The notes under the pieces: generated by a model | Told to the model about the DNA's origin: nothing | The model's input: the letters and a program-made list of their open reading frames with translations, nothing else | Databases searched by the model: none | Translations under genes and position numbers: made by a program | Shown: in pieces, positions 1-35,180 of the stretch | Position numbering within the stretch: position 1 is the stretch's first letter | Layout of the letters: each line of letters begins with the position of its first letter | NCBI GenBank assembly: GCA_963204975.1 | Contig: CAUJJC010000138.1 | Coordinates: forward strand, 1 to 35,180 | Direction: 5' to 3' | DNA: 35,180 nt | Source: Verrucomicrobiota bacterium | GTDB lineage: Bacteria; Verrucomicrobiota; Verrucomicrobiia; Verrucomicrobiales; Verrucomicrobiaceae

Positions 1-71
1 TTGAGCCGCGCAAGGTAGCTACCTACCGTCCTCGGGGCCGCAAGAGCTGCAACGCTCAACACTGACGCGCC

Positions 72-1541
72 ATGTCCGCACGCACTGCTTCGCGTAGCAC
101 AGGACGAACCTACCTGCTCGCGCCTGCGCAGCCAATGGCCCGTGGCGCAGGAACCTCCAAGAAGAAGCGCAGAATCGCGCCCCCAAGCCCCAAGGCAGGC
201 GACCGCCGTCCGCGTGCCTACTCACCCGACGAACTTGATTCGCTCCATGCCACAGCTCACAGCATCAACTGGCAGTCGATGATCTCACTCAAGACGCCGC
301 CTTCACGTCGCATCGTTACGCACGAAGCCCTCGTCAGCACCCTGCAAAGGATGAAGCGCAAGCTGGAGAACCTGCGCAGGCGCAACCAGTTCCCCGCCTG
401 CATTGCCGTCACCGAATTCGATCCCGACGAGCGTGAAGGTATCACAACATCCACGGCGAACTTCCACATCGCCTTTGCCTCTCAGCTCTCCGAAGCACAG
501 CAAACTACGATGCGTGAGTGGTGGCTGGAAACCATGTCGCTTCAGAGCAACCAAGGGCGCTACTTTCAATACGACGCCAAAGGCGGCGGGCCGAGGCTCC
601 AGGACTACATCGCCAAGGACATCCGAAGTGGCAGATGGGTGAAGTTCCCCGTGGAGTGGCTGCCACCACGCATCGACTGCCGCCTTTGGTTCGTCGTTGG
701 CACCAAGCGTCTGGGTGCGAAGTCGGGTCGCAAGCTGAGGGCGAGCACCCATCAGAAGCGCCGTCGCTATAAGGGTGAGCACGCATCTCACCCGCGACAG
801 CGGTTGAGGGCGAGCACCCATTCTCGTGAGGGTGAGCACCCATCGCTACCCATAACCACAGACGATTTTTCACTCTGGCCGTCATCACACACAGCAGTCA
901 CACGCGACACACAGCCATCAGTCTCCATGTCCTCTGCTCCGCCCGCCCCTCCCATCACGATCCGAATATCTGCCACATCAAAGGCAGAGAATATTGCCCT
1001 TTGGACACTCATGCATCGGGGCAGTCCTCAAGTGCCCTGCTCCTGCCAAAAAAACGTCGATCAAAGCCCCATCAGACAAGGAATTGAAATAGAGCGACTA
1101 TCCAATGTCAGGCTGTCTTCTGCTTTGTCAAAGTCCACTGAGGTAGTTATGCCAACAAGAGTGTGTCGAGTTAGTGTTGTCACATCACTCTGGACTACCG
1201 ATACCGCCAACCTTGCTCACTCCAGGCTTTGCGCTGGTGATCCCAACAAATCCAATCAGGCAGGTTGCCACAGCCAGAAGGCGACTGCCTCCTCCCGCTG
1301 CTGCGTTGAACATCACGAGAAACTCTCCGATGACTGGCACGGATGTCACCATCCACATGCCACTCTGCCATCTCGGCGCGTCAGCAATAATCACCGTTTG
1401 ACGGCGCTCAAGTCGGCGCATCGCCGCCTCATCCTCCTTATCAGAACTGAACACCATGAAGACGAGTGCGCAGTGCAAAACCCAAAACGTGATCAGCATG
1501 ACTCGACGAATATCCAATGGTTCAGCTTCATCTTCCTTTGA
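72..1541 (+). CDS. Rep-like (degenerate HUH endonuclease) reading frame, probably decayed at its 3' end
   Basis: Only the first ~220 of 489 residues look like a real protein. The N-terminus is basic and disordered. Residues ~90-215 resemble rolling-circle replication initiators: an acidic TEFD segment near 114-117, a single-His NFHIAF motif near 130-135 where HUH proteins usually have His-x-His, a candidate catalytic Tyr179 in YIAKD with Lys182 one turn later, and a hydrophobic LWFVVGTKR strand near 205-213. From ~222 the frame enters four short repeats (RASTH and GEHPS words). It then reads through low-complexity Cys/His/Ser-rich sequence antisense to the gene at 1185-1967. The last ~120 codons are therefore probably not coding and the native stop seems lost. 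The family call is motif-based and uncertain. A dead replicon or transposon remnant is the main alternative. Confidence 0.42.
   Translation: MSARTASRSTGRTYLLAPAQPMARGAGTSKKKRRIAPPSPKAGDRRPRAYSPDELDSLHATAHSINWQSMISLKTPPSRRIVTHEALVSTLQRMKRKLENLRRRNQFPACIAVTEFDPDEREGITTSTANFHIAFASQLSEAQQTTMREWWLETMSLQSNQGRYFQYDAKGGGPRLQDYIAKDIRSGRWVKFPVEWLPPRIDCRLWFVVGTKRLGAKSGRKLRASTHQKRRRYKGEHASHPRQRLRASTHSREGEHPSLPITTDDFSLWPSSHTAVTRDTQPSVSMSSAPPAPPITIRISATSKAENIALWTLMHRGSPQVPCSCQKNVDQSPIRQGIEIERLSNVRLSSALSKSTEVVMPTRVCRVSVVTSLWTTDTANLAHSRLCAGDPNKSNQAGCHSQKATASSRCCVEHHEKLSDDWHGCHHPHATLPSRRVSNNHRLTALKSAHRRLILLIRTEHHEDECAVQNPKRDQHDSTNIQWFSFIFL
737..843. repeat. Four copies of a 16-bp GAGGGYGAGCACCCAT-type repeat
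   Basis: Copies lie at 737-752, 771-786 (one C to G change and A for the first G), 806-821 and 828-843. Starts are separated by 34, 35 and 22 bp. The second copy forms a hairpin with following sequence: GGGTGAG at 773-779 pairs with CTCACCC at 787-793 across a 7-nt loop. The cluster sits inside the Rep-like frame, just after its last recognisable residues. This arrangement resembles a REP-type palindromic repeat cluster. No second cluster of this family is seen in the window. Confidence 0.75.
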
Positions 1542-1967
1542 GTTCGTTCTATAGACCGCCTCTACCGTGAGCGGTTTCAGTTTTGGTGCATCTACCGCTT
1601 CCGATTCATCGCCCTCACGCTGCGCATAATTCCATTTTATCCATTCTAGGCACGTTAGGCTGTCTTCTGGAAATACAAGGCCAGGACGCCGCTCTTTAAA
1701 CCTGTCCTGGAAGTTCCTGACCTCTTCCCAAGGAATGCCCGTCTCTAGTAACGGTTTACATTTTCGCAACCGCTCCCATGCGGCCTGCAAATACTGTTCA
1801 TAGTTATCGTCGCCATCTGTGATTCTAAACCCCTCTTCGGTTACTATGTCATAGAACTCATCCGGCATGTGGATTGCTCTACTCAGTGCATCGGAGACAA
1901 TTTGGCAGAACGAAAAGTCCAACTCTTGCGGTATTTCCTTTTGAGCAGGGAATGGCAGCCTCATCAT
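1185..1967 (-). CDS. Hypothetical membrane protein
   Basis: A 260-residue protein of unrecognised family. Residues 1-165 are hydrophilic and acidic with evenly spread charged residues and aromatics, as in a folded cytoplasmic domain. A strong hydrophobic segment follows near 155-177 (MLITFWVLHCALVFMVF), then a basic/acidic linker. The C-terminal third has two more hydrophobic stretches (SVPVIGEFLVMF and LLAVATCLIGFVGI). This ordered composition contrasts with the Ser/Cys/His-rich opposing frame, which is why this strand is preferred where the two overlap (1185-1541). Two ATG codons stand in tandem at the start and either could be used. No function can be assigned. Confidence 0.55.
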   Translation of the reverse strand: MMRLPFPAQKEIPQELDFSFCQIVSDALSRAIHMPDEFYDIVTEEGFRITDGDDNYEQYLQAAWERLRKCKPLLETGIPWEEVRNFQDRFKERRPGLVFPEDSLTCLEWIKWNYAQREGDESEAVDAPKLKPLTVEAVYRTNSKEDEAEPLDIRRVMLITFWVLHCALVFMVFSSDKEDEAAMRRLERRQTVIIADAPRWQSGMWMVTSVPVIGEFLVMFNAAAGGGSRLLAVATCLIGFVGITSAKPGVSKVGGIGSPE

Positions 1968-2596
1968 GCGATCATTGTCTGATGGCCACCAATGGTGTCA
2001 ATTCTTGTCTTGCTGCTAGGCGCATCGCTTTCGCATTTATGTCGTGCCGAAACCCCTGCCCGGCCTAACGTCACCCATTCGACACGACCTGCCGTAAAGA
2101 AGCACCGGCAATCTCCTTGTCGGTGAATGCTCAATGCCGTGAATGATGGCTCCACTACCGGCGAGGGTAGTCGCATCCCGACCACAACCAAAAGCTCCAC
2201 GCCCGCCCGCGAAGCCCAAAGACGAAGAAAACATCCTGGAAAGTAAGCGCCAAATTCCACCACGCACGCGCGCGAGGCTCTCATCACGGGTTTAAGAGCC
2301 CCAAAATAGCCACCCGAAATTCTATGCGCGTGCGCGAGGTTCACGATCCGGATTGGCCCACTTCGAGGCAACGCATTGAGGCATGGCCATACTGCCTTCC
2401 GTAATCGGACAAGCACGCGACAAAGGCGGAAAGCAAGGTTGCTCTCGCCCTCGGGTGAGAACTGGAAACCCGAAAAAACTGTATCCGTTTTGTATCCATT
2501 TCACACCACTAATCGCCGCTTTTAAACGCGTAATACCGCTAGTTGCGAAGATGGCTCAAAATCTCCCCGAGTCCTTGTAAATCAAGGATTTCAGCC
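1968..2596. other. Gene-poor stretch next to tRNA-Leu
   Basis: About 630 bp with no convincing gene. The open frames in it have shadow-like composition and no motif. Visible structure is limited to GGCTCT/AGAGCC (a 6-bp dyad around 2276-2300) and a small hairpin TCCTTG-ATTTA-CAAGGA immediately downstream of the tRNA (around 2571-2588, read on the minus strand). Its position beyond a tRNA 3' end, beside a Rep-like remnant, fits the eroded edge of an integrated element. No integrase or flanking direct repeat was found. Confidence 0.5.
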
Positions 2597-2681
2597 TACC
2601 GGCAGTGGGACTCGAACCCACACGGTGGTCACCCACCAACGGATTTTAAGTCCGTTGCGTCTACCATTTCGCCATGCCGGC
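2597..2681 (-). tRNA. tRNA-Leu(UAA)
   Basis: The cloverleaf reads directly on the minus strand. The acceptor arm GCCGGCA (2675-2681) pairs with TGCCGGT (2598-2604), with discriminator A at 2597. The D-arm contains the GG-T-AGAC region typical of leucine tRNAs. The anticodon stem ACGGA/TCCGT encloses loop CTTAAAA, with anticodon UAA at 2646-2648. A long variable arm (GGTGGGTGACCACC region) marks a class II tRNA, and the T-loop is GTTCGAGTC. CCA is not encoded. Length is 85 nt. Confidence 0.96.
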
Positions 2682-2784
2682 CTTGCGGCGCGTGGCGGAT
2701 TCATAGCGGGTTGTCGCGAGAATGCCAGCAAAGCATTTCGCCACTTCCACTCTTCAAGAAACTTACCCTATCTCGCTTGTAACG

Positions 2785-2814
2785 TTGACACCCTTTGTTG
2801 GGCCGGGCTAATCT
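2785..2814 (+). promoter_or_regulatory. Candidate sigma70-type promoter of the pilus/secretion operon
   Basis: A perfect TTGACA box (2785-2790) is followed after 18 bp by TAATCT (2809-2814), which keeps T1, A2 and T6 of the -10 consensus. It lies 70-100 bp before the first ATPase gene, in the divergent gap with tRNA-Leu. Transcription would start near 2821, giving a leader of about 65 nt. This is a consensus match only. Confidence 0.42.
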
Positions 2815-2886
2815 GGCCCTCCTCCCCACGGAAATTGGACCTTAATTTGGCCCATCCCCTTTTTTAGACCCAGCGCCCCCCTTCGC

Positions 2887-4527
2887 ATGTATTCCAACGA
2901 AGAGTATATCCTCACACTTCTCCAGGAAGCCGGCATTGTCGGCGACAAAGAAATCGCCAATGCCAAGGGCCTGAAAAAGCCCGCCGAGACCCTGCTCGAG
3001 GCCATGATCAAATCGGGCATCATCAATGACGAGCAGGTGGCCCAGACGCTCGCGGTCAATTCGGGCATGGAGTTCGTTGATCTTCATGGCTATGTGACCA
3101 ACCCGGATATCAAAGCGGTAGTCCCCGAGGAAGTCGCCCGCCGCTACAAGGTCGCCCCACTGGGCATCGGGGCCTCAGGTTCCTTGCAAATTGCCGTTTC
3201 GGACCCCTATGATTTCGAAACACTGGACGCCCTGCCTCACGTCTTGCAGCCTGACATTGAATTCTTCTGCTCCACGCCAAACCTTATCCGCGCGCTGAAT
3301 TCGAATCTCTACGGCAACGAAGAAGAAATCACCAAGGCCTTGGGTCAAGACGGCGATGCCCCGGTCATTCGACTTTGCCAGAATATCCTTTTCGAAGCCG
3401 TGAAAAACCGCGCTTCCGATATTCACATCGAGCCACTCGAGAAGGACGTGCGTATTCGCTACCGCATCGATGGTGTGCTTCATGACGTGGAGCATCACCC
3501 AAAGCGCCTGCTCTCCTCCATCATCGCCCGCTACAAAATTTTGACCGGCTCGATGAACATCGACGAAAAGCGAGTCCCACAGGACGGTCGAATTCAGACA
3601 AAGTATCAGGACAAGGAACTCGACCTGCGCGTCTCGATGATTCCCACCAATCACGGCGAGAGCGTGGTCATGCGTATTTTGGACAAATCGGGGCTGCGTC
3701 TCGGCTTGTCGGACCTCGGCTTCCTCTCCGATGACCAGGAGAACTTCGAAAAGCTCATCACCCTGCCAGATGGCATCATTCTGGTGACTGGGCCCACGGG
3801 TTCGGGAAAGACGACCACCCTTTATTCCTGTCTGAACTTCATCAACCGTCCTGACCGCAAGATCATCACGGTGGAAGATCCCGTCGAGTATCAGTTGGCG
3901 GGGATTAATCAGGTCATGGTTAAGGAAGACGTTGGGATGACCTTCGCCGCCGCTCTCCGCTCCATGCTTCGTCAGGCACCGAACATCATCATGATCGGTG
4001 AGATTCGTGACCTTGAAACCGCCTCGATCGCTATCAACGCCTCGCTCACGGGGCACTTGGTCTTCAGCACGCTGCATACCAATGATGCCCCGAGCGCCGT
4101 CGCACGTCTCGCGGACATCGGCATCAAGCCTTTCCTCATTTCCTCAGCCGTCCGTGCCATCATGGCCCAGCGACTGGTCCGCAAGCTCTGCAACGACTGC
4201 AAGACTCCCAGCGCCCTTGGAGAGAAGGAACTCCGCGCGCTGCGCATCGACGCCAGCCAGGCGCTCGAGGCCAGCATCATGCAGCCCAATGGATGTAACC
4301 GCTGCCGCAAGGCTGGCTTCCGCGGACGTCTCGCCCTCATCGAGATCCTCACCATGGATGACGAAGTGCGCGGCATGATCAATCAGGAACTCACCACCCC
4401 GCAGATCCGCAAACGCGCCCGCGAACTCGGTATGAGAACTCTGCGCGAAGATGGCGTCCGCAAGGTTCTCGCAGGCATGACCACCGCCGAGGAAGTCATT
4501 GAGGCCACCATGGGCGACGCGGACTAA
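2887..4527 (+). CDS. PilB/GspE-family assembly ATPase (first of two)
   Basis: Cytoplasmic hexameric ATPase driving pilus or pseudopilus assembly, 546 aa. It has an N-terminal GspE-N/MshEN-type region (~1-140), then the N2 domain (ASDIHIEP near 176-183; RVPQDGRI near 229-236). Walker A GPTGSGKT is at 302-309, the Asp box VEDPVEY at 329-335, Walker B around IMIGEIRD (368-375) and the His box TGHLVFSTLHTND at 388-400. C435/C438 and C470/C473 form the usual zinc-binding tetracysteine. The segment normally RQDPD before Walker B is RQAPN here (362-366), so it departs from its neighbour. The start follows a CT-rich leader with no Shine-Dalgarno site. It is first in an operon with a second ATPase, a platform protein and a pseudopilin. 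PilB and GspE cannot be told apart without context. Confidence 0.93.
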   Translation: MYSNEEYILTLLQEAGIVGDKEIANAKGLKKPAETLLEAMIKSGIINDEQVAQTLAVNSGMEFVDLHGYVTNPDIKAVVPEEVARRYKVAPLGIGASGSLQIAVSDPYDFETLDALPHVLQPDIEFFCSTPNLIRALNSNLYGNEEEITKALGQDGDAPVIRLCQNILFEAVKNRASDIHIEPLEKDVRIRYRIDGVLHDVEHHPKRLLSSIIARYKILTGSMNIDEKRVPQDGRIQTKYQDKELDLRVSMIPTNHGESVVMRILDKSGLRLGLSDLGFLSDDQENFEKLITLPDGIILVTGPTGSGKTTTLYSCLNFINRPDRKIITVEDPVEYQLAGINQVMVKEDVGMTFAAALRSMLRQAPNIIMIGEIRDLETASIAINASLTGHLVFSTLHTNDAPSAVARLADIGIKPFLISSAVRAIMAQRLVRKLCNDCKTPSALGEKELRALRIDASQALEASIMQPNGCNRCRKAGFRGRLALIEILTMDDEVRGMINQELTTPQIRKRARELGMRTLREDGVRKVLAGMTTAEEVIEATMGDAD

Positions 4528-4626
4528 TACATGAACGCTGAAGGTGAAGCCTGAAATCAACTTCGCTTCGCCCTTCACGCCGTCACAGTTTCATCCTTCA
4601 TATTTTACCTTTCATACTTCTATTCC

Positions 4627-6288
4627 ATGACTGCACAGAACGTAGTGGACATGCTCAAGGCACGAGGCGTCATCGACGAAGGCGTCGCCTATGACATCTC
4701 GCATGAGGCCGTCGAAGGCGGCAAAGACATCCTCCAGGTCATCCTCGATTTTGGCGTGTTCAACTCTGAGGATGAATTCTGGGCTCTCGTGGCCGAGGAA
4801 ATCGGAGCCGAGCACTTCGATCTGGCCACCTTCGAGCCTCCGCCCGAGTTGATCGCCGTCATGCCGGCAGCAATGGCCAAGCTCTACGGAGCCTTCCCCA
4901 TCAGCCTTGATGCGAAGAGCATGCACGTCGCTTTCACAGATCCGCTCAACCCGCAATTGCTGGAAGACCTGCGCTTCTCCCTGGGCAAGGACATTGTGCC
5001 CGTCGTCGCTCGTAAATCTCAGGTGCAGGGCTTGATCGACAAACACTACGGCACCAGCTCCGGCGGCTTCGATGAGATCTTCAAGCAACTCGGCCTCGCC
5101 GCCGAAAAGACCAAGGAAGAGGCCGACCCAAACTCTGCCCCAATCGTCCGGTTCGTTGATCTCGTGCTGACCCAGGCCATCAAAGAAAAGGCGAGTGACA
5201 TTCACTTTGAGCCCTTCGAAACCGAGTTCAAGATTCGCTACCGCGTGGACGGAGCCCTCTATGAAATGGCACCGCCACCTGTGCATCTGGCCAATTCGAT
5301 CATCTCGCGCGTCAAGGTCATGTCCAACATGAATATTGCCGAGCGACGTGTCCCACAGGATGGCCGCATCATGACCACTTGTGATGGACGACCTGTGGAC
5401 ATGCGCGTCTCTTCATTGCCCACCCAGCATGGCGAGTCTGTAGTGCTCCGCGTGCTTGATCGCTCATCCATTCAGCTCACGCTCACCGATCTCGGTATGA
5501 GCGACTATCTGGACAACTACATCCGCACCACCATCCACAAGCCCAATGGCATCTTCATCGTCACGGGCCCCACGGGCGCTGGCAAGACGACCACGCTCTA
5601 CGCTGCACTTCGTGAGATCAATACCATCGACGCGAAGCTGCTGACCGCCGAAGACCCGGTGGAATATGAATTGGACGGCATCATGCAGGTGCCTGTTAAT
5701 GACGCCGTCGGCCTCACCTTTGCCAGAGCGCTCCGCGCCTTCCTTCGTCAGGACCCAGACCGAATTATGGTGGGCGAAATGCGTGACCTTGAAACCGCCC
5801 AGATCGCCATTCAGGCATCACTCACAGGCCACTTGGTGCTCAGCACCCTGCATACTAATGATGCTGCGGGAGCCGTGACCCGTCTCGTCGATATGGGCGT
5901 GGAGCCCTTCCTCGTAGCAGCCACACTCGAAGGCGTGCTCGCCCAGCGTCTTCTGCGCACCATCTGCAAAAACTGCAAGACCTCCTACGACCCCAGCCAG
6001 CACATCCTTAACCAGCTCGGACTCACCAGCCACGACACCCAAGGGAAGCAATTTTTCACTGGTGCCGGCTGCCCGACCTGCGGCAACACGGGCTACAAGG
6101 GCAGAAAAGGCCTTTTCGAACTGCTCGATATGAATGACACCCTGCGCGACATGGTGACCAAGAAGGCCCCCTCGCTCACCCTCAAGCAAAAAGCCATCGA
6201 ACTGGGGATGACGACCCTGCGCGAGGATGGTATCCGCAATATCTTCGATGGCATCACCACCATTGAGGAAGTCCTGAAATACACCTGA
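4627..6288 (+). CDS. PilB/GspE-family assembly ATPase (second of two)
   Basis: A 553-residue paralogue of the preceding gene, separated by 99 bp. It has an N-terminal MshEN-like region, ASDIHFEP (189-196), RVPQDGRI (241-248), Walker A GPTGAGKT at 314-321, the Asp box AEDPVEYE (341-348), and RQDPDRIMVGEMRD at 374-387 with the standard acidic residues kept. The His box is TGHLVLSTLHTND. Two CxxC pairs (CKNCKTS and CPTCGNTGYKGR) form the zinc site. All catalytic elements look intact. Tandem assembly ATPases could serve two filament types, or one could be specialised. No PilT-type retraction ATPase is present in the window. The start is an ATG after a CT-rich leader. Confidence 0.94.
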   Translation: MTAQNVVDMLKARGVIDEGVAYDISHEAVEGGKDILQVILDFGVFNSEDEFWALVAEEIGAEHFDLATFEPPPELIAVMPAAMAKLYGAFPISLDAKSMHVAFTDPLNPQLLEDLRFSLGKDIVPVVARKSQVQGLIDKHYGTSSGGFDEIFKQLGLAAEKTKEEADPNSAPIVRFVDLVLTQAIKEKASDIHFEPFETEFKIRYRVDGALYEMAPPPVHLANSIISRVKVMSNMNIAERRVPQDGRIMTTCDGRPVDMRVSSLPTQHGESVVLRVLDRSSIQLTLTDLGMSDYLDNYIRTTIHKPNGIFIVTGPTGAGKTTTLYAALREINTIDAKLLTAEDPVEYELDGIMQVPVNDAVGLTFARALRAFLRQDPDRIMVGEMRDLETAQIAIQASLTGHLVLSTLHTNDAAGAVTRLVDMGVEPFLVAATLEGVLAQRLLRTICKNCKTSYDPSQHILNQLGLTSHDTQGKQFFTGAGCPTCGNTGYKGRKGLFELLDMNDTLRDMVTKKAPSLTLKQKAIELGMTTLREDGIRNIFDGITTIEEVLKYT

Positions 6289-6404
6289 CCAGCCTGCGGA
6301 AAGGTTTCCAGAATCAGTCCACAGCCAGATTTCCATCGACAATGCATTAGTCGTTCCGCTATTCTCACGCTCAGCCACACAATTTTCAGATCCCGCCCGC
6401 CCTT

Positions 6405-7685
6405 ATGCCGACATTCCACTACACTGCCCTGGACGCCAATGGCCAGGAGACCGCCGGAACCATCGAAGCTGCCTCCGATACTGAAGCCATCAACCTGCTC
6501 CGACAGCAGCAGATGTATGTCACAGATGTCGCGCAGGAAGGCAAAGGCAATGCCGCCGCCATCAAGGCCAAAGCCGGGAAAGTTTCTTCCAAGAGCAAAA
6601 GCAAAGTGGCTGGGAAAAGCTCCGAGAGCCTGACCGTCAAGAGCAAGAACCTGATGGTTTTCACCCGTCAGCTAGCCACGCTCATCGACTCCGGCCTTCC
6701 TCTTCTCCGTGGTCTCACCGTTCTGGGTCGCCAGGAGCCCGTGCCCGCCATGAAGCGCACGATCACCACGATTGCGGACAGTGTGCAGACCGGCAGCACT
6801 TTCTCCGAGTCCCTTTCCCAGTTCCCCAAGATTTTCAACAAGCTCTACATCAACATGGTGAAGGCTGGTGAGCTTGGTGGTGTGCTGGAAATCGTTCTCA
6901 ATCGTCTGGCGGAATACCAGGAAAAGGCTCAAAAGCTGAAGAACAAGATCATCGCCGCGATGGTGTATCCCATCATCGTCATGGTCATCGCCGTGCTGAT
7001 CATGGTCTTCCTCATGCTCGTCATCGTGCCGAAGTTCGAAAAAATCTTCGACGACATGATCCCTGGTGGCCGCTCCAAGCTGCCGATGCTTACCCAGTTC
7101 GTCATCGGCATCAGCCGAAATGTGGGAGCCTACTTCCCGCATATCCTCGTGGGTCTCGCATTGCTCTTCATCGTGTGGAAAATCTTCCAGGCCTCCCCTG
7201 GCGGAAAGATCATCATCGACCGCATGAAGCTCAAGATTCCACTCTTCGGTGACGTGCAGCTCAAAAGCGCCATCTCCCGCTTCAGCCGCACCCTGGGAAC
7301 TCTTGTGACCTCTGGCGTGCCGATTCTTCAAGCACTCAACATCACCCGTGAAACTGCTGGTAACATCATCATCGCCGATTCGATCAACAAGGTGCATGAC
7401 GCTGTGAAGGAAGGTGAGTCCATGGTCGCCCCGCTGGAATCCAGCAATGTCTTCCCGCCGATGGTGATCTCCATGGTGGACGTGGGTGAGGAAACCGGAC
7501 AGCTCCCCGAGATGTTGCTCAAGATCGCTGACGTGTATGAGGATGAAGTGGACAACTCCGTCTCCGCCCTCACCTCCATGCTGGAACCGCTCATGATCGT
7601 GTTCCTGGCCGTCGTCGTGGGCACCATCGTTATGGCACTCTTCCTCCCGCTCATCAGCGTGATTCAGAACCTCAATGGCAGCTAG
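6405..7685 (+). CDS. GspF/PilC-family inner-membrane platform protein
   Basis: A 426-residue polytopic membrane protein that couples the cytoplasmic ATPase to the growing pilus or pseudopilus. Residues 1-~40 match the usual N-terminal segment (FHYTALDANGQETAGTIEA). A Lys/Ser-rich linker at ~50-80 is followed by the first GspF domain (FTRQLATLIDSGLPLLRGL) and the second (FSRTLGTLVTSGVPILQAL). Hydrophobic segments are near 180-210 (YPIIVMVIAVLIMVFLMLVIV), 245-262, and the C-terminus (EPLMIVFLAVVVGTIVMALFL). Length fits the family (~400). It follows the second ATPase by 116 bp and precedes the pseudopilin by 37 bp. Confidence 0.95.
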   Translation: MPTFHYTALDANGQETAGTIEAASDTEAINLLRQQQMYVTDVAQEGKGNAAAIKAKAGKVSSKSKSKVAGKSSESLTVKSKNLMVFTRQLATLIDSGLPLLRGLTVLGRQEPVPAMKRTITTIADSVQTGSTFSESLSQFPKIFNKLYINMVKAGELGGVLEIVLNRLAEYQEKAQKLKNKIIAAMVYPIIVMVIAVLIMVFLMLVIVPKFEKIFDDMIPGGRSKLPMLTQFVIGISRNVGAYFPHILVGLALLFIVWKIFQASPGGKIIIDRMKLKIPLFGDVQLKSAISRFSRTLGTLVTSGVPILQALNITRETAGNIIIADSINKVHDAVKEGESMVAPLESSNVFPPMVISMVDVGEETGQLPEMLLKIADVYEDEVDNSVSALTSMLEPLMIVFLAVVVGTIVMALFLPLISVIQNLNGS

Positions 7686-7722
7686 CCACGAAGCGGCCGG
7701 AAAAACCCAAGCCCCCCCAACT

Positions 7723-8379
7723 ATGCGCACTTCCTTCGCTGGCAACTGTCGCACGACTGCTGCCTTTACCCTCATCGAGCTTCTGGTCGTGATCGCCATC
7801 ATGGCCCTGCTCGCATCCCTCACCATGATGGGATTCAGTTCAGCCTCTGTTAATGCCTCCAGAAACCGCACTGCCGCCTTTCACCGGGCGATCATGTCCG
7901 GCCTGGAAAACTACAAGTCAGAAAACGGCGAGTTCCCCGAGCCTCGCAGCGCGGGGAAGAGGACGAACTTCGGCAACAATCAGTATGAAATTGGTGGTTC
8001 GCTGATGCTTTACCAAGCACTCAGTGGCGATGGCGATGATGAGATCAAATCCGCCAACGGACGCAGCAGCGCATCCGATGGAGTGGTGGAGACCGATGCA
8101 GAAATCGCCGCCATCATGCTCAAGGAAATGCCGCGCGAGATGTCGCAAAAGACCAGCACTGGCGAGTGGCTGCTGATGGACGGATTCGGGCACCCATTTC
8201 AATACACCTACCCGCAGCGTAGCGGTAAGAATGCCGGACAAGGAGCCCCCAGCACCAATACGATTAACACGACCTATGATCTGTGGTCGTATGCTGAAGA
8301 TGACAAGAACACCACCGAGACCTCACTGACCTCCAAGCAGGAAACAAACATCAGCGGCAAGTGGATCAAAAACTGGTGA
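7723..8379 (+). CDS. GspG-like type II secretion pseudopilin
   Basis: A 218-residue prepilin-like protein. The class III signal places the cleavage site between A14 and F15 (AAFTLIELLVV), with the conserved Glu at +5 (E19). The residue before the cleavage site is Ala rather than the usual Gly. A hydrophobic helix continues to ~36. NYKSENGEFPEP and the C-terminal DGFGHPFQYTYP ... YDLWSYAEDD segment match the GspG layout. An upstream ATG at 7675 would overlap the platform gene and add a 16-residue extension. The ATG at 7723 gives a normal short leader and is preferred. The protein should form or prime a short periplasmic pseudopilus with the platform and ATPases upstream. Confidence 0.88.
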   Translation: MRTSFAGNCRTTAAFTLIELLVVIAIMALLASLTMMGFSSASVNASRNRTAAFHRAIMSGLENYKSENGEFPEPRSAGKRTNFGNNQYEIGGSLMLYQALSGDGDDEIKSANGRSSASDGVVETDAEIAAIMLKEMPREMSQKTSTGEWLLMDGFGHPFQYTYPQRSGKNAGQGAPSTNTINTTYDLWSYAEDDKNTTETSLTSKQETNISGKWIKNW

Positions 8380-9515
8380 TCCAGCGATTGCATCGTCTTC
8401 CCCTTCCATCAGTTCGTTGCATTGCAGCGTTGGTTGTCCTATATCTCCCTGCCGCCTTCGGAGGGATCGGGGACAATCCCGATCTCGAAGTCGTCTTTCA
8501 GTTCACCCTCGCCCCATCGGGGGTAACGACGGCCACCGATGGCTCTTGGATCATGGGAGTCAATCAGGCTGAAAAGCCGCAGTTGCGTGCTGTGCGCATT
8601 TCTCATTCGGGTGAAGTCTCGCCGTTCCCTGACGAAAAGATGAGCCGAGGCGACATGGCATCGCCCATTCCCTTGGATGCAATCGAAGCCCTGCAAAGCG
8701 ATGCTGCGGGCATCGTTTGGCTGCTCGATAATGGACGCCGCTCTGAACTCCCCCCCAAGCTGATCGCCTGGAATCCGGTGAAATCTAGTGTGCAGCAGGT
8801 GTCCTACCTGTCACCACCAGCAGTCGTGCCAGGGTCATTCGTCTCGGATATTTGCGTGGATGCACTTTCGCCTTTGGTCTTTGTCAGTGATCCTGCCAAT
8901 GGGGCCGATGCTGCCCTCGTCATCCTGGATCGCAGCACCGGGATCGCCCGGCGTTTCTTGCAAGGCCATGCAGCGCTTCAGCCAGACTTGAGCGTGCCCC
9001 TGAAGGCCACCCGAACAGGCCAGGAAACCCGTCGCCTGGATGGTTCATCCACGGTGCCTCACTGTGGGATCAGGCCTCTGATCATGGATCGCAAGGGCCA
9101 GTGGCTCTACTTTGCCGCTGTTCAATCGCGAGCTATTTACCGGCTGCCAGGTGCCTTGCTCCGCAGTCCTGACCTGACTGAGGAGAAACTCGTCAAAGCC
9201 CTCGAACGCTACGCCGACAAGCCAGCCGCCGCCTCGCTGGCTATCGACAACAAGAACAACATTTACGTGGGCGACATCGCTGGCCGTTCAATCGGCGTCA
9301 TCCATCCAGAGAAGCGCGACTACACGCCGATGACCTCTGATCCTCGCCTCGTGTGGCCTGATGGCCTGTGCTTTGGCCAGGATGGGAAGCTCTACTTTTA
9401 CTCCCGCACCCAAACGACGGTGAGCACCACCACATCCCAGGACGGGCGGCCTGCGGGCACGGAGCATAGCATGTTTCGGCTAAAACCTCTGGCTCCTGGG
9501 CAGCCTGGGAACTGA
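8376..9515 (+). CDS. Secreted Yellow/major royal jelly-like protein
   Basis: A protein of 379 aa from the GTG at 8376, which overlaps the pseudopilin stop as GTGA and so suggests translational coupling. An upstream in-frame GTG at 8361 would add five residues. The N-terminus is a signal peptide (basic residues, then AALVVLYLPAAFG). The body shows Yellow/MRJP beta-propeller features: WLLDNG, PKLIAWN, FVSDICVD, VFVSDPANG, GIRPLIMDRKGQWLYFAA, SLAIDNKNNIYVGD and WPDGLCFGQDGKLYF. Bacterial members are often annotated as L-dopachrome tautomerase-related or gluconolactonase-like, but the reaction is not predictable here. Linkage to the pseudopilin suggests it may be a substrate of, or accessory to, that export apparatus; this is inference. 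Confidence 0.82.
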   Translation: MIQRLHRLPLPSVRCIAALVVLYLPAAFGGIGDNPDLEVVFQFTLAPSGVTTATDGSWIMGVNQAEKPQLRAVRISHSGEVSPFPDEKMSRGDMASPIPLDAIEALQSDAAGIVWLLDNGRRSELPPKLIAWNPVKSSVQQVSYLSPPAVVPGSFVSDICVDALSPLVFVSDPANGADAALVILDRSTGIARRFLQGHAALQPDLSVPLKATRTGQETRRLDGSSTVPHCGIRPLIMDRKGQWLYFAAVQSRAIYRLPGALLRSPDLTEEKLVKALERYADKPAAASLAIDNKNNIYVGDIAGRSIGVIHPEKRDYTPMTSDPRLVWPDGLCFGQDGKLYFYSRTQTTVSTTTSQDGRPAGTEHSMFRLKPLAPGQPGN

Positions 9516-9518
9516 CCG

Positions 9519-11024
9519 TCAGCCAATCGCACGCTTGAGTGCGTTGGCGGTGATGCGCTGCACACGCGGATCGGGACCGTGAGGCCGACTCCAATGGCTC
9601 CAGGGAATCATGTGCCCTGGCGGACTGCTCAGCCCTTGGTTCCAGAAAATGGTGGAGGCGTTGAAGACGATGTTCTTCTTCGGCCCTTCAAAGACCGTGG
9701 CCGCATACTTGCCAAGGCGCGTGCCACCCGCCCAGACGTTCCCCTCCGCTACCACCTGGAGGCCATCACGTCCGATATCTGGATCGCCGTGGAATTCCCA
9801 TCCCACGAGTCCTGGAATGCTTTCGCCTTTCTTCATGCCCGTGCCTTCGAAAAGCCAATGATCTGGCTGGGCACACGTCCAATCACCACCACCATTGAAG
9901 GGAACGATCGTGCGGGCACCGATGATGTCGCGTTCATCGGGTCCTGGATTTTGAAACGGACCAAGCACCTTGGCGTAGGCCTCCTTCTCCTCTTCGCGGA
10001 ACTCTCCATAGCAAGTCTCACGCGTGAGCCGACGATGCGGCTGCCCTTGGGCGCTCGGCGTGAAGGGCGTGACCATATAGACATCGTTGGCCGATAACCA
10101 CAGCACATTCAGGCCATCATGAATCGCCTGCTTCACATGCTGATACTGCCGGATGTCCCAGTATTCGTCGTGACCAGGGCTGATCATCACCTTGCACCGC
10201 GAGAGGTTCGCAGGCTCCAGATTGTCAACGTTGGAGCAGTAGGTCACATCGTAGCCTTCCTTCTCCAGCCAGTAGCAGAGCGGATACTCCCAAAGCAAAA
10301 ACTCACCGCTGCCGACGCTCAGAGGGTTGTCGAAGATCTGCACATACTTCCCGTATGGCCGGTCAAAGCTGACACTCACACCCGGCGCATGGGCGGCCCG
10401 CGGATCGGTGTAAAGGCTTTCCTCCACCGGCCAGCGGTTGTAGGCCTGCCAGGTATTGTCACTGCACTGGAAGAGCACACCCGCTGGACGATCATCCTTC
10501 ACGATGAAGATCACGTAGCTCTGCCAGTAGGGTTGATCCGCCGAGTCAGGCACCGTGCTCAAGCGCCCCAAATAGACTCCGCTCGTCCAATCCGAGGGAA
10601 TGGTCAGCGATGTCGATGATTCCCATTGGCATTCGCGAAGCCGCTGCTCACCCATCGCAGGCACGGCTTGCGGCTTGCCCTCGAAGGGGCCGAGCGTTGT
10701 CATCAGCCGAGCACCTGCGCCACCGTAGTAGCCCATACGAAAGACCTCGATTATGAACCGCGCCACCGGCTTGGTGCTGACGTAAATCTCCATCGTCTCG
10801 CCCGCCTTCACCGATTGCCGCGAGCAGTAGCCCTCGATCAACGAGGTGCGATAGCTCTTCGCCCCATCAGGCATCACTCGCGTGAGCTGGAAGCTCGCCC
10901 CTTGCTTCGTGTTTTCCGTTTTGATCAAATCGCGAGCCTGTGATGCTGCTTGAGCCGAGGATGCAGTCGATCCTGAAACTAGCGCCGCCGCGCCCGAGGT
11001 CTTGATAAAGTCACGTCGGTCCAT
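9519..11024 (-). CDS. Tat-exported N,N-dimethylformamidase beta-subunit-like protein
   Basis: 501 aa from the ATG at 11024. It begins MDRRDFIKTSG, a twin-arginine signal with an Ala-rich h-region ending in AQA, so it is probably exported folded. The mature part has the features of the DMFase large-subunit C-terminal-like family: FRMGYYGGAGARLM near residues 95-108, YWQSYVIFIVKDD, CSDNTWQAYNRW, a beta-rich middle, SPGHDEYWD, WLSANDVY and a FNGGGDWTCAQPDHWLFEGTG segment. True dimethylformamidase works with a small subunit, and none is visible nearby. The substrate is therefore unknown. A longer upstream extension of the frame overlaps the kinase gene and is not credible. The gene is convergent with the Yellow-like gene, with three bases between the stops. 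Confidence 0.84.
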   Translation of the reverse strand: MDRRDFIKTSGAAALVSGSTASSAQAASQARDLIKTENTKQGASFQLTRVMPDGAKSYRTSLIEGYCSRQSVKAGETMEIYVSTKPVARFIIEVFRMGYYGGAGARLMTTLGPFEGKPQAVPAMGEQRLRECQWESSTSLTIPSDWTSGVYLGRLSTVPDSADQPYWQSYVIFIVKDDRPAGVLFQCSDNTWQAYNRWPVEESLYTDPRAAHAPGVSVSFDRPYGKYVQIFDNPLSVGSGEFLLWEYPLCYWLEKEGYDVTYCSNVDNLEPANLSRCKVMISPGHDEYWDIRQYQHVKQAIHDGLNVLWLSANDVYMVTPFTPSAQGQPHRRLTRETCYGEFREEEKEAYAKVLGPFQNPGPDERDIIGARTIVPFNGGGDWTCAQPDHWLFEGTGMKKGESIPGLVGWEFHGDPDIGRDGLQVVAEGNVWAGGTRLGKYAATVFEGPKKNIVFNASTIFWNQGLSSPPGHMIPWSHWSRPHGPDPRVQRITANALKRAIG

Positions 11025-11102
11025 GAGCACCCATACGTGAGCATGGCTTGATCGTTTGCAGGACAAGCAGATTACCGCGAACGTTCTGCTCGTTTCATTC
11101 CC

Positions 11103-13142
11103 ATGCCCGACATCCTCACATGCCCTCAATGTGGCAAAGCAGCCTCCGGCGGTCTTTGCGCAGGCGTATGCCCGGAGTGTCTCGCCAGTTCCATGCTCGG
11201 CGAGTGGGAGGACCCTGATCATGATCAACTCCCCGAACCCGAGGAGCCCATCATCACGCGCGTGGCCGATTACGACGTGCTGCGCGTCCTCGGGCGCGGC
11301 GGCATGGGAGTCGTCTGCCGGGCGCGTGACCGACTGCTGGGGCGCGAGGTCGCCCTCAAACTCATCCACTCCGGCGTGCTCGCGAGCGATGAGGAACTGC
11401 GGCGCTTCCGCATCGAAGCCGAGGCCGTCGCCAGCTTGCGACATCCCAACTTGATCGTCATCCACGAAGCCGGGGAAGCCGATGGGCAGCCCTACTTCAC
11501 GATGACGCTCGCCGACGGCGGCACGCTGGCACGCCGCCTGAGCGATAAAGGACCGCTCGAAGCCCCCATCGCCGCTCGCCTTGTCCAGCAAATCGCCGAA
11601 GCGGTTCATCACGCGCACACGCGAGGTGTGCTTCATCGCGATCTCAAGCCAGCGAATATTCTCTTCGATCACGAGGGACAGCCCATCGTCAGCGACTTCG
11701 GCCTCGCGCGCTTCACGGGTGCGGACTCCGTCACCAAGAGCGGTGCGCTTCTCGGCACTCCCGCCTATCTTGCTCCAGAGGTCGCGAGTGGAAAGGCCAG
11801 CCACACCACCAGCAGCGATGTGTATGCTCTGGGCGTCATCCTTTTTGAATCTCTCACCGGACGAACGCCCTTCGAAAACGAGGCACCGCTCGCGCTTTTG
11901 AAGGCCATCACCGAGGACGAACCACCGCGCCCTTCCTCGCTCGTCGATGGCATTGACCGCGACCTTGAGGCCGTTTGTCTTCGCGCGCTCGAAAAAGATC
12001 CCTCACGTCGCTACCCATCATCCGAAGCGCTCGCCACTGACCTGGGGCGCTGGCTTGCCGACGAGCCCGTCACAGCCCGCCATCCGCCCATCACTGAGAG
12101 TGTCTGGCGCTGGGCCGAACGCCATCAGACGCGCGCCGTGCTCTACTTCATGGCTGCTCTCACCGTGATCATCCTCATCATGCTTTCAGCCGTGATGAAC
12201 GTGGTCATGTCCACCCAGCAGAACCGGACCGCCGAAGCCATGCATCGCAGCGAAGCCTCGCGAGCGCGCTTGCTCCGTGATCACGCCGTGCAGTTCCTGG
12301 TCACCCCTGCCACGATGCTTCAGGCGCTGCCGCACCTGGATGAAGCCGTCACCATCTCTACCGACCACGCCATTCAGGATCACGCCATCAGACTGCGCCA
12401 GCGCGTGGTCCAGCGCCTCGCTCCTCAGCGTGTCGCTCACTGGGCATGCACCCAGCCGTCGCCTGTCCTCGCCTGGAGTGCCGATTCCACCACAGCCACT
12501 TGCCAGGATGGTGCACTACTGCACACCGCCACCTTGAGCAGCAGTGGCAGGACTTCATCCGATGCCCCTCTCGCGATTCCAGATATCGGCATCAGCATCC
12601 GGCGCTCGCTTCACAGCCCCGATGGGCGCAGCATCATCCTCCAGGCGCGACAAAACGTGAGCGTTTATACCAAGCCCGAGCCCTTGCCCAAGTGGTCCGG
12701 CACCGGGTTACAAAAGGTATGGTTCGATGACAACGGGCGCCTCATTTTGCGCACCGCCCTCGGCAGCCACACCCTGCCTCCGTCCAGTGGCTTTGAGCCC
12801 CCACAGGATGCCCCCGTTCCCGAACCATCCGCAGCCCCCATCACGGCCAGCATTGTTGAGCAGACCTTCGTCTGCATCTGGCGGGGCAAGCCGGGCGAGG
12901 CCGAGCTATGCGATCCTCTTCCCCACTCCGCACCTGTCACCACCACAGCCATTGATCCCTCTGCCCGCTACATCGCCACGCTCACCAGCGCAGGCGAACT
13001 GCGAGTGTGGGAACTCGCCACCGCCCTACCCATCACGCCTCCACTGCCAGTGAAACCCTCTCTCAACCGAATCGCCTGGGACGCCGCCCATTATCACCTC
13101 GCCGTCTGGAGCGATACCGACTGTGTTTTGTTCAACTGGTAG
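11103..13142 (+). CDS. Membrane-anchored Hanks-type Ser/Thr protein kinase with zinc-ribbon start and WD40-like tail
   Basis: 679 aa. Residues 7-26 hold paired cysteines (CPQC ... C ... CPEC), a likely zinc ribbon. The kinase domain (~57-320) is complete: glycine loop GRGGMGVV at 64-71, Lys86 in VALK, HRDLKPAN at 178-185, DFG at 198-200, GTPAYLAPE at 218-226 and SDVYALG. A single transmembrane helix (~345-369) separates it from a ~310-residue C-terminal region with WD-type blades, for example ARYIATLTSAGELRVWEL near the end. The kinase should face the cytoplasm with the propeller-like region outside, acting as sensor or scaffold. The start follows a CT-rich leader. No partner phosphatase is adjacent. 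Confidence 0.93.
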   Translation: MPDILTCPQCGKAASGGLCAGVCPECLASSMLGEWEDPDHDQLPEPEEPIITRVADYDVLRVLGRGGMGVVCRARDRLLGREVALKLIHSGVLASDEELRRFRIEAEAVASLRHPNLIVIHEAGEADGQPYFTMTLADGGTLARRLSDKGPLEAPIAARLVQQIAEAVHHAHTRGVLHRDLKPANILFDHEGQPIVSDFGLARFTGADSVTKSGALLGTPAYLAPEVASGKASHTTSSDVYALGVILFESLTGRTPFENEAPLALLKAITEDEPPRPSSLVDGIDRDLEAVCLRALEKDPSRRYPSSEALATDLGRWLADEPVTARHPPITESVWRWAERHQTRAVLYFMAALTVIILIMLSAVMNVVMSTQQNRTAEAMHRSEASRARLLRDHAVQFLVTPATMLQALPHLDEAVTISTDHAIQDHAIRLRQRVVQRLAPQRVAHWACTQPSPVLAWSADSTTATCQDGALLHTATLSSSGRTSSDAPLAIPDIGISIRRSLHSPDGRSIILQARQNVSVYTKPEPLPKWSGTGLQKVWFDDNGRLILRTALGSHTLPPSSGFEPPQDAPVPEPSAAPITASIVEQTFVCIWRGKPGEAELCDPLPHSAPVTTTAIDPSARYIATLTSAGELRVWELATALPITPPLPVKPSLNRIAWDAAHYHLAVWSDTDCVLFNW

Positions 13143-13215
13143 CTCCCATTACTTTCCCCTTGGCTCGATAATTCGAACCCGCTAAACCTAGCGCCTCAAT
13201 TCACCCTCCATCCTC

Positions 13216-14019
13216 ATGCCAAAAATTAAGACCAACGGAATCGAAATGAACTACCAGGAGCGCGGCTCCGGTGATCCCCTCATCTGCATCATGGGCGTGA
13301 CGGCGCCTGGCGGCGTCTGGGACGCTCATGCCCAAGCCTGGGAAAAGCACTTCCGCTGCATCCTTGGCGACAACCGCGGCGTCGGTGAAACCGACAAGCC
13401 CGAAGGTCCCTATACCACCGACATGATGGCCGATGACTACGCCGGACTCATGGACGCACTCGGCATCAAGAAAGCCCGCGTCGTCGGTTGCTCGCTCGGT
13501 TCGGTCATCGCGCAGAAGCTAGCACTTCGTCATCCCGACAAGGTGCAGTCCGCCATTCTCATGTGTTCCTGGGCACGCCAGGATCGCTTCGGCCTCTACA
13601 CCTGGCAGCACCTCAAGAAGGCCAAGGCCAACATGCGCCCCGAGGACTTCATGCAGTGGATCCAGATGCTCATCTTCACCAAGCCCTGGTTCGATAACGA
13701 CGACTGCTGGAACAACATGCAGCAAGGCCTCAAAGACGCCGCGCTCAATCCCGCGCCGCAGCCCCTGCACGCCACCGAAGCCCAGAGCGATGCCGCCATC
13801 ACGCATAACACGCTCAACGACCTGAAGAATATCCAGTGCCCCGTGCTCGTCATCGGCGGCAAGAATGATACTTTCACTCCCGCGTGGATGAGCGAGGAAG
13901 TCGCCGCCGGTATCCCGAATAGCGACCTGCATCTCTATGACAATGCAGGCCACGCCTTCCACTGGGAATGCCTGAGCGACTTCAATCCGCGCACGACGGA
14001 GTGGTTGCTCAAGCACTAG
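13216..14019 (+). CDS. Alpha/beta-fold hydrolase
   Basis: A 267-residue hydrolase of about the usual family length. The nucleophile elbow GCSLGS places Ser93. The catalytic acid is probably Asp218 (GGKNDTFTP) and the base His246 (NAGHAFHWE). The lid region near 120-185 is rich in Trp and Met (WQHLKKAKANMRPEDFMQW). DNRGVGETDKP near 52-62 is the canonical DxRGxGxS/TD segment. There is no signal peptide, so it is cytosolic. Substrate is unknown; esterase, lactonase and epoxide or haloalkane hydrolase relatives share this layout. The gene ends 10 nt inside the stop-proximal part of the opposing ferritin-like gene and is followed at once by a strong terminator. Confidence 0.92.
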   Translation: MPKIKTNGIEMNYQERGSGDPLICIMGVTAPGGVWDAHAQAWEKHFRCILGDNRGVGETDKPEGPYTTDMMADDYAGLMDALGIKKARVVGCSLGSVIAQKLALRHPDKVQSAILMCSWARQDRFGLYTWQHLKKAKANMRPEDFMQWIQMLIFTKPWFDNDDCWNNMQQGLKDAALNPAPQPLHATEAQSDAAITHNTLNDLKNIQCPVLVIGGKNDTFTPAWMSEEVAAGIPNSDLHLYDNAGHAFHWECLSDFNPRTTEWLLKH

Positions 14020-14794
14020 CCGCCATCGTCCTTTCGAGAGCGCTCCCGGTCGCCTGGGAGCGCTCTTCTTGTTTAGCCCTCACATCCAGCTTGAACATGA
14101 AGCGCCCGAACTGCCGCCACGCCTCGTGGTAGAAGCGTGCCGTCGTCACCCCCATGGTGCGCAGACACTTACCGTGACTAATCCACAGCACCGTCGCTGC
14201 CAAACTTCCGCTCAGCACAAACTGCGCACGCCACAGCAGCCGCTTCAAGCCCCTGCCCGGCGCACCCGAGCAGTGCAGCCGGTCGTTCTGAAAGGCCACA
14301 TGCCCAGCCTCGTCACGAAGGATGAGGGAGCACACATCCCGCACCGCCGGATCTTCACAGTGACGCAACAGCAGCCAGTAGTAGGCCGTGCTCGATAGCT
14401 CGGTCAGCGTCAGGATTTGCAGCTCAAACTTCACGCCCAGCACCTTTCGGAGGTAGCAGAACAGGCTGAAGCTCCAGTGGTCCTCAATCGGGATCACGCC
14501 GAAGCGCAACAGCAGTCCGCCGAGCAATCGGGAGTGCTCCTTCTCCTCCTCGAACCACAAGTCGATCACCTCATCGAGCCCCGTCTGGCTCTCCCGATAG
14601 GTAGCCACGTTCCAGGCGATGAGCGAGGCAGGCCCGCCACCGTCTCCCAGTTGAAACTCCTTCAGCGACTGCTCCAGCAGCAGCCTCGCCTCCGGCTTCA
14701 CCTTGATGGGTGCATCCCATCGGGGCTCCAGGCGATTGAGTTTGTTGTGACGGAAGAAGGCGACCCACTTGGCGGTGTTGAGTTGTGTTTTCAT
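14009..14794 (-). CDS. Ferritin-like (di-iron) protein, last gene of the metal-efflux operon
   Basis: 261 aa. Ferritin-type iron ligands are recognisable: Glu46, E84-x-x-H87 (EEKEH), Glu132 (LTELSSTAYY) and E162-x-x-H165 (DEAGH), spaced as in a four-helix di-iron bundle. Two hydrophobic stretches (LTELSSTAYYWLLL and LSGSLAATVLWISHG) suggest a helical bundle with a possible membrane-facing part. It lies 75 bp after the small Cys-rich gene on the same strand as the RND pump, so it is probably transcribed with it. Its role could be iron or redox chemistry linked to metal stress. It could equally be an oxygenase of unknown substrate. The 3' end carries the terminator of the opposing hydrolase gene within its coding sequence. 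Confidence 0.78.
   Translation of the reverse strand: MKTQLNTAKWVAFFRHNKLNRLEPRWDAPIKVKPEARLLLEQSLKEFQLGDGGGPASLIAWNVATYRESQTGLDEVIDLWFEEEKEHSRLLGGLLLRFGVIPIEDHWSFSLFCYLRKVLGVKFELQILTLTELSSTAYYWLLLRHCEDPAVRDVCSLILRDEAGHVAFQNDRLHCSGAPGRGLKRLLWRAQFVLSGSLAATVLWISHGKCLRTMGVTTARFYHEAWRQFGRFMFKLDVRAKQEERSQATGSALERTMAASA
14037..14074 (+). terminator. Rho-independent terminator of the alpha/beta hydrolase gene
   Basis: A perfect 11-bp stem, AGAGCGCTCCC (14037-14047) with GGGAGCGCTCT (14056-14066), closes an 8-nt loop. TCTTGTTT follows. It starts 18 bp after the hydrolase stop. The same bases encode residues near the C-terminus of the opposing ferritin-like protein. The minus-strand reading has no T-rich tail, so it should mainly stop plus-strand transcription. 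Confidence 0.82.
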
Positions 14795-14869
14795 GACGAC
14801 CCGACGCTGCGCCCCGGGCCGTCACAACTCAAATGAAGTGCCTGTGAAATCGGCGTGAAGACAAGGCCA

Positions 14870-15307
14870 TCACTTCTTCTCAGGCTCGCATTTACACAGC
14901 CACTCAGCAGCCTTGCAGCCTTCACATATCTCCGTGTTGTATTCCAGGCGGGCAGTGATGGCTTTGCTCTTGGGGCTTTCTTTGAACTGAAGGATCAGCC
15001 AGTCACCGGCCTTCACCAGGGAGACCACGAAGCCCTTGGCGTCCTTGCTGACTTCAAGCTTTTTGGGGTCATTGCGATCACCCGTGATGGCCGTGAGACT
15101 TTGTTCGGCGAGTGCGACAGGTTTCATGTCCTTATCGAGCACGGCAATGTGGAACTTGTCACCCTTCACGGTGACTTCTCCGTGCATGGTTTCGTCCTTG
15201 CTGAACTCGAGGATGCGTCCGCCATTGGGACCACGTTCGACACCGCTGTGTCCGAAGGAGATGGCAGTGATGAGAGTGAGGAGGAGGGTGGTGAGTTTGG
15301 TTTTCAT
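14870..15307 (-). CDS. Small periplasmic metal-efflux accessory protein with Cys-rich tail
   Basis: 145 aa with a signal peptide (MKTKLTTLLLTLITAISFGHS). GPNGGRILEF near 26-35 resembles the GPHGGRLLE segment in the N-terminal metal-associated domain of some CusB/CzcB proteins, so this may be a free-standing version of that domain. The C-terminus has C128, C131, C138 and C140 (CEGC ... CKC), a plausible soft-metal site. It lies 39 bp after the RND pump gene on the same strand. The likely role is periplasmic metal binding or delivery to the efflux complex; this is inferred from context and residues. No catalytic motif is seen. Confidence 0.72.
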   Translation of the reverse strand: MKTKLTTLLLTLITAISFGHSGVERGPNGGRILEFSKDETMHGEVTVKGDKFHIAVLDKDMKPVALAEQSLTAITGDRNDPKKLEVSKDAKGFVVSLVKAGDWLILQFKESPKSKAITARLEYNTEICEGCKAAEWLCKCEPEKK

Positions 15308-15346
15308 GGATGTAGCTGTGTTTGTCTGTTTGGTTGGGGTGATTAT

Positions 15347-18300
15347 TCACTGCGCGGCAGGTGCATTGAAACGCACTGCGTGTTCCGCCGCGCGCTTGCC
15401 GAAGAGCCAGAAGGCAGCGGGGGTGACGAGGATGTCCAGCAGGGTGCTGCTGACGAGGCCGCCGCAGATGACGACGGCGACGGGGTGCAGGATTTCTTTG
15501 CCCGGCTCATGCGCGGCGAGCACGAGCGGGATCAAGGCAATGCCGGCGCTGAGCGCGGTCATCAGCACGGGCACGAGGCGTTCCAGTGTGCCGCGCACGA
15601 TCATCCCACGAGAGAAGGTTTCGCCTTCGTGCTTCATGAGGTGCAGGTAATGGCTGATCATCATGATGCCGTTGCGCGCGGCGACGCCGCCGACGGCGAT
15701 GAAGCCGACAAGCGTGGCGATGCTGATGTTATTAATGAGCAGCCAGGTGAGGGCGAGGCTGCCCATGAGCGCGAGGGGAATATTGATGAGCACCTGCGCG
15801 GCGAGCATGGCGCTGCGGAAATAGCCATAGAGCAACATGCAGATGACGCCGAAGACGAGGATGGAGAACAAGCCGATGCGCTTCGCCGCCTCTTGCTGCG
15901 CGAGGTATTCGCCCTCGAAGCGGAAGTAGTAGCCCTCGGGCATTTTCACTTTCTCGCGCACCTGCTTCTCCCAGGTCTGCACGAGGGACTCGAGATCACG
16001 AACGCTGGTATTGGCACCGATGACGATGCGGCGTTGTGTGTTCTCTCGGTTGATGACGTTCGGTCCTTTGCTCTCGCGGATGTCGGCAACGAGGCGCAAG
16101 GGAATGCGCCGTGCGCCGCCGGTTTCAATGAGCAGCTCACCAAGTCGCGCGGGTGAATCGCGCCACTCCGCAGGCAGTCGAAGCACGAGGTCAATGGTGC
16201 GCTGGCCCTCGCGCAACTCCGCTAAAGTGCGGCCACCGAGCAGGGCGCTGACTTGTTCATTGATCGCTCCGGGCTGCACGCCGTAGGCGAGTGCGCGTTC
16301 GCGGTTCACTTCGATCTTGAGCTGCGGGATGGGCACCTGGGCTTCGAGGTTCACATCCGTGAGGCCAGGGATACTCTTGCCGATGTCGCGGATCTGCGCG
16401 CCTTTCTCGCGCAGCACATCGAGATCGGGGCCGAATATCTTCACCGCGATCTTGGAACTCACGCCGCTGAGCATGTGGCTGAGACGATGGCTGATGGGCT
16501 GGCCGACATTGACGAAGGTGCCGGGCACGCTACGCAGCTTGTCGCGGATCTCTTTGAAGACCTCGGCGCGCGGGCGTCCACCCTCATGGAACTCGACATC
16601 GAACTCATTCACGCTCACGGGCATGACGTGGTCATCGCGCTCGGCACGTCCGGCGCGGCGGCCCACGCTTTTCACTTCGGGTATGCTCTGCAACAAACGC
16701 ACGCCAATCTCGCCGACCTCGTTGGACTGCTGCAACGAAGTGCCCGGTGCGCTGGCGAAGGAGATGGTGGCACTGCCTTCATTGAAGGTGGGCAGGAACT
16801 CCTTGCCCATCCGTGGATACAGCATCAGCGAGGCAACGAGCATCATCCCCACCAGCGCAAGCACCAGCAGCGGCGCGCTGAGCGAGAGGCGTAGCGCTGT
16901 GTGGCGGCACAGCCATTTCAACAGGCGCACGATGGGGCCATCACTGTGCGCCTTGCCTGCTTTGGGCCGGAGCAACAGCGAGCACAGCACGGGAATGACG
17001 GTGAGCGATACAACGAAGGATGCAGCCATGCTGACGATGGTGGCGATGGCGATGGGTGTGAAGAGCCGACCTTCGAGTCCTTCCAATCCAAGCAACGGCA
17101 GGAACACGAGCACGATGATGAGCGTGGCGTAGAGGATGGAATTGCGCACCTCGCCAGAGGCGCGCGCGATCACTTCCAGCGGTGGTCGCGGCTCAGGCAG
17201 CGACGCATTCTCGCGCAGCCTTCGAAAGACATTCTCCACATCCACAATCGCATCATCCACCACCATGCCGATGGCGACGGCGAGGCCGCCGAGCGTCATG
17301 GAGTTCACACTGACACCGAACCATTTGAACGTGAGCACCGTGATCGCGAACGAGAGCGGCATGGCGGTGAGCGTGATCGCCGTGGTGCGGAAGTTCAGCA
17401 GAAAGAGAAACAGCACGATGGTCACCATGATCGCGCCATCGCGGATGGCTTCCTTGAGGTTACCGATGGCGTGGCTGATGAAGTCACCCTGGCGGAACAT
17501 CAGTTCAATCGTGACTCCGGGCGGCAGCGTGGGTCTCAGTTCTTCGAGTGCCTGCTCCACCAAGGCGGTGAGCTTGAGCGTGTCAAAGCCCGGCGCTTTA
17601 TCGAGGCTGAGCACCACGCCCATCGTGCCATTCACGCTGGCGTCGCCGCGCATCACTTGCACGGCGTAGTCCACCTTTGCCACATCGCGCACCAGCACAG
17701 GCCGGTCGCCGATGGTCTTGATGACGGTGCGCCCGATGTCGTCGAGGCTCGTGGTCATGCCGAGATTGCGCACCATGATCTCTTGCGGACCAGATTGCAG
17801 GTAGCCGCTGGTGGCATTGCCCGCTGCATTGGTCACAGCGGCTTCGAGTTCAGCAAAGGACACCCCATTGGCCGTGAGTCGATGCGGGTCAGGCTGCACC
17901 TGAATCTGCTTCACGCCGCCGCCGATGGTCAGCACCTCGGCTACGCCACTGAGACTTTGCAGCCGACGACGAATTGTCCAATCCGCCAGCGTGCGCAGAT
18001 CCATCGGCGAGATGTAATCAGGCTCGCCCGGCTTCTTCGTGCAGCGCAGACCGACGAGCAAAATCTCGCCCATGAGCGATGACACGGGCGTCATGCCGGG
18101 CGTCACATCCTTTGGCAAGGTGCCGAGCACGGATTGCACTCGCTCCTGCACGAGTTGTCGCGCACGGTAGATGTCCGTGCCCCACGCGAACTCGGCGAAC
18201 ACGAGGGAGAGACCCACGTCCGAGTTCGAGCGCAAGCGGTCGAGTCCACCGACACCTTGCACCGCGCCTTCGAGCGGTTGCGTGACGAGTGTTTCGACTT

Positions 18301-18478
18301 CCTCGGGCGCGAGGCCGGGACACTCGGTCAGGATTGTGACCGTCGGCTTCGTCATATCCGGCAGCACTTCCACTGGAAGGTTCGTCACCGTCTGATACCC
18401 GAAGACGACCAACAGCAACGACGCCATCAGCACGAGGGGCCGATGATGCAGGGAGAAGCGGATGAGGTTGTTCAGCAT
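15347..18478 (-). CDS. CzcA/CusA-family heavy-metal RND efflux pump
   Basis: 1043 aa, the usual size of the inner-membrane pump of tripartite heavy-metal exporters. It starts with TM1 (LVLMASLLLVVFGYQTV) and continues with PVEVLPDMTKPTVTI and CPGLAPEEVE, hallmarks of HME-RND proteins. Two large periplasmic loops and two six-helix bundles follow (TALPLSFAIT..., GMVVDDAIVDVENVF, RMGKEFLPTFNEGSATI, GFIAVGGVAARNGIMMISH). The TM4 proton-relay segment reads VDDAIVDVEN. From memory, Zn/Co pumps tend to have DGA and Cu/Ag pumps DAA there, so the exported ion cannot be assigned. The gene starts 4 bp after the membrane-fusion gene, so it is tightly co-expressed. It works with the membrane-fusion and TolC-type proteins of the same operon. 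Confidence 0.96.
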   Translation of the reverse strand: MLNNLIRFSLHHRPLVLMASLLLVVFGYQTVTNLPVEVLPDMTKPTVTILTECPGLAPEEVETLVTQPLEGAVQGVGGLDRLRSNSDVGLSLVFAEFAWGTDIYRARQLVQERVQSVLGTLPKDVTPGMTPVSSLMGEILLVGLRCTKKPGEPDYISPMDLRTLADWTIRRRLQSLSGVAEVLTIGGGVKQIQVQPDPHRLTANGVSFAELEAAVTNAAGNATSGYLQSGPQEIMVRNLGMTTSLDDIGRTVIKTIGDRPVLVRDVAKVDYAVQVMRGDASVNGTMGVVLSLDKAPGFDTLKLTALVEQALEELRPTLPPGVTIELMFRQGDFISHAIGNLKEAIRDGAIMVTIVLFLFLLNFRTTAITLTAMPLSFAITVLTFKWFGVSVNSMTLGGLAVAIGMVVDDAIVDVENVFRRLRENASLPEPRPPLEVIARASGEVRNSILYATLIIVLVFLPLLGLEGLEGRLFTPIAIATIVSMAASFVVSLTVIPVLCSLLLRPKAGKAHSDGPIVRLLKWLCRHTALRLSLSAPLLVLALVGMMLVASLMLYPRMGKEFLPTFNEGSATISFASAPGTSLQQSNEVGEIGVRLLQSIPEVKSVGRRAGRAERDDHVMPVSVNEFDVEFHEGGRPRAEVFKEIRDKLRSVPGTFVNVGQPISHRLSHMLSGVSSKIAVKIFGPDLDVLREKGAQIRDIGKSIPGLTDVNLEAQVPIPQLKIEVNRERALAYGVQPGAINEQVSALLGGRTLAELREGQRTIDLVLRLPAEWRDSPARLGELLIETGGARRIPLRLVADIRESKGPNVINRENTQRRIVIGANTSVRDLESLVQTWEKQVREKVKMPEGYYFRFEGEYLAQQEAAKRIGLFSILVFGVICMLLYGYFRSAMLAAQVLINIPLALMGSLALTWLLINNISIATLVGFIAVGGVAARNGIMMISHYLHLMKHEGETFSRGMIVRGTLERLVPVLMTALSAGIALIPLVLAAHEPGKEILHPVAVVICGGLVSSTLLDILVTPAAFWLFGKRAAEHAVRFNAPAAQ

Positions 18479-18482
18479 AGGA

Positions 18483-19601
18483 TCATGCCTCCGCTGGTTT
18501 GCGCTTCACCATCATGCTCACGATCAATAGCACCAACAAAAGCCCCGTGCTGGCCACGAAGAAGATCGTCATCTGATTCCACTCCGAGCCGTGGGCGTGA
18601 TCGTGATCATCGCCACCTTGCGCGGCGAGTTGCTCCGCCGTCATCTCGGTGCCGTCTTCGTTGTGCGGATGGCCATGCGCGGCATCGAGGGCTTCCTTGA
18701 GCGAGACGCTGCCTTTACCCGCGAAAGCGAGCGAGTAGGCACCTTTCGTTACCACTTCATCGCCAGGCAGGAGGCCAGACTTCACCTCGACAAACTCATG
18801 GTTTTCCTCGCCGAGTTGCACGGGCGTTTTCATGAAGGCGTGCTTCAAATCGTAGTCCTTGATATAGACGAATCGGTTCGCCACATCGCCCTGCACGGCG
18901 GCGCGGGGGATGCTCATCACGTTCTCACGCGCGCCGGTCACGATGCTGAACTCCGCGCGCATCTCCGGGCGCAGGAGCAGCTCTTCATTGGGCACATGGA
19001 AGGCGGCCTCGATGGTGCCACTCTCGCCATCTGCATACGCTCCGATGTGATTTAGTTCCGCCTCGAAGACTTTCCCCGCGAAGCCCGGCACGCGGATGTG
19101 CGCCTTGATGCCCTTCTTTAGCTTCGATGCCAGATGTTCCGGCACATGCGCGCTGGCTTCCACCACGCTCAGATCCACGATCTCGATCAGCGAGTCGTCC
19201 GGTGACACCGGCTGGCCGATGGCGATGTTCACCTTCGTGATGATGCCCGAGATGGGAGCCTCCAGCATCACCTTCGGCGGCGGATCGCCGGGCTGGCGAC
19301 TCTCCACCCACATCAGTTCCTCGTTCTCATCCACCTTTTGATCCGGCAGCGCGAGCACCGAATACGCGCGTCCTGGAATGCGGCTACTGACCACGGCACG
19401 CTTGCCCGGCAGCACCTCAATGCGACCAAGCGCAAAGATCGTCTCTTCAAACGTGGTCTCCTCGGCTTCGACGGTCTCGATACCGAGGTTCTTTTCGCCT
19501 ACCTCATCGAGGATGACGAGGTTGTCTTTGCGTGCGGCATCGCCAGCCGCCGCCATCAGGAGGCATGGGCAGAGGACGAGCATCAGTCTTTTGAAATACA
19601 T
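18483..19601 (-). CDS. Membrane-fusion (CusB/CzcB-like) protein with His-rich segment and C-terminal TM anchor
   Basis: 372 aa from the ATG at 19601. An upstream extension of the frame overlaps the DUF3147 gene and is rejected. The N-terminus is a signal peptide or lipoprotein-like leader (LMLVLCPCLLMAAAG). The adaptor body contains the barrel-sandwich halves (VVSSRIPGRAYSV near 70-82; LEAPISGIITKVNIAIGQPV near 113-132) and the beta-barrel/MPD region (RPEMRAEFSIVTG, VMSIPRAAV, VEVKSGLLPGDEVVTKGAYSL). Two features are unusual: six His within ~30 residues (309, 311, 313, 333, 335, 337) and a hydrophobic helix at ~343-365 followed by KRKPAEA. The helix predicts a second anchor to the inner membrane. 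The adaptor links the RND pump to the outer-membrane channel. Confidence 0.9.
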   Translation of the reverse strand: MYFKRLMLVLCPCLLMAAAGDAARKDNLVILDEVGEKNLGIETVEAEETTFEETIFALGRIEVLPGKRAVVSSRIPGRAYSVLALPDQKVDENEELMWVESRQPGDPPPKVMLEAPISGIITKVNIAIGQPVSPDDSLIEIVDLSVVEASAHVPEHLASKLKKGIKAHIRVPGFAGKVFEAELNHIGAYADGESGTIEAAFHVPNEELLLRPEMRAEFSIVTGARENVMSIPRAAVQGDVANRFVYIKDYDLKHAFMKTPVQLGEENHEFVEVKSGLLPGDEVVTKGAYSLAFAGKGSVSLKEALDAAHGHPHNEDGTEMTAEQLAAQGGDDHDHAHGSEWNQMTIFFVASTGLLLVLLIVSMMVKRKPAEA

Positions 19602-19615
19602 GGGGAAAGAGAGGA

Positions 19616-19966
19616 TCAGAGTTTCACACCTGCTGCATCGAGCAGGCGCATGGTTAGCCAGTAGAGGCCGATGGAGAGCACGATGCCCGCACCCAGTGCA
19701 GGCCAGAAGGCACCGAGCTTCCTGATCAGCCATGGCATGAGCAGAAACATCGGCAGTGTGGGCAACACGAACCAGAAGGTGCCATAGGCATGGCGTCCGA
19801 TGAGCGCGGCATCCTTGGTCTCGGAATAAAGCCAAATGAAGGCGAGCAAGGAGGTGAGCGGAAGGGAATGCACGATGCTGGCAAGCAGATTGTTTTTCTT
19901 CGCCAGTTCAGAGACGACGACGATGACTACTCCGCTGATGAAGGCTTTGGTGATGAGCAAATACAT
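19616..19966 (-). CDS. DUF3147-like small integral membrane protein
   Basis: 116 aa with four predicted hydrophobic helices: AFISGVVIVVVSEL, IVHSLPLTSLLAFIWLY, FWFVLPTLPMFLLMPWLI and FWPALGAGIVLSIGLYWLTM. Size, helix pattern and the early S-E-L-A-K-K segment match DUF3147 proteins, whose function is unknown. It sits between the TolC-type and membrane-fusion genes with gaps of 20 and 14 bp, so it is part of the efflux operon. A helper role in assembly or membrane insertion is possible but unsupported by motif. Confidence 0.8.
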   Translation of the reverse strand: MYLLITKAFISGVVIVVVSELAKKNNLLASIVHSLPLTSLLAFIWLYSETKDAALIGRHAYGTFWFVLPTLPMFLLMPWLIRKLGAFWPALGAGIVLSIGLYWLTMRLLDAAGVKL

Positions 19967-19986
19967 GGCTTGAGATATTGGGTGAG

Positions 19987-21198
19987 TTACTTGGTTCGAA
20001 TGGTTACCGGTGAGTGCTGGCCAGTCGTGGTTTCGAAGCGGATGCGTGCGAGATGGAAGTCGCGCACAGCATCCAGCGCTGAGGCTTCAATGAGCAACTG
20101 CTGAACCCGCGCCCGCAGCACGGCTAACAACTCAGCCTGACCGCTTTCGTAGGCTTTCTCGAGATTCGCAGTTTGCTCGGTAACGAGCGGCAGCAGCTTG
20201 TCCCGCGAATCACGCGCCAGTGCGATATGCACATTCATTTCCTCGCGCGCAGCCTCGGCCTCACCAGCGATGCTCTTTCCCAGAGCTTCGGCCTCCAACG
20301 ATGCCCGTTGTGCGCTGACCGACTTCTCCTCGATCTCGCCTTCGTTGCGATTCCACCACGGCAAGGGCACAGACACGCGGATGCCCACCGATCCCGTGTG
20401 CTCAGAGTCCTGCCTTTCGTGGGTGCCGAAGATGCCTGCGGTGGCGTCGTGCCACTTTTTCGATTTCGCGAGGTCGATGCTGGTCTGCGCAGCCCGCACC
20501 TTGGCCAGAGCAAGCTGGTAGTCAGCACGTTGCTGCCACGATGTGACGGCAGGCAGCTTCATCGCTGGCAGTTCGCCTGAGAAATCGAGAGACTCCTGCG
20601 GATTGAGGCCGAGCAAGGGCTTTAGTTTGCCGGTCAAGACAACGCGTTCGGCCTCGAGTTTGCGAGACTCAACCGCGAGACGTTGAGCATCAAGATGCGC
20701 CTGCGCTGCATCAAGCGCGCTGAGTTCGCCAGCCTTCGCACGACTGGCAATGAAGTCCGCGAGCTTGGTTGCGAGCGCTGCCTGCTGATCACGCAGTGCC
20801 CGCTGCTGCTTCAGCGCGAGGAGTTGCACGGCCAGCGCCTGGGCATCGCCAATGAGCTGGCGCGAGACATCGCACACCTCGAGTTCCGCAGCGGCAACGA
20901 GTTCTGCACTGAGTTGCTTTTCCAACTGCAAGCGTCGCGTGAGAGGAAACGGCTGGTCGATGGAGAAGGTGGTCGCCTGCGGGCTCACGCGGCTCTCGCC
21001 AGTGAATTCGAGGCCTATCGTGGGATTCTCCAGTCGGCCTGCGGCAAGCTGGCGCGCTCTGGCTTCGCTGATGGCGAGACGCGCAGCCTTGAGTTGCGGA
21101 TGCGAGCTGCGGACACGCACAGGAATATCATCGAGAGAAAGGGTGAAAGCCGATGCCTGCGACACGCAAGCGAGCATAAGTATCAATTTGAGTTTCAT
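19987..21198 (-). CDS. TolC-family outer-membrane efflux channel (CusC/CzcC-like)
   Basis: 403 aa with signal peptide MKLKLILMLACVSQASA. The body is long, Ala/Gln/Glu/Arg-rich and helical, in two similar halves as in TolC proteins: SSHPQLKAARLAISEARARQLAAGRLENPTIG near the start, the beta-strand FTGESRVSPQATTFSIDQPFPL, then VGIRVSVPLPWWNRNEGEIEE, the typical second-repeat strand turn. It is slightly short for the family but complete. It provides the outer-membrane exit for the RND pump encoded downstream. A ~105-bp structured gap separates it from the Cys/His-rich gene upstream. Confidence 0.93.
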   Translation of the reverse strand: MKLKLILMLACVSQASAFTLSLDDIPVRVRSSHPQLKAARLAISEARARQLAAGRLENPTIGLEFTGESRVSPQATTFSIDQPFPLTRRLQLEKQLSAELVAAAELEVCDVSRQLIGDAQALAVQLLALKQQRALRDQQAALATKLADFIASRAKAGELSALDAAQAHLDAQRLAVESRKLEAERVVLTGKLKPLLGLNPQESLDFSGELPAMKLPAVTSWQQRADYQLALAKVRAAQTSIDLAKSKKWHDATAGIFGTHERQDSEHTGSVGIRVSVPLPWWNRNEGEIEEKSVSAQRASLEAEALGKSIAGEAEAAREEMNVHIALARDSRDKLLPLVTEQTANLEKAYESGQAELLAVLRARVQQLLIEASALDAVRDFHLARIRFETTTGQHSPVTIRTK

Positions 21199-21252
21199 GA
21201 GGCGAAGAGAGTTTGAGAGGCGGGCACGGATCTACCGTGCGATGCGCGATGA

Positions 21253-21298
21253 CTTCACAAGCCAGCCAACAACGTCCTGCGAGACGTGGGCTGTGAAG
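21253..21298 (-). promoter_or_regulatory. Structured spacer inside the efflux operon
   Basis: A long imperfect hairpin lies between the Cys/His-rich gene and the TolC-type gene. CTTCACA (21253-21259) pairs with TGTGAAG (21292-21298). GCC (21261-21263) pairs with GGC (21289-21291). ACGTC (21272-21276) pairs with GACGT (21283-21287). A second hairpin, GCACGG/CCGTGC, is at 21224-21240. There is no T-tract, so it is not a normal terminator. mRNA processing or stability control is possible. Confidence 0.4.
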
Positions 21299-21303
21299 CT
21301 CTC

Positions 21304-21747
21304 TCAAATCCTCAATTCAATCGTATGCGCCAGCAGCGCTGGCCATCGTCGTGGCGGATCGCCTGGGTAATCAGTGGGGAGGGCTGGACGACAAACAGTC
21401 GCCAACGCTGCATCTGAAATCGACCTCGGCACCCAAATTGTGGCCCAGACCGACTGAGCAAAAACAGGCTCGGTCACCGATGATTGTCTGGCGAGGATCT
21501 TCTCCTTCACCTCTGGATGATCGTGGGTCTCCTCGCAGCCTCCATGGCCAGCACCGCAGGGCAAAGCCTCGGCTACTCCATGATCATGGCAGGCGTCATC
21601 ATCAGGGCCATGGCAATGATCAGCCAGCGTCACTTGAGGAGTGCCCCCACATTCGCACAGATACCCACGATGAATCCCGGCAGTCTGCGCCCATGCGATC
21701 GCCACGACCGTGACGAACAACAACATCTGGCGTAGTGAGAGACTCAT
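21304..21747 (-). CDS. Secreted or membrane-anchored Cys/His-rich protein, first gene of the efflux operon
   Basis: 147 aa from the ATG at 21747. The N-terminus is a signal or anchor (LRQMLLFVTVVAIAWAQTAG). A dense metal-ligand region follows: C31-x-C33 (CECGG), H44/C45/H46, C53/H54/H56, C64, H68, C71, H75 and H77. The C-terminus (VCRPALPTDYPGDPP ... LLAHTIELRI) has Pro-rich and hydrophobic parts. It has no enzyme motif. As the promoter-proximal gene of a heavy-metal RND operon it is best explained as an extracytoplasmic metal binder or sensor. An upstream in-frame extension would overlap the thioesterase side and is less likely. The start lies beside two crossing dyads. Confidence 0.72.
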   Translation of the reverse strand: MSLSLRQMLLFVTVVAIAWAQTAGIHRGYLCECGGTPQVTLADHCHGPDDDACHDHGVAEALPCGAGHGGCEETHDHPEVKEKILARQSSVTEPVFAQSVWATIWVPRSISDAALATVCRPALPTDYPGDPPRRWPALLAHTIELRI

Positions 21748-21749
21748 GA

Positions 21750-21810
21750 CAGATGGCCATGCTGCTCTCTGTGGGGCGATCTTCAACATGAATCTGCCAT
21801 CTGGCCCCAC
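21750..21810 (-). promoter_or_regulatory. Two crossing perfect dyads upstream of the efflux operon
   Basis: CAGATGGC (21750-21757) is complementary to GCCATCTG (21796-21803). GTGGGGC (21771-21777) is complementary to GCCCCAC (21804-21810). The arms alternate A-B-A'-B', so both can form together only as a pseudoknot, or one at a time as alternative hairpins. In minus-strand RNA the last arm ends 2 nt before the ATG at 21747, so it could cover the translation start. As DNA they could be operator half-sites. There is no homology evidence. Confidence 0.45.
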
Positions 21811-21856
21811 ACGCGATCAGGTTGCAGCAGCACTCCGGGCCGCTATGGAGCGCGGC

Positions 21857-22279
21857 ATGATGATTTCCCTCGGCAAAACCAAGTTCACCACCGAGCTGCA
21901 AGTGCGGCCTGATGACATCGACCTCTTCCGCCACGTCCACAGCAGCAAGTATCTCGATTATGTGCTCGCGGCGCGCTTCGACCAGATGGAGCGTTGCTAT
22001 GGCATGTCGATGCAAACCTTCCTGGATCGTGGGCTCGGCTGGGTGGTGAAGGTCTCACACCTCGAATACAAACGAGCACTCGGCATCGCCGAGAAATTCC
22101 ACGTCACCACCTGGATCGAAGACGTGCGCGGCAGCGATGTGGAGGTGCGCTTTGACATCACGAAGGCCGACACCAACAAAACCGCCTGCACGGGCTGGTG
22201 CGTCTTCACCTTGATCTCCCTCACCACCACACGGCCAGAGCCGATCCCGGAAGAAGTGATGGCAAAGTATGGGATTTGA
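21857..22279 (+). CDS. Hot-dog-fold acyl-CoA thioesterase (YbgC/FadM-like)
   Basis: 140 aa from the ATG at 21857. LQVRPDDIDLFRHVHSSKYLDYVLAAR matches the 4HBT family signature, in which the Asp of DxDxxxHV contacts substrate and catalysis (here DIDLFRHV). The following FDQMERCYGMSM ... VSHLEYKR ... FHVTTWIEDV ... VEVRFDITKAD pattern is the hot-dog strand layout. It should be a small cytosolic tetrameric thioesterase acting on an acyl-CoA or acyl-ACP. The chosen start has GGAG seven bases upstream, one of the few Shine-Dalgarno-like sites in the window. Starts at 21788 and 21845 are alternatives, the former with the CT-rich leader typical of neighbours. It is divergent from the metal-efflux operon and functionally unrelated. 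Confidence 0.85.
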   Translation: MMISLGKTKFTTELQVRPDDIDLFRHVHSSKYLDYVLAARFDQMERCYGMSMQTFLDRGLGWVVKVSHLEYKRALGIAEKFHVTTWIEDVRGSDVEVRFDITKADTNKTACTGWCVFTLISLTTTRPEPIPEEVMAKYGI

Positions 22280-22475
22280 TCCCCTCCATGGCAAAGCATC
22301 ACAACAGGATGGTTGGCGTTCAGCTCAATCTGCTTCAGCTAGCCAAAAGCGCGTCACATCACGAACCGACGATTCTGCTGCCTAGAAATGATCGCACCAA
22401 CGTAGAATCCCGCTGACAGGAGTCTGTCTTGATCCGAGTTTCCTTTTTCGAATCTACCGCCCCGCTTTCACCTTC

Positions 22476-23696
22476 ATGATTTTCTCTCTCGGTTCCCGCA
22501 TTCTCTCCACTGTCGATCCGCACTGCCTTGCGAAGATCGCCTGGAACTTCGGCTACAAAGGCGCGCGCTCGGTGCTGCTGTTTCAGAAGCGCATGAAGCA
22601 GGGCGTGTATTTCCCGCCCTTCCTTTATCTGAGCATTCTCAACTCCTGCAACCTGCGCTGCCAGGGCTGCTGGGTGGATGTGGAGGCTCCGCGCAATGCG
22701 ATTGATCTCGACACGCTGAACCGAACGGTCAACAACGCGCGCGAGCATGGCAACGCCTTCTTCGGCATCCTCGGTGGTGAGCCGTTCATGCACCCGGAGT
22801 TGCTCGACTTCCTCGCGCAGCATCCGGACTGCTACTTCCAAGTCTTCACCAACGGCCAGATGATCACGGAGAAGACGGCCAAGGCGCTACGCCAGCTCGG
22901 CAATGCGACACCGCTCGTGAGTGTCGAAGGCACCGGCACCGTCAGCGATGAACGCCGTGGCAAGGTCGATGTGCTGAACCGCACGCTGCGTGGCTTGCAG
23001 AACTGCCTGGATCAAAAGCTCATGACCGGCGTCGCGACGTCGCTGTGCAAGTCGAACATCGACGACCTGCTCTCCGTCGAGTGGCTGCAGAAGCTCATCG
23101 ACATGGGCGTTCACTACACCTGGTATCACACGTATCGCCCGGTCGGTCCGAAGATCTGCTCCGAGCTGGCGCTCACGCCACAGCAGATCACGCAGGTGCG
23201 GAAGTTCGTCACCTCGCAGCGAGCGAAGATGCCCATCGCCATCGTCGATGCCTACTACGATCACAATGGCCAGGCGCTATGTCCCATGGCCACCGGCATC
23301 AGCCATCACGTCGCGCCCACCGGTGCCATCGAGCCGTGCCCGATCATCCAGTTCGCCACTGAGAACATCAAAGACGAGCGCGGTATCTACGAGACCTTCA
23401 CCAGCAGCGCCTTCCTCAAGGACTTCCGCGAAACCGCCGCCCAGCACACGCGCGGCTGCATCGTGCTGGAGCGCCCGGACTTAGTGAAGGCCCTCGCCGC
23501 CAAACACGGTGCGAAAGACACCACCGTCCGCCAGACCGCCATCGCCGAACTCGATAGCATGACCCCACGCAGCAGCCAGTGGGTCGAAGAAGAGATTCCC
23601 GAGAAGCACTGGATGTATGCCCTGGCGAAGCGGTTCTTTTACCATGACTTCGGCGTGTATCAGGGGCTGAAGGCAAAACCTCCCGTGACAAAGTAA
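22476..23696 (+). CDS. Radical SAM protein with SPASM-like C-terminal cysteines
   Basis: 406 aa. SCNLRCQGC gives C58-x3-C62-x2-C65, the radical SAM [4Fe-4S] motif. GGEP at 100-103 is the SAM-binding motif. The TIM-barrel region follows, with VSVEGT near 149-154 and HTYRPVG near 218-224. The C-terminal part has C269 (ALCPMATGISHH), C288 (GAIEPCPI) and C328 (TRGCIV), which resemble an auxiliary cluster of the SPASM or twitch type. The substrate is unknown; no precursor peptide gene with an obvious leader is adjacent. Such enzymes need an electron donor, and a ferredoxin-domain gene is ~1.2 kb downstream on the same strand. The start is an ATG after a CT-rich leader (cgctttcaccttc). Confidence 0.88.
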   Translation: MIFSLGSRILSTVDPHCLAKIAWNFGYKGARSVLLFQKRMKQGVYFPPFLYLSILNSCNLRCQGCWVDVEAPRNAIDLDTLNRTVNNAREHGNAFFGILGGEPFMHPELLDFLAQHPDCYFQVFTNGQMITEKTAKALRQLGNATPLVSVEGTGTVSDERRGKVDVLNRTLRGLQNCLDQKLMTGVATSLCKSNIDDLLSVEWLQKLIDMGVHYTWYHTYRPVGPKICSELALTPQQITQVRKFVTSQRAKMPIAIVDAYYDHNGQALCPMATGISHHVAPTGAIEPCPIIQFATENIKDERGIYETFTSSAFLKDFRETAAQHTRGCIVLERPDLVKALAAKHGAKDTTVRQTAIAELDSMTPRSSQWVEEEIPEKHWMYALAKRFFYHDFGVYQGLKAKPPVTK

Positions 23697-23712
23697 TCAC
23701 CGTCTCACGAGG

Positions 23713-24429
23713 ATGAAGAACGTCCCCGTCCATAAGTCTGTGCGTTGGCTTGTCGCTATCGCGTTAGCGGGCATCGGGTATAGCCTTTGGTCACTTATCC
23801 GCATTTTTCCTTGGGATGCCGCTACTCCCGAAGAGGTCGAGGCAGCCCGGCATCAGGTCATCCAGACCGACAAGCTCAACGCACTGTTGGTTAATGCGGC
23901 GCTTGATCGCACGAGTCTCAAGGTGCGTTACGATGGCCAATACATGCCGATCACTTACCCCAATGGAGACGTGCCGTCGTCCATAGGAGTGTGCACGGAC
24001 GAAGTTGTCCGTTGTTACCGCACTTTGGGCATCGACCTGCAGCGCCTCGTTCATGAGGATTTGAGGGCTCACTTTTCCGAATACCCCAGTTTGTGGGGCC
24101 TCACTGAGCCAGACACCAACATTGATCATCGTCGGGTGCCCAACCTCCAAAAGTTCCTCAGTCGCCAGGGTGCATCACTTCCGGTTAGCAGTGACCCCAA
24201 TGACTACCAGCCTGGAGATCTAGTGACCTACATGTTCAGTGGCAACAGGCCTCACATTGCAATCGTGGTCCCGGCACCGACGGCTGGTCAGTGTCCATGG
24301 ATCATGCATAATCGTGGATTCGGCCCCAAGATGGAGAACCAACTCTTTAAATGGCAGCCTACGGGACACTATCGCTGGCGTCCTCAAGGTCCGATTACAC
24401 CAGCCACTCCACCAGTCTCCGTGCCGTGA
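23713..24429 (+). CDS. DUF1287 (NlpC/P60-like) membrane or periplasmic protein
   Basis: 238 aa. An N-terminal helix (WLVAIALAGIGYSLWSLI, ~12-29) is an anchor or signal. The family signature is present: GVCTDEVVRCYRTLGIDLQRLVHEDL (Cys94 as candidate nucleophile), PDTNIDHRRVPNLQKFL, DYQPGDLVTYMF near 164-175, PHIAIVV with His181, and IMHNRG at 197-202. DUF1287 proteins resemble NlpC/P60 cysteine amidases and may act on cell-wall peptide bonds, but activity is unproven. It starts 16 bp after the radical SAM stop, close enough for co-transcription, though a functional link is not obvious. Confidence 0.86.
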   Translation: MKNVPVHKSVRWLVAIALAGIGYSLWSLIRIFPWDAATPEEVEAARHQVIQTDKLNALLVNAALDRTSLKVRYDGQYMPITYPNGDVPSSIGVCTDEVVRCYRTLGIDLQRLVHEDLRAHFSEYPSLWGLTEPDTNIDHRRVPNLQKFLSRQGASLPVSSDPNDYQPGDLVTYMFSGNRPHIAIVVPAPTAGQCPWIMHNRGFGPKMENQLFKWQPTGHYRWRPQGPITPATPPVSVP

Positions 24430-24510
24430 GAACGTTCTGCGGCAATTACCTTGGTGGAACCCGTATATGCCGCTTGAGCGGTCATCTTGACTAGCCATAC
24501 TCCGCCACCC

Positions 24511-24846
24511 ATGTCCGGCCCTGCAACGCCCAAACTCCTCTACTGCCGCTGCGCCTACGCCCAGGTCGTCCCTCAGGGCGTCAAAGACGAAGTCCTGCAA
24601 CGCCTCTGCGACAGCGGGGCCAGCTTCGAGTCCGTGGCCGATCTCTGCGAGATGGCCGCGCATCGCGATGAGCGCTTGAAAGCCTTCGCCGCTGGCGCTC
24701 CGATCCGTATCGCCGCTTGCTTCCCTCGTGTCGTGAAGGGACTCTTCACTCAATGCGGAGCCCCCTTGCCCGACGAGGGCGCGGAGATCCTCAACATGCG
24801 CGCGCAGACGGCTGAGGAAATCGCGACGGCGATGCTCGCTGAATAG
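24511..24846 (+). CDS. Small cysteine-containing protein with HdrA-like motif
   Basis: 111 aa from the ATG at 24511; an in-frame TTG at 24487 adds eight residues. It starts with LLYCRCAYAQVVP, has one more Cys in QRLCDSG and in VADLCEM, and ends with IRIAACFPRVVKGLFTQCGAPL. The last segment resembles the ACSPRxHExLF motif seen in the N-terminal part of HdrA-type heterodisulfide reductase subunits. This is a similarity by eye. It has no cluster-binding CxxCxxC. It lies 36 bp upstream of the ferredoxin-domain gene, so the pair may form a small electron-transfer module. Function otherwise unknown. Confidence 0.7.
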   Translation: MSGPATPKLLYCRCAYAQVVPQGVKDEVLQRLCDSGASFESVADLCEMAAHRDERLKAFAAGAPIRIAACFPRVVKGLFTQCGAPLPDEGAEILNMRAQTAEEIATAMLAE

Positions 24847-24882
24847 TTTCATCCTTCATCGTTCCGACTTCATCCTTTCGCC

Positions 24883-25746
24883 ATGATCACCCACACCCAC
24901 CGTCCCCTCCGCGTCGTCCTTTATGAAGGCAACGGTGCGATCCCACTCGACGCTTCGGCTCGCGCGAAAGTCATGTCGGCGTTGCTGGACAAGGGCTATG
25001 CCGTGACGCGCACGACCGCGCAGGGCAGCCCCGCCTTTCCGCACGATGATCGCAGCCTGCTGGTGCTTGGCGTTTTCCCGGATCAGCGCGCGCCGCAGGT
25101 GGAAGACATCTCGGGCGAGGTGAAGATCGACACGCGCGACATCACCGGCCTCGATGCCTCAGGCGTGCTCGCGCTGGTGGAGACCACGCGCGGTGACAAG
25201 CCGATGAACCAGCCCGGCGTGTGGAAGCCCTGGTTCCCGGTGATCGACTACTCGCGCTGCACGAACTGCATGCAGTGCCTGAGCTTCTGCCTCTTCGACG
25301 TCTATGGCGTGAGCAAGGACAACAAAATCCAGGTGCAGAACAACGACAACTGCAAGACCAACTGCCCCGCCTGCTCCCGCGTCTGCCCAGAGGTCGCGAT
25401 CATGTTCCCCAAGTATCAGCAGGGACCAATCAATGGCGATGTGGTGAACGAGACCGACGTGGGCCGCGAGAAGATGAAGGTGGACATCTCGTCGCTGCTC
25501 GGTGGCGACATCTATGCGGCGCTGAAGAACCGCAGCGAGGCCGCGAAGAGCCGCTTCAGCAAGGAACGCAGCCCGGACAAGGCCCTTGATGAGCGCAAGA
25601 AGTGCCTCACTAAGATGGTCAGCGACGGCTTCATCCCTGCCGACGTGCTGGCTGCACTGCCCTCACCCGAGGAAATCCTGCGCAAGGCTGAGGAAGCCAA
25701 GGCGAGAGCCCAGGCCGCGCTCGATGCTCAAGCCACTTCAGCTTAA
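24883..25746 (+). CDS. 2[4Fe-4S] ferredoxin-domain protein with novel N-terminal domain
   Basis: 287 aa. Residues ~8-105 form an alpha/beta-looking domain (LRVVLYEGN, SLLVLGVFPD, GVLALVETTRG) of no recognised family. The ferredoxin part has C126-x2-C129-x2-C132-x3-C136 followed by a second set C157-x3-C161-x2-C164-x3-C168-P, in which the first spacing is three instead of the usual two. The C-terminal ~110 residues are charged and helical and end in an Ala-rich coil (EEILRKAEEAKARAQAALDAQ). There is no signal peptide, so it is cytosolic. It is preceded by a small Cys protein with an HdrA-like motif and lies downstream of a radical SAM gene, so an electron donor role is plausible. Confidence 0.85.
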   Translation: MITHTHRPLRVVLYEGNGAIPLDASARAKVMSALLDKGYAVTRTTAQGSPAFPHDDRSLLVLGVFPDQRAPQVEDISGEVKIDTRDITGLDASGVLALVETTRGDKPMNQPGVWKPWFPVIDYSRCTNCMQCLSFCLFDVYGVSKDNKIQVQNNDNCKTNCPACSRVCPEVAIMFPKYQQGPINGDVVNETDVGREKMKVDISSLLGGDIYAALKNRSEAAKSRFSKERSPDKALDERKKCLTKMVSDGFIPADVLAALPSPEEILRKAEEAKARAQAALDAQATSA

Positions 25747-25800
25747 TTATTGCACAACAATACCCGTTGTTCGCCTGATCTAGCTCGCTCATGATTAGTC

Positions 25801-26025
25801 GTGCTAGAGATTCAGCGATGGAAAGGCAAGTCAATCGACGAGCTTCGTGAAGAAGGTTTCACGGAGGAGGAGATCCGTGCGATTAAAGGCCAGGATGGAC
25901 GCACCTTTCGGCCCGCTTTCATCAATGGCGTCCGTCGAGAGGCCGCATCAGAAGCATCCGCACCCGAGCAAAAGGCCAGCGGATTCCGCGAGCGGCTGGA
26001 GGACTTCCACCGTTCCGAAGACTAG
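25801..26025 (+). CDS. Small hypothetical protein (74 aa)
   Basis: A GTG-started 74-residue frame. It is hydrophilic: WKGKSIDELREEGFTEEEIRAIKGQDG looks like a small helical domain, followed by a polar tail ending in FRERLEDFHRSED. Codon positions look protein-like, and it occupies the gap between the ferredoxin and DUF1080 genes without overlap. It has no known motif. It may be a short regulatory or structural protein, or a spurious frame. Confidence 0.45.
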   Translation: MLEIQRWKGKSIDELREEGFTEEEIRAIKGQDGRTFRPAFINGVRREAASEASAPEQKASGFRERLEDFHRSED

Positions 26026-26076
26026 GGGCCAGTTTCGCTGCGAAACCACCGCATCGCCCACCGTATTGGGCCGCCG

Positions 26077-27405
26077 ATGAAATCACTCGCCGCGCTCCTC
26101 GCCCTCGCCTTCTCCACCAGCATTCTCACCGCCGCTGACGACGGCTTTATCGATCTCTTCAATGGCAAGGACCTCACGGGATGGCGGCCGATCAATGTGG
26201 CGGCTGACACGTTCTCGGTGCGGGATGGGATGATCGTCACCACGGGCAAGCCCACGGGCTTCATGGCCACGGAGCGGCAATATGAGAACTTCATCATCGA
26301 GCTCGACTGGCGGCACCTGAAGGAGGGCGGCAACAGCGGCCTCTTCATCTGGGGCGAGGGCCTGCCCGCGCCGGGCGTGCCGTATGCGAAGGGCATCGAG
26401 GTGCAGATCCTCGACCTCGGCTACGAGAAGAACAAGGGCGCGTGGGAGTGGTTCACCTCGCACGGCGACATCTTCCCCATCTGGGGCGCGACGATGACGC
26501 CCGTGGCACCCACGGCGAAGAACGGCGTGCGCAGCTTCCCCAGCGAGAAGCGCGTGAAGCCCTCGCCCGAGTGGAACCACTACCGCGTGACCTGCAACAA
26601 CGGCACCATCGAACTCGAGGTGAACGGCAAGCTCGTCACCACGGGCCGCGACTGCAATCCGCGCAAGGGCTTCATCTGCCTGGAAAGCGAGGGCAGCGAG
26701 GCGCACTTCAAGAACATCCGCCTCAAGGAACTGCCCTCCACGGGGGCGACCGCAGCGCAGACCGCCGAGACGTATGCGGGCTTCCAGCAACTCTTCAACG
26801 GCACTGATTTCACCGGCTGGAAGGTCACTGACGCGATCAAGGAAGTGTGGAAGGTGAACGGCCTCAACGTCACCGCGAAGGCCGAGGTCAAGGGCAGCAA
26901 CCTCGATCTCTGGACCGAGAAGAGCTACAAGGACTTCACGCTCGTCGCCGACTGGAAGTTCATCTCGCCGCCCAAGAAGAAAATGGTCAACAAGATCGCC
27001 CCCAACGGCGAGGAGCCCATCCTGGGAGCCGATGGCAAGCCTGAGCAAGTCGAGGTCGAGGAGCCAGCCGACAGCGGCATCTACCTGCGCGGCAGCAGCA
27101 AGGCGCAGGTCAATATCTGGGTGCGCCCCATCGGCAGCGGCGACATCCGTGGCTATCGCGTGGACAAGAGCCAGCCCATGGACATCCGCACCGCCTGCAC
27201 ACCGAAGCTCGTCGCGGACGCGAAGCCCGGCCAGTGGAACCGCTTTGTCATCACGATGAAAGGCGACCGCTGCACCGTGCTGCTCAACGGCCAGACGATC
27301 ATCGACAACGCCCAGCTCCCCGGCGTCGCCGCCGAAGGCCCCCTCGCCCTCCAGTATCACCACGACGCGATCCAGTTCGCGAATGTGTTCATCAAGGAGG
27401 AGTAA
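26077..27405 (+). CDS. Secreted two-domain DUF1080 protein (3-keto-glycoside hydrolase-like)
   Basis: 442 aa with signal peptide MKSLAALLALAFSTSILTAAD. Two copies of the DUF1080 lectin-like jelly-roll are visible. The first begins DGFIDLFNGKDLTGWRP (~22-38) and includes NSGLFIWGEG, VQILD and WNHYRV. The second begins GFQQLFNGTDFTGWKV (~235-250) and includes ADSGIYLRG, NIWVRPIG, PGQWNRFVITM and VLLNGQTIID. Some members are now named 3-keto-disaccharide hydrolases, but this large family is uncharacterised in most verrucomicrobia and planctomycetes. The protein is probably periplasmic or exported and handles sugars or polysaccharides. Four 21-bp tandem repeats start five bases after its stop codon. 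Confidence 0.92.
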   Translation: MKSLAALLALAFSTSILTAADDGFIDLFNGKDLTGWRPINVAADTFSVRDGMIVTTGKPTGFMATERQYENFIIELDWRHLKEGGNSGLFIWGEGLPAPGVPYAKGIEVQILDLGYEKNKGAWEWFTSHGDIFPIWGATMTPVAPTAKNGVRSFPSEKRVKPSPEWNHYRVTCNNGTIELEVNGKLVTTGRDCNPRKGFICLESEGSEAHFKNIRLKELPSTGATAAQTAETYAGFQQLFNGTDFTGWKVTDAIKEVWKVNGLNVTAKAEVKGSNLDLWTEKSYKDFTLVADWKFISPPKKKMVNKIAPNGEEPILGADGKPEQVEVEEPADSGIYLRGSSKAQVNIWVRPIGSGDIRGYRVDKSQPMDIRTACTPKLVADAKPGQWNRFVITMKGDRCTVLLNGQTIIDNAQLPGVAAEGPLALQYHHDAIQFANVFIKEE

Positions 27406-27410
27406 ACTGG

Positions 27411-27494
27411 CACCCGTCCGCCGCTCGACCTCACCCGTCCGCCGCTCGACCTCACCCGTCCGCCGCTCGACCTCACCCGTCCGCCGCTTGACTT
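27411..27494. repeat. Four tandem 21-bp repeats after the DUF1080 gene
   Basis: The unit CACCCGTCCGCCGCTCGACCT is present at 27411-27431, 27432-27452, 27453-27473 and 27474-27494. The first three are identical and the last has two C to T changes near its end. The array begins immediately after the DUF1080 stop. The period is a multiple of three, but no gene covers the array. It does not look like a terminator. Confidence 0.9.
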
Positions 27495-27906
27495 CATGTA
27501 AATGCCGGGCAGTTCACTTTCACTTGGCTGAGCGGCACGCTTTTGAGCAACCGTTGTAATCGCCTAAAGGCTCGACTCCAACGTGACCATCGCCAGCGAA
27601 AGGGCAGTTGGAGTCGAGCCTTTAGGCGATCATGTGGCGCAAGGCCTCGTTGCTCCACCACCAACGCAGCGAATAAACACCGTCTGCCGGCCTCCAGGAA
27701 ACCACTGCGCGGCTCCGGCTTGCTGGTTTCGGCGGAAATAGGCACGTTATCCGACCTATGGGTGTGAAATAACAAAGCTCTTGCTCCCATGGCGACCGAT
27801 TTGTTACCTTTGCCCGATATGACGACAAAACTGTCAGCCATAAAGCCGTTGGGACTAAACCCACAAATTTGTCGCTGATTCAACTGTTAGCCGTTGCTCG
27901 CACATC
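27495..27906. other. Non-coding stretch with a dispersed-repeat character
   Basis: There is no credible gene in these ~410 bp. It contains the perfect inverted repeat at 27559-27630. It also has a 10-bp palindrome ACAAATTTGT around 27862-27872 shortly before the next gene. The open frame on the minus strand here has composition typical of translated palindromes and is not accepted. Confidence 0.6.
27559..27630. repeat. Perfect 24-bp inverted repeat (72-bp hairpin element)
   Basis: The left arm is 27559-27582 and the right arm 27607-27630. The arms match perfectly over 24 bp and are separated by a 24-nt spacer. Each arm contains its own small palindrome (GCCTAAAGGC on the left, GCCTTTAGGC on the right). 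The arms are too long, and the flanks have no T-tract, for a simple terminator. It resembles a REPIN- or MITE-like element. No target-site duplication was identified. Confidence 0.88.
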
Positions 27907-28578
27907 ATGAGTTTCCAGCCCACAAAGACCACAGACGATATCAAGAAACTCCAATCGGAGATGCAGCAAGCACGCAACCAACAGTTTCTGCTTGGCACTG
28001 GAGCGCTCACTGCCTTTGGACTTTCGTCGTGGCTGCTTCCCCGGCCTGAGAAGCCAGAAGGAACGCCCATCGAATGTGAGGGGTGTGTCATGACTACGGC
28101 CCTTCCCCGGCCTGAGAAGCCAGAAGGAACGCCCATCACATGGCATCCCGCCGCAGCGAGCATCGCCCTACTCGTCTTATTGTGGCTTATGCTCCGTTGG
28201 ACTCGGACCTTGTGGGAGGTCATTACCATTATGAGCCGGTATCTGGAGTTGCGCGGTGCCTCTGAGTGGGAGGGAGATTTTCAGGAGTTCACCGACCAAC
28301 GCAATAAGACGTTTCGATATCGAAGCCAGAGTCGCGCGGTCTCGCTTATCTACCTGCTTCTTGGCGTGCTAGTCCCTGCGAACTATTTTTTTGTCTCGCT
28401 GCTTTCAGGTGGCACGCCGCTTTCTCGTCCGGATTACGCTGTGATCGGCTGTTCTGTTCTATATCTACTCATCGCTGTCTGGCATGTTTTCGGAAAGCGC
28501 CGACACGAGGCTATTGAGCGTAGGTGGCGGGAAGTCCTCCAAAGGAGGCATCCACTTCCAACGCCTCAACCCGAATGA
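27907..28578 (+). CDS. Four-helix membrane protein interrupted by an in-frame repeat
   Basis: 223 aa of no recognised family. Helices are visible at ~27-46 (FLLGTGALTAFGLSSWLLP), ~78-98 (AASIALLVLLWLMLRW), ~143-165 (LIYLLLGVLVPANYFFVSLL) and ~176-195 (YAVIGCSVLYLLIAVWHVF). The tail is basic (KRRHEAIERRWREVLQRRH). Between helices 1 and 2, the words PRPEKPEGTPI occur twice, encoded by an exact 36-bp DNA repeat. Removing the duplication would leave an ordinary short loop, so the gene probably acquired the repeat without losing its frame. There is no operon partner. It lies beyond the palindrome-rich stretch and converges with the phosphatase gene. Confidence 0.6.
   Translation: MSFQPTKTTDDIKKLQSEMQQARNQQFLLGTGALTAFGLSSWLLPRPEKPEGTPIECEGCVMTTALPRPEKPEGTPITWHPAAASIALLVLLWLMLRWTRTLWEVITIMSRYLELRGASEWEGDFQEFTDQRNKTFRYRSQSRAVSLIYLLLGVLVPANYFFVSLLSGGTPLSRPDYAVIGCSVLYLLIAVWHVFGKRRHEAIERRWREVLQRRHPLPTPQPE
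28036..28137. repeat. Exact 36-bp direct repeat inside a membrane-protein gene
   Basis: Identical copies lie at 28036-28071 and 28102-28137. The offset of 66 bp is a multiple of three, so both are read in the same frame as PRPEKPEGTPI. A 30-bp segment separates them. Reverse-complemented, each copy begins GATGGGCGTTC, which is close to the ATGGGTGCTC word of the 737-843 repeats. Confidence 0.92.
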
Positions 28579-28648
28579 CCATAATGGTTAGTCGTGCCCG
28601 CGAGTCGTCGCCTGATCCGAGTCGTTATCCCACGCGCCGCGCGTTCTA

Positions 28649-29230
28649 TTAATCATCCTCGCCGGTGAGCTTGGAGATGCCGGCGAATTCGAGGGGGAAG
28701 CGGCGTTCGAGGGCCTTGGGGGTGACGTAGGCGATGAGCTGGGCTTCGCCCCAATCGGCCATGCCCCAGTATTCGTGCGGCAGGCCCATGATGACGGCGG
28801 TGCAGGTGGGCATCCGGGGAATGGAGGCGCGGGCGAGCATGCGATCACAGAACTCGTGCATTCCGGGATTGTGCCCCACGATGACGAGGTGCTTCCACGT
28901 TTCATCAGCGCCGCGAACGACTTCGAGCACGGTGCTGGACGGTGCCAGGTAGAGGCGGGAATCGAGCTGGAGCCGCTCCACGGGAATGCTGAAGGTGGTC
29001 TGCGCATAGGTCGCCGTGGAGAGGGCGCGCACGGCGGTGGAGACGATCATGCCATCGGGCGCGGCGAGCAGGGGTGGTGTGCCGTTGCCGCCGAAGTAAG
29101 TCTTTTTCAGGAAGGTGGTGACGACGGGCGCTGCGAGCTTGCCCCGTTCATTGAGGGGGCGATCGTGGTCGCTGAGTCCGGGCTGATCCCAGGCGGACTT
29201 GGCATGTCGCAACACCGTCAGATACTTCAT
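28649..29230 (-). CDS. SixA-type histidine phosphatase
   Basis: 193 aa from the ATG at 29230; an upstream extension to 29269 lacks typical residues. The catalytic RHA motif is at 8-10 (VLRHAKSAW), followed by SDHDRPLNERG (20-30), the SixA signature. The middle has VSTAVRALSTA, the second Arg of the phosphate pocket, and VIVGHNPGM near 118-126 carries the second catalytic His. Length is near the SixA family norm (~160-190). It acts on phosphohistidine in phosphorelay proteins or on small phosphates. Its upstream leader is CT-rich. It is divergent from the lipoprotein gene. Confidence 0.9.
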   Translation of the reverse strand: MKYLTVLRHAKSAWDQPGLSDHDRPLNERGKLAAPVVTTFLKKTYFGGNGTPPLLAAPDGMIVSTAVRALSTATYAQTTFSIPVERLQLDSRLYLAPSSTVLEVVRGADETWKHLVIVGHNPGMHEFCDRMLARASIPRMPTCTAVIMGLPHEYWGMADWGEAQLIAYVTPKALERRFPLEFAGISKLTGEDD

Positions 29231-29309
29231 GGGTCGAGGAAAAGAGCGCGCCCTGTGACATGTGCGCATTGGCTTGTCAACACGGCGGCAAGTGTGCTAA
29301 ACCAAAAAC

Positions 29310-29906
29310 ATGCCCCTTCGCCTTTTCAGACTCACCCTGGCCGTTCTTGCTTCGGCATTGATGAGCTGTGCTCAGAATGACAAAGACAAGCGGGACCCGC
29401 TCAATACGCAGGGGGCGATGCAACGCCGGATGCTGAAACCGGACATGAGCAAGTCGCACCCGTTTGAGAAGGCGTTCAACACGGCCAGCGCCGGTGATCG
29501 CGGGGGGATGAAGTCCTGGGGGCGCAAGGGCTTCCATTCCAATGATGTGGCGGGCATGAAGGAGTTCGGAGGCGGATCGCAGAGCTTCAAGGCCGGAGAG
29601 TTTTCCCAGGCTGGCAAGTCCAGCCGCTGGGGCAGCAAGGATTCGAGTTACGGATCGAAGGCGAATCGCATGAGCGGGCAGAACTTTGATACCAAGACCA
29701 GCCGCTTCGAGGGCCAGATGGCGAAGCAGAATTCGCAGATGTTTCAGCAAGGCAATGACACTTACCGCACAGGTGAATTCCAGCCCGCGAAGAAGTCGCT
29801 CGACGATAACAAGCGCGTGGTGATTGAGGTGGGTGCGCCTGGTGACTCGGCACCCAGCGCGAATGCCTACAGCGAGGATGAGGTGAAACGATTGCTGGGA
29901 CGCTGA
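29310..29906 (+). CDS. Hypothetical lipoprotein
   Basis: 198 aa. A signal peptide ends in the lipobox LMSC (Cys20), after which the protein is Gly/Ser/Lys-rich and low in hydrophobics: SFKAGEFSQAGKSSRWGSKDSSYGSKANRMSGQNF and similar stretches. A short C-terminal segment (RVVIEVGAPGDS ... SEDEVKRLLGR) looks more ordered. It is not a recognised enzyme. Its stop overlaps the trmB start by one base (TGATG), so translation is coupled and the pair forms an operon. It is probably a small envelope protein. Confidence 0.82.
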   Translation: MPLRLFRLTLAVLASALMSCAQNDKDKRDPLNTQGAMQRRMLKPDMSKSHPFEKAFNTASAGDRGGMKSWGRKGFHSNDVAGMKEFGGGSQSFKAGEFSQAGKSSRWGSKDSSYGSKANRMSGQNFDTKTSRFEGQMAKQNSQMFQQGNDTYRTGEFQPAKKSLDDNKRVVIEVGAPGDSAPSANAYSEDEVKRLLGR

Positions 29907-30511
29907 TGCAAAGGGTCCACGACGCCGAATTCATCCCTGCTGACTACTTCCGCGAAGCACGCCGGGAGGAGATTTTCCCTGATGCATCGCGGGCACTGGA
30001 GATCGATCTGGGCTGCGGCGACGGCACCTTCCTGCTGGCGATGGCGAAGCATCACCCGGAGCGCGACTTCCTGGGCGTGGAGCGGATGCCTGGGCGCTAC
30101 GAGAAGGTGGCCCGCGCGATTCGTGAGCAGGGGCTGACCAATGTCCGCGTGCTCCGCCTGGAGAGCAGCTACACGGTGGGCTGGCTGCTGCCCGCGCTCT
30201 CCGTGACGCGGCTGCACCTGCTCTGCCCTGACCCCTGGCCGAAGGCGGGCCACGCGCGGCGACGCATGGTGCGGCTGGAGGAATTCCAGCGCGGGCTGGC
30301 GCGGGTGCTGGTGCCTGGCGGGGAATTCCTGCTGAAAACCGATGACGCGGTTTACTTCGAGGATGCGCAGGAGCAGTTCGATCCGATGCCGGGCTTCACG
30401 CGTGCCCCCTGGACGATGGGAGATTTCTTTTACGCGATGACCGACTTCGAGCGCCACTGGCTGCGGCTGGATCGCAGCATCCATCGCGCTCGCTGGATCA
30501 GAGCTGCGTGA
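29906..30511 (+). CDS. trmB: tRNA (guanine-N7)-methyltransferase
   Basis: 201 aa, near the usual TrmB size. The SAM-binding motif LEIDLGCGDGTFLLAMA is at 31-47, with GCGDG at 36-40. The acidic ribose contact is FLGVER (Glu59). The family-specific catalytic segment LLCPDPWPK is at 105-113, followed by GHARRRMV. It makes m7G at position 46 in tRNA variable loops in the cytosol. It starts inside the stop codon of the lipoprotein gene. The stop is 6 bp from the convergent DUF4282 gene. Confidence 0.95.
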   Translation: MQRVHDAEFIPADYFREARREEIFPDASRALEIDLGCGDGTFLLAMAKHHPERDFLGVERMPGRYEKVARAIREQGLTNVRVLRLESSYTVGWLLPALSVTRLHLLCPDPWPKAGHARRRMVRLEEFQRGLARVLVPGGEFLLKTDDAVYFEDAQEQFDPMPGFTRAPWTMGDFFYAMTDFERHWLRLDRSIHRARWIRAA

Positions 30512-30517
30512 GATCGC

Positions 30518-30868
30518 TCAGCGGTTCTCTTGCTTCTCGCGCAGGCGCTCTGTGTTTTCTGCGATGCGGAAGACGGCGAGCATGAACTCCAGCACGACGC
30601 GTGCGGTGAGCATGTAAATGAAGAAGGCCAGCGGCCCGGTGACGAAGGTGAAGACGCCGTAGAAGACGCTCGTCTTGAACCCGCTCAGCATCCACGCGAT
30701 GGCGGACAAGGCGGCTCCGATCAAGCTGATGAAATAGATCAGCCGAACAAGACGAGGGGTAACAAAACGGCGGAACGAAAGATCCGTGAGGATGCTGAAC
30801 ATGGTCCTCACCTCACCCCAGGCGCGGGAGAGGAAACCAGACGAGTCGGGCAGTGAACGATCATCCAT
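30518..30868 (-). CDS. DUF4282 membrane protein
   Basis: 116 aa from the ATG at 30868. A polar start (MDDRSLPDSSGFLSRAW) is followed by FSILTDLSFRRFVTPRLVRLIYFISLIGAALSAIAWML, a helix pair typical of DUF4282. Another helix follows (GVFTFVTGPLAFFIYMLTARVVLEFMLAVFRIAENT), including the conserved R-V-x-x-E-x-x-x-x-x-F-R segment. Function is unknown. An extended frame to 30934 adds no family-like sequence. It converges with trmB. Confidence 0.85.
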   Translation of the reverse strand: MDDRSLPDSSGFLSRAWGEVRTMFSILTDLSFRRFVTPRLVRLIYFISLIGAALSAIAWMLSGFKTSVFYGVFTFVTGPLAFFIYMLTARVVLEFMLAVFRIAENTERLREKQENR

Positions 30869-30918
30869 GCTGCCACCATGCGACTTGCGCACCAATACGC
30901 AACCTCTCACCCGAAGAC

Positions 30919-30952
30919 AAAACAGCCGCTCCACCCTGAGGCGAAGCGGCTG
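30919..30952 (-). terminator. Rho-independent terminator after the DUF4870 gene
   Basis: Read on the minus strand, CAGCCGCT (complement of 30945-30952) pairs with AGCGGCTG (complement of 30923-30930) around a 14-nt loop. TTTTGTCTTC follows. It lies 33 bp after the DUF4870 stop and before the DUF4282 start, so it isolates the two minus-strand genes. Confidence 0.78.
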
Positions 30953-30984
30953 CGAAGTGACAGCACGGAGGAGTCAGCGGGCGA

Positions 30985-31482
30985 TCATTTGATCACGCGA
31001 TAGATCCACGGGTATTTGTAGAACTTGCCATCGCTGACGGCGATGGCGGCCATGATCATGAAGACGAGGGTGGCGATGCCCAGGGCGATGAGCAGCGGCA
31101 CGCCAATGCAGACGAAGACGAGCAGGAAGCCGACGAGGCTGGCGGCACCCACATTGATCTGGAAGTTCAGCACTTCCTTGCCGTGAGCATCCAGATAGGG
31201 GCTTTCGTTCTTCTTGATCAGCCAGAAGACCAGAGGAGCAACGATGTGGCCAAAGGGAATGCCCAGCGTCTGCAACAACATGCCTGCGAGCGGACACAGA
31301 TGCATCAGCAGGCCCATGGTGCGCTCATTGGCATCCTTGGGTTGCGGATCATCGCCAGAAGGCGGTGGTGCTGGCAGCTGATCGACGGGCGGTGTGGGTG
31401 GTGGTTCCGGTGGCGGCGTGACTGGCGGAATCTCGGAGGGAACTTCGGGTGGCATCGACGACGGTGGAGGGAGATCACTCAT
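30985..31482 (-). CDS. DUF4870 membrane protein with Pro-rich N-terminus
   Basis: 165 aa from the ATG at 31482. The first ~50 residues are Pro-rich (PPPSSMPPEVPSEIPPVTPP and similar), a flexible cytoplasmic arm. The DUF4870 core then follows: RTMGLLMHLCPLAGMLLQTLGIPFGHIVAPLVFWLIKK, DAHGKEVLNFQINV, VGFLLVFVCIGVPLLIALGIATLVFMIMAAIAVSDGK and a C-terminal YRYPW-like KYPWIYRVIK. The family is small integral membrane proteins of unknown function. The upstream extension lies in the gap and is not chosen. Confidence 0.9.
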   Translation of the reverse strand: MSDLPPPSSMPPEVPSEIPPVTPPPEPPPTPPVDQLPAPPPSGDDPQPKDANERTMGLLMHLCPLAGMLLQTLGIPFGHIVAPLVFWLIKKNESPYLDAHGKEVLNFQINVGAASLVGFLLVFVCIGVPLLIALGIATLVFMIMAAIAVSDGKFYKYPWIYRVIK

Positions 31483-31603
31483 GGTAGTTGGGATGTTAGA
31501 GTTCCTGAACAGCGTAAGGACATACGAACGTGGTGGCAAGACAGGATCACGCGCGTTTCACCCCGCACAAGCAACATCGAGGCCACGTCCTGTCTTGATA
31601 TGA

Positions 31604-33733
31604 TCAGTCGGTGTCGAGAATCTGGTAGAGGTTGTAGCGCTCGTCGGTCCAGACGCCTGGCTGCACGAGAGCTTCTGAACGTGAAGCGGATTCATCGCCT
31701 GGATTGTCCGTGAGAAAGGCTTCGTTATTGGTCAGCAGCACATAGTCTGTGTATTCCAGATCACCCTCTGCATCCGTGATGAATCGCGCGGTCTTCATTC
31801 CCACCACGGAGGCGATCTTCTCGATCACGGGCGCGAGCACGAGGTAACGATTGGTCACATGCACCACGATGATGCCGTCTGGCTTCATGTGCTTCTGGTA
31901 GATTTCAAAGGCCTCGCGTGTGAGCAGATGCACCGGCACCGAATCGCCACTGAAGGCATCCAGCAGCAGCACATCAAACTGCTGCGATGGCTCCCGCTCC
32001 ATGGAGAGGCGGGCATCTCCCATGATCACCTCCACCTTCCCGCCACGGGCTTCCATGTCGGCGAGATACGTGAAGTAATCGCGGGCGATCTGTGGCACCA
32101 CGGGATTGATCTCATAGAAACGGAACGTGTGGCCCGTGCGCCCATACGTGGCTGCCGTGGCCGTCCCCATGCCCACGATGCCTGCCTTGGCCCCCGGCTT
32201 GTCCTTGAGAGAATCCAGCGCCCGCCCGATGCCGGTATCGTGCCCGTAGTAGCTCAGCGGCTGCTGCTGGAGATCAGGCGTGAAGACCTGCACGCCATGC
32301 GTGATGCCACCATGATGGAAGCGGATCATGTCGCCGCCGTTTTCCTCGTCCCAAATTTTTTCCACGGACACCGCGCCGTAGAAGTTCCGCACCCGGTAGA
32401 TGCGCTCTTCCTCTTCGAAGGCGAAGTCTTTCATGAACAAGAGGCCGGACACCAGAACGGCGATGCCCGCCGGGGCCAGGAGGTATCTTTGCCAGCGCCT
32501 TTTCTTCCGCCATCCAGCACGCGTGACGATGATCGCTGCGATCACAAAGCAAAGGATGAGGCACACTGGCCACTCCAGATAGGTGGTGAACAAACGCGGG
32601 GCCGCGAGGCTAACGAACAGCCCGCCGATGGCTCCTCCGGCCGACATCAACAGGTAGAACTCGGTGAGGTGCGCCGGGTCCGGCTTGATGCGCGAGAGTT
32701 CTCCATGGCAGATCATGCAGCCAAGGAACATGGCCCAAAAGCACACGAGCAACTGCCAGCGGAAGTCGTCCATATTGTCATCCATGGTGCTCATCCAGTC
32801 GTGCAACTTTCCCTCTCCCAGACGCTCGGCGAAGCTGTCAAAGATGCCGCCATAGCAGGCTGCGACAAACAGGAATACCAGCGCGGGCAGCGCCCACAAC
32901 GCCGGACGATACCAGCGCTCGTGCTCAAAGCAGATGATGAAGGTGAGCAGGTAAAGGCTCAGCGGCACCACCCACAGGAAGGGAATCACCGCCACATCGG
33001 TGCAGACGTGATTCGTCGTGGCCAGCAGCAGCATGCTCGCCATCGCGGGCAGCAGCACCCAGAGGGAACGCTGCCAGATGGCTGGCGTGCTCGCCGCCTT
33101 CGCTGCCGCATGGGCTTCTTCATCGTGGTGGCTCTTGCTATCGCGCCACAATGATCCCAGGCATAACAAAGCGAAGGCCACAAAGCCCAACGACCAGCGC
33201 ACCGTCTGCTCCTGCACATCCCAGCGCGGTTCAAAGATGAACGGATACGTGATCAGCGCCGTGAGGGAGCCGATGTTCGACAGCGCATACAGACGCCAGG
33301 GCTTTCCCCCCGGCACCGCGCGTGAGAACCACACCTGCACCAGCGGACTCGTGCTGGACAAGACGAAGTAGGGCAGCCCCACCGAGGCGATCAGCAGCAG
33401 CAAAATGCGGCCCGTGGGATCTTCATTGCCCGTCGGCTTCCAGCTTGCCGAAGGCGCGATCGGCAGCATCGCGGCGGCAGCGATCACCAGCACGCCATGG
33501 ATGATGAACTGCCACTTGCGCGGAAGATGCATCAGACCATGCGCATAGGCGTAACCGGCAAACAGGAGGCACTGGAAGAATAGCATGCACGTCGTCCACA
33601 CGCCGGGACTGCCACCAAACCAGGGCAGGATGAACTTGCTAATGACGGGCTGAACTTGGAAGAGCAGGAAGGCACTGAGAAGGCTCAGCACACTGAGTAA
33701 CCACATCATTCGGGCAGGGGAGGAGTTGGGCAT
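31604..33733 (-). CDS. MFS-like membrane domain fused to spermidine synthase-like domain
   Basis: 709 aa from the ATG at 33733. The N-terminal ~450 residues are a polytopic membrane domain: helices LSLLSAFLLFQVQPVISKFILPWFGG, VWTTCMLFFQCLLFAGYAYAHGLM, IIHGVLVIAAAAMLPI, ILLLLIASVGLPYFVLSSTSPLVQVWFSR and more. The C-terminal ~250 residues are a Rossmann domain with GIVGMGTATAATYG near 520, FYEINP, VIMGDAR, and LLLDAFSGDSVPVHLL, as in spermidine synthase-like methyl/aminopropyl transferases. Proteins of this layout are annotated as fused MFS/spermidine synthase. No putrescine-binding proof is available here. It may use SAM or decarboxylated SAM near the membrane. Confidence 0.9.
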   Translation of the reverse strand: MPNSSPARMMWLLSVLSLLSAFLLFQVQPVISKFILPWFGGSPGVWTTCMLFFQCLLFAGYAYAHGLMHLPRKWQFIIHGVLVIAAAAMLPIAPSASWKPTGNEDPTGRILLLLIASVGLPYFVLSSTSPLVQVWFSRAVPGGKPWRLYALSNIGSLTALITYPFIFEPRWDVQEQTVRWSLGFVAFALLCLGSLWRDSKSHHDEEAHAAAKAASTPAIWQRSLWVLLPAMASMLLLATTNHVCTDVAVIPFLWVVPLSLYLLTFIICFEHERWYRPALWALPALVFLFVAACYGGIFDSFAERLGEGKLHDWMSTMDDNMDDFRWQLLVCFWAMFLGCMICHGELSRIKPDPAHLTEFYLLMSAGGAIGGLFVSLAAPRLFTTYLEWPVCLILCFVIAAIIVTRAGWRKKRRWQRYLLAPAGIAVLVSGLLFMKDFAFEEEERIYRVRNFYGAVSVEKIWDEENGGDMIRFHHGGITHGVQVFTPDLQQQPLSYYGHDTGIGRALDSLKDKPGAKAGIVGMGTATAATYGRTGHTFRFYEINPVVPQIARDYFTYLADMEARGGKVEVIMGDARLSMEREPSQQFDVLLLDAFSGDSVPVHLLTREAFEIYQKHMKPDGIIVVHVTNRYLVLAPVIEKIASVVGMKTARFITDAEGDLEYTDYVLLTNNEAFLTDNPGDESASRSEALVQPGVWTDERYNLYQILDTD

Positions 33734-33942
33734 GGATGGAATAATCTGGCAGGCTGACAGACTAGCCAATTCATGAAAAGCACGAACGTGTATTTGCCTC
33801 GACCACCAGCGGACGCTGCTAACGCGCAGGCTCAGCGGTTGTTGCCTGAAACCTTGCCACTTGCCTTGCTGCGCGCTCCTCAGGTGGCTTGAGAAAAGGC
33901 AAGGCGGTGATTTGAGCGGCGTTTAATGATCTTCTTTTCACG

Positions 33943-34737
33943 ATGAAATCTGCTATCACCCTGGCTTTGGCCATGCTCGCCATCACTGCTCACAGTCTCG
34001 AAATCATCGCTCATCGAGGTTACTCGGCCAAGGCACCCGAGAATACGGTGGCGGCGTTTGCCGCAGGATGGGAGGCAGGCACTGATGCCTGTGAACTCGA
34101 TCTGCATCTCACTGCAGATGACAAGGTCATCATCTGTCATGACAAAGATACTCGGCGCACCACGGGCGTGCTGAAGGTGATCGCGAAGACCGCCTTCGAT
34201 GAGCTTCGGAAGCTCGATGCGGGTTCCTGGAAAGGCGAGCAGTGGAAGGGTGAGAAGCTGCCGACACTCGATGAGTCCATCTCTACGCTGCCTGAAGGCA
34301 GCCAGCGATTTTTCCTGGAGATCAAGTGCGGGAAGGAAGTCGTGCCAGCGCTCGCTCGTGAACTGGCACGCTGGCGTCCTCGCGAGAAGCAACTGGCCTT
34401 CATCAGTTTTGACCAGGAAGCGCTGGCGGCTGCCAAAAAATCAATGCCCTGGATGAACTGCTACTTCCTCTCGGGCACGAAGGACAAGAACAAGCAACCA
34501 CGCACGCTCGCGCAAGTCATCGCCATGGCGACGTCAGCCGGGCTGGATGGACTGGATCTCGGGCTCGACTGGCCGTGGTCGAAGGCGATGGTGGAGCAGA
34601 TTCATGACGCAGGATTAAAGGTGTATGCCTACACAGCCAACAAGCCTGCGGACATTCAGCGCCTCGCCGCCGCAGGCGTGGATGGCATCACCACGGATGA
34701 TCCCGTGCTGACGAAGCAGTCGATCTCCACTCCCTGA
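33943..34737 (+). CDS. Periplasmic glycerophosphodiester phosphodiesterase
   Basis: 264 aa. The signal peptide is MKSAITLALAMLAITAHS. The GDPD TIM-barrel motifs are IIAHRGYSAKAPENT (His24, Arg25, Glu33), DACELDLHLTADDKVIICHD (Glu51 and Asp53 as metal ligands, His66 catalytic) and FLEIKCG near 125-131. The C-terminus has DGLDLGLDWPW, VYAYTANKPADIQRLAAAGVDGITTDDP, also canonical. It hydrolyses glycerophosphodiesters to sn-glycerol 3-phosphate and alcohol, using a divalent metal. Signal peptide position suggests export. Divergent from the MFS-SpeE gene with ~210 bp between them. Confidence 0.94.
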   Translation: MKSAITLALAMLAITAHSLEIIAHRGYSAKAPENTVAAFAAGWEAGTDACELDLHLTADDKVIICHDKDTRRTTGVLKVIAKTAFDELRKLDAGSWKGEQWKGEKLPTLDESISTLPEGSQRFFLEIKCGKEVVPALARELARWRPREKQLAFISFDQEALAAAKKSMPWMNCYFLSGTKDKNKQPRTLAQVIAMATSAGLDGLDLGLDWPWSKAMVEQIHDAGLKVYAYTANKPADIQRLAAAGVDGITTDDPVLTKQSISTP

Positions 34738-34839
34738 GGCTTCAGCCAAAGCAAGCCACGACACCATCAGGGATGGACCCCGGCAACAAAACGCGAAGGC
34801 TTCACTCGCTGGCGGCGTAGATTCCTCATCGTTTCAACC

Positions 34840-35180
34840 ATGCTCACTCGCCGCCAGCTTCTTCAGACCACCGGACAAGGCTTTGGCGCGCTTGCCTGCG
34901 CTTCGCTGGAGGCAGCGGAGTCCTCGCATCACTCGCAGGTCGTCGCACCGAAGGCCAAGCGCGTCATCCAGCTCTTCATGGGCGGAGCGGCCAGTCACAT
35001 CGACCTCTTCGATTTCAAGCCCGCTCTGATCAAGCATCACGGGCAGGAGTCAGACTTCGGAGAAAAGGTGGAGGCGTTTCAAAATGGCCTGGGTCCATGG
35101 AAGAAGCCGGTATGGGAATTCACGCCGCATGGGCGGTGTGGCAAGATGCTCAGCGAGGCCGTGGCCCCGCTCGGTGCTTG
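34840..35180 (+). CDS. DUF1501 protein, N-terminal part only (cut by window end)
   Basis: 113 complete codons are present and the frame is open at the window edge. It starts MLTRRQLLQTTGQGFGALACAS, a twin-arginine-like signal. KRVIQLFMGGAASHIDLFDFKPAL near 46-69 is the standard start of DUF1501 proteins. KPVWEFTPHGRCGKMLSE matches the following block. DUF1501 proteins are abundant in verrucomicrobia and planctomycetes, often paired with cytochrome-containing DUF1549/DUF1553 proteins. Here the upstream neighbour is a GDPD gene and no partner is visible. Sulfatase-like or unknown extracytoplasmic function. Confidence 0.92.
   Translation, partial: MLTRRQLLQTTGQGFGALACASLEAAESSHHSQVVAPKAKRVIQLFMGGAASHIDLFDFKPALIKHHGQESDFGEKVEAFQNGLGPWKKPVWEFTPHGRCGKMLSEAVAPLGA

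Follow-up and report, generated by a model that had tools for sequence, protein, structure and literature searches.

The first gene of a Verrucomicrobiaceae metal-export operon may control it in cis through a covarying RNA stem

Results

We analysed a 35,180-nucleotide stretch of a Verrucomicrobiaceae contig (CAUJJC010000138.1), referred to here as the window. The seven genes considered here, all real open reading frames and all on the minus strand, run in the order Cys/His-rich protein, TolC, DUF3147, adaptor, HME-type RND pump, Cys-tail protein and di-iron protein. The gaps between them measure, from first to last, 105, 20, 14, 4, 39 and 75 nt, so the core genes are tightly packed and wider gaps separate the first and the last gene from them. 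The original prediction had described this arrangement, namely a closely spaced TolC/adaptor/RND set with a Cys/His-rich gene in front, DUF3147 in the middle and a small Cys-rich and a ferritin-like protein at the end, and both coordinates and family features bear it out. As it had also stated, none of the seven genes encodes a DNA-binding regulator, a P-type ATPase or CusF. Furthermore, among 20 related operons no regulator turns up repeatedly in the flanks (judged by recurrence rather than by a family scan of each flanking ORF), no sigma-70-like promoter was found between positions 13900 and 22000, where shuffled sequences would be expected to give 1.5, and the sole Rfam match in the window is a tRNA at 2597-2681.

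The three core components all score above the cut-offs of their family models. The TolC/CzcC-type outer-membrane channel (19987-21198) matches PF02321 at 7.8e-28 (98 bits, cut-off 22). The periplasmic adaptor (18483-19601) matches TIGR01730 (126 bits, cut-off 95) and ends in a His-rich stretch (HGHPH, HDHAH) and a C-terminal TM-like stretch (residues 347-365), and the RND pump (15347-18478) reaches 800.4 bits with the CusA/CzcA model TIGR00914, whose curated cut-off is 701.45. Between channel and adaptor lies a 116-aa membrane protein with three TM-like stretches (19616-19966). It is assigned to DUF3147 by NF006749/PRK09272 (124.6 bits, cut-off 119) and has no match in Pfam-A; its plasmid relatives are annotated as 'DUF3147 family protein', and in related loci its gene varies in position or is absent.

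Downstream of the pump lies a small protein with a leader-like N-terminus and a predicted beta-rich structure (14870-15307). The four cysteines of its C-x2-C-x6-C-x-C tail are invariant in all 22 aligned sequences, and in a phylum-wide search all 30 loci had its gene directly 3' of an RND gene. Its model is a low-confidence beta-sandwich (pLDDT 67.8), whose best fold matches (CBM56, filamin/FN3-like) are uninformative at E 0.01 or worse, and a search of its profile against solved structures gave chance-level matches only.

Six of the seven genes, all but the di-iron gene, form a conserved verrucomicrobial cassette. Of 20 hand-chosen family loci, all have the Cys-tail protein, 19 the Cys/His-rich protein and 13 DUF3147, which supports the predicted RND operon for heavy-metal efflux and the conservation of its small accessory proteins. 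The expectation that the accessory genes accompany the pump thus held for the Cys/His-rich and Cys-tail proteins and failed for the ferritin-like gene, which adjoins the pump in one of the 20.

The first gene (21304-21747) encodes a 147-aa protein with seven Cys and nine His, whose hydrophobic N-terminal stretch, seen in the hydropathy profile, marks it as a putative exported leader protein. Relatives were found in 56 of 67 family genomes. No family model, DUF2946 included, matched it at E 0.1; among 21 members of its family no informative match emerged at E 1, and DUF2946 was absent from the matches. In the main subgroup the C-terminal tail follows W-P-x2-[LM]...[IV]-x-L-R-[IV]-stop, and the extreme C-terminal residues are conserved whereas the middle of the protein is not. 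The RNA pairing described below could account for part of this C-terminal conservation. A PP pair starts 17 residues from the C-terminal end of the window leader; across the family, PP falls within the last 15 residues in 7 of 42 leaders and within the last 25 in 29, and the 154-aa leader of the genus mate has none.

After the leader stop codon a hairpin recurs, and in many relatives it carries a CACGA loop on stems that differ in sequence. In the window, the leader RNA is closed by a stem, P1, whose 5' arm (21301-21314) comprises the last codons and the stop codon of the leader ORF and whose 3' arm (21203-21219) stops 4 nt short of the tolC ATG; the minimum-energy fold places two hairpins inside it, P2 (21252-21299) and P3 (21220-21247), together spanning 21220-21299. 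No Shine-Dalgarno (SD) sequence is evident ahead of tolC, so the RNA element would act on a start lacking one.

We compared the pairing energy of each locus's own P1 arms with that of partner-swapped arms, using permutations. Arm-pairing energies were used because MAFFT misplaces the 3' half, most clearly in locus L058; RNAalifold on the MAFFT alignment, a column-wise consensus fold, gave no consensus pairs. In the first set of 18 loci (deduplicated from 22), the own-arm sum was -289 versus -233 for swapped arms (z -4.5, 0 of 20000 permutations). A replicate with 18 further loci (from 20) gave z -5.5, again with 0 of 20000, and its eight shifted controls all lay between -0.3 and +1.1. In the first set, a single shifted control out of 11 reached z -2.8; the second set showed none like it. 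Over the merged 36 loci z was -7.6, and in 25 of them the own pairing was better than the one obtained by swapping in the most similar 5' arm (p 0.003); pair types differ at many P1 positions. Some loci pair their own arms poorly (L060, rank 17 of 18; L053 and L055, rank 10), and the fold z of the window alone is modest, at -2.4 or -1.5 depending on the boundaries. The covariation of P1 reveals an RNA fold conserved across loci.

In a 24-row tree of pumps, ten verrucomicrobial rows are sister to five proteobacterial rows that bear the HAEGVH/HRLDH motifs (joined at 100/100); these motifs stood in for NieA, which lies outside the tree. The window pump keeps three of the four motif His (H617, H664 and H668): the HAEGVH site reads H617-VMPV-S622, and the HRLDH site reads H664-RLS-H668, with H-x3-H kept and D replaced by S. 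The positions aligned with the three CusA methionines, which we take to be copper ligands, are occupied by Ser, Val and His, and the pump groups away from SilA. The TMH IV motif DFG-x3-DGA-x3-VEN, which marks HME1 and HME2 (Czc, Cnr/Ncc) (PMC3637150), is also missing, the window reading GGLAVAIGMVVDDAIVDVEN. Judged from these motifs, the exported ion would be divalent, most likely nickel or cobalt.

The last gene (14009-14794) encodes a ferritin-like protein whose ligands D/E51, E84, H87, E132, E162 and H165 recur in 62 of 62 aligned rows. The ligand set E/D, ExxH, E, ExxH sits on a helical bundle in the predicted model (pLDDT 93.5), and no TM-like stretch is present. Its resemblance to R2-like, aldehyde-deformylating and AurF-type di-iron proteins lies in predicted fold and ligands, and identity is 11-13%. 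We assign it to ADO/R2 because of the VIA comparison (R2, Z 18.1, rmsd 3.2, 228 aligned; ADO, Z 16.6); Foldseek with the same model gave no hit at or below E 0.001. The window protein has no convincing family-model match, and AurF (PF11583) does not match it, while 31 of the 62 aligned rows match AurF at E 0.01 or better.

The 75-nt gap before this gene (14795-14869), which bounds the cassette and lies outside the pump operon proper, holds a stable hairpin (14795-14823; fold z -3.2 and -3.1) that touches the di-iron start codon. We considered this hairpin as a dispersed repeat and rejected the idea, since it occurs once in each of the two genomes of the genus and is missing from two others.

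Discussion

The operon described here, six genes for HME-RND metal export in Verrucomicrobiaceae, may be under the cis control of its own first gene, a reading to which we give a probability of about 0.5. The covarying P1, the leader peptide, its metal-type residues and the lack of a linked regulator together suggest translational control by a nascent, exported putative metal sensor, similar to CutF or CzcI. Periplasmic metal loading by the putative metal-binding small proteins is plausible; where the first gene is concerned, the RNA evidence favours regulation over loading.

Our data show which genes make up the cassette, that they are conserved, that P1 covaries and that the di-iron gene falls outside the conserved cassette; in the scheme we propose, we infer ribosome stalling, metal binding, the direction of control and the substrate. 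The leader ORF would be translated and its product exported. When metal outside is low, leader synthesis would be completed and the ribosome would depart from the stop codon, upon which P1 would pair the last codons and stop codon with the stretch before the tolC ATG and close the tolC start. When metal is available, it may bind the Cys/His cluster while the chain is still nascent and only partly exported, and the ribosome would then linger on the tail at the C-terminus (W-P, often P-P, ...L-R-[IV]-stop). A ribosome terminating on the leader would cover the 5' arm of P1, and because the lingering ribosome masks this arm, the tolC start would stay open and channel, adaptor and pump could be made. 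The pump would export the divalent ion, and the Cys-tail protein and the His-rich tail of the adaptor may hand over metal or limit pumping.

The closest described precedent is CutF, the leader of cutFOG in Rhodobacter capsulatus, presented as an exported sensor with a Cys motif, C-terminal prolines and a stem-loop over the next start (PMC9973294). As in that system, a short, putatively exported, Cys-bearing first gene opens a metal-homeostasis operon, most relatives have prolines near the C-terminal end, and a folded RNA precedes the next gene. CutF-like genes are reported to precede RND channel genes often, and were collected with filters of <150 aa, a Sec signal peptide, PP within 15 C-terminal residues and a same-strand gene within 1000 nt (PMC9973294). 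The window leader is within the length limit at 147 aa, and tolC follows on the same strand after 105 nt; its PP, at 17 residues, falls outside the 15-residue filter. It differs from CutF in preceding an RND channel operon, in pairing through the leader's stop-codon region rather than an anti-SD loop, in having no DUF2946 match and no SD at tolC, and in containing both Cys and His.

CzcI of Cupriavidus metallidurans, the first gene of czcICBA, is described as damping its pump (PMC10127602) and is counted as CutF-like (PMC9973294), although it reportedly has no C-terminal proline motif. Like our putatively exported leader, it is a small, pump-tied protein, periplasmic in its case, and is encoded by the first gene, before czcC-B-A; the two are likened by position and description, and czcI is unannotated in the plasmid stretches compared. 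Gene order (I-C-extra gene-B-A) and the sister pump clade also recall nieIC-cep-nieBA of Cupriavidus neocaledonicus, a 'class 6' HME-RND system with HAEGVH/HRLDH motifs reported for NieA (PMC7060636). Its nickel role is putative, as here. The window pump shares with NieA H-R-L-x-H and the first His of HAEGVH, whereas the second His of HAEGVH is Ser. An operon of Cupriavidus sp. P-10 with the HAEGVH/HRLDH motifs encodes a weakly similar small protein after the pump, and its first intergenic RNA is folded too (z -2.7), but the fold is unlike P1. Equating DUF3147 with 'cep' was rejected for this strain, in which the gene between channel and adaptor encodes a different, 190-aa exported protein. 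The tripartite HME-RND architecture is shared with CusCFBA and SilCBA, from which our operon differs by lacking CusF and the methionine triad and by its separate branch.

A less likely reading is that P1 serves mRNA processing or stability, or simply couples translation, and in this way sets the leader:pump ratio, and that the leader binds metal and damps the pump in the periplasm like CzcI. CzcI is reported to quench CzcCBA, and a cleavage site within czcI, upstream of czcC, has been inferred from transcripts (PMC10127602). Moreover, the covariation of P1 attests to a conserved RNA fold rather than to a sensor, and PP is not universal among leader tails. However, the 5' arm coincides precisely with the leader's stop codon and the 3' arm finishes immediately ahead of where tolC begins, which suits ribosome-dependent control, and the conservation of the leader's extreme C-terminus, which RNA pairing may partly cause, also argues against this reading.

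We consider it unlikely that the operon is a Cus-type copper/silver exporter whose leader senses copper as CutF does. Cys-bearing CutF-like genes are described mostly at copper loci (PMC9973294), Cys-rich accessory proteins are present here, and a DUF411 gene lies near the closest plasmid pump, but the residues at the CusA methionine positions and the placement of the pump apart from SilA, beside pumps with putative nickel His motifs, speak against copper.

The original prediction further proposed that the efflux complex combines periplasmic metal loading with a di-iron enzyme step, which would make the ferritin-like protein one of its working components; this now appears very unlikely. The gene is on the same strand and lies 75 nt from its neighbour, in the window as in one genus mate, but that genus mate is the sole pump-adjacent relative both among the hand-chosen loci and among 80 loci retrieved with the di-iron protein (1/80). 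Other contexts dominate, with 37 of the 80 loci near a second IspH/LytB gene. Furthermore, DNA identity to the genus mate changes sharply at the hairpin-bearing gap, from 75% in the Cys-tail gene to 97.3% in the gap, 88% in the di-iron gene and 94% in the abhydrolase gene, and the protein has no TM-like stretch. We therefore rejected the enzyme as a pump part on neighbourhood and on the divergence step; its gene is probably a separate unit that merely neighbours the operon.

Finally, that P1 covariation is a by-product of base composition or kinship between loci is largely refuted, since, although the loci are related and one shifted control stood out, shifted arms from the same loci stay near zero in the replicate and own arms prevail over nearest-arm swaps.

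Control of the operon by its first gene, if true, would offer an explanation of how metal pumps are controlled without a linked regulator and would carry metal sensing at the level of translation, by nascent chains under export, into Verrucomicrobiota, a phylum that the main text of the CutF paper leaves unmentioned (PMC9973294). The covarying RNA stem makes this model directly testable. The annotation is also corrected, in that the di-iron enzyme should not count as a metal-resistance gene by adjacency. More speculatively, the first gene might sense nickel or cobalt outside the cytoplasm through its nascent chain: its translation and export, read through a stem that takes in its stop codon, would turn on an entire RND efflux operon with no DNA-binding regulator involved, both in Verrucomicrobiota and possibly in NieI-type proteobacterial operons.

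Gene content and conservation

The seven genes originally described were confirmed at the same coordinates, all on the minus strand, with successive gaps of 105, 20, 14, 4, 39 and 75 nt, and family scans upheld the identities of the TolC channel (19987-21198), DUF3147 protein (19616-19966), adaptor (18483-19601) and RND pump (15347-18478). The window is one entire contig of a 6.18 Mb assembly (369 contigs, 87.6% complete). To our knowledge the adaptor is unusual for the CzcB type in having a His-rich stretch together with a TM-like C-terminal helix (residues 347-365).

We selected 20 Verrucomicrobiaceae loci whose adaptor matched closely; each of the genes for TolC, adaptor and RND pump was present in all 20. 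Accessory genes were also kept with the pump: we found the Cys-tail gene (14870-15307) in 20/20, the Cys/His leader gene (21304-21747) in 19/20 and DUF3147 in 13/20, the latter in the TolC-adaptor interval in eight loci and 3' of the Cys-tail gene in five. The operon has an ordinary tripartite metal pump as its core, accompanied by well-conserved accessory genes. Protein searches of 67 family genomes recovered the Cys-tail protein in 59, the leader in 56 and adaptor-type proteins in all 67, remote adaptors being counted in. Phylum-wide, the Cys-tail profile matched 34 of 288 genomes, and among the matches listed an RND gene lay directly upstream on the same strand in 30/30 loci; the leader profile matched 7/288, every one in its own family. 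DUF3147 genes on plasmids had an RND, CDF or P-type ATPase gene within 8 kb in six of the seven regions viewed (of 90 records), the Sulfuricurvum region being the one without.

The window's own genome (G000) holds 10 RND-family matches above the cut-off and a second, paralogous operon type on contig C85. There (L088), leader, TolC, adaptor and Cys-tail genes occur with two RND genes in a tandem arrangement; contig C25 (L089) has an additional RND and Cys-tail pair. In three family operons adaptor and pump are separated by one more gene, coding for about 243-253 aa (L052:5439-6170, L069:6411-7166, L070 about 4467-5228), for which Pfam gave no informative match.

The di-iron gene and the cassette edge

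The ferritin-like di-iron gene (14009-14794) had been proposed as a pump partner, a claim that was not supported: it lay beside the pump in 1/20 selected family loci, that of the genus mate, and a pump operon occurred in 1/80 di-iron loci. A LytB/IspH gene was instead within the fetched flank in 37/80, where a membrane protein gene, a winged-helix regulator gene, IspH and the di-iron gene usually follow one another in that order. Among the 67 family genomes, short IspH was found in 52, the di-iron family in 51 and both in 47. The di-iron gene is probably a neighbour wrongly included in the operon. Its confident protein model (pLDDT 93.5) compared with folds (VIA) gave Z 18.1 for R2, 17.1 for R2-like oxidase and 16.6 for aldehyde-deformylating oxygenase, and D/E51, E84, H87, E132, E162, H165 and H207 are invariant in 62/62 aligned family rows.

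An uncharacterised operon that recurs at L077-L087, L095, L098, L100 and L115-L148 encodes a membrane protein of about 220 aa, a regulator of winged-helix/ArsR-like type, another, short IspH/LytB and a di-iron protein resembling AurF/ADO. In the window, an abhydrolase gene converges on the di-iron gene with an 11-nt overlap, and a terminator-like hairpin for it (14036-14067) lies inside the di-iron coding end.

DNA identity between window and genus mate was 94% for the abhydrolase gene, 88% for the di-iron gene and 97% for the 75-nt gap (14795-14869), whereas the six genes of the cassette gave 75, 75, 72, 75, 57 and 65%; beyond the cassette, it was 92% for the thioesterase gene. The kinase gene gave 74.5%. 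The window pump is also nearer that of another genome, G008 (86%), than that of the genus mate (82%), so that the cassette appears to have had a separate history. A stable hairpin (14795-14823) abuts the di-iron start codon within the gap, whose identity exceeds that of both flanking genes.

Pump clade and possible substrate

In a 24-row tree with long branches flagged, the window pump and nine further verrucomicrobial pumps formed one group (support 100/100), sister to one Bacteroidota and four proteobacterial pumps (98/96). The resulting 15-row clade (100/100) leaves Ncc-, Sil- and other HME pumps outside. Its four proteobacterial members carry HAEGVH and HRLDH, motifs that PMC7060636 names for NieA of the nieIC-cep-nieBA operon, a putative class-6 nickel system. 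Of these motif histidines, the window pump keeps H617, H664 and H668, whereas Ser replaces the second His of HAEGVH; at the positions of the CusA methionines it has Ser, Val and His. In Cupriavidus sp. P-10 the pump is followed by a weak relative of the Cys-tail protein (E 4e-5), and Methylorubrum extorquens AM1 has one in the same place (E 0.001). As substrate, nickel or cobalt is thus a motif-based guess.

After the Cupriavidus sp. P-10 pump operon, a second small ORF (L175:11669-12043), His-rich and proline-ended, resembles that operon's own first-gene leader.

A covarying stem at the leader stop codon

The leader protein is hydrophobic at its N-terminus and contains a Cys/His cluster; its C-end is conserved, its middle only poorly. 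Its last codons and stop (21301-21314) can form a 14-pair stem, P1, with the stretch just before the tolC ATG (21203-21219), enclosing two hairpins. As a test against chance pairing, we calculated the duplex energy between stop arm and tolC-start arm within every locus, and set the total against totals obtained when the arms were re-paired across loci. In the first set (22 loci, 18 once near-identical ones were removed), the own sum was -289.0 against a swapped mean of -232.9 (sd 12.4; 0/20000 permutations), while 11 shifted-arm controls gave z from -2.8 to +0.7. A second set, fetched later (20 loci, 18 independent), gave -319.0 against -248.0 (z -5.5, 0/20000), with eight shifted-arm controls between -0.3 and +1.1. 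Merged, the 36 loci reached z -7.6 (0/50000). Even when the swap used the 5' arm most similar to a locus's own, own pairing was better in 25/36 loci (p 0.003); its median rank was 6.5 among 36. Several positions show A-U, G-C and C-G types, pairs picked by the duplex program, so that the weight rests on the permutation test. Counting against the stem, own pairing was weak in some loci of the first set, the fold z of the window leader RNA taken alone was modest, and no column-wise consensus fold was found in the leader RNA alignment.

A model for control of the operon

In PMC9973294, CutF of R. capsulatus is described as an exported protein that senses Cu: while still nascent, the chain slows its own export and thereby allows a stem-loop over the next start to open. 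The paper also reports that genes of the CutF type are frequently located ahead of RND channel genes, that some His-rich ones are linked to Ni/Co loci, and that CzcI is classed as CutF-like despite having no proline motif. According to PMC10127602, CzcI damps CzcCBA for Zn and Co. We do not file the window's leader as a CutF member because it fails the PP filter and has no DUF2946 match; its distinctive feature is a stem placed on its own stop codon. Our searches of the open-licence PMC literature for a description of such control yielded CutF and CruR papers but none on Verrucomicrobiota, and within those searches this RNA is so far unreported. By analogy, we propose that the leader acts in CutF fashion, and a ribosome resting at the leader stop codon would keep P1 open. 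The covarying leader RNA makes such CutF-like control the best working model for this operon.
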